Assembly (NCBI RefSeq): GCF_000003815.2
Contig: NC_049995.1
Location: 4,465,237-4,529,236, forward strand
Origin: Branchiostoma floridae
Lineage: Eukaryota > Chordata > Leptocardii > Amphioxiformes > Branchiostomatidae
Length of the DNA stretch: 64,000 nt
Reading direction: 5' to 3'
Shown here: in pieces, positions 1 through 64,000 of the stretch
How positions within the stretch are numbered: the stretch's first letter is position 1
How the letters are laid out: each line of letters starts with the position of its first letter
Position numbers and translations under genes: made by a program
Notes under the pieces: generated by a model
The model's input: the letters and a program-made list of their open reading frames with translations, nothing else
Database searches by the model: none
Told to the model about the DNA's origin: nothing

Positions 1-294
1 TTCGTAGTAGCTTTCTTCTCACTCTAGACCATGATTCGCTACTAGCCTGCTAGCCAACTGTGGTGTGTTATGGCTGGATAGTGTGGTCATCAATCATAGG
101 CTCTCCCCCTCTGATCAAGGGCCTTCGAGAGCCTTTCTACGGTTGTCCTGCCAGACCACAACACGATAGATATTTTTGAGATCGGGCTGGGGCATGGAAA
201 CCAGGCTAAAAAACATAACTTTGTTCCAGAAGGATAAACGAATAAGACCAACGCTTTGCATGAAGAATATTAATCACACAAATATAGAAGAGAC

Positions 295-3200
295 CTTGCG
301 TACCATTGGTGAGATATTGAGTTGTGTCGCTCTCATTCAGCCAATTCAACAGGGTGTCGTCTAGTCTGAAATTAAGAGAAAAAGCAATTTTACTTTTGCA
401 ATTTGTGATCGACTTTCCATTAGAAATATTCTTTATCTTATTATTCATGTCTCTTCTGTCTAGAAGGGAGCATTCTATTTCAATTGTGTTACCTGTTTTC
501 TTGTTTTATATTTTCTTCTGTTGGAGACCAAACCCCGAAGCCCAACGTAATGACATGTCCGCCTATCTCGAGATAATTGCGTTTCCCTACAATTTTTACA
601 GGAAGCGGGGTGGGGGTGGGGGCGGGGGGGGGGGGGGGGGGTCCGGCATAAAAAACTTGTTGGATTCCTTATTACAACTTTAATGAATCTGTTGCAAAAG
701 TTATATGCACCTTCGTGGTACTACACTTGAAGCTATGCAATGGATTCCATCTAACGTTAATATAAAAATCGCAGGCTATTTCTACTACAAAATGTGAAAC
801 AGAAACTCACCGAAAGATGTCGCCGATCTCCTTTTGTACGGCTGGAAATCTTAAAAAATCTATCCGTCGGCCGTAGCCGTAGAACAGCATCTTGCCGAGT
901 AACATGGGCACTTCTTTGTCGCAGTGTTTCGGGCAGGAGATGGCGGCAAGTTCGTCTGGCATGGAGTTTTCTTCATCCTCAACGATCAACAGTCCGGCAA
1001 GACCACTGGCTACCTGCAATCAATCAATCAATCAATGTATCAATAAAACAATGCATTGACATATTAGATTTAAGTACTTTCAACAAAGACTCATCCTCCT
1101 TCGCCCGGTCCCCAACGGCTGACTGCCTGTTGGGGCCCTGCTGTCTCGAGGCCCACCAGCGGTTACTGTGAGCGTCGCCACAAACCAGCTGTCAGCCAAT
1201 CAGAGAATGGGCCTTTCTTGGCCTTTCTGTTTTCGAAAGGGATCACGCAAAGGCCGCTGGGAAGCCATCAGCCAATCATGTCACCTCTTACATAGCTCCA
1301 TCCTCCTACGCCCGGTCCCCAACGGCTGACTGCCCATATAAGGGTAAGGTCATTAATATTTATAAGCAGGGCGGTCAGTAACTGATCTGAGTCCTCCAGA
1401 CAGCAGAGGTGACCACAAGGAGTTTCGACACGACTGTGGTCCCTCTGCGTTGGAGAATGCACAGACTGCAACAAATACTCCAACAAATGCCTCCGCACCT
1501 GAGGCGTTGCCAAAAAGTTTTACGGTCGTTATAGCATTCATGTCTACCTTTTAGTTGAATATTGTTGATTTCTTTCTAGAATCCCTTCTTGTGTGGACAA
1601 TTTCTCTGGCTATCGAGTCCCGTAGAAATAACTGATTAATTTGTCGCTGTGAACAGTCTGTTTGGGATTTAACGGAGACAAATAAAGGATGCTTCTGTTT
1701 CGCATAAAGCCTCTCAAAGCCTCTCTCCCAAAGCATGTCGCATAGACGGCAGGTGTACACGTGAGCTTAGTCTTAGTTAGGCAAAACACCAAGGTGCTCT
1801 CATATTCGTCGTACAATACTTCCTCAATATCAGATATCGATCTCTTCATATACGTGGATTTTATATATTTCGTTTTCAAATTTACCTAGAATTACTTTCC
1901 CATGGATTTTTAGATGCTTATATTTCTTATTCTCCATGTTATTTTGACATCAGGTAATACTCAGATATTCTTATGATTGTCAGCTGTTTCATGAGTTACA
2001 ATGTCCGTGCTCCAATTCAACCCACGGGCTAATATTATCGCAACATGTAAATGCCAATCCGATAAACCATTACTACATCATCCCAACATCCAACAGCCAA
2101 ACCGCCTGTCTGGATGTGCCCTGCTCTTTCAACCGTCACCCTTAGTTCCTGTGGACGCCCCCCCCCCCCCCCAACCAGCTGTCAGCCAATCAGAGAATAG
2201 CCTTTCAGTTTTCAAAAGGGGTCTTGCGTATATAAGGGTAAGCTCATCAATATTTATAAACAGGGCGGTCAGTAACTCAGAGTGACGGTTGAAATAGCAG
2301 GGTACATCCAGACAGCCGGTTTGGCTGCTGGATGTCCCTGCGTAGGAGGATGTACCACATGTACAAACCTGGAAGTACGTAGATCCGTGGTGGTGTGCGT
2401 GGTACCAGTAGGTCCCGGCAGGCTGACGCTCGTTCAGCTCATAGTGGTACTGATACTCACTCCCCGGGTTCACCTGCAGTATGGGACAACAACAAGAATC
2501 TTCATCCCATGGGAACAAGGGATGTAGGCTTGTCAAAGTTTCTACTGAGTAAATACCCGACGGACACATCGTCAGCCTAAGACTGTCCACAGTAATTGCA
2601 AATCTTGCTCCGATAAAATATCCTGCTTACCTATTCAAGTAAATACATGCAAACACATATATCACACGCACACAACACACACGCGCGCGCGTATACACAC
2701 ACAATTGAACAAAGACACACTGAATGACACTGGCATACACACGGCAGAGAGAGAGTAGGGTGGAGAGATAGACAGAGAGAGAGACAGAGAGAGAGAGAGG
2801 GAGAGAGAGAGAGAAAGAGAGAGGGGAGAGACAGAGAGAGAGAGAGGGGAGAGAGAGAGAGAGGGACAGAGAGAGAGGGGGAGGGAGAGAAAGAGAGAGA
2901 GAGAAAGAGAGAGAGAGCGAGCGACGGAGAGAGAGACAGAGAGAGAGGGAGAGAGAGAGAGAGACAGAGAGAGAGTGAGAGAGAGAGGGAGAGAGAGAGT
3001 GACGGAGAGAGAGGCAGAGAGAGAGGGAGAGAGAGAGAGTGAGAGACAGAGAGCGAGAGAGAGCGAGAGCGAGAGAGCGACGGAGAGAGAGAGAGAGAGA
3101 GAGAGAGATGGGAGGAGAGACAAAGTAATACCTTTATCAACACATTGTCCTGCGGCTCCCTGGGTGAGATATGTAGTCCATGCACGTGCAGGTTGGTGGT

Positions 3201-3896
3201 GTTCGGGTGGCGGAATGTGTTGGGGCTGCCCTCGGCTTGGTTCTCTCCAGGTCATTTTTCTTGTAGAGGACGTGGATGGATAATTAAGGAACGTTGTATA
3301 TAGCGTACTACAGTAGATGTGGATGTCAAAGTTAAAGTATGGATACCTCGGTCCCTGCTGTTATTGGGTTCAATTATGTCTGCCCCACCTACTACATGTA
3401 TACTAAAGCTTAGATTCCAGAATCCAGACTCTAACGTGTCCACCGAGAAACTTAACACTTATAACACATAAAAAAGGGTGAAAGGACTTTCAAGAACTGG
3501 TCATAACTATGCATTTACCTGGGTATTATTTCTTAGGATTTTTCGTTTGCATCTTCCTAAATTCCCTTTCATTCTGGTGTATTTGCTATCTATTTTGACC
3601 CTTCTTCCGGGCACATTGATACATGTCTCGCTTACATTTTTCAATGTCTCTATAATTCCTGTGTATTCCGATTCATGTTGTGTATTTAGCAGAACCCGTG
3701 TGTCCACCTACCAGGAGAACGTTGACCCTGTCGCCCGCCCTGACCCGTAGTGTAGGGGAGGGCCAACCTCCGTTATAGGTCCGCCTGGTGAGGGTCAACC
3801 ACTCCACCGTGACGTCAGACACATCCACCGTCAAGGTCATGTCAAGTTTACCATCTACTGAGGACGTTTCTTCCGGTGTGATGAAATCATCTCCAC
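295..3896 (-). CDS. Multicopper oxidase (laccase/CotA-like), N-terminal half, partial
   Basis: Copper-dependent oxidase that would couple oxidation of phenols, bilirubin-like substrates or metals to reduction of oxygen. Exons in transcript order are about 3896-3712, 3242-3132, 2473-2369, 1013-811 and 365-295. Exons 1-4 join in phase 0 and keep the frame: a cupredoxin start with NGGWPSPTLRVRAGD; then NTTNLHVHGLHIS, giving the first copper histidine pair; then GTYWYHAHHHGS, the second HxH pair; then VASGLAGLLIVEDE. Exon 5 (LDDTLLNWLNES) follows a strong pyrimidine-rich acceptor and fits the phase, but its donor is weak. The later cupredoxin domains and the type 1 copper site lie beyond the left edge. 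No signal peptide was found; a further 5' exon above 3.9 kb is possible, and the 3896 acceptor is my choice. The TNLH.HGLH.SP pattern resembles the bacterial/CotA type more than insect laccase 2. Certain of family, unsure of ends. Confidence 0.82.
603..642. repeat. Poly-G rich tract
   Basis: A G-run of about 18 follows a G-rich lead (GGTGGGGGTGGGGGC). It lies in the oxidase intron between exons 4 and 5. G-runs of this length are slippage-prone and could form a quadruplex. Confidence 0.8.
1092..1430. mobile_element. Diverged copy of the CCAAT/TATA-carrying TIR element
   Basis: Related to the elements at 2076-2352 and 48342-48604. It shares CAGCCAATCAG and then a block with ATATAAGGGTAAG, AATATTTATAA and CAGGGCGGTCAGTAAC, but its ends are diverged. 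A block of about 35 bp starting CATCCTCC (near 1092 and 1300, with CGCCCGGTCCCCAACGGC) is present twice, so the copy is rearranged. It lies in an intron of the multicopper oxidase. Confidence 0.5.
2076..2352. mobile_element. Non-autonomous TIR element (MITE-like) with CCAAT and TATA motifs
   Basis: Terminal inverted repeats of about 65-75 bp: the left arm holds AAACCGCCTGTCTGGATGT and the right arm the complement, ACATCCAGACAGCCGGTTT. The centre carries CAGCCAATCAG, a TATATAAGG box and GGGCGGTCAGTAACTC. The outer left end is degraded. No coding capacity. The right end lies 17 bp from the splice donor of the exon encoding the HxH copper motif. No clear target duplication. Confidence 0.7.
2640..3118. 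repeat. CA-rich then (GA)n microsatellite
   Basis: 2640-2705 is CA/CG dinucleotide rich (ACACACGCGCGCG). From about 2744 to 3110 it is an imperfect GA tract broken by GACA, GAGC and GGGA variants. On the minus (sense) strand it is a long CT tract just after the splice donor of the HVHGLH exon. The long Ser/Leu ORFs here are artefacts of the repeat. Confidence 0.95.
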
Positions 3897-3899
3897 CTG

Positions 3900-6800
3900 A
3901 AGAAGTCATCATCATCGTCATTTCATGTTGTTGCTTGCCCCCCCCCCTCCTTTCAATAAGACGTTTCACAGTTTGAACTGGGCATGCGCAGGGTCAAAGG
4001 TGAATATGTTGTAACCTTGTAAACAGTTCTTGTCTTGACCATGCTTGATACGTGTCTAGGTTTGTTTCGTTTATGTCTTAGGAGCCTTCAACTAAGAAAT
4101 ATTGCATCTCTTTGCGCATGTGCAGTTTAACCCGCAAATCGGCTCATCAAAAGTTTCTTCTTGCTTGACACTGTTTTTACCAAAATAGAATATGCTCTTT
4201 TTGATGCTTTTCTTGAAAAATTGTATCTGCGAAAACGTAGTATGTACAAGGATCACATCTTGATTTATGTCTTAGAAAGAAAATAAGGAAGATAACGGAA
4301 TGTAAGAAAATGATACTAGTACTTATAATGACAATATGATGATAAATGAAAGGAACTACACTATTACCTACGGGTGTCAAAAGCATCTCTGCAATCTAAG
4401 CTAGGTAATTTGTTACAGTAACGTTACAATGTATAAAGAGACATTGCTACAATATTCAGTAACAGAACCATCCGTTTGTGTAAAAGTTTTGTTTACCTTT
4501 GAAAGGGCAGGGCGACGTGTTGCTACATTGCGCATGCGCCGACCCGCACGTGATCAGGCACAGGGCAAGGAACAATAAGGATGACGTCATCTGTTTTCTC
4601 CGACAAGAAATACATAAAATCTGTGTAATAGCATGTGGTTATGTTAAGAAAATTAAAACTAGTTCTTTAAGCAAACGAGTGTGCGTTTTACGAATTAGAA
4701 TAACATTTAAACATCACAAACTTTTAGCTACTTCAAAACAAATATGTTCCATTACGCTACAAACTGGGAATCTATTTGATGGAGTATCCGACTTTTACTG
4801 GCGTATTAAAACAATATCTTCATGTGTACTACACTAGTTGCCTGAAGACCATTAGCACTAATTAACTTAGACCATGTTTGACAGTAGAAACTGAACAGCG
4901 AGCAGATTATTATTGGACTGAGCAGAGCACTTCGATCAAATCCTTATAGCCTTTTACAGCTTACATGTATACGTATCTAGCTGATATTTTGTGAAAAACT
5001 CAACGAATCATATTGACCCCCAGCGGGGGTCTTAGAACCTCGTTGAAAATCGAAAAATGTTGAGATTTGTTCCAAAAATCTTGAGATTTTGTGGTAACTC
5101 TTGAAATGTTTTGACTTATTCTTGAGATTTTTCATGAGAATCTTGAGATCATTTTATTATGTGTCAAGATTCCTGGACAAGATATTTTCCAGGTGGTCAG
5201 ACAGTTCCAAAGCCATGACTCATTCTCAAAGAGACAAAAGGCTCCTGGGCGGTACCTTAAGCAGACTGTCGCAAGGGTCAGGAAGGTTACATGTGCACCA
5301 TGACGCACCTACGAGTATGTCAGACAAGCCGCTTCACACATCTCCGATATAATGAGAAACATTACAAAATAAAATCTACTTCAATCGTCCTGTCCGTTAG
5401 CTTTGACTTGATTACAAAACCGTGCTAAGGATAAACTTGGCGAGTTTTCAGCAGGATTGACCTGAAGGGTCTCAATAGCCATAAATCATAAGTTGTTTAG
5501 ACCCAGACTGACAGGTCACTGATTCAATTAGCTTACAATCGCGATGCAAAAGGAGCGCCGGTGTAAATTTTCTATAAACTATATACATGTACTACTACTA
5601 TAACGACTCAACCTCTGCATGGAGAGGAAGTGTGGCAGGCCTGGTCGACCCGGCCTGGCTTTTTAGAGGGTCCAGATTTCAAAATTTCCCCGGACCTCCG
5701 TTGCGACGCCTCGCGTCTTCGGTGTCGGACATGGTGAAAATATGTTGGGGGAGTCGCCCTCAAAGACTTACGCCGAAAGCCTTGTGTATCTTCAATAGAA
5801 ATTCCGTTAAACTTGACTTAGTCTCCCAACAAATTTGTCTGTAAAAATGCAGAAAATAGCGTTTCAGAGGGTCAAGATTTCAATTTTTCCGGGGAGCATG
5901 GTGCTCGATAGTCATACAAGTACGAAAAAGAAGCCCCCCACCCCCTCAAAAAACCCCAAATCCTGGCTACGGGCATGGTGTGGATTCGACTGGCCCGATC
6001 TGTGCCTGGCGCATGGCGCGGATAAGTAATATCCTCTTCAAGATCCGTCAATAGGGAGAAAGTTTGCCAGGCGGAGTTTGGCCAGTACAGGGTTATACAT
6101 TTGCCCGCGCACTTCCCGCGGACTTACTCTCCTGACCAATCATTTCCCATATTTTAGTATTTTTACCATATTCCACTACTCGTAACCCCCGTCAGAAAGC
6201 CTGGGGGCGGCTAGGCAAAAATTGGTGTCTGTGATTTGCGACGCGCGCGCGTGGTTACCCGATCCCATACGTGTCTTGTGATGCCAAGAAATAGTAGGTA
6301 CGGTAGGTAGGTATGGGGTTGTTTCGTGAACTGACTTGGTCTGGCAAAACCGTGGTTTGGCAATAAAAAGTTGAGTAGGTGTTTTGGTCGACGAGACCTC
6401 GACTACTGTTGGCACTGTCGTGGCCCAGACGAGGTAGAAGACATAGGTTTTGTGACAAAAAAAAATCAAATAAACTGCCTATTCACTAGTTTAGAACAAG
6501 TGCGATCATTATGACGGCAACTATGTCAGGCTTTGTTATTGGTGCCGTAATATTAACATTACCTCAATGTAAATCATATTTGTGGTCGGAATATTGGTAG
6601 TTTGTTTTGTGATCGTACCGGTGCTATTTTACGCTTCGGGGCCTCGAGGGACAGGCCGAAAGCATCACAGGAAAACAACAATAAGATTACCGTAATGGGC
6701 GCTTATATGATAGCAAGTCTATAATGTGAAAAAAAATGTTCTCACCTTGTCCTACAGGGAAGACGTTACGTCTCACAAGCTTAAGGTTGTCTTGATTCAT

Positions 6801-9410
6801 CGGGCCCCCGACGATCGGATGGACACAATGGACTAACAGGTGTTCCCTCCTCACCAGAACTGCCTGCACGGGGCCGGTAACGTCTCTTTTTTTTATATTA
6901 GATCAGAAGAATTACGATCAAAATGGGTCTCTACCGAGACGTATCTCTCTCTAGTTGGCTCCGGCAAAAACTTTCTTTCTTATGTAAATCTATCAAGGTG
7001 CGCCGTCGGTGCATCCACTAAAGTAGTTGTAGTAGGTCAGAGACATTCAAAGGTAATGACCTGTATACATTGTATCATCGAATGTAATTAGGTATGTGTG
7101 ACGGTAGCCGGAGAAATTGCATCAGCCTTCGTGAAGGAGGTTTTCTCGATGACCCTGTCTTTTGGTCGATGGGAATCTCGCACCGCTTAAATCAAATTTT
7201 TTCTTATGCCCCTTCTTCTTGGTCAAAGCACTAAGGTGAAGTGTTTAGAACGAATAAGGTCCAACAGCACCAAAGACAACCGGAACCTGCATCAACCCAC
7301 GCCCCAGGCCGTCACGCACATCCGCTGTTAGAACAACGACTAATCAGAAATGTTATATTCAGTTCGTTGATTCCATAGGCCCTTTCATGGCAATCTCCAA
7401 GCAGATCTTCGTGGGCAAAATTGTGACGGTTTCTGACTGGTCCCCAGCATGTGATTGTTTAGCTCCGAACATTTATCTATACATTTACAATGGGTTTGCC
7501 AGTTTACCCGGACACCTTATCACTTTGTTGGTTTTTACCGACGGTTACAAGAAAGTGCTAATATATTTGGGGGGGGGGGGTATATATGAAAAGTGAGCTG
7601 TCGACATATATCAGAAGTATCTGCGTAGACAATGTGGTTCGTATCTACAAAGAAATAATTACTTCGTAAATCAGTTTTGGTGGAGAAATCTGTTCTTACA
7701 TCAATGGAAGCGAGGCAGCTTGTAGCAGAAACGGACAGCTAGGAAAACGCAAGGACTTTGCCTCCCAACATCTGCTTGGAGATGAACCTCTACGGTGCAC
7801 CAGTGAGGATATCAGCTAATAAGTGACAAGATTAATGGCTCGTCCACTCCTTATTCTATCTATATCCAATGACAATGGCAAGCCTTTACACTTCATTACT
7901 TATAATTAACCCCCTTCTTTTCTCTGAGGCAATGTTTGAAACTCACCCAGGTTATCCAGTCTAACTACCTTCACCAAATGTTTGTCTGTGATCATATATT
8001 GGAGAAGTCGCGAATGGATCTTTATGTGACATTTAGTCAGCGGAAGGTCTTGACATATCAAAGAAATTATAAGATTCTGGATTCCTAGCTATGTGGCGAT
8101 TCCGAGCGAGCTCGCCGGAGTGAGTGAGTGTGAGTGTGGACCCCTAGCGACGTTTTATGGCACTGCAGCAGAACACCCTGGTTTGAAATCAGTTGTAAGA
8201 AGTGACAAAAGTACAAAAAGCAGTTTAAATTCTCTCAGGTTCCGACCTCGCATTGAAAAGGAGTCTGGGTTTGCCCAAGATTACTGTCTACATTGGCACA
8301 GTGGCACATGTCATAGACATTGGCACATATGACATATCGTTTAGTGCTAGCTTGGAGATAGTAACCTTTATGTACATGGCCATGTGAAACCCCCGTTTGC
8401 TATTTCCACTAGCGACCCAGGAGTGACTGAAATCTGGGCAGATCGCTCAAAGAATTTCGTACATTAAGAAATAACAACAAAGGGACACAAGGACAGAACT
8501 GTATACCGTGTGTAAGATGCAGGTTTAATATTTTATTTTAAAAATCATGCCCGAGGGCTATATACAGTCTCAAGAACTAAGAGAAGTAAATAGAGTGATA
8601 CATCATATAATAGAAGGGGCAGTTCTGAAATGAAATGAGTTTGCGAAATCAAACTACGCTATGCGAAATCACTACTATAAAGAGATCAGTTGCAAAAAAT
8701 GGCCTTTTTAATTTCATTCTAATGTCTTGTTTGCACTGAACAATATAGTATCGACTTGCGAGGTTGAGACTGTTGTGTAGCAAAATATAATTCCGAACGA
8801 GAATGCGTAACTATCTCATTCCCAAGATATTGACATTCTTGACGATCAGTGATTCACCGAAGTGCGGAAAGAAACCCAATGGCCGGAAAACGAGGTCTTC
8901 TCGGTGGTCAAATTTCATTTACTCAATCGATATTCCGGAAGTTACGTCAGGGAACAGCCGTTCCAATTCCTGACCTCACAGTGTAGGTCTCCTGAGAAAA
9001 CCACGCCCACCAACTGTCAATCAAATTACAAGACATTGCATCATCCAGCATTAACGCTCTGTGATTGGTCAGAGCTCTCGTCGGACCACTCCATAACCTC
9101 ACAGGAATGATTGCTTCAATTTAATGTTATGTCATCTCAATCTTTTTACAACTCGGTCAATATATTTCCCTTTGTATGACGTAAAATGAGAGTAAATTTA
9201 AAATTCTAAGTTTTTAGTACATCGTCAATGCTTCTTATTTGGTTATATTCCTGCTTTTAATGACAGACAATGATCCTCTGTTGCACAGAAGATTAGATTT
9301 CTTTGGGAGACATTCCTCCTGTTAAGAAATTTGAAACGTTCCCGCAGATGTCACTGGGCTTCGAGCGCAGGTCACGGAACACTCGTTATTAGTCTTGTTT
9401 GTGTGTTGTT
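3900..9410. other. Intergenic stretch without a recognisable gene
   Basis: Between the multicopper oxidase and the Spot14-domain gene. Six-frame reading shows only short low-quality ORFs. Near 5665 and 5865 a motif of the form GAGGGTC.AGATTTCAA recurs about 200 bp apart, which looks like an old repeat. Short GAGATTTT-type repeats occur near 5040-5150. A G-run lies near 7570. A signal-peptide exon for the minus-strand oxidase could hide here, but I could not identify one. Confidence 0.6.
7391..7784. mobile_element. Short TIR element, 'ATCTCCAAGCAGAT' family
   Basis: Left end contains ATCTCCAAGCAGAT and right end ATCTGCTTGGAGAT, exact complements about 390 bp apart. The same terminus occurs in the element at 30062-30240, which supports a dispersed family. 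No ORF of interest inside. Confidence 0.5.
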
Positions 9411-9505
9411 TGGGGAGTGTGCATTACAGCGGGCGGTTAAAACTCCGCGACGATCTCCTGCCATTCATTGAGAAGACACTGCCGACTTTGAGGCACACGA
9501 AAGAG
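9411..9505 (+). other. Possible non-coding 5' exon of the Spot14-domain gene
   Basis: GC-richer block ending GAAAGAG|GTTAGT, a plausible splice donor. A pyrimidine-containing acceptor GTCGACAG ends at 9891, so the next exon would run from 9892 into the ATG at 9957. No ORF of its own. Inference only; cDNA would settle it. Confidence 0.3.
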
Positions 9506-9593
9506 GTTAGTTCGTAACGTTACGTTTTTTTGTTCCTTTTCGTGTTACAACGCCCCCCTCCCCCATTTCCGCATGTATGACAGATCTAGTTCT

Positions 9594-9611
9594 CACGTGA
9601 CCGTGACGTCA
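9594..9611. promoter_or_regulatory. Adjacent E-box (CACGTG) and CRE (TGACGTCA)
   Basis: A perfect palindromic CACGTG at 9594-9599 is followed four bases later by a perfect TGACGTCA at 9604-9611, about 350 bp upstream of the Spot14-domain start codon. In vertebrates, Spot14 is a carbohydrate-responsive gene driven through E-box elements by ChREBP/USF-type factors; whether that applies here is inference. Confidence 0.4.
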
Positions 9612-9956
9612 GCGCGATCGCTCGTATGCTGCCGGTACTTGTCATTTGTGGGTGTGCCCCTCCCAATTTTTACCGCTTAGTATTCCACTGGCACTGTCAT
9701 CCTTACCAGAAGACGACACAATTTACCATTAGGAATATGTTTAGGTTATTTGGCAAATACATTTGTGTACAACAGTTTTTAATACATCGTTAATGTCGGA
9801 GGTGGGCCATGGTTGATTTATGTATGCCAACTGCCATGCATATTTGACTGTGTTCTCTTTGTCTTATCTTTGGATCATTTAATGTCGACAGCTGAAAAAC
9901 AGCCGGTCTAGACGTGATGAGATAAAGGCCAGAGACTTCTCCGCTAGTCACGAAAC

Positions 9957-12900
9957 ATGGAACCCCAGGGAACGTCCACTACGTCTACCGTGCGTGTGCA
10001 GAGCTCCGGCGGGCCTCCCCCCGTGGTCGCCCGAAGGAAGGGAATCAGCGACCCGCCGCCCTCCCCGATACGGAAGCGGATCAAGGCTGGAGAGGACAGA
10101 CTCAGAAGCCTGGAGGAAAGTGGGTTCCTCAGCGACCCCTCCCCTTTTCTAGATACGGAAATGGACGCAGAAGAAATGCCGGTAAGGTCTTCCTCATTAA
10201 GAATTCAATGTCATTATTATAAATCAATTTCATTCAATTAATGCAGCCCAACGTTATGGGCTTTTAATGGTTACTAGAAAAGTAGAGTTGGAAAAGAGAA
10301 CACAGAAAATTATGTTTAAATAATAAAGTATTTTAGTCTTAAACCCTTTATACAAATCAATATAAGGAGGTTGCTTTGTCAGCTTGTCCCACAAGTAAGC
10401 CATTAAAATAGGGCAAATATTCGAATTGGCTTACACCAGCATTTGCAAAACAAGTTGGATGCAGACATGCCTGCCCTAGCTGTTATTATGAATGTCTGGA
10501 GATGTGCACTATGAATTAGATTTGCTGTTTTAAGTATTATACCTTGTTTTTGGATGAAACATTGTAAAATGTTGTCTATCTAAACAAAAATGCTATTATC
10601 GTTGAAGAAGTTCATCAGTCACGTATGCATACAGTTACAACTATTTTCTTCAATGACTGTTTTGTAAAGGTACAGTACAAAATTTGGGAGGTATGTACTG
10701 TACCTTTACAAAACAGTCATTGATTGAAGATAATTGTTGTAACCAAAAATACTATAATCATATACGACATGGTCTTTGATTATTAGGACTTAAGTACTTT
10801 CCTTCAATTTGCAAGAACAATGACTTGAGATTATAGACATGAATATTTATCAAATAGTTCATAATTTGTCAAGCGTAGGGAATACAGACTTAGTTTGAAA
10901 ACAAAAGAAAAGTAGTTAATGAAGTTCTTACCAATTAGGAGGTGAAAAAGAGGACAAAAGCCACCCACTGTTGTGACAAGTGTCCTTAGAGACTAATACA
11001 TATGTCCATCATTCATAACAATAGCATTATTGCATAAGGGTGTTAACAACCCTTTGTTTAAGTGCTTTATTTTGGGCGGTGTCAGGCAAATTTGAATATT
11101 GTTGTTTCTGGCACTGCAAAGAAGCATACATTTCAACACTCTCAAAGCAGAGATTTGTCTCAGACTATTATTGACGTTTTCTTTAAGGCGTTTTTATCTG
11201 GCTTTGTATTTTGTATTGTTTTCTGAAACATTGTCTTGTGCCCAAACCTCTGTCGCCAAACGAAAGCATCAATGGCCTAAGACATCAAGAAAGCGGTAAA
11301 AAATTGAAAGCCAGGAAAAAAACGCCACAAAGACAAACAGAACAAAAGCAGCTAGGGCGGAAACTCTGCTTGGAGTCGTAGTGAAATCCTCTTGGCTTTT
11401 TGCCTCCATTTTCGCTCCATCCCTCTCCAAACAAGCTCTGCCTGATTCAACTGATAAGCAGAGGAACTTGGAACATTGCCAAAGAGTTGCATCATTCTAT
11501 GCCCTTGCTGGCACTATCATTACAAAATGGGTCACATATTCATGTATCTCTATCTGTTGTTTTTCTAACTTCTAGCCTGCTTAGCCAGGCACCAAATCTG
11601 TACTGAGAACTGGTTATGGTTTTACTAATGATATCCGATAAGGTGACACATAAAAGTCCAGCCTTTTCAAGTTCTGAAGTGTTTATCTGAGAAATCAAAA
11701 GTGGTTGCTAAGAACTGTTTCAGATTCTAGGAAGCTTAGCCAGAATTCTAGGTTGGATTTCAAGGCCATTTGCTTGTTTACAAAAGACCAATCAGTGCAC
11801 AACAAACGTTATTCATTTACCCATAGATTACTCTGTAAGATTGCGTGTAATGAAATTTTCATTTGGTATCAATCAATCGCTGTACATGTTATTCTTAGAA
11901 CTCTCTTATGGATTTTCGGAACTTGCTCAGATTTTTATATTCATATAGATATATGTACATGTATCATCATGTTTCCACAATTCAAGTATAACCCAATTTT
12001 TTTCTATGCACAAACACCTCATCAGGGGCTTGTTGTAGATAAATCTGTGGGGCTAAAATATAAAGTTATTAAAAAAACAAAACAAAATACAGCATGCCCC
12101 AACCTTGAAGTTGAAAAGTTTTTGTCAGCGATTTGCAAGATGTTGAAAAGTTTAAAAGTATGTACTTTAATCAAGAAAATTTGGTACGATTGAAAGATAT
12201 TTCTTTTTGTTTATTGACGTAAATAGTGTAGACTTAAAAAATATTATTCTCGATAAACTTTGATATCATGTTTCAATGTTATTTGTGGAAAATTGCTTTC
12301 CTTGGCATTACACATCCCTTTCTAAGCTTGTTTACAGGTTATATCAGTCGTGTATTTGTGAAAAGGTTGCCGATAATGGTTCGAGGAACTGGGCTAGAAT
12401 TCTACGAAGTCTTGTGCTTAACCACAAAGGTCATTTCCTTATTGACTAATGGCATAATGCCCAAATTAACATGTGTATATAAGTGAAAAAGAATGTTGTT
12501 TTTGTTCAGTAAATCTATGAACACTTAAACTAAATTGGAGAGAATGTTTTTTCTAGAAACTACCAGAGGTTGTTGGACAATTGTTTATCTTAATAAAATA
12601 CAACAACTATATCAAACAGGTTTTCAATGGTAAACTGAAAGGATTTGTTTGTAGTGCTTTGCAAACAAGATGTAATGTACAGTTGCTGTTGGTACTCAGA
12701 GACTTGTTTTGTTATTTGAAAAATGTAGAACTACAAGTTGTACAACAACAACAACAACGGGAGGATAAGTATACATGTTTTTGTTGTTTGTGAGTCATGA
12801 ACCCAACCATGCCAAATTCTGCTGTGCCATATGCCTACAAAGCTTGACAATGTGTTTTTTGCCAAAGGGCAATATACTACTAGTAGTATACTGGCCAAAG

Positions 12901-15900
12901 AGATACAGATACCGAACCAAACAACCAGAAATACTTTGAGAAAGACTGATGTGGACTGTGACTTACTAGTTCTAGCTATAGGTTTGTTTAGATTGCTACC
13001 TTTCCTGTAAGTAATGCAGGTGTGGCCTATAACTTAGTAGAAGGTTTGATATTTGAGCTCAGGTATGAGCAAGGGTGTGGTTTATTTAGGACAGTTTTCA
13101 TTGTTTTGGCTGAGAATGACAAGCTGTCTCGTCTACGATCACATCCCCACCATCACTATAATATCAAGGTGACCATAAAATTTAATGTTGTGATGAAATA
13201 AATTTTGCTAAATTGTAAAGAGATCTAGATCTAGACATTTTCTTTAAATTAATGGAATGTGAAGCTTGTGGACAGCCATGTTTTAGGTGAGCAGCACTGA
13301 TTTTTTTTAGGTGACAGTCTGTTTTTTCTGGACCGTTCCAACAAGATTAAAAACAGTGTACAGTGGAAGCCGCTTAATTGCACACCCAATTTGCCAACGA
13401 ATCCCGTGCAATTATCCGGCGTGTGCAATAATGCGAAGTTGCCCAGTTGGCCCATACTGCCACGGGATTTGGGGATTCCGTGCAATTGACCGAAGTGTGC
13501 GTTTATCCGACGTGCAATTAACTGGCTTCCACTGTATCTGTAAAACTAAAAAGCCTTGTTAGACCTGTGAACTATAGTTGAACACTTGCATGGTTACAGG
13601 TATTGTAGTGGTTATTTTTAGTACCCAAGGTCACTAGGGGTCAAAGACTCAAAGTCTACAATAGGGTTGTTATATAAGTAGTGGGTCTGTGTACTTTTAA
13701 GTAGGACATTTTTCCAATGATTTGTTCTGTTTAAAAATGTGCACCTGAGCTAAGTATACACATGTATATGCAACATTTCCCATTTTCACATTGTAATAGC
13801 ATTGTAGATTTTCCATTTAAAAAAAGATATACATATCTATTGGGAGAGACACNNNNNNNNNNNNNNNNNNNNNNNNNNNNNNNNNNNNNNNNNNNNNNNN
13901 NNNNNNNNNNNNNNNNNNNNNNNNNNNNNNNNNNNNNNNNNNNNNNNNNNNNGATATACCGGCACTACAGCGGCAGGCGCTCGCATGTTGGCTTACTGTC
14001 CCAAGAAAATATCAAGAGAGACGTAGAGGAGTGTTGATAGTCAGTTTATCAAGTTTCTACAGTCAAACTTGGTCTAACTAATAGCAAGGAGGTTAACTTC
14101 CTTGGTCTAACTTAATACAGGCAGTTAGTGTTGTTTACATGAAGATAGGATGTAGAGTATATACTGTACCAAAACGATTCTTTGTAGCAAAATGGACCAT
14201 TGTTTGGGTATTGCCCATTCTCAAACAATCAGGTCCAGGTTCAAGTCTGGACCTGGACCTGATCCTCAGGACAGTACCTGTACCTGAATTTTCTGTACCG
14301 ATACCCGTCCCCCTAAAGTATACTCTATTGATTTCTGTAAGAAGTCTTGTCTACTGTTATTGGAAAAGAACAGTTCTGCCAAATCGTATTTCTGGGAATG
14401 TTATATTGATTTTGCTCAATGGAAAAACAGATATCCGCACTGGACCCTGACTCTAAGTGATCAATTTTGCAACAGTATTGACAAGCTGTGGTCATAAAAT
14501 TGATATCATATTTCCATGACCCAGATGGTCTACCAAATGGTACTGCATAGAAATCATAAACTCAATTTTTGGTACAATACTCAGTTGCAATATTCTTTCA
14601 TTGTTTCTTTTAATAGTGATAGGGGTGTTTCATGGCATATAGAATATTGTTCAACATTTGTTGGTAGAATGGAACAGCCTTTTGTTCAAACTCTTTAAAA
14701 TACTTTTTGAAAAGTGTTGATTTTAGACTTAGTGCTTGCATTTATTTTCAGGGCAAGTCCATTTAAAAACCTATAGCGGTGGACAGGTCTTCTAGGGCCA
14801 TTGATTTTTCTGTGGGGCATTAAAACTAAAAAAAAACATACAAGTGTCTAAAATTTGCAGTGTGCAATGATTACATATTAAAAACTGCATTGTTTGTGTT
14901 GTGGTATGGTATTTTCTTGGTGGAGAGGTTGGAAAAAATTTAACTGCTGTAATTGTTTCAAGATTTACAGCATTGGTACTTCAAATATCAAGCTCTAGTA
15001 TTTGTTCCTCTTGTCCACACAATTGAAGGTTCTTGTTTTTTTCGTTCCCCCAAGGAGCTTTTATCAAGTTGATAAAAGCTCCTTGGTTCCTCTTAGTAAC
15101 TTTTCCTCTATTAATGTGGGTTGCTCTGCTTTGTATATATATGCATGTCGGTGGGGTGCGGTCAGTACGTCAATTAAGTTATTGTACCAGAGCATGACAC
15201 AAGGGCCTTTAAATAACTAGCAACCACAAGTGGTTGCCGTCAACAAAGTCAAGTCAAAAGAGCAGACATAATAGCTTTACTTGCACAGTAAACAAAGTAC
15301 CGTAGCTCTTGAAAATTTGTTTGAGGTTTTTTTATTTTCACCGTTTCTTGCAGTCCTCTTCACCACAAATTTGTAATATGTGTATTTTCAATGTCTCTTA
15401 CTGTTCTACTGAAAAAAGTGCTAGGACCTTTTTCCTCTTTTTGAAAAAAACAAAACCACTGTGAAAGTAAATGAACTTACAGTACAGGTGAAAAGGGTTG
15501 TTAGCTAGGATATGTTCATTGAATGGGATGTATGGCATTAAATAGGAATACAGTAAATATGTCAATGGAGGAACATGTATTACAATGTTTTCAAAATACC
15601 CCTTGTACAAGGTTAGAGAAAAGAGGTTGAATAGATTAGAGAATGGAAATCAAGGTCCTTGTTATTATAATATTAATAATGGAAAGGCATATCTTTTCTT
15701 AACTTTGTCACAATTTGAAAGGCAATTGAAAAGAAACACAGTTTCAAGGCTTTGATTCTTTTTGAATGTTTTCTAATGTAACGAATGCTGAACGTTACAC
15801 CATCTCTATTGAGGTCACGGCAGACATTAAAAGTGATTGACGGTCTGTTCGCACGACATGTTTTCCACTCAGCGGCCACTTATATGGGTCCCATGTTGCC

Positions 15901-18900
15901 ATGTGGGAAGGTCAAAGGTCGCCCAGGAAATTGATTGACAGCCAGATTGGACGATGTCTGAGGGAAATTGAAAAGGCAGTTCGATCAATGAGTATACTGT
16001 AACCTTGAGCAGAGAAGACTAATTGTGCAATTCTGCTTTTTTACTTTGCAAATCTATAACTAAGGATTGATTAACTTTGAATTAGGTGGGCGGGGTTATG
16101 GCATCCTATTGCTTGTATGTCATTCAACCACCTGGAAAATTGTTTGGCCTTGGTGTTGTCAAAACATATTTGTAGGTATTCTTTATCTGTATCTATATAG
16201 CCGAGATAACCGCCCTTTGGCGTAACACACCAGCTTTGCAGGCACGCGGTGCGGCAGCAGCTGGTTATATTACACCAAACGATCCGTCACACCTAACTTT
16301 TGCACATCTATCTGCAAGTGTTCTTTAAAACTATGCAGAGAAGATGCCCCTACTGTGCTTGGTGATAACATATTCCACTCTACGATAGTCCTGGGGAAAT
16401 ACTAATTTTTGAACGCATCAATCCTAGGTTAGTAACTCAGGTACTTGAAAGCATGACTGTTTCTAGTTTGTTTTTGAGCTGGTGTTAGATTAGCAAACAA
16501 TTTATCTCAAGACAATATGGCTAACCTTGTTCCATCCACCAATAGTAATTGGCAAGAAAAACATCATGGTAACTTGATACGATATGGGCTGCTGTAACAG
16601 GATTACTGGAGATAAAAATCAATAAAGTGTAATCTGTAGAAGTGGTATTAAATTGCCGCTGTGACCCTTCTTCTGTGTAGAGAAGATGGTATTTTATTGG
16701 TTTCCTCAAGTGAAGTATACAGTCAAACCTGTTCAAGTGACCACTTCTACATATTATTATGACCACCTGGCCATTGAAGTACAGTCAAACCTACTAGTGA
16801 CCACCTCTACATAAGGACGATCTGGCCATTGACTTATAGTCAAACCTATACAAGTGACCACCTCTACTTAAGGACTACCTACCCATTGATATACAGTCAA
16901 ACCTGTACTGGTCACCACCTCTATAAGACGACCACCTGGCCATTGACATATAGTCAAACCTATGCATGTGACCACCTCTACAGTGGGACCACTTTCCCAT
17001 TAATATACAGTCAAACCTGTACAAGAGAAGCGACCACCTTTTACATAAGAACCACCTGCCCGTTGATACACAGTCAAACCTGTACAAGTAACCATCTATA
17101 CTAATTATGGACCATCTGGTCTAATGTGACCACTTCTTGGTATTTGCTTGGATAATTTTTCCAATGGACATGAGCATCATATGAATCCATCCAATAGTGA
17201 CCACCTGTCCAGATCTATCGGCCCCCTTAGTGGCCATTTTAGACAGTTTTGACTGAATTAAGTTGGCCGCCTTTCAGACCATTGCCGGTGCAATGGCCTA
17301 GTAGGTAGAGTGTTCGCCTTGCATTCGGAAGGTCGTGAGTTCGATCCCGTCCGAGTCATACCAAAGACTATAAAAATGGTACATGCTGCTTTCTCTGCTT
17401 AGCACTCAGCATTCGGGAAAGAGTATGGAAGTTGAACACACACCACTACCAGTGGACTAGCCCCCTGCTGTAGTGATTGCGTTGTGTGTGGCCCAGGGCT
17501 AACGAAACAGAGATGGGCACCGCCCTATGCGCCAGAAATGGGCACTGCTCTTGGCGCGGGAAGGGTTTAACTTTAACTTTCAGACCATATCAAGTACTTT
17601 AAAAAGTTGTCGACTGTGTAACTGTTATCAGCACAGATCTCTTCTGCGAAATGTGGAAAACTTTTCCGGGAAAGACAAAGTTTTCTGAAAGCTACAAGCT
17701 ATGTCTATGTCAACAAGAGGTCAACGTTTTAATGGACAAACCGTCACAAAATTTCACGAAGCCTGCCTGATCACCAGGTCAACGTAACTGTGTGACTCGA
17801 TAATTATTAGCTTGGTTCTGCCTTCATTGTGCGCGGTAAAGGTTGGGTCAGAAGAAGGTTACCTGGACTTTGAACACCAGTTGTTTGAGTTGGGCGTACC
17901 TGACAAAGAGGCGGGTGCATTAACGTGTATTAGCTATTACTAAGCATTTACTCGATGAATTGAGCTGTCAACTTTGTATAGGGTGTATGAAGTTAGGATA
18001 GCCGTAAGGGCAATGTTCACAAGAACATGCAACAAAACATTAAGAAAAATTAAGAAATCTATTGATACAATAATTGTATAAACCTTCGTTCTGCGGCCTA
18101 ACCGCATGACCAATGGAAACTTAATGGCAAACAGCCACCTTGGCTGACTGAAGTTTAAGGAGTTGCCCTGTCTGAGTGTAAAGAATGAGAGTCAGTGCGA
18201 TATATATTATCTTTCTTATTGTTTGGGCTGCTGCAGTGGTTGAGGACAAATTACTACATATTTGAATACGATGAGCTAAATACATGTAGCCAACAGAAAA
18301 CATGATCTGACACAGTCACTTTGTGTGCTATAGTATTACTAGACTCGGCAGAAGTTTATTTCAAATGTTCGAACAGTCCGAATGTCACACCTGGGAACAG
18401 ATGCTATACAGTGTTGCCATTAGAATGTGGAATATTCGTTCGGGTTCAGAGGTGCGGCTACCAACGGCCATCATCTTACTTAGGAATTTTATTCAACACC
18501 TATTCTTGCATCAGCACTAGCAGGTGTGTGATCACGTGTGCAACGTTTAATCACCCCGATACGGTTCAAATGTCGTGTTTGCTCTTTTATCACCACTTCA
18601 CGATTACAGTCGCCAACTAAAAAAATGCTGAACTCTGCAAAAGGGATTTTCCTCACAAGTGTGCTTACCAGCACTAGAACTTAGAAGTCAAAGAGGGAAA
18701 GGTTGTTGTGTCTGAAATTCAGGTTCCTATATATCCTATTGTGTCAAGTGTCTGAAATGAAGGTATGACTCAATGATCTTATTCTAAATTTTATAGTAAT
18801 TGTAAAGCTAACACTAGAGATTGGGAACTTGATTGCAGTTGATCAAATAACTGCTATGTGTGCATTCTGTTGTGTGCTATGTTAGCCTGATTTTTGTCAT

Positions 18901-21517
18901 TGAGTTTCTTGAGTTTCATTACAAATGCGGTATGCCATTTTAAAGGACAGGAGACAATTGGAAGGTTTCCAGTTATAATACATGTATAGTACATGTACAA
19001 TTGAAGGAAGAATGGAAATTTATTGAGTCGGAATTCAAGATTGCACACTTTCTGCATTTAGTTTATATGCCTTTCTCATTGCAGTTACTAGTTCTTTATC
19101 CTTAAGCTTTCCTTTCATGGTTGTCTTGGAGGCTTTGAAATGCTGCTTTGATGCACTCTTAAGTCAGTTGCCATTCCTTAAAGTATTAGTTACATAAAAT
19201 TGTGTAGGCGTATGCATCCCTCTCAATGTGTGCCAGGTCAATGTATCCGACGTGCTGTGACTCATGATATAACTTACATGTAATTATATTATAAATCACA
19301 GCACGTCGAATACACAACTCCTTTTCAAATAGAAAAGTGTAGAGAACTGACGTGTCACGTAATGTAATGTTAAAATGTCACAAAGTAGTAGCCATCATGC
19401 AATACCTGTCAAATATTGACAAAAGGGTACATAGTGCGGTCGACCTGTCCTGTGTGGTAGATAGCTGAGTTTACATAAGTGTGTCTTATCAATGTCAGGT
19501 GTCTGGTCAACCAGACAAAGGTTACATGTACAGGTCATTGATCTTTGTACCCAGGGTCAGTCCAGTATGCATACTTACTAAGTCATCATGTATTACTCCA
19601 ACTTTTCCACATTCAGTTACTTAAGTAACAGAAAGATAGTCTCCCCTTAAAATCACAGAACCCACAATTTATAGAAAATTAGTGGGATTTTCGTCTTCTG
19701 CTCCTCTTCCCAAAATAGAAGTTAAAGTTAAAGTTTGCCCATACATCTAAGATGCGTAGGGTGGCGCCCATCTCCACTTCGAAGCCCTTGGGCCACACAT
19801 TTGTGCAAGTCACTACAGCAGGGGGCTGGTCCACTGGTAGTGATGTGTGTTTAACTTCCATACTCTTCCTCATTAGTGCTGAGTGCTAAGCAGAGAAAGC
19901 AGCATGTACCATTTTTAAAGTCTTTGGTATGACTCGGCCGGTCATCGAACTCACGACCTACCGAATGCAAGGCGAACACTCTACCCACTAGGCCATTGCA
20001 GTTGTGGTCAAAATAGAAGTCAAAACCAATTTTTCTAGATATAGCCAATAGCCATATGAACATCTCTTGTTACAATAATGTTGGCTTATCATTTATGTAA
20101 GTCAGATGTTCTTGCAATTGTCATATAATGTTTACCATGTCTCCAGCTATACAACATGTGCCCTCCTAGTACATGTTTACAGAGGTCGTGTACTTACAAT
20201 TAGCTTCCTTTTTATATTTTTGTAAGAATTAACTATGATCAATCAACTAGATGTGCAAGATGGTTGAAATGGATTCATTTGCCATTCTACTAAAGTCACA
20301 TTGTGTACAATATTTGAATCCTAACCCTTTCACAAACTGTGTCTCTGCAGATGGCTGATGAAGAAGCGCCACCTTGTGACACTCCGATGAATGACATGAG
20401 CTCTCTCCACAACATCATAGACGGAGGGAGCCCTGCGGACGTGGCGCAAGCTGTCTTCGCTGTCCCCGCTGTCAAGCAAGAGCTTCTCCGTATGTTCCTG
20501 GAGGAAGTTGGGACCGAGAGCTCGCTCCTATGTTCCGAGGGGATTCTCTCGGCCATCAAGCTGCTAACAGGCGGGCAGAACCTGAGAGAACGGCTTCAGG
20601 AGTGCGCGCCGATACTCCTGAATGTCCTGGACACCGTGTCGGACACCATGACAGCCTTCACCAAAGCGCAGCCCACCAAGGCGGGGAAACGCGCACTGGA
20701 GGACTTGAAGAGGCAACTCACCAAGATGGGGAAAGTCCACGTGGGGACCAAGATTGTCGAGTCCGCCAAGGAGACGTTTGAAGGGGTGAGCAGCGGAAGC
20801 GAAAAGGAGAGTCGTAGCGGCAGTGTCTCGGACGACAATGCCTCTGAGGCTGAATCATCCAGTTCCTCTCCGGAGCCAGAACGTCGAGTTCGTACTCCGC
20901 TAACCCGGATGCAGTCGGAACCAGTCTCCCTGATGCAGTCAACCCCAACCGTCGCCAGTAACGCCGCCGAAAAGAAACGCACGCACACTCGCACACCATC
21001 CGCACCGATCCAAATCCCCTCCGTTTCCGTGGCGATGCCGGCAGAAGACGTTGACATGTCCTCCTCACCCTCGGACGGCTTCAGGGAAAGAAGCCTCAGC
21101 TTACCGTCAAACTCTAAGCTCTTCCAGAGAGGCTACCGGCAGGGCATCTTCGAGGAACATCACTCGAAATCCATCAAGACGTCCGTGGAGGTCTTCGTAC
21201 GCGCTGTTGACGACATGGAGGGTGCCGTTCTGTTCCCGACACGTCTCCGCTACATCTCGGAAGATCTGGACCTGTCGGAGAGTCTGCCTGCGATGCTGCG
21301 AGAATGCGATCTGTACGAATTGTTTGAGTCGCTGAAGAAGCTGAGGACTGAGCTGGACGAGGGGCGGCTGTCCTTCGCGCAGTACGAGGGCAGCAGCGAG
21401 CAGATGAAATCCATCGTGGAGCTCATCCACAGGCAGGTGCTGAGTCTGTCCGTCATCCTAGAGCAGCTCGCGGAAACCGCTCGGCTCGTCACCAGACAGT
21501 ACGAGGAACACTTGTAA
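9957..21517 (+). CDS. Spot14/MID1IP1-domain protein, long N-terminal extension
   Basis: Coding exons 9957-10181 and 20351-21517 join in phase 0 (donor CCG|GTAAGG, acceptor CTCTGCAG) to give 463 aa. The C-terminal third (about residues 355-463) matches the Spot14/MID1IP1 family pattern: an amphipathic VEVFVRAVDDMEGAVLFPTRL helix region, then YELFESLKKLRTELDEG, then a heptad-like tail ending TARLVTRQYEEHL. In vertebrates this family binds acetyl-CoA carboxylase and promotes its polymerisation, controlling lipogenesis. Vertebrate members are under 200 aa; here about 350 extra residues precede the domain. Those are a proline/arginine-rich start, a helical block near residues 95-195, and a Ser/Glu-rich disordered linker with several RTPxxR.xS-like phospho-site patterns. 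The second exon starts with its own ATG, so a shorter isoform is possible. The intron of about 10.2 kb holds many repeats. Family confident; function of the extension unknown. Confidence 0.8.
10634..10743. repeat. Foldback (inverted repeat), ~45-bp arms
   Basis: Left arm 10634-10678 and right arm 10695-10743 are near-perfect complements around GTACCTTTACAAAACAGTC with a 16-bp loop. It lies in the large intron of the Spot14-domain gene. Probably a MITE relic. Confidence 0.75.
13361..13534. mobile_element. pogo/Tigger-like MITE, 174 bp, TA target
   Basis: Begins CAGTGGAAGCCGCTTAATTG and ends with the near-complement CAATTAACTGGCTTCCACTG, flanked by TA on each side (13359-13360 and 13535-13536). 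TA duplication and the CAGTGG-type terminus fit the pogo branch of Tc1/mariner. The interior alternates GTGCAATT-type motifs, so much of it can also pair. No transposase ORF. Confidence 0.7.
13853..13952. other. Assembly gap, 100 N
   Basis: Exactly 100 Ns, the usual placeholder for a gap of unknown size. It lies inside the large intron of the Spot14-domain gene; any frame read through it is meaningless. Confidence 1.
15050..15086. repeat. Perfect 18-bp hairpin
   Basis: Two exactly complementary 18-bp arms (CCAAGGAGCTTTTATCAA and its complement) separated by one base. Intronic, isolated; function unknown. Confidence 0.8.
16195..16411 (-). pseudogene. Decayed 3' tail of a non-LTR (LINE) reverse transcriptase
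   Basis: On the minus strand about 16400-16264 reads FPRTIVEWNMLSPSTVGASS followed by LHSFKEHL and a stop. This FPRT..WN.L....V.A.SL..FK..L pattern is the usual carboxyl end of CR1/jockey-like LINE ORF2 proteins. A stop codon just upstream in the same frame shows it is dead. Only the last ~50 codons and probable 3' UTR remain. Confidence 0.65.
16716..17275. repeat. Minisatellite, ~55-64 bp period, about 7 copies
   Basis: Units begin ACAGTCAAACCT near 16718, 16780, 16838, 16893, 16950, 17006 and 17070, each followed by GACCACC-rich sequence and CCTGGCCATTGA-type spacers. The tail to about 17275 is degenerate (GACCACCTGTCC). Intronic; ORFs on both strands here are repeat artefacts. Confidence 0.9.
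17284..17580 (+). mobile_element. tRNA-derived SINE (family A), plus orientation
   Basis: The head resembles a tRNA: an A-box-like AATGGCCTAGTAGG and a B-box-like GGTCGTGAGTTCGATCCC about 30 bp apart. A non-tRNA body follows, with AGCACTCAGCATTCGGGAAA and CCAGTGGACTAGCCCCCTGC, ending in a repeated TTTAACTTTAAC tail. A second copy in the opposite orientation lies at 19716-20001. Confidence 0.75.
19240..19312. repeat. Short inverted repeat
   Basis: GTATCCGACGTGCTGTGA and the near-complement TCACAGCACGTCGAATAC flank a ~38-bp AT-rich centre. Small foldback or MITE relic in the large intron. Confidence 0.55.
19716..20001 (-). mobile_element. tRNA-derived SINE (family A), minus orientation
   Basis: Reverse-oriented copy of the 17284 element. 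Reading plus-strand left to right it starts with GTTAAAGTTAAAG (the tail), passes GGGGGCTGGTCCACTGG, and ends with the tRNA-like head, where GGTCATCGAACTCACGACC is the complement of the B-box region. It lies ~350 bp upstream of the second coding exon of the Spot14-domain gene. Confidence 0.75.
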
Positions 21518-21566
21518 ACAAACGCGAATAGTTTCATCAGTCAGTGAGTAAAGATACTCTTGTTGA

Positions 21567-21761
21567 ACAACCATTGCTTTATTCTCATTAACGTTTTTGG
21601 TGACGAAACATCTGTCATCTTCTTCAGGGCGATTCTGACTGGTTCACATTGTACTACAGGACAGGTGAACTGTGAGGAGCGACACCTGTCCTGCAGTACA
21701 ATGTGAACCAGTCAGAATTGACTTGAAGAAGAACATTGGTGAGAATAAAGCAATGGTTGTG
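21567..21761. repeat. Long foldback in the 3' UTR of the Spot14-domain gene
   Basis: Left arm 21567-21667 and right arm 21683-21761 are complementary over most of their length (for example CTGACTGGTTCACATTGTA against TACAATGTGAACCAGTCAG), with a bulge in the left arm and a 15-base loop. It starts 50 bases after the stop codon, so the mRNA end could form a dsRNA-like stem. Confidence 0.85.
21744..21749 (+). terminator. Poly(A) signal AATAAA
   Basis: Canonical AATAAA 227 bases after the stop codon, inside the right arm of the 3' foldback. Likely cleavage 10-30 bases downstream. The element seems to have supplied the signal. Confidence 0.5.
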
Positions 21762-24700
21762 TCAAAAGAGTCTCTCTATTCACTTGTAAACAAACAAACT
21801 CAAGTAAACAAGGAGATAAACAAAGCAGATTTGCCATTCATCCAATGTACTGTGAACTGTATGCAAGTGATCATCACTGATGCATCCAAAGACATGGTGA
21901 TGAATATAAAGAAAATTTACCATTCAACCAATGTGCTGTGAACTGTATGCAAGTGATGCATCCAAAGACGCAGTGGTGGATATAAACTACTAACAATCAA
22001 CATAGATTTACCGCAAATACAAAAACATTAAGATAAAAGTTGCAATTGTTTGCAAGAATGTTCACAGTGTGTAGCTAGAGGCCTCGGCTTGTAAATTGTC
22101 AATGTGCAAACGAAGACACAGATACTTACTTGATGTACAAATTATGCTTTTTTACATGTCATGTAGGAATGATTGTATTATGTAATTAGACAGCACAAAT
22201 GAACTGACACCACGAAAGATTGCCTAACGCTGAGATTGGTATTCAAGTCTTACTTCAATAAATTATGCAGTTAATTTTTTTTTAATAACATCTTTGATTT
22301 TCAATCTTTGTTTTGATACTTCATTTGTCTTAAGTTTATATGTTTTATACCACAATAACAATACTTTCTACAATTCGGGGATGATATTATGGAATGGCTT
22401 TAGTAATTGACAGTCTTTTCGATATGGTTCTGTGTTGAAACACCCTATGTTTGTTTTGAGTACTTTGTGAGAGTGTGCAAATTGGCAATCTTGTCACAGA
22501 TGTGATATGGCAGTATCCTACAAAGGGACGACTTTGGTAACAAATGGGAAAGATACACAAAGCCTATGTACGGTTTCAGATCTAAGAAGGGAATTGTAAA
22601 TAATTGTAACAGAATATTGCAGCATTATTCTTAAATATAGATGAAGTTCTGCACTATTTGATTAGATAGCAGGATTTATACAAGATTGATAATAGATTTA
22701 AAGAATCTTTGCACCATAATTCATGTGTTGAGCCTTGTTGAGATAAAATGAATATATGAGTACAAAGAATATGGTCACAGTGCACAGAATATCATAGGTG
22801 AAAAGTTATAGCCTTATGATTTACATAAGGCAGGATCGGGATAAGTTTAAGTACTATAAAATGGAATTGTACAGCAAAACTGTAAAAAACGTTTACCAGT
22901 AAATAATTTGACTTGTTCTACAGTACATCACCAAAAGGATGCATTTGGTATAGACTGCTGAATGGCAAATAAGTAGATACAGTTTTTAAGAAAGCTATGA
23001 ATTGCACACTATGGAATACTTTAGAACAGGCACGTTTGTACAAAAAGACTAAACGCATTGTTGCTTTTGGTAGAAGAATTTGCAGCTCAACATCAAATGT
23101 TGGAAAGAATAAAAGTCATTTTGGAATGAAGGAATAAGTGTTGTATTCTTGATGTGTTGTTAGATGTGAATTTCTATTCTCTGTAAATGTAATAGAGGCA
23201 GATGTAAAATTAACTTGAGTTCGTAGAACACAATCCTCCATGAGGTACTAGTAGTTACATAGTGTTTGCAGTTTGGGCTTAACCCACGTTTGATATTCCT
23301 TGATACCCTCTATACTACGCCCAAGGGGGTTACAACGTCTAAAACCAGTCAACGCCTATCCTCTGCTTTTCCTTCTGTGTTTTACAAAGGCTGCTATCAG
23401 GCAGTGGGTTTAATGGTTGTACCACAATACTTTCAAGATAGGGGCATCGTTCTGTAATTCTCAAGTACCTGAAAAATACTGCTGTGATGCTGTCCAAAGT
23501 CACCAGGTTTCACCAGAATCTCATTAACTACGCACAAGCAAAAATTCAAACTAATGTGTCAATCGGGTCTTGATTACTATGATTCCAATAGAAACACAGA
23601 CTTAAACAGTACCCCTGTCGTAGGTGAACTTTTTGTTGCACCATCAAATTGGTTGCTGTAACAGTGCCCATCAGAAACTCTGTCTTCAGTTGAATTGGTC
23701 CGCAACTCTCTCGATTATCAACCCTTCGGATCTTGCCAACATTAATGACTGCTCGACAAGCTCATATAATTTGGTATTATGGTGATTTCTTTAGTAATAT
23801 ACTAGTACTTCAATTTTAATTTACTCCGTCGAGTTTCATGCTTCAATGTCGAAGGCCACCGTCATCAACGAACAAATTATACTTCGCCTCAGGCATTTCC
23901 TCGTGCGTCACAATGTTGTAGGTAATTTACCACGAAAATGATGACGTTTCAGACTGGTTGGTTTTCCCCACGAGACTCCATCCTCTAAATAAACAGTAGT
24001 ACAAGGGGGCAATTCTCTTCAAATAAAAAATTTAGATACCTTTTAGCCGTATATTCCCGGATTATTCATCGTTTACCTGACTCGGCGAGAACAGCATGGC
24101 AGACTGCTGAGGAACTCACTTCATTACACTCACGCCAGCTGAATACTAGTATAAACTACACTGCAAGTCCGACTTGTAGGTCAAGTTCAATACGTGCTCT
24201 GTAAAAACTGCTTTTTTGGTTGATTGTTGAACCATCACATTGGTTTTAAAACTGTCGACCAAAAACTCTGACTCTCGCGTACCAACTTTTGATCTCGTAA
24301 CATTAATGACTGCTCGACAAGCTCATATAATAACGTATGGTGATTTCTTAATAAATCAAGCGTAATTCACTCCGTTGATTTTCATGTATAATCTTAAAAT
24401 TGTTAACATGTTGCTTCAATGTCGATTGGCCACCGTCATCAACGTACAAATTGTATGGAGCAGTTTGCCACGGGCATTTCCCCGTGCGTCACAAAAGAGT
24501 TGTGGGTAATTTACCATGAGCTTTATGACGTTCTAAGCTGGCTGGTTTTCCCCTCTTGATTCCATTCTCTAAAAAATACTAGACAATTATGCCAGGGAAA
24601 AATTCTCTTTAAATTCATAACTTTTAGCTGTACATTATCAGATTGTTCAGCCAAGTTCACCTTGTTCCAGACTGTAGACAGAATGTTACGTACGTACACG

Positions 24701-24843
24701 AAAAGGTATTTCGGACGAAGGAGATGCCAATGTCAATGATCTTTATTTGAAAAGTCTACCTGGATCGGCAACTTTTAAAACTGAGATATGCAAATTACCA
24801 GGACATCAGTGTTTATATTTAGAAATATGACGACATACGTATG
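21762..24843. other. Intergenic region between Spot14-domain and fibrinogen-related genes
   Basis: AT-rich, no convincing ORF. It contains a small direct duplication near 21835-21975 (shared CTGTGAACTGTATGCAAGTGA) and the larger duplicated blocks listed separately at 23590-24650. Confidence 0.6.
23590..24650. repeat. Tandem duplication of a ~500-bp block
   Basis: Block 1 (about 23590-24090) and block 2 (about 24195-24650) share, in order, AATGACTGCTCGACAAGCTC, TTTCATG, GCCACCGTCATCAACG, GGCATTTCC.CGTGCGTCAC, GGTAATTTACCA and TTTTAGC.GTA, offset about 560-590 bp. Divergence is moderate. No ORF survives in both. It sits 200-1,300 bp upstream of the TATA box of the fibrinogen-related gene. Confidence 0.8.
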
Positions 24844-24850
24844 TATAAAA
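24844..24850 (+). promoter_or_regulatory. TATA box of the fibrinogen-related gene
   Basis: TATAAAA at 24844-24850 is followed 31 bases later by an initiator-like CTCAGTG (24874-24880), the classical TATA-Inr spacing. The open frame of the first recognisable coding exon begins there. The same CTCAG could instead be a splice acceptor. Confidence 0.45.
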
Positions 24851-24878
24851 GAACACACAAGTGAGCATTTACTCTCAG

Positions 24879-27800
24879 TGTGGAGTTCAGGACCGAACTT
24901 CAACTCTATGAATATTACTGCTATCGCCACAAGCACCTCCTGGTCGCGGCATTGCTTCACCTGGGCCTGTTCGGCTGGTCCCCCGCGCTGGGCCAGACGA
25001 CGGCGGGCCCGCCGACAGTGAACCTCCCGCCGCCGAAGCCTTCTCCCGAGTTCACGGTGCAGTCCTGCTCGGTCACCAGCCAGAGCGTCACCATGAACTG
25101 CGGCGGCAACTGCGCCTCTGATGATGCCAGGCTGCGAGAGTTGGAGAGGAAAGTGGATCGTCTTATGGCCAACTGCTGCAACGTTTCTGGTGAGCTCGAG
25201 TTAACATGCCCGTACCTCCTAATCATGTTACCCCCTCAGGACTAGTACTGTACAAGTTGTGCTGCAACTTTTTGATAGTTAGAGGTTAGCATTATACTGT
25301 CATGTAAGGACAGTAGCACAGCCTTTCGGGGCCGCGTAGCACAGTGGTATTGTATTCGGCCCGTGATCGAGAGGTCGCCGGTTCGAATCCGCCTACCGTG
25401 TTGCCGGTCTTGTGCCCTTGGGAAAGGCACTTTACACGACATTCCTCACTTTACTCAAGTGAAAAATGAGTCGTCCCTCGGATAGGACGTTAAATGGAGG
25501 TCCCGTGTATGGGGAGAGCCATACCCCATGCACGTTAAAGAACCCCCACACGTGCGATGGTGCGGTGTGCGTTGGTGCAAATCCTTCTGTCGGGAGTTGG
25601 TGATTCACTTCAAATCACCCGGATGGAGGCCTGGCGAACCTCTGTCTCGTATCAGCCACATGGTGAATTACATCATTCACCCGGACGGGAGACCTGGCGC
25701 ATCCCCGTCTTGTAATTAGCCTACGAAAGGGTATGTCACCCCGTAAGGGGCGGTATAACCCCGTCGTGTGTAGACATGTGCGAACATGTCTACATTTGAT
25801 CACGTCGACCGATGATGATGATGATGTCATGTAAGGACACCCTAGTCCATTTCGTTGTTGCTTCTGCATGGTACCTTGATACCTATATGCCGTATTATCT
25901 TGCGTGTTTGGCTCAGACCCCAGAGAACCTAGGGAATTTAAAGCTCAGCTGAGCTTTTGATATCCTATGACATGCGCCGATGCTGTGCCCTCGGGAAAGT
26001 CACTGAACAAGGCTTTCCTCACTTCACTCAGATGGAAATGATTACTTTACTTGGGATGGGGATGTCTCGTAGATAGTACGTTAAACTGAGGTCCCGTGTT
26101 TGAGGAGAACCACACCTGGAACACGTCAAAGAACCCACCGCACACAAGAGTTGGGGGCACTACCCGGTGTGGGTTGAACAAATCCTGTATAATTCCAGTT
26201 AAATGGGATAGCAATTTCCAAAATAACCTTCCTAAGTCCAGCATATCTTATAGGCTCAGTTAGTCCTAAATCGTAGTGAGCGGTTAAGCTGGTCTCACGA
26301 TGTTTCTGACCTTAAGGGAGAAGAGATATTTAATTTCATTGCAATTCAAGTACTAGTCACCTACTTCTGGTCTTGTGATCTTGTTCGAGTAAAAAAAGTT
26401 GCATATCAGATGTGCACCAAAACTTTACTATATAGTCATCACCGTTCATAACAGCACCATATTAACGTGCTGGGTTAGATTTTCCCCACAGATTTACATA
26501 TTGCTTAATGGTTTACGATTCATATTTTTGAAAGCAGATGTGGAAGAAAACAACACCCTGCCTCGAGACTGCAAAGATATCCTGGATAACGATGAGACGA
26601 CCCCTAGCGGAGTGTACATGGTCTATCCGGCAGATAACCAGGGAGGATTCCAGGTGTACTGTGACATGGACACCGACGGAGGGGGCTGGACGGTAAGCCA
26701 AATTAAGCCACATATTCATCCCGGTGGACTACCATATACCGCGGTAGTACCTTGCCAAGTGTGTTAGCTCTCGGTGTGCTCACGATTAGCGTACGGCGTC
26801 TATTTGCTACTGTGTCCCGGGCTGATTTTAAGTCTCAGATAACACTCTATCTAAAACGCCTCAGTCACCACTCTTTAAGGCCTTAAAATCGGCCAATTTT
26901 TACTCTTAGTTAGCTCTTAGTAAAATCGGTTGACTCTACGCGTTAAAATCAACCTAGAGCCCGGCTTGCCCCCAAATGACCGGTAGCCGCAGGTTGTCCC
27001 ACGTTCCACTTAGGGTCACGCCTGAAAGTGAGAAAAGGTCCGTAAATTACCCTGCGGGCCCCTTTTTCCAATTGCGACCGATGCATTAGCCATGGGTCCG
27101 ACTAATCTATAATGTGTATAAGTTGTCACGTTTATCAAATTTTTAATCAATGAACATTTGATATGTTTGGCACATTTCTTATATTATGACTGTGCATACA
27201 ACTTTGACCCACTAACATGGCGTCATTTTGTTGTCACGTGACTGCAAACAACCTATCAGAATCAATATATTCCCAGGTGTTCCAGAGGCGACAGGACGGC
27301 ACGGTTGACTTCTACCGGAACTGGATCGACTACAAGAACGGCTTCCCCTCCAACCTGAACGGCGAGTTCTGGTTGGGAAACGACAAGCTGCACCGTCTGA
27401 CAGGGCAGGAGGCCTACTCGCTGCGAGTGGACATGGAGGATGTAGACGGGAACACGGCCTACGCGAATTACAGCAGCTTCAGTATCTCAGCAGAGTCTGA
27501 TAAGTACAGGCTCTCCATCGGAGGATTCAGTGGAAATGCAGGTGAGTTTAATGAGTTGCCAAGACTCAGGACTCACGCGTGGTCTCTACATTGTGTACTT
27601 ATCGTAGTTTATTCTAGGCCTGGGTACCATCCGGATAGTAGTTCGCTCCTATGTTCGCTTCTGCTGAAACACAGAGAAGCGACTGTATATAGTGTACAAT
27701 GAATGTCAGAGCTAGAAGCGACTGTTTATAGCATATAATGAACGCCGGAGCGAACTACTTTCCGGATGGTACCCAGGCTAAGTTTATTCGGCTTATTCAT

Positions 27801-28782
27801 CCAAAATGGGTAGCTCGTTCTGGAACTGTACTGGACTATTACTCTATGATTGGAGGGTAACCTCTGTCGACAGAGTATGTCTTGAATGTTCACACCTACG
27901 TATAAATCTCTATGTTCCGTTTGCCACATTAATTCGTATGTGGTTTGGCATGTACTCAGTTGCTGTTGTTATATTCGTAGTAATTTCAGAAATCACCCCT
28001 ATATCTTCGGTATTGTGGAACAGACAATGTGGTTTCGGTGTTTTGTAATCAGACAAAGCAGATAGGGTGGGTTATATGATTGTCTAATGCAAGAAGAGCT
28101 GTCACGGTAGAGGAATCCTTAATGTAATTGAACAAATGTTCGTCGTATTATGCGTGATGTAACGAGAACAGCTGACGGCGTGGACCAACTGTTTGAGGTA
28201 TCCCTGACAATTTTGAATATTTTTGTCATTTGGTGTCTTTCTTTTGAGACGCTGATTTGGTTTTTGATGCGTACAGGGTTGTGTTTTACATTTGACAGTA
28301 ATAGGTACCTAAGTTATTTTTGGTACAAGTCAATGTTTATGTTCTGTATGCGATATAAACACAATGCCACACACCACATACAGAAGACAACACCATAATT
28401 ACGTCACAGAGTATGTTACCTACGATCACTTGTTTGTGTTTGTGTGCTGTTATATTTGTGTCGAAATGACAGAAGACTTAAGCATTTTATCTGTAGTGAT
28501 TAAAAAGTGTTTTTATTTGCTGTAGGAGATAGCATGGCTCACCATAATGGCGAGCAGTTCAGCACCAGGGATAGCGACAATGACGATGTGCCTTCATCAC
28601 ACTGCTCCCAGGGATATAAAGGAGCCTGGTGGTATGGATCATGTCATAACGCCAACCTGAACGGCTTGTACCATCTGGGCGCTCACAGCAGCTATGCGGA
28701 TGGAGTCAACTGGAATCACTGGAAAGGATACCATTATTCCCTGAAGCGCACTACGATGAAAATACGACCCACAGTTCAGTAA
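24879..28782 (+). CDS. Fibrinogen-related domain protein (ficolin/tenascin-like)
   Basis: Secreted or type-II-anchored recognition protein. Exons 24879-25189, 26538-26692, 27277-27541 and 28526-28782 join with consistent phases (1, 0, 1), about 328 aa. The amino end has a hydrophobic run [20 protein letters not shown] (signal peptide or anchor), a proline-rich spacer, and a short coiled coil [15 protein letters not shown] followed by CC, a likely oligomerisation point. The fibrinogen C-terminal domain spans about residues 110-328: [52 protein letters not shown], the calcium loop DSDNDD, the CSQ...[10 protein letters not shown] cysteine pair, and a [15 protein letters not shown] end. In invertebrate deuterostomes such proteins are commonly innate-immune lectins. 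The start is unresolved: no in-frame ATG precedes the hydrophobic segment (in-frame stop at 24862), so an upstream exon, a non-AUG start or a frameshift is needed. Confidence 0.87.
25328..25826 (+). mobile_element. tRNA-derived SINE (family B), plus orientation
   Basis: tRNA-like head with A-box region GTAGCACAGTGG and a perfect B-box GGTTCGAATCC. Then a conserved body with CCCTTGGGAAAGGCACTTTA, CCTCACTTTACTCAAGTG and GTTAAAGAACCC, ending in a (GAT)n tail at 25812-25826. This layout is typical of deuterostome SINEs with a shared central domain. It lies in intron 1 of the fibrinogen-related gene. Confidence 0.8.
25975..26190 (+). mobile_element. Diverged SINE body related to family B
   Basis: Repeats the family B body in the same order: TGCCCTCGGGAAAGTCACTG, CCTCACTTCACTCAGATG, AGGTCCCGTGT, GTCAAAGAACCC. 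The tRNA-like head is missing or decayed. Older copy, same intron as the 25328 element. Confidence 0.65.
27617..27779. mobile_element. Short TIR element, 'GCCTGGGTACCATCCGG' family
   Basis: Left end GCCTGGGTACCATCCGG and right end CCGGATGGTACCCAGGC are exact complements, extending with a few mismatches through AGTAGTTCGCTCC. Flanks CTAG and TAAG hint at a TA or TWA target. About 160 bp, no ORF, intron 3 of the fibrinogen-related gene. Confidence 0.7.
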
Positions 28783-30061
28783 GTCCGGTAATCAGGGCTG
28801 ATTCCATGCGTTGTAGAAACTGTCAAAAGTGAAAGTGTAGGATTTGCTAACTGTAAATAATGCCAAACAATAAGCCCTTTCACTTATCCAATTGTGCATG
28901 CGCAGGTCATAGGTGAAAGCCCCTGAGACATAGACAAAACACGTTTCGTGTTCTATCTGCATAACGTGACGTCACGACAGCAGTGGGTTATTCATTCCTT
29001 GACAAAGACTGATGCTGTTCAGTCAAAAATTTGGATCAGTCCAACTTTTGTGTTGGAAATTACAGTTCAACTATTTCAATAAAACACGCTGGATACTATG
29101 TAAAATGATCAACGGATGCGAACTATAATTGGTGCCATGACTGTATTGTGGTGTATGAATTTTATGATGTAAAATGATACATAGCGAATAGAAATCACCC
29201 ATATTGAATAAAGTAAAACTAATATTAATCGTTAATTTGGAATTTGAAATACAGAATTAGTTAACATCGATTAACTGATGTATATTATGATGGAAAGTAA
29301 TTGGTATCAAATTAATGCATGTCGGTGTAAAGAATATGTTTCAACATGTTACAGGTGTATTAATACAAAAATGCTTTTATTGGTCATAATGTGTACACTA
29401 GCTAATCTTAATTCAAGGTGGACAATATCTTTAGCTTAAGCTTATTCTTAGCCCGGCTATACTTGTTTGTCTTCGTTCTACCATTCTTAAAGTGTATCAC
29501 ATTTTGCAATAGGATTTACAAAGCTCAAAGTTGTAGTTTTCAGCAGGAATTGTTCAGCATATTCCATGAAATAAAGTTAAGAAGTGACACATTGTATAAA
29601 GATATGGTGAAGCATTGAGGTACTTGTGAAGTTTCTCTTATGGTTGTTATCTTCGTTCATTCCTTGATTACATGACGTGTCTTAATAAAGAACTTACATG
29701 GAAAACATGGAATATTTATTTTTATTTATTTATTTGGATTCTCCAATGGAGGGTATGGCGGAACAGGTGTCTGTCCATACATATTTCATTATGCTAGCAT
29801 ACTTGAATTGCACAACAACCCGGTGCCAAAATATTTATAACAGTAACTTTCACGTCTGAACTATTGCTAACGTATAATTTAACATATAAGCACATGTCTC
29901 GGTCCATGTTTAATATGCTATTCAAGCTATACTCATGCCTAAAATGATCTAGTTCGGGGACAAATACTGGATTTTATGAAATCAAAAGAACAGTGCTCCA
30001 TTCGCACCACATACACTTAGGATGCCTTTCTGCTAAATAGCAAATGTTGGGGTGAAAGTTA

Positions 30062-30240
30062 TCTCCAAGCAGATCATACGGTGGAATAAGACAGTATCAT
30101 AAGCTGGCGAGTCTAGCCGGCCTAGGCGTGTGCGTTTTAGAGTAGAGTAGATCTGAGTGAGATTTCCCACCAAATCACACTCTTTCGGCCAGCTTATAAA
30201 TACTATCTTATCCCACCGCAGGATCTGCTTGGAGATTAGG
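30062..30240. mobile_element. Short TIR element, 'ATCTCCAAGCAGAT' family
   Basis: Inverted arms of about 50 bp: TCTCCAAGCAGATCATACGG at the left and CCGCAGGATCTGCTTGGAGA at the right, continuing through AATAAGA.AGTAT and TAAGCTGGC. Same terminus as 7391-7784. Confidence 0.75.
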
Positions 30241-30275
30241 GTAAAAGATCGTGTTACACGACTGTTACTAGTGTT

Positions 30276-30631
30276 AGGCAACCTGCTAAGCAATATTACA
30301 TTGTTAAAAGTGGAAATATTCTGAATAAGGCTGTCTGTATAATATTGACATCTAATGCACTATTCTAGCACATTTACATCATTATTTCATAAATTGAGCC
30401 GTTAAAAACGGGGCGGGAACGAGTTGCACAAGGATTCCAGATCAAGTCCTTATTGTTGGTACAATAATAAGGAATATCCTCGTGCGACTTGTCTCTGGGC
30501 CGTTTTTAACCGCTCAAAGTATGAAATCATAATGTAAATGTGAGAATACAGTGCAGTAGATGTCAATATCATGCAGATTGCCTTATTCAGAATATTTTCA
30601 CTTTGACGCTGTAATATTGCTTAGGTTGCCT
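30276..30631. mobile_element. Foldback element with ~135-bp inverted arms, upstream of ZPR1
   Basis: Left arm about 30276-30410 and right arm about 30497-30631 are complementary with few mismatches: AGGCAACCT/AGGTTGCCT ends, AATATTCTGAATAAGGC, ATATTGACATCTA, ACATTTACAT and GCCGTTAAAAACGG-type inner ends. The centre of about 85 bp is unique. The element ends 102 bp before the ZPR1 start codon, so it overlaps or abuts the promoter. Confidence 0.85.
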
Positions 30632-30733
30632 TTAATAAAGCGCGGTCGTAACAATTTTTTACCTCAACATCTGCTTGTTCAAAGAAGTACCTAACAGGAA
30701 GTTGCGCAATTCAGGTCAAAGGTCACATCCAAC

Positions 30734-33700
30734 ATGGCTGACACGACCGATGGCGTGGACGCATCCAGCGACAACAAACCGCTTTTCCGCGACCTGACGG
30801 GAGACATAGGCGACCAGGAAGCCACGCAAATAGACGACACGTTATGTATGAACTGCCATGAATCGGTAAGGGCGTAACTCACAGGGTAGACGTCGCATGA
30901 TACGCCAGTAAATTTTGGGAAAAGTGGGAGGGGGGGCGAATACAAAAAGTGGAAGAACTTTCTAGATAATCTTATAGATTAGCTAAATGCTAGCATAATC
31001 TATAAGAAATACTAGTTATGTGGGCGAAGCCACACATTTAGTATTCTCTACAGATATTCCACCCGACCAATCAAAACTCAGAAAAAATGGAACCTGTAGC
31101 ATGCAGTCCACGTTTCCAGCTTTTTGATTGGCTAACATTCTGACTGTCTGGTGGATACGTCAGGGGTAAACCTATCAACGCACAGGTCACAAAATGGCAC
31201 TCGGCAGCGCAGTATCACAAAAACGTTGAAAATGCAGCAAGTTCAGAGCATCTAATCGGCTAATTAACAACATAAAAATGCCCCACAAAAAAATATTCTA
31301 GTATTCTGTCCAAGTTTTAGTGAAATACCTTCGATTATAAGCGAGAAAAATAGCCAGCGGAAGCTCGCGGGTTTTTTCAAGCAACATTTGTATACCTGTT
31401 AAAACGTGCGCCCGTAACATGTTGTAGCACTGGCTCAATGGGATTATTCACGCGTGGTAAAACAACGCTCCGGGATCGAATCCGTGGACAGACAATGTTT
31501 TTTAATTTTTTTTTCTTTTTGCTGCATTTTCGCGAAAATGTTGCCTTTCTTGTTGCTCCTTTTCCTGCGATTTTTGCCTTCTTTTCCCTTCGCCCACATC
31601 CTGCATTTTTTCCAAAAATGTTGCCTTTCTAGTATTCAAAAATAGTCTGAAATTCGAAGCGTCCAACGGGCCATGTGTATCCATTAGATTCAATTATTAC
31701 CAATTGAATACTTAATTTAAGCAAATTTATCTAAAACATGTAAATTTCAAATGGACAATTTTTGCTTTACTTTCTCTTTAATTTGTTTCATCAGATGTAT
31801 ACTAAGTACAAGTACAGATCTGCACTCTAGTTCCTGTTCTCTTTTCGTGTTATAATGTGATGATCACAGTATGAATCTCTAAACTACAGTGCCTTATAAT
31901 ACTAGGTCAATGATACTAGGTTACTAGTTGAAGGAGGTTTGCTAGTACTCAAGGATTGATGAATGCATTCAGGCTATATATTGTACTAGTTACTGTAAGA
32001 CTTGTAATACTTGCAGGGTTTAATTTTCTTGATTTTCATAGTAAATCTCCACCATAATATTACAAAGCAAATATCATCGCAGCCTGGCCGCCCTACCCTG
32101 GGACCTCAAATTAGATACATCCCCCCATATGTAAATCCAGATTAAAAACATTGTTTCTGCCCAGGATTGCCTGAAAAACAGGTCTAGGTTTGACCTGAGC
32201 TGTATTACTCCTGGTTAAATGAATAAAGTGAAATTATCAAAGCTTCTTTTCTAATCCTACTGCTTAGTCAAATCCCCTCAGAATAAATGAATTCATGGTA
32301 TTCTAGATCTTTGTCTTTATTAAAATTGCAACAGGGACTTGCAATATTTGTGGTCTGCACTAAGCAGGTACTGAGGTAGGATCTGCCTTACATCTAATGT
32401 AATGACTCCAGGGCACCACGCGACTGCTGATGACGAGAATCCCGTACTTCCGGGAGGTCGTGCTGATGTCGTTCGACTGTCCGCACTGCAGCTTCTCTAA
32501 CAACGAGCTCCAGCCGGCCAGTACCATTCAGGACCAGGGTGTGAAGGTCTCGCTGAAGGTGGAGACAAGCAAGGTGAGTTGGTCTCGCAAAAAAATGCTT
32601 TAGTTTTATCTTAACATACCAAAATCAAAGATTTTTTTGCTGGCATAAGTTTTATTTTAAACATGATGTTCATAAGTTTTCAAAATTTGTATAAAAGAAG
32701 GTTTGTTTCCAATAACTGTCACTTTGTTTGATGATATTGATACAACGTTTTGTACTTCTAAAGTCTACTAGTATAGGGTTGGACAAGTTTTCTTAAATTC
32801 ACTTGTCCTATCGGGCAAGCACATTAGATTTACTTGCCTGATTTTTTACTTGCCCAAAACTCGATAGTCACTGTTATATGCATTTCCACTTGCAGCAATA
32901 GTATTCTTATTGCCTCTATTTTTTTATGTTGACCATTGCTTGATGTTATGACTGTAATTAGTGTAAAAAGTAACAAGTATATCAAAATCTCACAGGCAAG
33001 TGGGGTAGGTCATGCACTTGCCTGAATAGCGCTTTCACTTGCCAACCCTACTTACTAATAGTCTTAACACACTATTAAGTAACCAAAGCTATGTAGTGTG
33101 TTTGTAATTACAATATTGGTTTGTATTCCACAGGATCTGAACCGCCAAGTGGTGAAGGCAGAGTCCGCCTCTCTGTTTATTCCTGAACTGGACTTTGAGG
33201 TTCCAGCAAACACACAGAAGGGAGGTCAGAAACGTTATGTGTCTATCTGTATCTTTATCTGTGTAGTTGTTTATCTATGTATTGGTTTGGTTGTTCAGAA
33301 TGCACAGCCATGGCTACTCAACTAGCCTGTGGCTACTACAAAGGGCCAGCCGTGCTGACAGAGACAAAGACGTAGCCGGTATAATGGTCTTTTGGCGTAA
33401 TACACCATGTTCTTAATTTGCATCTGAGTGTATTATAATAAGCCACTTAAGTCCTTTGGCATAACATATCATCTTTGCAGACCCAATCATTTCAATCATA
33501 TTGATGCCACATTAGAAAGAGAAACATACATTATTGAATTTGATGTAAAACTTGCAGTATTACTGTAATTCCTAATTTTTTTACTGTACTTTTATGTTCA
33601 CGGTTTTCACTGTGACGACTGTAACGTGAACTTATCATTACATTTACAGATAACAAATAATTCACAGACTTTTTTTATGTGCACATGCTGCCATCGTGAA

Positions 33701-36700
33701 CATTTAGTTCCGAGAACAAGTTAAATTTTCTCAGACCGTGAAAGTTTGGTACCGAGAAGACAAAGTGAATTACAGTATACAATTTACAGCCCATACAGAC
33801 ACAAGTTTGAATGTCTGTTTTTTTTCCCCAGTTCTAACTACAGTGGAAGGAGTGATTGATCGAGCAGTGAGAGGCCTGGAGCAGGAGCAGCCAATAAGGA
33901 GGGTGAGGGTGATAGACTCATATTTCACTTTGTAAACAACTATGAACCATTGGACGTTGTCCGTTTTGTACTTAAAATGTTGGATGTTGGGAACTTTGGA
34001 GGCCAAGTTTTATTTGTAAAATGTTGTGTAATGTTTTATCAGACTATGGATCCGGGAACTGCAGAGAAGATAGATGCTTTTATCGAGAAACTGAGAGGAC
34101 TGACTGATCTCAAAACTCCATTTACACTGGTAGGTATGAAAATCACTTCTGTCAGAAGATATAGTTACATACATGTATGTATATAACCAATAGCAGTTGT
34201 TATGCATTGGCTTCCAGCCACCAGGAGCAAGCCTGTGCCAAGACTAAGACAGCAGTAACTAAGCCTATCATTGTTGGTGTAGTTATATTGCAATCCATAC
34301 ATAGTATGGGATTGCAATATATTGTTATATTGCAATCCATACATAGTATGGGATTGCAATATATTGCTTTTCCTTTGTTTCTTCTCCTGTCAAATCTTGA
34401 AATGGATTCTACTTTTTCATTTTTTGGCCAAATGAGCTGAAATTTGGCAGGGTGGTAGAAATGGCAAATACCCCCAGACGTTTTTTTCACTTTCTTGATA
34501 CAGGCCTTAGAATTTATGATATTTAGGGTTTTTGGTCATTTTTAGACAAAATATGTATATTTTGGGCCCCTGTGCCCTGGTATTACAAGCTAATGACCTG
34601 AAATTTGGTACAGAGGTGCATTGGACATATGAGCACAGAAAACCATCAACACCTTCTTCATAGATCACTTCAAAAATGAGTTATTTTAGGGTTTTTGGCC
34701 ATTTTTGACTAAAAATGTCTATTTATGGCTCCTATGCCCTTGTATTAAAACCAAATGACCTGAAACTTGGTACATAGGTGCGTTTGACATATGACCACAG
34801 AACCCCATCAACGCTTAATTCATTGTTTACTCCAAAAATGAGTTATTTTAGGGTTTTTGACCATTTTTGACAAAAAATGTATATTTTTGGCTCCTATACC
34901 CTTGTATGAAAACCTAATGACCTGAAATTTGGTACAGAGGTGCATTGAACATATGCTCACAGGACCCCATTGACACTTTCTTTATAGATGACTTCAAAAA
35001 TGAGTTATTTTAGGGTTTTCAGTCATTTTTGACTAAAAAATGTATATTTTTGGCTTCTATGCCCTTGTATGTAAACCAAATCACCTGAAATTTGGTAGAA
35101 ACGTAAATTGGACATATGGCAACAGGACCCCATCAACAATTTCTTCATAGAGCACTTATCAAATGAGTTATTTTGGGATTTTTAGCCATTTTAACTAAAA
35201 AATGTATATTTTTGGCTCCTATGCCCTTATATTGAAACCAAATGACCTAAAATTCGGCATGAAGGTGTGTAGGACAAGTGCCCACAGAACTTCATTTTCT
35301 CATTGAGCAAACATTACTTCAAATTGTTGAATTTGGGGATTTTTTCAAGGATGAAGATGGATTGCACTATGCTGTATTTGCTCCTAAGCAAATGTTGGCC
35401 TTTCTAGTTATATTGCAATCCATACATAGTATGGGATTGCAATATATTGTTATATTGCAATCCATACATAGTATGGGATTGCAATATATTGTTATATTGC
35501 AATCCATACATAGTATGGGATTGCAATATATTGTTTTTTGTTGGTCTCTTCTCCTTCTCCTGTCAAATCTTCAAATGGATTCTACTTTTTCATTTTTGGG
35601 CCAAATGAGCTGAAATTTGGCATGAAGGTAGGGATAGCAAATACCCCCAGACGTTTTTTTCACTTTTTTGATAGAGGCCTTGAAAATTATGATATTTAGG
35701 GTTTTTGGTCATTTTTAGACAAAATATATATATTTTGGGTCACTGTGCCCTGGTATTAAACCCTAATGACCTGAAATTTGGTACAGAGGTGCATTGGACA
35801 TATGAGCACAGGAACCCATCAACACTTTCTTCATAGGCCACTTCAAAAATTATTTATTTGGGGTTTTTTGGCCATTTTTGACTAAAAATGTCTATTTTTG
35901 GCTCCTGTGCCCTTGTATGAAGGCTAAGTGACCTGAAATTTGGTATATAGGTGTATTGGATATATGAGCACAGGGCTTCATCAACACTTTCTTCAGAGAT
36001 CACTTCAAAAATTAGTTATTTTGGGTTTTTCGGCCATTTTTGACAAAAAATGTATATTTTTGGCTCCTATACCCTTCTATGAAAGCCTAATGACCTGCAA
36101 TTTGGTACATAGGTGCATTGGACATATGAGCACAGGGTCCCATTAACACTTTCTTCATAGATCACTTAAAAAATGAGTTATTTTGGGGTTTTTCGTTCAT
36201 TTTTGACTAAAAATGTATATTTTTTTGCTCCTATGCCCTTGTATAGAAACCAAATGACCTAAAATTTGGTGCAGAGGTGCATTGAACATATGCTCACAGG
36301 ACGCCATTGAAACTTTCTTCATAGATCACTTCAAAAATTATTTATTTTTGGGTTTTCCGTCATTTTTGTCTAAAAATGTATATTTTTGACTTCTATGCCC
36401 TTGTATTGAAACCAAATGACCTAAAATTCGGCATGAAGGTGTCTAGGACAAGTGCCCACAGTACTTCATTTTCCCTTTGAGCAAACATTACTTCAAATTG
36501 TTGAATTTGGGGATTTTTTCAAGGATGAAGATGGATTGCAATATGCTGTATTTGCTCCTAAGCAAATATCGGCCTTTCTAGTTATATTGCAATCCATACA
36601 TAGTATGGATGCAATATACTGTTTTTCCTTTGTCTCTTCTCCTGTCAAATCTTCAAATGGGATTAATTTTTTCATTTTTTGGCCAAATGAGCTGAAATTT

Positions 36701-39700
36701 GGCAGGGTGGTAGAAATAGCAAATACCCCCAGACTTTTTTTTCACTTTCTTGATAGAGGCCTTAAAATTTATGATATTTAGGGTTTTTGGTCATTTTTAG
36801 ACAAAATATGTATATTTTGGGCCCCTGTGCCCTGGAATTACAAGCTAATGACCTGAAATTTGGTACAGAGGTGCATTAGACATATGAGCACAGAAAACCA
36901 TCAACACTTTCTTCATAGATCACTTAAAAAATTAGTTATTTTAGGGTTTTTGGCCATTTTTGACTAAAAATGTATATTGTTGGCTCCTATGCCCTTGTAT
37001 TAAAACCAAATGACCTGAAATTTGGTACATAGGTGCGTTTGACATATGACCACAGAACCCCATCAACGCTTTATTCATTGTTAACTCCAAAAATGAGTTA
37101 TTTTAGGTTTTTTGGCCATTTTTGACTAAAAATGTATATTTATTGCTCCTATGCCCTTGTATAGAAACCAAATGACCTGAAATTTGGTACAGAGGTGCAT
37201 TGAACATATGCTCACAGGACCCCATTGACACTTTCTTCATAGATCACCTCAGAAATTAGTTATTTTGGGGTTTTCAGTCATTTTTGACTAAAAATGTATA
37301 TTTTTGGCCCCTATACCCTTGTATGTAAACCAAATGGCCTGAAATTTGGTATAGAGGTGCATTGGACATATGACAACAGGACCCCATCAACACTTTCTTC
37401 ATAGAGCACTTATAAAATGAGTTATTTTGGGATTTTTAGCCATTTTTGTCTAAAAATGTATATTTTTGTCATATATGCCCTTGTAATGAAACCAAATGAC
37501 CAAAAACTCGGCATGAAGGTGTGTAGGACAAGTGCCCACAGTACTATTACTTCAAATTGTTGAATTTTGGGATTTTTTCAAGGATGAAGATGGATTGCAA
37601 TATGCTGTATTTGCTCCTAAGCAAATGTCGGCCTTTCTAGTTTTTCCTTTGTTTCTTCTCCTCCTGTCAAATCTTCAAATGGGAATAACTTTTTTATTTT
37701 TCGACCAAATGACCTGAAATTTGGCAGGGTGGTAGAAATAGCAAATACCCCCAGACGTTTTTTTCACTTTATTGATAGAGGCCTTAGAATTTATGATATT
37801 TAGGGTTTTTGGTCATTTTTAGACAAAATATGTATATTTTGGGCCCCTGTGCCCTGGTATTACAAGCTAATGACCTGAAATTTGGTACAGAGGTGCATTG
37901 GACATATGAGTACAGAAAACCATCAACACTTTCTTCATAGATCACTTCAAAAATGAGTTGTTTTAGGGTTTTTGGCCATTTTTGACTAAAAATGTCTATT
38001 TTTGGCTCCTGTGCCCTTGTATTAAAACCAAATGACCTGAAATTTGGTACATAGGTGCGTTTGACATATGACCACAGAACCCCATCAACGCTTTATTCAT
38101 TGTTTACTTCAAAAAAGAGTTATTTTAGGGGTTTTGGCCATTTTTGACTAAAAATGTCTATTTTTTGCTCCTATGCCCTTGTATAGAAACCAACTGACCT
38201 GAAATTTGGTACATAGGTGCGTTTGACATATGACCACAGAACCCCATCAACGCTTTATTCATTGTTTACTTCAAAAAAGAGTTATTTTAGGGTTTTTGGC
38301 CATTTTTGACTAAAAATGTATATTTTTTGCTCCTATGCCCTTGTATAGGGCTTATTCACGTGACGTCATCACCCCTTGTCCCTGTCCGCCGCCATCTTGG
38401 GGTCCATGCGCTACAGTACGGCGATGTACAGCGTGGGTCTCTAAATGTCCGAAGAAAGTGAAGTGTGTTGCACGATGTTTGACTATACAAAGAGCCTAAA
38501 ACCTCAAGTCTTATTTTCACGACATAAATCGGGTGGAAATTACCCATTTTGGATCAGTGAGGAAAAGTTTGACCCGCGGCGGATGCCCGAGCACGGCAAC
38601 AGCGACAGACAGGGGAGTATTTGATAGTGATTGTGGGTGGCAGGGCCGACTTTTTACACACAAAATCAGTTCAAAGCGAACGTGTTAGTGTCACCAGACC
38701 TACAAGTTACAACCACGTAATATCTGAACAGGTACAAAAACAAATGTTAACGTTAATAGAGATCGGGTTGACAGAGCAGAAGGTGCGTTATGATCGGAAA
38801 AGTTCCGAAGTCTCATATGCATGCAAAGACGGGAACGCGACTGTGGGGCGGGTTAGGTTTAGGTTGCTGTTCACAAACACTGTGATAGTCGGTAGAGTTG
38901 TATTAAATTTGTTTCATAGAAATTCTTCACATATCACTGGAGACATGTTCTTCCTATCATTTCTTCTTTTCGCCGTTTGTCCGCCTCTTTTTTGCCCTTC
39001 CTGCTTTAGTAATTAGTGGATGTATTTACGTTGTGCCGGAGTAGGCACCCACGTCGACCGTCGTTGAAAATTATCTGGCCCATCGTTTACTGCCTTGTCT
39101 AGATAAAAAATGTGTACTACACACCTTGGTTCTCAAAATTATACTGGTAAGATCAGCTCTACATATGGCAGAAACCCACATTTGTTGCCGAGTCGTAACA
39201 CTAGTTTTTCCCCGGCTTTGCTTGTTATTACACGAGAAACGCGAAACAAATTTTACTGTTACCCGATGAATGTAGGCTTTACCAGTGCTAGACTTACTTC
39301 CTACCACAGGACAGCACATGGTGATTATGAGCCTAAACGTTTTGAAGGGAAATTGTGCGTTGCATAAGAAATATTTTCAACTTTTACGGAGAGTTGCATA
39401 GCAAGCCGCTGTGAGCCGCGCTCAAAGTGGACCCCAAAATGGCCGACTTCGCTTGTTGCTAGGGGGTAGATCACGTGACTGAATAAGCCCTATACAAACC
39501 AAATGACCTGAAATTTGGTACAGAGGTGCATTGAACATATGCTCACAGGACCCCATTGGAACTTTCTTCATAGATCACTTCAAAAATTAGTTATTTTAGG
39601 GTTTTCCGTCATTTTTGACTAAAAATGTATATTTTTGGCTTCTATGCCCTTGTATGTAAACCAAATGACCTGAAATTTGGTACAAAGGTAAATTGGACAT

Positions 39701-42700
39701 ATGACAACAGGACCCCATCAACACTTTCTTCATAGAGCCCTTATAAAATGAGTTATTTTGGGATTTTTAGCCATTTTTAACTAAAAAATGTATATTTTTG
39801 GCTCCTATGCCCTTATGTTGAAACCAAATGACCTAAAATTCGGCATGAAGGTGTGTAGGACAAGTGCCAACAGTACTTCATTTTCCCTTTGAGCAAACAT
39901 TACTTCAAATTGTTGAATTTGGGGATTTTTTCAAGGATGAAGATGGATTGCAATATGCTGTATTTGCTCCTAAGCAAATGTCGGCCTTTCTAGTTTATAA
40001 TTTAATTTTCAGTATCAAGATATGGTAATATATGTTGAGAAAGAGAGTATGATAGCATTGCTGTATCTTTGGTTTGTTTGCCTTGAAGTCTTAAAAAATG
40101 ATAACAATTATGTAATGATAGTAAATAGAATTATGAATGATTTTAGTACATTTTTCTTTGAGAAAACTTTGATAAAATTCAGTGAAATAAAAAGGCATAC
40201 ATAGTTTGTACTTTGTTTGAAAGCGTCTTGCACACTTGACCTTGTTTAAAAAAGTAAAAAAGACTAACACAACCTTTTCTCTCTTTTTTTTCTACTAGGT
40301 TCTTGATGACCCAACAGGGAACAGCTTTGTGGAAAATCCATATCCTTTATTTTGTGTAAATTTTGCATAAAGAGAGTTCCTTTGTTTGAGTGACATAATT
40401 GTCGTATGCACCTTCTATGCCTTGAAAACCAGGCTTGGAAGGCAGAAAGTTCTGTCCAAATTTGCTAAAAGAATTATTCTCAAATTGCACACTCTAGATT
40501 TCAGTGCCACAGACTTCACTATCACGGACTTTGTTATACTTCAAGTCAGTTTGAATGTGTGGCCCATGGAAGTAACTGAACTGTAAGTGAACAAATATTG
40601 ATGTAACGTTCCACACTGTTGACTATAGATGTCCTACGTTAAAGAAGACTATTATAATACAAGTCTGTCTCAAGGACCTGCCCCTCTGAGAAGAAAAGTG
40701 GCTTTGTTAGGATGGACAAAATTTTCACCCTGTCCTTCCAAAATATCTGGTCTTCAGGCTTTAATGAAAATATTTTTTTTGTAAGCTTAACATAGAGGGT
40801 TCAAGAACAAAAATCAACAACGTAGACTCACAAGCAGTGCGTTAGATGGAAAAAATTAAAAGCCGGAAACAGACCTTCTCCCATATTATCTACCTATAAG
40901 GTACTAGTATTTGTTAAAAATGTATTACTTTATTTTCATTAAACTGTTCCTTGACAGTCTTACATTTGCTCCTTCTCAAGACAAGAGTGTGACATTAGTT
41001 CACTACCCCAGAACAAGAGAACAGAACATTCAAATTGGACTGCAGGTCAGCTCTTACTGTCTTGTTTCTTCAACCTTTTCAAGCTTTTTCAAACAAACTT
41101 GTAAATATTTTCATTAAAAAAAAAGATATACATGTAGAAATGAGATGCAAAATTGATTGGGAAGAGCTTTATTGTTGTTAGCTTGGTTACACAAACTTTC
41201 TGATACTTTCTTTGCTGTATTTCTATTCATTATGGATGTATCTAATTCTTTTAGAATGTAAAATGAAAACATTGATAATGCCTGTTTGATTATGCCATAA
41301 GATGTTATAACCATTGTTTGTCCATAATAGCCTGAAAATGAACCTTCAGAAGAAGCACCAACAGCTGGAGAAGCTGCAGAAGATGGAGAAGCAGAAAATC
41401 TGGCAGATGAGGTTAGCATTAACACATTATATATAGACATGTACATGTACACATTTACATCTAACCTACTCTCACTGGTTCCTTTGACTTCCTCTCACTT
41501 ATTTGTATTTTATGTATGTATGTAAATGTATGATTAGTTAAAATCAGTTTTACGAAGGCTGTAAGGCATATAAATATAATTGATTGTGATCATTGTCTTC
41601 TTTCAAGACAGGTAGTGTACATAACGTTATATTACATAGATGCTAATCTTACACATTAATACAGCATGTTTGCCCTGTTGTTCCCACAGGTTCTGTGTTT
41701 CAACACCAACTGTCCCAACTGTCAGAGTCCTGTTCCGACCAACATGAAAGTAGTCGGTATCCTTTAAGATAGAAAGCAATCTAGGCTTTTTTTAGCAGGT
41801 TAGGCCACACTGACTTAATTAAGAAATGTGTAGCATAAATGTCATTCAGTTGGAAAAAAAAGACATAAGTTTTTTATTTATGATTGACTGTCAGTCATTC
41901 CCAACACTCCGGGTATAACACATGTGATATACTGTTACAGTAATTAGTAAATGGGGCACTTAAATTTATTACTTTTAAGCTAAAAACAAACTTGAACAGC
42001 CTTTTCTTGGTTGAAGTTATGTTGTAGGTAATGAAATCTAACAAGCCACATGTTTCTGGTGTCAATGTTACATTGTATTTTGACTTCCTTTTACCATACA
42101 AATCCTTCACCATACCACCAGACATCCCCTATTTCAAGCAGGTCATTGTCATGGCTACGACCTGTGACAGATGTGGCCACAGGTCAAACGAGGTCAAATC
42201 TGCCTCAGGAGTGGGAGAGAAGGGCCGTCGGATGACCTTGAACATGACTGACCCGAGTGACCTGACAAGGGATGTGCTAAAGGTTGGTAGAAAGTCTCAG
42301 TATTAGACTGAAAATGCACTCCCTCTCCCCAAAATAACACATAGTATGAAAATATATTTCGTTCTGTTGTCTTTTTATATTTGTCACAAACGTTTTGACA
42401 GATACTGTACATACATTTGTACATAGACTCGGAAGTAAATGCTGTTTTTAGGGAGTAAAATGTAATGTATAAAAGCCATCCAAATTGGTCCAATGGAGTA
42501 GGCTGTTTCAAATAGTGTCACACCCCACTGTTTCAATATTCTAACCATTTTTTGCTCATTTGAAGAAGAAAAGGATTTCCTTATTATACTTTAGATTCTA
42601 TGTATACCACAACTGTTCTTATTGCACTTGTACCAAATTGCCATGGCTTTTGGCCACTTGCAAGTGATTTAGAAGATGCAATAAGGCAATGTTTCTGACT

Positions 42701-44838
42701 TGTCAAGATCTTTATTTTGTCCCCTGTATTGTCCAGTCGGAGACGTGTACTGTCTGTATCCCTGAACTTGACTTTGAGCTGAGCCTCAGCTATGGAATCG
42801 GGGGCAAGTTCACCACGCTGGAGGGGCTCATCATTAACATCAAGGAACAGGTCGGTATAACATTATAGAAAAATGCTAACAATTTATAATCGTCTGTATA
42901 ACCTTTTTTAGACAGTCCTTTTCTTGTCAAATGACGTAATCATACTTTTAGATAATGCCAACCAGACATGCCAGGTGGTTGGACTCAGACTTTCAAGAAA
43001 TTTCCTAGTGTCTTAAGTACATGAATGAAGGGATGAATGAATGAATGAATGAATGAATGAAGGGATGAATGAATGAATGAATGAATGAATGAATGAATGA
43101 ATGAATGAATGAATGAACTTTATTGCTCAACAGCTGTTATGAAGTACTGTATTCCTACACTATAAAGATATAGCATTAATGGTTTGTTTATGGTGTATAT
43201 CATATGTCTAGCCCCAGCCAAGTGTCAAATTACAAGTTCACTTCATTGCGCATCTTAAAGGTATACAGGATTAATCTTGTCATTTCTTACACAGCTGGAG
43301 AAAAATGCCTTCTCCCTCGGAGACAGTTCCACGGCCACGGACAATAACAAGATGAAAGACTTCTTGGCAAAGCTGGCTGAGGTGTGTGTAATTTTGATAC
43401 AGTACCCGTTTTCTTATATCATTTCTTCATCCTTCATCCCTCTTTCCTTCCTACCTCCCTTGTGTTGTCTGTACCCCCTCTGATGGTACGAAGTACCCCC
43501 CATAGTGTTTGTGCATCCAAGTGTCTGTTCACAATGTAGTGTCTGTACCAGGGCTCTAGCCAGCTCGAAATTTTTTTCCGTCAGCCAATTCTCATTGTTG
43601 CGAAAACACTATTCCAGGTACTAGAAAGACTGAACTGAGACCTTGAAAAACGGGTTTTAATGAAATAATCGTATGCGAAAGGGCACCGACACACTTCGTC
43701 AACAATAATAACAATAGCAAAACAAACAGTGTGTGGCTTTTACGGCCTTTGACGGCGTCCCCAAGCCGTCTGTAGCTTCCACCAAGGATTTTTGTCCGTC
43801 AAGGTTGATGGATTGGTTTTAAAAATTTTCCGTCACGCGCAGCAAATTTCCGTCAAATGACGGAAAAACGGACGCTGGCTAGAGCCCTGGTCTCTAGCCC
43901 CTTGTGGCCTCCCTCCCATTTGGTATGTTGGGCATAGAAAGGTCAAGGTCAATTTTAGGTCCCCTGGTATGTGACCTTGGTGCTGCAACAGGCTTCCTTT
44001 TTTTTGTATCTTTTGACCTTGACGTGTATACTATGGTCTTGTTTTAGATTGCAGAGGGAAAGACACTGGTTCACATCGTGCTGGACGACCCTGCTGGTAA
44101 CAGCTACATACAGGTAAAACTTACTAGATACTATTTTCGGAGATTGCTGAATATTCTTAGGCCCAATGTGACAGTTTAAAGAATAACTGAAATGAGATCT
44201 CCTGTATTTTTCACACAAATATTTGATCTTTTCTGAAGACATTGATGTAATTTTCAAATGAATTGTCAGAGGAGAAGTTGTTAAAACGGCGATCTAAAAA
44301 TGCCACCTCTGTGCTCTTTGGAAGGAATAATTAGGAACAGGCCGTGACGTCACGATGATGAATCCCTATCAGCTATTTTGGCTGCCTATGGGAGTAACGT
44401 ACATTTTGAGGGACCCATATCTTACAAAGCGTAATTCAAAGAAAGTATGCTCGATTTTTACATTTAGTGACCTTCCATGTAGCAATCAAAAGATCTGACC
44501 AACAGGGCCTCTAAATAATCTCTCCTTGGGTTATAAACTCACTGGATAATAAGCTTCTTAATTCACAACCAGGATCTACATCAGTACATGTATACAGTCA
44601 AGAGTACACCAATGATGACTAGCTCCTTCACAAGCAAAATTCTGTTGCATTTCATATTTTGTGTTCATTAATGTCGCTTGTTGCATTAACAGCAAAAACA
44701 AAAATTTGTTTGCAGAATGTTTATGCTCCCGATCCCGACCCTGAACTTGTCGTGGAGGATTACGAAAGAAATCAAGAACAGAACGAAGACCTGGGATTGA
44801 ACCAGATGAAGACAGAAAACTACGAAGAAGACAATTGA
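30734..44838 (+). CDS. ZPR1: Zinc finger protein ZPR1, complete, 14 exons, 454 aa
   Basis: ZPR1 binds eEF1A (assisting its biogenesis) and, in vertebrates, SMN and receptor tyrosine kinases, shuttling between cytoplasm and nucleolus. Exons: 30734-30865, 32412-32573, 33134-33224, 33832-33902, 34043-34129, 40299-40339, 40964-41045, 41331-41411, 41690-41756, 42122-42282, 42737-42850, 43295-43381, 44048-44113, 44716-44838. All phases agree. The duplicated ZPR1 architecture is intact: C4 finger 1 LCMNC...CPHC (residues 38-70), then IPELDFEVP and [13 protein letters not shown]; finger 2 NCPNC...CDRCGHR (about 257-289), then [17 protein letters not shown] and [16 protein letters not shown]. Length is close to human (about 459). 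An acidic linker (exon 8) separates the halves. Start ATG has an AACATGG context. Introns 6 and 9 are U12-type; intron 5 is swollen by satellite DNA. Confidence 0.96.
32774..33050. mobile_element. hAT-like short TIR element in ZPR1 intron 2
   Basis: Begins TAGGGTTGGACAAGT and ends ACTTGCCAACCCTA; CACTTGCC/GGCAAGT motifs recur inside in both orientations. About 277 bp, no ORF. Target duplication not clean. It sits 83 bp before the acceptor of ZPR1 exon 3. Confidence 0.6.
33553..33780. mobile_element. Short TIR element in ZPR1 intron 3
   Basis: Left TTACTGTAATTC and right GAATTACAGTA are complementary. The interior holds GTTCACGGTTTTCACTGTGA and GTAACGTGAAC motifs that pair with each other. 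Ends about 50 bp before the acceptor of exon 4. Relic, low coding potential. Confidence 0.5.
34286..34365. repeat. Tandem 42-bp palindromic unit, two copies
   Basis: Two head-to-tail copies of a near-palindrome with arms ATATTGCAATCC and GGATTGCAATAT around ATACATAGTATG. Each unit can form a cruciform. Found at the start of the first higher-order satellite unit. Confidence 0.9.
35406..35532. repeat. Tandem 42-bp palindromic unit, three copies
   Basis: Three copies of the same ATATTGCAATCC...GGATTGCAATAT unit at the boundary between the first and second higher-order units. Copy number differs from 34286 (two), 36580 (one, with a deletion) and 37640 (none), so it changes quickly. Confidence 0.9.
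36580..36620. repeat. Single, partly deleted 42-bp palindromic unit
   Basis: One copy of the palindromic unit at the start of the third higher-order satellite unit; the central GTATGGGATTG is shortened to GTATGGATG, weakening the right arm. Confidence 0.8.
38348..39490. mobile_element. 1.14-kb TIR element inserted in the satellite, TATA target duplication
   Basis: Starts GGGCTTATTCACGTGACGTC and ends with ATCACGTGACTGAATAAGCCC. The flanks are the same satellite monomer, broken at CCCTTGTATA and resuming TATACAAACC, giving a 4-bp TATA (or 2-bp TA) duplication. Subterminal pieces also pair (CCATCTTGGGGTCCA against TGGACCCCAAAATGG). An internal ORF of 131 codons (38621-39016) resembles nothing I know, so the superfamily is unassigned. 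Confidence 0.85.
39491..39995. repeat. Satellite array (right part)
   Basis: Continuation of the 34278-38347 array after the inserted element: three monomers, then the unit-end segment CAAATTGTTGAATTTGGGG and GCTGTATTTGCTCCTAAGCA, which also closes the earlier higher-order units. Ends abruptly at CTTTCTAG near 39992. Confidence 0.9.
40340..40963 (+). other. U12-type AT-AC intron of ZPR1 (intron 6)
   Basis: The intron begins ATATCCTTT, the exact U12 5' splice consensus, and ends AC at 40963. A branch-site match TTCCTTGAC lies at 40948-40956, a few bases upstream. The AT-AC junction joins AATCC to ATTTGCTCC and yields the conserved NP-x-AP order of ZPR1 in frame; a GT-AG alternative breaks the frame. 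Confidence 0.88.
41757..42121 (+). other. U12-type GT-AG intron of ZPR1 (intron 9)
   Basis: The intron begins GTATCCTTT, the U12-type GT variant, and ends CCACCAG. A branch-like ATCCTTCAC sits about 13 bases before the acceptor, and there is no long polypyrimidine tract. The junction produces NMKVV-D-IPYFK, matching the ZPR1 family. Confidence 0.8.
43023..43118. repeat. (GAAT)n microsatellite
   Basis: About 23 tetranucleotide repeats of the form GAATGAAT with two GGGAT interruptions near the start, in ZPR1 intron 11. Confidence 0.95.
43549..43889. mobile_element. Non-autonomous hAT-like element, ZPR1 intron 12
   Basis: Begins CAGGGCTCTAGCCAGC and ends GCTGGCTAGAGCCCTG, perfect complements. 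The flanking 8-mers GTCTGTAC and GTCTCTAG are similar, as expected for a decayed 8-bp hAT target duplication. The interior repeats CCGTCA motifs. No transposase. Confidence 0.75.
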
Positions 44839-46353
44839 TGAAAATCTTACAAAAAAAATCAAACATTTATGTACAAGATTCATCTTGTCACCACAGTACT
44901 ATGATCGAAGGAAGAGAAATGATTTTAATTACTATCTTTTATTTACCTTACCCCACTACTAAACATTTGGTTATTACTGAGAGGCCACCAGAGCTATAGA
45001 TTAGAGTGTCTCAGAAAAGCACAGTTGGAAAGATGTCTCAGAAAAGAGATTTCTGCACAGGAACTGCATGATTTATATTGTTGAGTTGTAGAAAACATCA
45101 GTGTGATACCAAGTCTTGTGAAATGAAATAAGATTTAGATTTATTAATTGTCAAGTTACTGAAAACACAATAATGATACCATATCCTGTGACATGGCTGA
45201 AATTGGTTTAGTTTATTGCAAATACATGCCCATGGGCTAATTGCAAGCACAAGCAAAGCATCACATATGGTACTGGAAAATAACGTACACTTAATGTTAT
45301 ACTACATTCTAACATATACATGTTGCTAGTTTTGTTTGGTTTGACTTCTGCTGAGATTGCACTGTCAAGGTTTTGGAACCAATGGTGAGATACAAAGTCC
45401 TACCACATGTATGAATTGTCCAGTTAAGTTGCCAAGAACATCAGTATGATATCCAAGTAAGTTTTCCTTGCCTTATTTTCAATAGGTCATCAGAAAGATT
45501 TGATAGTGCTAAGTGTTATAATACTAAGTTTAGTTTAAACATGATTTTGACAATATATTGGTGAGACCACACTTTTGAGTTGGGATGAAGTTTTCAATAA
45601 TATGTGTATCAACACAGATGACAGTTTGTGATTAAACAGTATAACTTACATGTAAACCTGATATATGTCTGTGTCACTGTGCGTTTGTGTTCACAAGTGT
45701 ATGTTTGTGTACATGTGTGCATGCATGTGTCAATGCAAATCCGAAAGTCCCAACCCAAATAGACGTCTCTTTTATAAATGTTTTACTTGAATGAAAAATA
45801 TCTCATCTCACATATAAAATGAAAGGAGAACTCTAGGAGTAGTTTTTTTTTTCTGGAGATAAGTCCAAAAAGTTAAAAGCACATCAAAACTTGTTGATCA
45901 CGCAATATCGCTTACTTAGATATTGATTGTCGCTGAAAGTCCTGGAGGGCCATATTTCAACATACACGACACCCATTCATAATCACCATGAAAATGGAGG
46001 TATTGTTTTAGGTGTTTCCAGAGCAACAACAAAAGAACCTCTCTTGATGGATTTTGAAAGTGAAGTCAGGTGTTTCAGACATTCTGGTTATGACCCAACA
46101 AACAGGATTTAAAGACCTGCAGTTTCCATCAAAGCTATTGGGCCACAAAATAACTCAGCCAGTTTATGTGTCAAAACTCCTCATTGTAACATGGGGGCTT
46201 CATTTTCACTACAATTGACTCTTTGGTTTCTTGTAAAAGGAAACGCAGCAATCGGTAAACCTGATCCTCTACCTCATACCGCTACATTATGTGGGTAATC
46301 AAAGTACGGAAGCAGTTCCCTCTGGGAGGTACAGCACCGCCATCATCATCAAC
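44839..46353. other. ZPR1 3' flank and upstream part of the first BTB-Kelch duplication unit
   Basis: No gene. From about 45540 the sequence resembles the region from about 49690 (shared GATGAAGTTT, TATCAACACAGATGAC, GTTTGTGAT, TGTAAACC), which shows that the tandem duplication unit began near 45.5 kb rather than at the gene start. TG-rich repeats lie near 45665-45735. Confidence 0.6.
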
Positions 46354-49300
46354 ATGGCCGCCGCTCCCAAAGACAGCGCAGTTCGTCTTCGTTCCTACCA
46401 AGACGAGAGCTATTTGCATGGGTTTCTTGGAACTGTGGGCGACTTACAGAAGGCTGGGATACTGCAGGATGTCGTCCTTGAAGTCGAGGGCCGGCGGTTT
46501 CCCTGCCATCGGCTTGTTCTGTCCGCGGCCAGCCCCTACTTCAGGGCCATGTTTACAAGTGACATGGCGGAAAGTCGTCACAAGACGGTTGTATTACAGG
46601 TAGGTTTGTGTAACATTTAGGGTAAATAAAACAAAAATGGGGACCTACAAAGATGCTAAGTATTCTAAAGAAATGTTGAGAACTTGGGGAGCGCATAATT
46701 TGTAACTTATAGTTAAGCTTTCTTGTGATGATATGTGATGATATGTGATCTTGTCCCCCTTCCCGTGTATCTCTTTTGTTTTGAACTTTTTATATCAACT
46801 TTGCTGCCTTCTTGAAGCACTTAACACTTCAATGGATGATTAAATGTTAACAATAATTCTGTGCAGTGAGTTATACCAGGGATATTATCATAATGTATTT
46901 GTTTATTTATGTAGTTATTCATGTTATTGTTATTTATCAAGGCATCATGACAAAGACTGAAAAAGACTACATTTGTCACATTATGTACATTAGTAACATC
47001 ATGATGATCTGTTGTGTTGTAGCGTTCTTACAGAATTTATTCAAAGTTCGTTTGTTATTAAATTGTATCAAACTCTACATGTAGGGTTTAGATGTGGCCA
47101 TGTTTGTGGAGATCCTGAGTTACATCTACTCTGGAACCCTCCATGTGTCCCTGGACAAAGTGCAGCCCCTGTACCAGGCAGCCGACCTCCTCCAACAGGA
47201 CTATGTGAGAGACACCTGCAGCAGCTACATGGCCTTCAATGTGGAACATGGCACCTGTGTGGAGCTGTACAAGTTTGCTGATGTCTTCTCTGTGGACATT
47301 GTCCTGAAGCATTGTCTGCAGTGTATCTGCAAGCACTTTGTGACGGTTGGTATTCTTTTATGTTTTGATAACTCTTTTAACATTAAAAAAATATTTTCAG
47401 GCATATACTTGACAGCCTCTAATCTAGAGACCTTATACATGTCATATGCTTTACCTGATCCAGATGACCATTCACTTGAAACTCATCAAGTTAGCAATGG
47501 AGAAAAGCTGATTGCAAAAAAGGTGTAAGCCTCTGGCAATCTTCTGGTAAAAGTTGTTCATAAAGCATAGTTTCAGGCATATACTTGACAGCCTTTGAAT
47601 CTCCCTACATGAAGAAATGCATGTATTTGGCATCTCCACAGCTTGCATCCAGTGATGAGTTCTGCAGCCTGAGTGTGAATCAGCTGACTAAGATCATCAG
47701 CTACGATGAGCTGGATGTTAAAGAGGAAACAACAGTGTGGGAGGCTGTGGTGAGATGGGTGCAGCACAGCAGGGAGGACAGGTGGGATTTGTTCACTCAT
47801 GTCTTAATTGCATTTATGAGTGCAGAAATTTTAATGACTAATCTAAACCAATTTGTTGAAGAGATTCTGCAGTGAGTTGGTAAAACGTTAAACCCCTACC
47901 GTGTACCCCACAGGCTGCACCACCTTCCCAGCATCCTCCCTCACATCCGCTTCAACCTGATGACCCCAGAGGACAAGACAGCCATCTTGGAACACCCTCT
48001 GGTCAGGGAGGATCTTGGGAGTTCTAAAGTCATCAGGGAAAGGGCAAAGAAAAGGAAACTGAAGCCGAGACTTGGGATGACAACGGAAATGCTTCTGCTG
48101 TATGATATGGGGTATGTAATACTTCTTCCTCGTTTGACGTAACTTAGTAGATTAGGAACAATCCTACCATAATACTATTCCACATTTTGTGATCCTGATA
48201 AACACACTTCCACAGTGTCAATTATGTAGATATACTCTGCTCCAACTTATACTTTTAAAACTTCTCAAGAAGCTACATTTGATAAACAAAACAATTTAAT
48301 GCTGTGAGTTTGGCTTCATTCTTGAAGGAAATGTTTTTAATCATCCTCCTATGTAGGGACAATCCAACGGCGAAACCGCCTGTCTAGAGGTACCCTGCTT
48401 TCTCAACCGTCGCTCTTAATTCCTTTGGGCATCGCCACTAACCAGATATCAGCCAATCAGTTTTCAAAAGGGATCTTGCATATATAAGGGTAAGCTCATT
48501 AATATCTATAAGCAGGGCGGTCAGGAACTAAGAGTGACGGTTGAGAAAGCAGGGTACATTCAGACAGGCGGTTTCGCCATTGGATGTCATCGCGTAGGAG
48601 GATGTTTTCAATTTGATGTCCAGTCTCATTGATAATTTCTGATGTATCTTATTCTCCACAGGAAAGGCGATCTCCTCTTCTTGAACCCTCAGAAAGGGAA
48701 GTACATCAGTGACGAAGATGATATCTTTCCTGATAGCGCTGGTAAAACTTTCACCAGTGATTATAACATTTATGCGCTAGAACATGACTTAGACGATTCC
48801 GGTCAGATGTCCATGTTCAAGTACAACCATGCAGGCAATGAGTTTGAAGATGCTGGTATGTCTACAGTATCAAAGTTCCAGAGAGAGTACTCCGGTTGGC
48901 CCACTTACTGGGGCGAGTCCCTTATTGAAGTTGATCAGATTTTATATTACATCGCTGCTAATTTAGGAGAAGGCAGTGGATGGGTCCGTATGAAAAAGTA
49001 CAGTCGGCAGAAGGACCAATGGCAGGAGTGTTCACAGCTGCGACTTGATGGAACTTGGCATCGCAGCGCCGCATTGTCCTGTGGTCCGTACCTCTATTTC
49101 ATCCTGACCTCAGCAATGTATTGCTACGACCCAAGTCAGGACTGTTGGAGCGAGCGAAACCCACCAAATCTTGAGACTCGTCACTCGTTCCTCACAGCTG
49201 TTGCCATGGGAACAGAGATTTTCTGCACAGATATCGACTTCAATCAAACTAGGGTGTATGACACAGAGTCAGGTCATTGGAAGACACTGCAAGGCTGGCC

Positions 49301-49607
49301 GAATCAGGGAAACCTTCGTACCCATGAGTATCCACATCTTTTTGTACTTGAGAACCAGCTGCATGTACTTTTAGATGTCTATGACACTGCCAAAGAAGGA
49401 CCATCAGGAAAGTATCTGGTGTATGTGTATGACAGGTCTGCTGATGCCTGGAGAGACTTGAAGGCCGTCCTTCCTGATAAGGAATATCATATACTTGACC
49501 GTCTGTCCTCTGTGGCACGTTTATACCTACCTTTTCTAAAGGGAGCACAAAATCTCATCACCTCTTATGCAATCCGGCAGGATAAGAACACAGAGAGTAT
49601 GGCATAG
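46354..49607 (+). CDS. BTB-BACK-Kelch protein (KLHL/KBTBD family), copy 1, 596 aa
   Basis: Likely substrate adaptor for a Cullin-3 ubiquitin ligase. Exons 46354-46599, 47085-47345, 47642-47781, 47914-48111 and 48662-49607, phases consistent. The BTB domain (about residues 25-130) shows [20 protein letters not shown] and [12 protein letters not shown] in exon 1 and [17 protein letters not shown] in exon 2. BACK follows ([41 protein letters not shown]). The last exon holds a degenerate Kelch propeller ([38 protein letters not shown]). The start is the AACATGGCC ATG; an out-of-frame ATG lies 65 bases upstream. It is a tandem duplicate of the gene at 50940-55979. The last intron carries a TIR element the other copy lacks. 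Exact orthologue not assigned. Confidence 0.92.
48342..48604. mobile_element. TIR element with CCAAT/TATA cassette, intact copy in a Kelch-gene intron
   Basis: About 75-bp inverted ends starting CATCCTCCTA and ending TAGGAGGATG, with CGAAACCGCCTGTCT and AGACAGGCGGTTTCG inside. Flanks TTTTTAAT and TTTTCAAT match at 7 of 8 positions, a probable 8-bp target duplication (hAT-like). The centre holds CAGCCAATCAG, ATATATAAGGG and CAGGGCGGTCAG as in the 2076 copy. Confidence 0.85.
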
Positions 49608-50939
49608 TCTACTACATACAGCCAATGCAGGGCAGAACTGTTAAGTTAAAGAACATTTTTGTTTAGGTCTGGATTTTACCATATGTTACTATAATTGTGT
49701 TAATTGTTGAGACCACTCTTGTGTAATGGGATGAAGTTTGTCTTAATATGTTTATCAACACAGATGACGGTTTGTGATAAAACAGCATGTAAACCCGATA
49801 TATGCGTGTTTCTGTGTGTGTCACTGTTTGTTTTTGTGTGCATTTACAAGTGTGTGTACATGTGTGCATGCATGTGAGTGTGCAAATACCTGAGTACCAA
49901 TTTAAGCAGATGTGTTTTTCATATATGGTTATAAAAAGTTTCAGTTTAATAAGAAAAATCACATCTTGAACTATGAACTCTAGGAGGAGTTTTGTCATTT
50001 GCTTCCAGAGATATGTCCAGGAATTTGCCAAAGCGTTTATGTTGAAAGCACATCAAAACTTGTTGATCACTCAAAATCGCTTACTTAAATATAATTGATA
50101 ATTGCTGTAAGACCTAGTAGACCATACTGTAAATGCAGGAACTTTCGCGGTGGATTGATGTTCGCAGTTTTTGCGGCGGCCGTTTCACCTCAAACTTAAA
50201 ACCACCGCAAACATTCTTGCGAATTTAAAACCACCGCGAAAAGTTCTTTTTCTCCGCTATTGCAAAATTAAATCCCTGAGAACTTAGATACATTTACAGT
50301 ATTTGAACATGCACAACACGCATTAATTTTGTATTCTTGAAAAATGGAGGTGTTGTTTTTAGCATATCATAATCACATTAAAACTACTGGTATTGTTTTC
50401 AGCATTTCATACCTTGAAAAATGAAGATATTGTTTCCATAGCAATTACATTAATAACCTCTTGGTGGATTTTGATGATACATGTACAACGTATCTGACAT
50501 GTGGGTTGGTCCAGGGCAGACAAAGAGGAAGGTTAAGAGGCAGATAGCTTTTGATGTCAGGAAGAAGCAATGTACGTTTGGACCACCTTGTAGCTTCTTT
50601 TGTAACTGCAGAAGCGTTTTGTCTCAAGCTTGAAAGAGTGTGACTGAAGACAATCGCTTCTGATATTCTGGTTTTCAGTCAATAAAGAGAGATTCAAAGA
50701 GCTGCAGTTTCCATGAGAACTGCAGGGCCATAAAATACAATGTAACTCAGCCACTTAATGCGTCAAAACTCCTCTTTGTAGCATGGAGGCCACCTTTTCA
50801 CTTAAATCGATTCTTCGAAAACGTAGCAATTACGCAATCGGTAGACCTGATCCTCTACCTCATACCGCTACATTATGTGGGTAATCAAAGTACGGAAGCA
50901 GTTCCCTCCGGGAAGTACAGCTCCGCCATCATCATCAAC
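49608..50939. other. Spacer between the two BTB-Kelch copies
   Basis: Holds the 3' flank of copy 1 and, from about 49690, the duplicated upstream region of copy 2. An inverted-repeat element of the TACTGTAAATGCA family with GCGGTGG/CCACCGC motifs lies at about 50127-50300. No independent gene seen. Confidence 0.6.
50127..50302. mobile_element. 'TACTGTAAATGCA' palindromic repeat
   Basis: Begins ATACTGTAAATGCAGGAACTT and ends TACATTTACAGTAT; the interior alternates TTTCGCGGTGG with CCACCGCGAAAA and TTGCGAATT. Related sequence occurs at about 52033-52155 and 53455-53562 in the second Kelch gene. Small TIR element family with no coding capacity. Confidence 0.65.
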
Positions 50940-53900
50940 ATGGCCGCCGCTCCCCAAAAGTGCTTAGACAACGAAGTTCGTATTCGTTCCTGCCAAGACG
51001 AGAGCTATCTGCACGGGTTTCTTGGAATCATTGGCGACCTACAGAAGGCTGGGGTAATGCAGGATGTCGTCCTTGAAGTCGAGGGCCGGCGGTTTCCCTG
51101 CCATCGGCTTGTTCTGTCCGCGGCCAGCCCCTACTTCAGGGCCATGTTTACAAGTGACATGGTGGAAAGTCGTCACGGGGCCGGGGCGGTACCGGTTGTT
51201 TTACAGGTAGGTTTGTGTAAGCTTGAGGGGAAATCAATCAAAGTATGGAACTTAAGAAGATTCTACGTATTATATAGAGCTGTTAAAACTTGGGGAGCGC
51301 ATAATTTGTGTTCCCAACAAGTATAGTCAAGCTTTCTTGTGATTTGTGATCTTGCCCCCCCCCTCCCCTGATGTACTAGTATCGCTTTTGTTTCAATACT
51401 TTAAATGTCAACTTTGCAGCTTTCACCGAGAACTCAAAACTCTTTTCAGACTTGAATAAATGGTGAACTGTTAAATATACTTTGTGCATTTTGTCACAAT
51501 GTCCTTATGTAGTTATGTCATTTTTTTTGTTTACCAAGGCATAATGACAAAGACTGTAATAGTGTATATAACGGTTATCTGTACATTATTAGTGACATAA
51601 TTATGATTTGTTGTGCTGTAGTGATCTGAAAGAATTGAGGTTAAGTTCATTTGTTATTACATCCAACTCTACATGTAGGGTTTGGATGTGGCCATGTTTG
51701 AGGAGATCCTGAGTTACATCTACTCGGGAACCCTCCATGTGTCCCTGGACAAAGTGCAGGCCCTGTACCAGGCAGCCAACCTCCTCCAGCTGGACTATGT
51801 GAGAGATACCTGCAGCAGCTACATTTCCATGAACGTGGAGCGCTCCACCTGTGTGGACATGTACAAGTTTGCTGATGTCTTTTCTGTGGACATTGTCCTG
51901 AAGCGTTGTCTTCAGTGTATCTGCAAGCACTTTGTGAAGGTTGGTATTCACTCTAAAATTTAAATTGACTTAGGAATATAGATGACAGGCCCTAAAAACC
52001 TGATAATATGATTTCAGCACAGTAGAAACAAATACTGTAAATGCATTTAATTTCGCGGGGATTTAATTTCGCGGTAGCGGCAAAATGGACATTTCGCGGT
52101 GGATTTAATTTCGCGGTAGCGCCATCCCGCGAAATTCAATGCATTTTCAGCACTGCACTGTAGTCACGAACTGCCGTGTAAAACCCGGCGCCTCTACAAA
52201 CCGCCAGTCGGAAAACACTTGCTGGTTACCCGGTAAGGGTCCTATACAGACGGATAGAACAGTTTCCATGCTTTTGACTTGTTCTTGCGTGAGCCACTGT
52301 TACTGATCTAATCGTATCTACCCTCTCAATACGTAATAGTATACAGTAGTACGACCTTTGTATCATGGTGAACATACTGTACAGTACTGTAATACAGTTG
52401 GTCGTATGAAAAAATTACATGTGTGTCGTCAGTCAAGACTTCACCGTAGTAAGTACGAGGGCGGTTCAAAAAGTAATGCCACTGGTTTTATAACAGGCTC
52501 ATTTTTTCACCGAATGAGTTGCAATTTGGCACAGAGGTACAAGAATATATCCTCTTGAGATTGACATATCTCAATTTGTTGTTAAGATTTTTATAAGTGA
52601 CTGAGTTGAGTTCAAGATGACCACACCCTTGTTATCCCGTCGGAAGAAATTAGAGGGTCAATTAACGTGCAATTGATAATGTCTCTAAATCACTTACAGC
52701 TATTGTAAGGAACTAAAATTGCACATGTATCAAGTTGCATTTCTCTATAAGCCACATGCCTATTTTTATCTTTTAAATACAATCACTTATCATTTTTTCG
52801 TTCCTGATGTGAAGTAAGGTCGTCAGGGTCGTAATTAGCGGTGGATTAGGGGTGGTCTGCTTAACGTTTCCATAACCGACTTTTTTATTAACTGAGAAAA
52901 ATCAAACTTAACACACTTCTTGATCTTAAAACAGTTAATAATTGTGCTAAGTTTCGCATCTTTTGGCTAATGGAAAAGCAGTCTACAAAGACCTTTATTC
53001 AACAAATCACGTATTTGACTATTAATCAAACTGCCTGTAATATAGTAACTCGCTCCATTCTAGTGGCTGTAAAAGATGAACCATTGTGAGTTCAAACATG
53101 AAATTTGGTATGTAATCTATAGAGACATTTGTTATTGTACATGTAAAATTTCGGCTCCCTACAATAATTCTAAAATGGTAAGATCTAGAGGAACTGATCT
53201 CCTGACAAGCTTTTAAGGGTGTGGTCATCTTAAAATCATCTCAGTTGCTCATAAAAATTTGCACCACAAATTGAGATACATCAATCTCAAGAGGATATAG
53301 TCTTGTACATCTGTGCCAAATTTCAACTCATTCGATGAAAAAATGAGCCTGTTATAAAACCAGTGGCATTACTTTTTGAACCGCCCTCGTATGTCAAACA
53401 TTTCATTATACAGTGACAAAGACAGTAGTAGTATGTACATGGAGCGGAAAAGGCGGCGCCTGCAGACGAAATATTCGCGGTGGATTTAATTTCGCGGTGA
53501 AGCGGCCGCCGCGAAAACCGCGAATATTAATCCACTGCGAATATTTCTGCATTTACAGGAAGATGAAAGCTTCTGGTAAAAGTTGTTCATATACGAGGGG
53601 CGTTCAAGAAGTAATCCACCTGACCCACTTCCAGTTGTCTGATCTAGATGAAATTTTGCATATGTAATGATTCATATCTCTATGGGTTATGTTGCAAAAA
53701 ACAGCTCTGAACTAATTGTGGTTTTTGATTTAAAGGTGTTTGAACTGAGTCAGGTGTGAAATGGACCAGGTGTGAAATGGAGCCAGTTGAGTGTCGCGCA
53801 GTGATCCGGTTTTTGTATTTGAAAGGACGCATACCAAATGAGACTTTTGAGGAAATAAAAGAAACTTATGGTGATGATTCCCCATCATATGACCTTGTAA

Positions 53901-55979
53901 AACGCTGGCATTGTGAATTCAAACATGGCCGGAAGTCTGTGGAAACAGCTCCCAGACCTGGTTGTCCCTCTTCTGCCATTGATGAGGCATCTGTTGCAGG
54001 ACCAACCTGGGGCGTCCTACAAAAACGGTGTACAGAGCTGCATCAAACGATGGTAGAAATGCATAACTCTGGCTGATTCCTATGAAGAGAAAGACTAATA
54101 ACTGCACCAAGTTTCATTAATCTCCTCCTTTGGGAAATGGGTCAGGTGGATTACTTCTTGAACGCCCCTCGTAGTATACACATATATGAATCTCCATATA
54201 CGGGAAGAAATACATGTATTTGGTATCTCCACAGGTTGCCTTCAGTGAGGACTTCTGCAGCCTGAGTGTGAATCAGCTGACTAAGATCATCAGCCGTGAT
54301 GAGCTGGATGTTAAAGAGGAGACAACAGTGTGGGAGGCTGTGGTTAAATGGGTGCAGCACAGCAGGGAGGACAGGTGGGTGTTGTAAAGTTCTGAACATG
54401 GATATCTGTCTTGTGCCTGCTTCAATGCATGTGTGATTGCAGGTTTCATGTCTATCTGTCAATGAGAGTCACCTTCTAGAATTCTCTGCAGTGACTTGTG
54501 AGTTGGCAAAACGTTTAACCCCTACCCTGTACTCCACAGGCTGCACCACCTACCCAGCATCCTTCCCCACATCCGCTTCAACCTGCTGACCTCAGATGAC
54601 ACGGCAGCCATCTTGGAACATCCCCTGGTCAGGGAGAATTCTGGGAGTTCTAAGGTCATCAGGAAAATGGTTAAGAAAGGGAAACATAACCTGAAGCCCA
54701 GACTTGGGATGACAACAGAATTTCTTCTGTTAAGGGATATAGGGTATGTAATGCTTCTTCCTTGTTTAATTCAGTAGATTGGGAACAATCTTGCCATACT
54801 GTTAGTCCACATTTTGGGGCCTTGCAAAGCACACTTTCATATATAGTGTCAGTCCTGTTGATATGCTATGCACCTAATTCAAACTTGTACTTTGAACACT
54901 CCTCATGAGGCGAAATGACTAGAATTGATGAATGACACAACTTGAAGATGTGAGTTTGGCCTTATTCTTAAAGAAAAAAGTTTGAATCTTCAGTCTATTC
55001 TCATTGACAATTTATGATGTGTCTTATCCTCTCCAGGACAGGCGATCTTCTCTACATGAACCCTCAGAAAAGGAAGTACATCTGGCATCCTGATATCTTT
55101 CCTGATAGCGCTGGTACAGCTTTCACCAGCGATTATAATATTTATGTGCTGGAACATGACAGAGATCATACTGGTCAGTTGTCCATGTTTAAGTACAACC
55201 ATGCAGGCAATGAGTTTGAAGATGTAGGAATGTCTACAGTATCTGAGTTTCAGAGAGAGTACTCAGATACGTCCACTGACTCAAGGCAGTCCCTTGTTGA
55301 AGTTGGTCAGACTTTATATTACGTTGCTGCAGATTTAGAAGAAGGCAGTGGATGGGTCCGTATGAGAAAGTACAGTCGGCAGACGGACCAATGGCAGGAG
55401 TGTTCACAGCTGGAACTTGAAGGAACTTGGGAATGCAGTGCTGTACTGCCCTGTGGTCCTTACCTCTATTTCATTATGACCTCAGCCATGTATCGCTACG
55501 ACCCAAGTCAGGACTGTTGGAGTGAGCGAACTCCACCAAACCTCGAGTCACGCCACTCATTCCTCTCAGTTGTTGCCATGGGAACAGAGATTTTCTGTAC
55601 AGATAGTGACTTCAATCAGACCATGGTGTACGATTCAGAGTCGGACCATTGGAAGAAACTGCAAGGCTGGCCGAACAGGGGAAACCTTGGCACCAATAAC
55701 TGGCCATATTTTTTCCTACTAGAGGACCAGCTGCATGTACTGTTAGATACCTATGACACTACCAAAGAAGGATCATCAACAAAGTATCTGGTGTATGTGT
55801 ATGACAGGTCTGCTGATGCCTGGAGAGACTTGAAGGCCATTCTGCCTGATACGGAATATTATACACTCGGTCATCTGTCCTCTGTGGCACGTTTATACCT
55901 ACCCTTTCTAAAGGGAGCACAAAATCTCATCACCTCTTATGCAATCCGGCAGGATAAGAAAACAGAGAGTATGGCATAG
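50940..55979 (+). CDS. BTB-BACK-Kelch protein (KLHL/KBTBD family), copy 2, 604 aa
   Basis: Tandem paralogue of 46354-49607 with the same five-exon structure: 50940-51206, 51679-51939, 54235-54374, 54540-54743 and 55037-55979. Domains correspond one to one: BTB ([39 protein letters not shown]), BACK ([31 protein letters not shown]), and Kelch repeats ([25 protein letters not shown]). Differences include a KCLDNE insertion near the start, GAGAVP before the first junction, and many Kelch-surface substitutions such as WHRSAALSC to WECSAVLPC. That could mean diverged substrate choice. Intron 2 (51940-54234) is much longer than in copy 1 because of mariner-type insertions; the last intron lacks the TIR element of copy 1. 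Likely a Cullin-3 adaptor; specific target unknown. Confidence 0.92.
52033..52155. mobile_element. 'TACTGTAAATGCA' palindromic repeat
   Basis: ATACTGTAAATGCATTTAAT at the left and TTCAATGCATTTTCAGCAC at the right, with repeated TTTCGCGGTGGATTTAAT and a complementary CGCGAAATT. Same family as 50127-50302; intron 2 of Kelch copy 2. Confidence 0.6.
52454..53391. mobile_element. Mariner-type element with ~180-bp TIRs, non-autonomous
   Basis: Ends TACGAGGGCGGTTCAAAAAG and the complementary CTTTTTGAACCGCCCTCGTA, including the TA target. The inverted arms continue for about 180 bp (CCACTGGTTTTATAACAGGC, ATCCTCTTGAGATTGA, GATGACCACACCCTT). The interior of ~550 bp shows no transposase reading frame. 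Located in intron 2 of Kelch copy 2. Confidence 0.85.
53455..53562. mobile_element. 'TACTGTAAATGCA'-family fragment
   Basis: GCGGTGGATTTAATTTCGCG and the complementary CGAATATTAATCCACTGCG with a TGCATTTACAG end. Third copy of this small palindromic family within 3.5 kb, between two mariner elements. Confidence 0.55.
53592..54173 (+). mobile_element. Internally deleted mariner element
   Basis: Perfectly matching ends TACGAGGGGCGTTCAAGAAG / CTTCTTGAACGCCCCTCGTA with TA target, the arms extending through GTAATCCACCTGACCCA. About 580 bp against about 1.3 kb for a full mariner. The plus-strand ORF retains only the transposase DNA-binding part, so it cannot move on its own. Confidence 0.9.
53777..54076 (+). 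pseudogene. Mariner transposase N-terminus (HTH domain only)
   Basis: The second ATG in the frame (53777; an earlier in-frame ATG is at 53762) gives a 99-codon ORF that starts [18 protein letters not shown]. It continues with a [19 protein letters not shown] segment and [11 protein letters not shown], the mariner helix-turn-helix (HTH_48-like) pattern. The catalytic DD34D half is missing, replaced by a short out-of-family tail before a stop. DNA binding to its own ends could in principle survive; transposition cannot. Confidence 0.8.
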
Positions 55980-58040
55980 TGGGGCCTATTTACAGTTACA
56001 GCCAACACAGAGCAGGACTGTTCAACAATATTTTTGTTTAAGTCAATGGAGGTTGGACCTCCAGGTAATAAGGTACCCCAAATAGCAATTACTCAAGCAA
56101 CTGGGCATGATTTTTTAAACGGTCAGATGTTTCAGGTAGAATCCACTACCTTTCATGAAGGCATTCTGAAAAAAAGGATCACTGACAAAAGGTAGTGGAT
56201 TCTACCTGAAACGTCTGACCATTTCCAAAGTCATATATAGTTGCTTGTCAAGTGTTTGCTGTTTGGAGTATTTTTGTTTAGGTCTGGGTTTTGCCAAATG
56301 TTCCAACGATAGAACAAAAATGTTTTTGTACATTTTATATCTTATATTTTAGTAGCACTGTAACCTTTACCAGGTACCTTTGCTTCTTAATCTTATCTTT
56401 CCTATAGATAATAAGGAATGTCTTGGCACAGCTTACCTTAAGTAACGTGTCTTGAAATCTAACACTAATAAAAAGTTCACTTCTGTGGACAACTGTTTGT
56501 AGTATATTTGCATGTATATGAGGAAGCATTATATTCCATAGTGGTGAATGACAGGGATTTAATACTTGAGGCACTTGAAAGCCAAGTAGAGATGAACATT
56601 ATCAGCCATACATAGAGTCCATTCCAAGACACTGTGCGGATGTTTGTTGCCATTGTTTAGAATTGATTCTAAAGCTTTGTAATTATATGTCATGGACATT
56701 TTATACTTCAGAAATATTTTTAATGCTGTTACAACTTTATAAATATTTCCCCGGTCCTGTAAAACTTTGGAAATATTCATGATGTGGAATTGAATACTTC
56801 TAATGGTTTCTAAATGATGATAACAGCATTCTACCATTATTTACCATTTTCTACCATTTTTTGTAACATTTTGTAAATGGTTCAGTGGGCTGGGAAGATA
56901 GCAATTCACACATCCTTGCTAAGTACGGTTGGGTGTCAATGCAACAATGGCTCACCACAAAGGAACCACCAGTGCCCAGCAGTGAAATCTAAAAATATAC
57001 AGAGGCAACAATAGGGCTTACTTTTATGGGGGCAATAAACTAATTTCACCATTTGGCAAAGTTTACAAATATTTGTAAATGTGAAGGAATTACACTTTAT
57101 TCTAAATAAAGACATTTTTGTACAGTTACTTTCAAAATGTTTCTAAAACATTCAAAGGAATTCAAATAGATTAATATTTTCTTAGTCAATTTTTTTGAAA
57201 AAATTCTAATTATTGTGGCTTAGATATTCTTTTATTCAAAAGAATTCAGACTTATTACAAATATCACCTAAAAACCCTCATGGTGACTTGGAATGGACTC
57301 TAATATAATACATTATTCAATTATTCAAATGATAATTTAGAAGGAATCGCTATTGAGACTCTCTTTGCTAAAATATGACTTTCATACTTGAAATAACTTG
57401 TGTTATTAACGAATTCATGAAGAGAAGATAATAAACTAATATAATTTATGCAAATGAGGAGAAACGTTTATAATACGTTACTCGAAAAGGTCATTTGGCA
57501 AAGGTATGAGGTGATGGAATTCCAGAATCGTCAACATCACTACATTATATACGTCCACGTTCGAAATGGTAAAATCCGAGCTAAGGTAGTGGAGGAAAAC
57601 ACCAACAAACTCGTACACAGTGCATATAGAACACCATCGTGATTTCTATAATCCTATAACACAATAAGATCTCTAGATCTTGAAAGGCCATTGTACAACC
57701 CCCAATCGGATCCAAGAGGATACAAGCATTAAACGACGTACAACGGCAAAGCACCATGCTGCATGGTAAAATGTAATAAGGGGAGAAAGAGTCTTGTTCC
57801 TTGCACGGTCTTAGGCAAGTTATCTGATACTTTTGTATGTACTTGCGGAGCTTAAGTGTAGTGAACCTTTGCCCTTTGAACCGTGACGTAATGTAGCGTG
57901 ACGCTCGTCAATCTAGGCTTTGTTCAAGTGAAACTAACATGGAGACTGGTACCCGCGAAGGCATTGAGGAAGTTTTCTATACCTTTCGTTGTTTGAGTTT
58001 ATTTTGATCCACTCATGACTTGTAACTAGCACAGACCAGT
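55980..58040. other. Spacer between Kelch copy 2 and the NTase-TPR gene
   Basis: AT-rich. Includes the 228-bp foldback at 56041-56268 and a 64-codon ORF at 57448-57642 that I do not recognise. No other coding signal. The promoter of the NTase-TPR gene should lie in the last few hundred bases; no TATA box is obvious. Confidence 0.55.
56041..56268. mobile_element. 228-bp foldback with 12-bp target duplication
   Basis: Flanked on both sides by TATTTTTGTTTA (56029-56040 and 56269-56280). Arms of about 36 bp: GGTCAGATGTTTCAGGTAGA and its complement TCTACCTGAAACGTCTGACC, continuing into ATCCACTACCTTT. The same place after Kelch copy 1 (about 49655) reads TTTTTGTTTAGGTCTGG without the insert, an empty site. 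Confidence 0.85.
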
Positions 58041-61000
58041 ATGTTGAGAGTCTGTGAGAATCTCCGTGAGGCGGACGAAAAGGGCAGGAGGTACGGACTA
58101 GCCCGTGCGGAGACAGGCTACCTCCGTGCCCTGGTGGACGCAGTGGCTGAAAAGGACAGGCTGGCGGAAGTGGAGCTGCTCAAAAGTCTGGGGGACGTGA
58201 ACTTGGAGAAAGGAAGACTCAAGAATGACGTAGGGAAGTTGAACATGGCCTTGGCACTATACATAGCTGCTGTGGTCCGGTGTGACCATCGGGAGCAGGG
58301 AGAAAGTATAGAACATCGTTACGAATACGCGGAAAGGCTTTTACAAGGGGTGTCGTCAAAGGGGTCAGACGGTAAGGAATTACCATCTGATGACAAGGAG
58401 ACAACAACACCTGCAAAGGTGGCGGGGAAGTTTCAAGACTTGGACAAGACACAGGCTACCGGTGGTAACACAAAGTCTTTGCTGGTTGGATACGCTCAGT
58501 TGATGGTAGAGGGAATAGTTACGGAGAACAACATGTTAGAAGCAGAGGCGATTAAAAGTCTCGGTGACTTGTACCTGAACAGAGGGAAAGAAACCCTAAA
58601 CAATAGAGACTTGACCAGAGCTACTGCCCTGTACAATACGGCATTGTCGCGGTGTAACAACATGCAGGGAACAGTTGCCATTGTTCACCGCTTACTGCGC
58701 ACCGCAAAAATCAGACGGGACATCACCGCGACTGAAACCAAGGTAAGCGATTTATTTTCACTTCTGACAAGAAGGGACAGTCACGAAATATGACCACTGT
58801 CAGGGATGACAAGTTCATGAATTCGAACCATAGGTCATTTTCAATTTGGTAAGTGCTGTTCTGTGTTCGTTGGATAAGATTTGGTAGTGTATCGTAGTTT
58901 GTTGCCTCCTCAAGGCTTTGTTTACGATGTAACGTTATATTATGTTGGTACGTGTACGTGTTTATTAAGTGGGTGGGGAGAATGGGCTCAGCGCAAAGGT
59001 CAGCCTTGGCAGTGTCAGATCGGAAGTGGCAGGTTGTACACGTAGGACTAAATCATTTATTTGACATGACAGAATTTACAGGTCATTGGGCAGTGGAAGA
59101 GGCTATCAAAAACGGGGAGTCTTTGGTTTTGGTGTGTCAGTGTTTAGTAGTAACATATATATTCCAGTCACGTACACCGTGACAGGATGATCAAAAGGCA
59201 GTTAGTAGTATGTTTATCTTATGTATATTCTATATTGGGAATAGACTTGTGGGTTGGACTTTGGCCTTACATAGATCAAGAAAGCCCGTCTCTTTGTCGC
59301 TTTATTTATTCCAGCTGAATCTGTAGTGATAGTATAATTGTCGATCTGTGCATCACGTACGGGATTTTTCTACCAGTTGTCTTAGAGGTTAGAGACGTTG
59401 AAAAATTCAATGTGTTTTCACTATTTTCGGTTGTGGGTATGCGAAGGTTTTGGCCAGAGGGCACAATATGCCCTGTAACGTCAGTCGGAACACTCGAAAC
59501 ATTCCTTTGCCTTGGCCTTCCTCCTCGAATATGGCCTCTGTAAGTAAGTTCATTTGTGTATAACATGACCCCCTGTTAAAAATTAAAGGTAGTCGCATAG
59601 CCTTTTGGCTGTGGTAAAGGTAGTGTGTTGTTATCCACTGTGTCCAGGACATGATACTGCGAAGGCAAAGTACAATGGAGGATTCTTTCTCCTTCCACGG
59701 CATTAAGCGTCGCCAATCGAAGTCGGATACCCAAATTACACCAAGGTGGAACGAAGAAAGTCATGTAACGCGCCTTTCCCATGGATATAATGCCTAGCCA
59801 GAAAGGCCAGGAATCGAACGTATGGCCTCTCGAAGAATGTGTCCCCTGGCCGAAAGCCAGGACTAAACTGCTGGGAAGGTCATTCCTTCACTCTGCTGTA
59901 CATGTAAGACTGTACAACGACTCACTTGCTTACAAATAGGTCTCTTGTTGGCCAACCCGTTGTTTATACTCATCTAACGTTTGTAAAATAATTTATAGAT
60001 TAAGTGTGGTGGTTTATTTGTATGTAACAGTTATTTGTGACAGATAAACACAATACAGGAAGGCTTAGCTGTTTCCTGCTTATGTAATTTTATTTTAATA
60101 AACATTGAAAGATCTAGCTACTGGCTCACACGGCCATTCGACAATAATCGTTTTATAATCAATTGTATACTACTTCTATCGGCTCTCGTAGAGGTCAACG
60201 CGTAAGAAACGGCATCAAGACGTGAGAGGACGGAAGGACCACTCCTCTTCCTTGTCAGATGTATCTTCAAGTGACGTCATCGATGACGACAAGCGCCGAC
60301 TGAGCATGTAAGTACTTGGGGGGGGGGGGGCTCTGGTTCTCTTTGGTTCTGTCTGAAACATTTGGTCTTCTAGTAAGTGTTGATCTTGCTAAGTCCAGTC
60401 TTCATACATAAGAAGATAATGGTTTGCATGAAAGATCATCTGTGTTGGTATAATCCATATTGAAGTTTTGAGCTGTCTTTCTACACAACAAATTACTCAC
60501 CTCAAATATTCGACGTGAGCTGGAACACGTGACTAGAGTAAAGAATTATAGATGCCTGGCAAGCGGTATCGGCCCCCGTCTCTGACCACACCAGGCGACA
60601 CTTAACAGAGACGGGGGTCGATACCGCTGACCAGGCATTTACTATTCTTTGATCGAGTCACATGTCCCTAGGTCACGTAATTGAATCACCATTCCTGGCA
60701 AAGGTCAACGGATGTGCGACCGAAAATCTGAGGTGAACTATGTCTTGTGTTGAAATACAACTAAAAAATTCAATAGATCTATGATAATGGTTTATTTTGT
60801 TGGTTTTAGCTCCTATCGTAGGTACATCCAGACTGCAGAGTGTGACTTGGGAAATGGAGACCTGGACGCAGCAGAGCAGAACTTAGCTGCCGCCTTAAAG
60901 ATTATTCACGGTCTGTCATACACTTTCCATTATTACAGAAGATAACTAAAATAACATATTTCATATTTATTAAGATACTTAACTTCACACTTGATAAACG

Positions 61001-64000
61001 AATTTCAATACCCTGATTTTATATGTACCTTTCATGGTTAAAGCACATTCTTAAAGTCAATACAACTAAGCAAAATATATCTGTTCAAGGTGGATAGATT
61101 CTGACATTTTCAACTTACTATTTACAGATTCAAGTAAGCCAGACAAGGCCAAAGAAGCCGACTGTCTGTGCAGGTTGGGTGACGTCTACGTCGAGCGAGG
61201 CAAGCGGACAGAAGAAGGTAGGAAATTCACACAGGCAGCAGCTCTGTATAACGCCTCAATGGCCAGAACCGATCAAGATGAACAAAACTTGATCAAAAGA
61301 CTACAAGAAACAGAAATGCAGTTTCTAAGGAACACCTGTAACATAGACTGTGAACCATGTTCGTACAGAAGCACGCTAGATCACATTAAGGAATTGGGCA
61401 ACATGCGCGTCAGTATAAAATCTCAGCTGGGTACAATTCATCAGGAACACAACCCCTATCAGTATGATGAAGATGATCCCATCGTAAGAGAAGTAGAGAT
61501 CAAACGAGCTGAAGCGATCAAGAACTTGTTCAAGAGCATAACAGTTGAGAGGAAAGAGTTTATCCAAACACTGACAGATGAATGTATTGCCAAACTCGGA
61601 CTTCCACCATGTAAGTACGCATTCATCGGGTTAGGCTCACAGGCAACAGAACTGGTCACACCCTACTCTGACCTGGAGTTCGCCATTCTGATTGAGGAAG
61701 GGAAGGACGATGATGATACACGGAAGTACTTCCTAAACCTTACGCACTACTTACATCTAAAAGTCATTAACCTTGGGGAAACTATCCTCCCTGCGATGGC
61801 CATCCCGTCACTGAACGACTTCCTCTCGGAAGACCCAGAGGAAAATTGGTTCTTTGACTCCCTCACTCCTCGTGGTTTTGCATTCGATGGCCTAATGCCC
61901 TGGGCTTCTAAGACTCCTTTTGGAAGAGACAAATCCGAAAGCAAACCTCCAGTCAGTCTCATTCAGACGCCTGCCGAGTTGGCAGAATATCAACATATAC
62001 ACATCGCCCTGGCGGAAGGCTACCACCTGTCAGACATCCTCAGACGGGTGACCTACTTAACAGGAGACGAATCCTTGGTAAATGAGTATACAGACAGAGT
62101 GAACAAAATCTTTGATCGTTCACCTGTACTGTCGAGGCAATCAGCTCTACTAATACTGCGGGATGATATTCGGAAAATAGAAAATGATAAGCCACTGACT
62201 GGAGAACTCCTGGATGTCAAGAAAGAAATATATCGTTTTCCCAGCGTAGCCGTTGATCTGTTGAGTGTTTTCTGCAGTATAACGGTCCCCAGTATATGGG
62301 GCATGATAGAAGAATTGTACAAGACGCAAAGGATAACTCACGAAGATGCCCACCATTTGACTGTACTAATCAGCATCTCAGCGGAGCTACGGTTAAGAAC
62401 GTACACTGCCAATGGAGGACAGGATAATAGACTGTCTCCCCTCACTAGAATGGAAATCCAACTAGATAAACATGACATAGATGACACTTTCGTTCAGACA
62501 GTTTTCTACGTACCGGACTCAAAAATGCTTTTCAGGTACTATTACACTTCCATCCCACTAAAAAGCTGCATTCTGGATGTAGTTGTAGAGACAAATCAAA
62601 CGAAAAATATATTTCCAACACCCATTTTTGATACTTCATCTCTAACAAGAGGCCGAATGACACACCAACTGCTCCATTTCGATGCATCCATATATCATTT
62701 GGAAAAAGCTCTTAAAGAGGTGGGCAGTGACCAAAGAAAGCAGTTTGAAATACTTTTCGAACTAGGCGATACCTTGCATAAACGCGGTAACTTTGAGAAA
62801 GCGATCAGCTACTGCAAACGGTCACTCAGAGTTAGAAATACTATCTACGGAAGTAAAGTGCATCCAAACATTGCCGCATTGCTTGAAAACATCGGAGCAT
62901 GTTGTTGTAAACTCGGCGACCAGAGTAAGGCCCTCATTCATTTAGAACAGTCACTAAAGATCAAGAAAGCTCTGTATGGTGAAACAACAGCACATCCCGA
63001 AATTGCCATATCTTTACACAACATTGGAGCATGTTGGAGTGAGCTTGGAAATCAGAATAAAGCTATAAGTCTCTATGAACAGTCACTAAAGATGGGGAAG
63101 GCTATCTATGGTGAGGAAACTATACATGTCAACATTGCTTCATCTTTAAACAACATCGGAGCATGCTGGAGTAAATTTGGTAATCAGAGTAAAGCTATAA
63201 GGTATTACGAACAATCACTGAAGATGACAAAAGTTATCTACGGTGAAACAACAGCACATCCCGATACCGCCTCACTACTCAACAACATTGGATCATGTTG
63301 GAGTGACCTTGGTGATGACACGAAAGCTATTCGTTTCTACAAACAGTCACTGAAAATGAAGAAGGCTATCTATGGGGAAACAGTTGACGGTGTACATCCA
63401 GACATTGCCTCAACACTGACAGGCATCGGAACATGTTGGATAAAACTTGGAAATCAGAGGAAAGCGATCAGTTATCTTGAACAGTCATTGAAGATGATGA
63501 AAGTTATCTATGGCGAATCAGCAGCACACCCCGACATTACCACATCGCTGACAGGCATTGGATCATGTTGGAGTGACCTTGGTCATGACAAGAAAGCTAT
63601 TAGGTACTTCGAACAGTCACTTAAGATGAGTAAAGGTATCTACAATGAAACAACCTCACATCCCGACATTGCCTCATCTTTAAACAACATTGGATCATGC
63701 CTTAGAAAACTCGGGGATCAGAGAAAAGCCGTCAATTATCACGAACAGTCACTGAAGATGGCCAAAGCTGTCTATGGCGAAACAACAGCACATCCCAATA
63801 TTGCTACATCACTGAACAGCATTGGACTATGTTGGAGTGAGCTTGGCGATCAAAGGAAAGCCATCAGTTGCTACGAGCAGTCACTAAAGATGAGGAAAGC
63901 TGTCTATGGCGAAACAACAATACATCCCGAGATTGCGTCATCACTTAACAACATTGGAAAATGTTGTAGTAAGCTTGGCGATCAGAACAAAGCCATCAGT
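58041..64000 (+). CDS. TPR - GlnD/DUF294-like nucleotidyltransferase - KLC-type TPR giant, partial
   Basis: Exons 58041-58742, 60192-60307, 60810-60910 and 61128 to the right edge (open at 64000); phases 0, 2, 1 agree; 1264 residues visible. The amino part has three ~43-residue TPR-like units (KSLGDVNLEKG...ALALYIAAVVRCD; KSLGDLYLNRG...ALYNTALSRCN; RLGDVYVERG...ALYNASMARTD). Around residue 472 comes FIGLGSQATELVTPYSDLEF. The GS...E..P.SD.E pattern resembles the GlnD/DUF294 nucleotidyltransferase active site, with candidate carboxylates D488 and E490. From about residue 845, at least ten repeats of 44 residues (HPDIASSLNNIGSCWSDLGD, then KAIRYYEQSLKMKKAIYGET) follow the kinesin-light-chain TPR pattern. 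No substrate can be named. The catalytic third carboxylate was not located, so activity is unproven. A pseudoenzyme is possible. Confidence 0.85.
59580..59885 (-). mobile_element. tRNA-derived SINE (family B-like), minus orientation
   Basis: On the minus strand, a tRNA-like head with B-box GTTCGATTCCTGG lies near 59800-59820. A body follows with ATGGGAAAGGCGCGTTACA and GACTTTCTTCGTTCCACC, parallel to the family B body at 25328. Then comes GTGGATAACAA. Intron 1 of the NTase-TPR gene. Confidence 0.55.
60485..60770. mobile_element. Foldback element in intron 2 of the NTase-TPR gene
   Basis: Inner arms near 60525-60600 and 60605-60662 are strong complements: ATGCCTGGCAAGCGGTATCG against CGATACCGCTGACCAGGCAT, with GGCCCCCGTCTCTG / CAGAGACGGGGGTC inside. 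Outer arms (ACTCACCTCAAATATTCG / AAAATCTGAGGTGAAC) are more diverged. No ORF. It ends about 40 bp before the acceptor of the next exon. Confidence 0.75.

Follow-up and report, generated by a model that had tools for sequence, protein, structure and literature searches.

The window analysed here, a stretch of 64,000 nucleotides from the genome of Branchiostoma floridae, contains a gene whose product joins a DUF294-type nucleotidyltransferase (NTase) core, with its catalytic residues conserved, to a long TPR array. Genes of this kind occupy at least 100 loci of the genome (100 of 316 candidates were scored), are homologous to proteins of intracellular bacteria, and combine a constrained catalytic module with a faster-evolving array. 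We tentatively favour, at a little short of even confidence, the reading that the protein is an active Pol-beta-fold NTase of the DUF294/DrrA kind, likely to transfer AMP to a protein selected by its TPR arm, and that the family to which it belongs has about a hundred members or more. In the mechanism that we propose, the G-S / D-x-E core, together with a third Asp, would coordinate two metals and bind a nucleotide; the core would be followed by a helical domain, probably of the HEPN type, and then by the long TPR arm; the nucleotide, most likely AMP from ATP, would be moved onto a protein chosen by the TPR groove; and duplication would have given rise to the family, in which the enzyme would have been kept and the arm changed.

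Gene model and active site

The gene model comprises four exons between position 58041 and position 65431, which lies beyond the end of the window, and its product has 1740 amino acids. Its features are as follows:

58041 to 58742, + strand: exon 1 of the model, from the first in-frame ATG to the donor GTAAGC, based on an open frame and an in-phase splice model
60192 to 60307, + strand: putative exon 2, a basic, Ser-rich linker (acceptor GCTCTCGTAG, donor GTAAGTAC, phases in agreement)
60810 to 60910, + strand: exon 3 of the model, a TPR-like helix pair (acceptor TTGGTTTTAG, donor GTCTGT)
61128 to 64000, extending to 65431, + strand: exon 4, a single long exon with a pre-NTase TPR-like unit, the NTase, the helical domain and the TPR array
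61150 to 61270, + strand: pre-NTase unit (LGDVYVERG..QAAALYNASM), common to the Neochlamydia relatives (4-row alignment A1)
61514 to 61960, + strand: DUF294-type nucleotidyltransferase core (PF03445, alignments A2 and A4)
61634 to 61678, + strand: active-site motif G476-S477-x10-D488-x-E490 (G-X11-D-X-E), invariant in the aligned modules
61886 to 61888, + strand: predicted third carboxylate D560 (GFAFD), from alignment
61961 to 62449 (approximate limits), + strand: C-terminal all-helical half of the module, with the invariant K and R of KKEIYRF (second DrrA 6yx5 stretch)
62735 to 64000, extending to 65431, + strand: kinesin-light-chain-like array of 44-residue TPRs (TPR_12)

The original prediction of one open exon carrying an NTase motif and, about 370 residues on, at least ten 44-residue TPRs was borne out. 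The frame from 61070 to 64000 (+) has 977 open codons and continues past the window edge, the first TPR begins near residue 849, some 375 residues after the start of the motif, and a pattern search by regular expression recovers 18 units from the whole of exon 4, with steps of 44 (15), 46 (1) and 88 (1) residues; about 20 units are counted by eye. The TPR_12 model of Pfam scores 234.7 bits, with a cut-off of 30.1. Exon 4 starts after CTATTTACAG and its stop lies at the window-equivalent position 65431. The three exons upstream have consensus splice sites in phases that agree with exon 4, and the joins between exons are predicted from these signals, exon 2 being the least certain of the four. 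Exon 3, once joined to exon 4, falls inside a match to TPR_12 that scores 30.6 bits against a cut-off of 30.1, and a similar mini-exon was read by eye in all ten paralogues inspected, at L068 only in part. Exon 1 encodes two 'LGD' TPR-like units, the TPR matches for this part being all sub-threshold, and an ORF resembling it was read by eye 5' of eight of ten paralogues, with none seen at L072 and L077. An additional exon could lie further 5'. A domain scan of residues 1-375 of the model protein found no death-fold or other immune adaptor. In the pre-NTase unit of exon 4, the L-G-D-Y and Q-A-A-L-Y-N columns are invariant in the 4-row alignment A1, and a search with this unit alone gave weak plasmid matches only (E=0.2).

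The core reaches 28.6 bits with DUF294 (PF03445, Pfam cut-off 21) on the 417-aa module, 27.6 bits on P0001 and 18.3 bits on a shorter, 164-aa cut of the module. The stretch GLGSQATELVTPYSDLEF begins at residue 474 of the model protein, and the D488 and E490 named beforehand are indeed these residues of it, the arrangement G476-X11-D488-X-E490 matching the motif G-X11-D/E-X-D/E as given in the available part of a review (PMC8097203). The G, S, D and E of the motif are invariant in 40/40 animal and 21/21 bacterial modules aligned, and D560, predicted to be the third metal-binding carboxylate, is invariant in all 61 copies (40 animal, 21 bacterial). The animal copies, window included, are the 30 best and the 10 lowest-listed of the 100 scored loci, not a random draw; L058 has a stop, and its residues were counted up to that stop only. 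In a 22-row alignment, from which split-frame L013 and L031, truncated L016 and L026 and the partial rows L001 (the third gene, taken from L002 instead), L011, L004 and L033 were left out, G, S, D, E, the third D, K and R are all invariant. These results bear out the proposal that an animal protein links an NTase-type core to a TPR array; the G-S / D-x-E motif of the core is intact, and a third acidic residue never varies among the aligned copies.

Bacterial relatives and structural matches

Three plasmid proteins of Neochlamydia strain S13 are 32-35% identical to the module over about 400 residues (tblastn, E to 1e-50). This E value, together with the recurrence of the module at 100 scored loci, indicates that the NTase-TPR match is not due to chance. 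Relatives were found in 17 of 116 Chlamydiota genomes and in 6 of 131 genomes of the order of a Rickettsia-titled MAG. No match was obtained by single-sequence scans of genome contigs and viral contigs, by a search of viral contigs with alignment A1, or by a phage search at E up to 1. The module also occurs in effector-type proteins of intracellular bacteria, so that a transfer between bacteria of this kind and animals is probable, whichever its direction. A tree was built with 24 of the 40 animal copies, among them the window's own and without L058. All animal copies stand on one side of a branch in it, without nesting among the bacterial rows, which show more diversity than the animal rows; the tree is unrooted and would be compatible with either direction of transfer.

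It could be the case that animals or other eukaryotes were the source, and that intracellular bacteria captured a host gene as an effector. We consider this somewhat unlikely; it would be compatible with any of the enzyme readings. The greater diversity of the bacterial rows in the unrooted tree argues against it, as does the wide occurrence in free-living bacteria of ordinary DUF294 proteins, to which weak matches were obtained. Its support comes from the animal rows not being nested inside bacteria in that tree, from the F-box of Neochlamydia RS10325, the one Neochlamydia protein scanned, and from the F-box and, in ten members, OTU domains of the chlamydial NEX2 family, as described in the accessible part of Domman et al. 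(PMC4209131).

In profile searches of the PDB, the best non-TPR match was DrrA 6yx5, with whole-sequence E values of 2.6e-8 and 4.7e-8, the latter by hmmsearch with alignment A4. One matching stretch lies in the NTase core and the other in the C-terminal helical half; the similarity is low (36 bits in all, and E of 0.014 and 0.06 for the separate stretches). PF20879 SidM_N gave 14.8 bits on the module, below its cut-off of 27, and a single-sequence phmmer search of the PDB rendered one match, at chance level. The helical half is probably HEPN/DUF294_C-like. DUF294_C is absent from the Pfam matches of the window module; it exceeds its cut-off of 22.5 in L010 and L015, stays under it in L008 and Neochlamydia RS10325, and is not among the matches listed for the other 7 of 11 relatives scanned. 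Weaker PDB matches include GlnE and MntA, both described as adenylyltransferases in the portions available of two papers (PMC8097203; PMC7641770). Membership of MntA (HEPN/MNT) was dropped, as model NF047752 gave 13 bits against a cut-off of 60. Because DrrA, a Rab1 AMPylase, is the best solved structure, protein AMPylation would be the best guess for the activity.

Transfer of UMP or another nucleotide in the manner of GlnD, in a metabolic or regulatory function with the TPRs as a scaffold, is improbable. The core motif aligns with that of E. coli GlnD (GGYGRGELHPLSDVD; hhalign E=0.0005), a relationship between PF03445 and PII uridylyltransferase has been described, and a Neochlamydia relative shows three matches to the GlnD model, of 12.5-17.5 bits and all below cut-off. 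The hhalign probability, however, is just 32%, over 50 columns of the core motif only, the window protein has no GlnD-model match at E up to 0.1 (NCBIfam), and neither HD nor ACT occurs in the module or among 25 of the 31 families listed for P0001. The DrrA match is better and spans two domains, so that the kinship specifically with GlnD that had been suggested gives way to DrrA and DUF294 as nearer relatives.

Likewise improbable is a ligand-triggered synthase of a nucleotide second messenger. The cGAS-like receptors, OAS and the bacterial CD-NTases that would be its models belong to the same wide superfamily, and the arm is variable. Large cGLR families exist in animals, according to the part available of one report (PMC9980059). 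Against this, a Pfam search with the module at E up to 10 listed four families, neither Mab-21 nor OAS among them, and the MAB21 or OAS kinship raised in the original prediction was thus not recovered; PADLOC returned nothing for the module and a TPR model only for P0001, and the nearest profile matches are protein adenylyltransferases.

A conserved enzyme and a variable arm

Of the 100 scored loci, which are spread over 17 of contigs C1-C19 plus five others, 96 are free of internal stops. Purifying selection acts on the catalytic module, whose dN/dS is 0.15-0.39 in 45 pairs and 0.25 in 16 disjoint pairs, and the TPR array has the higher dN/dS in 43 of the 45 pairs, with one tie (at two decimals) and one lower value. 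TPR positions 2, 5, 9, 12 and 13, given as ligand-face positions in the available part of the source (PMC1261162), rank among the most variable by entropy of the units, which is biased at some positions because the expression used to find the units fixes them. The choice of positions was not blind, since they were known beforehand, the entropy had been viewed before the published list, and positions 33 and 34 were omitted. In the 16 disjoint pairs the dN/dS is 1.05 (0.77-1.43) at the ligand-contact positions, not significantly above 1, versus 0.35 for the remaining array; the control set of other exposed TPR positions comes close to the contact positions, at 0.82 (0.57-1.15). Within the groove, position 5 evolves slowly (0.43), and position 22, which is not a groove position, evolves rapidly (1.50). 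In pooled groups, the groove exceeds 1 in 4/6 and the exposed control exceeds the groove in 2/6; the positive selection on the groove that these groups suggested was not upheld in the disjoint pairs.

These data also bear on whether the protein is a pseudoenzyme serving as a scaffold, with its TPRs to bind partners, an alternative put forward at the outset. The array does make up about half of the protein, but G, S, D, E, the third D, K and R are kept in 40/40 animal copies aligned and the module dN/dS is about 0.25, and we regard this possibility as very improbable. Bacterial contamination or an assembly artefact, to which one might turn because all relatives outside this genome are bacterial (the collections searched held no eukaryotes), is already contradicted by a gene that sits in a 19.1 Mb contig with exons joining in phase, by neighbouring ORFs of animal type (Spot14, fibrinogen C, BTB, kelch), by the spread of the loci over contigs and by the grouping of the 24 animal copies in the tree. 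A signalling or immune role is plausible for a large family with a conserved catalytic module and variable TPR positions, and it may extend to defence or to the control of intracellular bacteria.

Comparison with known systems

The layout had been put forward as an undescribed system. This does not hold for the domain order, which Domman et al. 2014 published as the NEX2 family of Neochlamydia (F-box, DUF294, TPR; PMC4209131); no description of the animal family, of how large it is or of its tie to these bacterial proteins was found in the literature searched, as far as the text available goes. We take the three S13 proteins as NEX2 because of their layout, the NEX2 paper having used other strains. 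From the part of that paper at hand, NEX2 resembles the window protein in the mid-protein DUF294 NTase of most members, in the C-terminal TPRs and in being a large birth-and-death gene family. It differs in the N-terminal F-box of the majority and the OTU of ten members, whereas the animal N-terminus has TPR-like units and no F-box in residues 1-375 at E up to 10, and in the type III secretion signal of a tested member, the animal gene being intron-bearing. Only two NEX2 members are predicted to be secreted (PMC4209131, same portion).

Legionella DrrA/SidM (PDB 6yx5, 3nku) shares with the animal protein the profile match in the NTase core and helical half and the motif G-X11-D-X-D/E, but the second acidic residue is Asp112 in DrrA and E in the animal protein, and the similarity is low. 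To our knowledge, DrrA has no TPR array. It has been described as an NTase-HEPN fusion (PMC3710099, seen in part). Proteins with DUF294 and DUF294_C, GlnD and GlnE are alike in a core above the PF03445 cut-off and, probably, in a helical C-terminal domain; the animal protein differs from them in its TPR arm and in the blocks NLGETILPA and GFAFDG..KTPFG, and HD/ACT were not seen in it.

We know of no large families of Fic/FICD or SelO, whose folds differ from that predicted for the animal NTase. According to the available part of the 2021 review, these were the only two classes of metazoan AMPylase identified so far (PMC8097203); FICD also has TPR motifs, which set its specificity for BiP (PMC8065156, in the portion seen). 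A third class, and a large one, could be added by the animal genes, about a hundred or more in number, whose DrrA/DUF294-type active site is intact. The family also links the gene repertoire of an animal with effector-type families from intracellular bacteria. A more far-reaching proposal, which we consider rather unlikely, is that of an unrecognised innate-defence repertoire of animals, in which this third kind of AMPylase, of bacterial-effector ancestry and with 100 to 300 germline paralogues in a single chordate, would combine an unchanging DrrA-like writer with a TPR groove that has diversified, so as to label either the proteins of intracellular bacteria or the host GTPases that these usurp.

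The CHAT domain is protease-like. The TPR-CHAT proteins of corals, according to the accessible part of their description (PMC12314368), likewise have hundreds of copies, tandem clusters and highly variable TPR lengths, whereas the enzyme of the family studied here is an NTase and is placed before the TPRs. TPR-CHAT is also a chlamydial expansion, PEX2, so that two of the four expansions of Domman et al. (DUF294-TPR and TPR-CHAT; PMC4209131, as available) have large animal families of like layout, kinship having been tested for DUF294-TPR only. With such families in hosts (this genome, corals) and in Chlamydiota, a trade of modules between hosts and intracellular bacteria becomes testable.

Gene model and genomic setting

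The open frame at 61070-64000 (+) has 977 codons within the window, and its stop lies beyond it, at window-equivalent 65431. A splice model joining four exons renders a product of 1740 residues:

58041-58742 (+), exon 1, consensus splice sites, phase matches
60192-60307 (+), exon 2, consensus splice sites, phase matches; the least certain exon
60810-60910 (+), exon 3, consensus splice sites, phase matches
from 61128 (+), exon 4, joined in phase to the three upstream exons

A TPR_12 match spans the join between exons 3 and 4 (30.6 bits, barely above the cut-off of 30.1), which supports that splice. The acidic pair numbered D488 and E490 in the original prediction was recovered at the same residues of the joined model. 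TPR_12 scored 234.7 bits, and PF03445 (DUF294) scored 28.6 bits (cut-off 21) on the 417-residue module comprising the NTase and the helical half, and 18.3 on a 164-residue cut; SidM_N was weak on the module (14.8 bits versus a cut-off of 27). A pattern counts 18 TPR units over the full exon; of the 17 steps between them, 16 measure 44 or 46 residues and the other 88. By eye there are about 20 units. The N-terminal part gave TPR-like signals only; when residues 1-375 were scanned with an E limit of 10, neither an F-box nor a death-fold match was listed.

The window sits in a 19.1-Mb contig (C17) of the 513-Mb assembly, and its other ORFs matched Spot14, fibrinogen C, BTB and kelch models, which indicates an animal chromosome. 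Two kelch-type ORFs of 323 aa each, very similar by eye (48636-49607 and 55008-55979, both +, starts ca. 6.4 kb apart), flank a BTB ORF at 50664-51326 (BTB 46.8 bits; Kelch_1 barely above cut-off), and these are probably tandem KLHL-like genes. A low-complexity stretch at 2129-3360 (-), with frames mostly Ser/Leu, adjoins a multicopper-oxidase ORF (Cu-oxidase_3, 24.6 bits, cut-off 21) and is probably a simple repeat within an intron.

Predicted active site and similarity to DrrA

Across 22 aligned modules (the window's and 21 bacterial ones, many of them drawn from a small set of genomes), no variation is seen at G, S, YSDLEF, the E of NLGET, the D of GFxFD, K or R. Forty animal copies out of the 100 loci, the window's among them, all retain G, S, D, E, the third D, K and R; the E of NLGET and the P of TPFG each persist in 39. 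The arrangement G476-X11-D488-X-E490 agrees with the motif published for DrrA and GS-ATase, in a paper where Asp110 and Asp112 of DrrA are reported as critical (PMC8097203).

The profile of these 22 modules (A4) had six matches at E up to 10 among PDB sequences, three of them chains of DrrA, the Legionella Rab1 AMPylase. The best was DrrA 6yx5, with a whole-sequence E of 4.7e-8 made up of two stretches, the NTase core and the C-terminal helices, which are weak singly (E 0.014 and 0.06); HI0073, GlnE and MntA followed (E 0.02-0.46). A longer profile (A2) found 6yx5 again (E 2.6e-8). The alignment to E. coli GlnD was limited to 50 columns (probability 32%), and sub-threshold GlnD-model matches occur in a Neochlamydia relative but not in the window protein. 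Anantharaman et al. (2013, PMC3710099) describe the C-terminal domains of GlnD, GlnE and DUF294_C as members of the HEPN superfamily without its active-site motif, and DrrA as an NTase-HEPN fusion. The window protein would have the same NTase-HEPN layout as DrrA, and from these sequence comparisons we infer protein AMPylation as its likeliest reaction.

Bacterial relatives and the lancelet family

Relatives outside the host genome were sought in bacterial and plasmid collections. A search of genome contigs with a four-row alignment yielded 14 loci (98 pattern-matching stretches, 15 passing tblastn) in Amoebophilaceae, Rickettsia-titled MAGs, a Rickettsiaceae MAG, a Cytophagales MAG, Alphaproteobacteria and Chlamydiae. 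The named lineages are known for an intracellular life, which the individual carriers presumably share. Profile A4 matched 17 of 116 genomes of Chlamydiota (four with at least 20 scored matches). In the order to which a Rickettsia-titled genome belongs it matched 6 of 131 genomes, and in the Amoebophilaceae genome's class 12 of 198, so that the module is absent from most genomes of the searched groups. In that class only the Amoebophilaceae genome itself matched strongly; the partial matches of the remaining 11 (about 21-45 bits) are taken as ordinary DUF294 proteins. One Amoebophilaceae contig carries three NTase-TPR genes; in the set of loci from Amoebophilaceae and Rickettsia-titled MAGs (L003-L006), L004 and L005 each hold a single frame of more than 2700 aa, and the module matches L004 a second time, in part. 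The copy in the record titled Rickettsia endosymbiont of Labidopullus appendiculatus (L013/L031) is split across two frames, probably a decayed or misread gene.

Among plasmids, tblastn gave a single strong record, that of Neochlamydia sp. S13, which matches at 11 places, covers 89% of the query and reaches E 3e-45, and two weak ones (E 0.01 and 0.4). Three genes of the S13 plasmid match the module (32-35% identity, E 1e-50 to 3e-46), and the one that was Pfam-scanned has F-box, DUF294 and TPRs, all above cut-off. From other Neochlamydia strains, Domman et al. (2014, PMC4209131) report a layout of this kind as the NEX2 family of 50 proteins with C-terminal TPRs, of which the majority carry an F-box, most carry DUF294 and ten carry OTU; secretion was predicted for only two members, and the type III secretion signal of the tested member worked. 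The domain order is therefore already known in Chlamydiae.

The module gave 104 matches in the lancelet genome, merged into 100 loci (four were split in two), a lower bound since 100 were scored among 316 candidates. These loci are spread over 17 of the contigs C1-C19 and five other contigs, often in clusters (e.g. C7, 17.94-18.07 Mb), and four of the 100 contain internal stops. The sequence upstream of two paralogues (L069 1-919 and L070 1-262, both gene-oriented) holds a TPR stretch and an NTase fragment that passes into N, so that there may be more copies than the scored ones. In an unrooted maximum-likelihood tree built from 24 animal modules and 21 bacterial ones (one chlamydial row on a very long branch), a single branch (96/92) divides the animal rows from the bacterial, whose groups stay separate; without a root, this is compatible with transfer in either direction. 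Among the matches listed from main texts of open-licence PMC papers, none described an animal DUF294-TPR family; the main text of the lancelet pangenome paper (PMC12373286) mentions neither TPR nor nucleotidyl, and passages of an eLife paper (PMC8195603) concern other Branchiostoma expansions.

Selection on the TPR arm and proposed function

In 45 paralogue pairs, dN/dS was 0.15-0.39 for the NTase and 0.27-0.67 for the TPRs, the latter being higher in 43 pairs, tied in one and lower in one. The most variable canonical positions in 234 TPR units include 2, 5, 9, 12 and 13, with 17, 22 and 31 equally variable. These groove positions are variable in TPRs generally, positions 2, 5, 9, 12, 13, 33 and 34, on the concave ligand face, being given as the most variable by Magliery and Regan (PMC1261162). 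In 16 disjoint pairs, dN/dS at positions 2, 5, 9, 12 and 13 was 1.05, with a bootstrap interval (0.77-1.43) that spans 1, so that positive selection on the groove was not significant; it was 0.35 (0.32-0.40) for the rest of the array, 0.25 for the NTase and 0.82 (0.57-1.15) for exposed control positions (17, 18, 22, 29, 31). Singly, position 5 reached only 0.43 and position 22 reached 1.50. These values indicate that the arm tolerates change on its surface or is driven to it, above all in the groove. When the data were pooled by group, the groove lay above 1 in four of six groups and below the exposed control in two of six.

Our best account, held with slightly less than even confidence, is that of a predicted NTase writer, most likely transferring AMP to protein, with a variable TPR selector arm, in a family that is kept by purifying selection and has multiplied in Branchiostoma floridae. 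Caution is called for because the exposed control also evolves fast and the single DrrA stretches are weak. The size of the family, its clustering, the variability of the arm and the kinship to effector-type bacterial proteins suggest a possible role in defence. That it constitutes an unrecognised innate-defence AMPylase repertoire of bacterial-effector ancestry we consider rather unlikely.

Two chlamydial expansions described in PMC4209131, NEX2 (DUF294-TPR) and PEX2 (TPR-CHAT), are paralleled by large animal families of similar layout: the lancelet NTase-TPR family for NEX2 and, matched by layout, coral TPR-CHAT proteins (PMC12314368) for PEX2.
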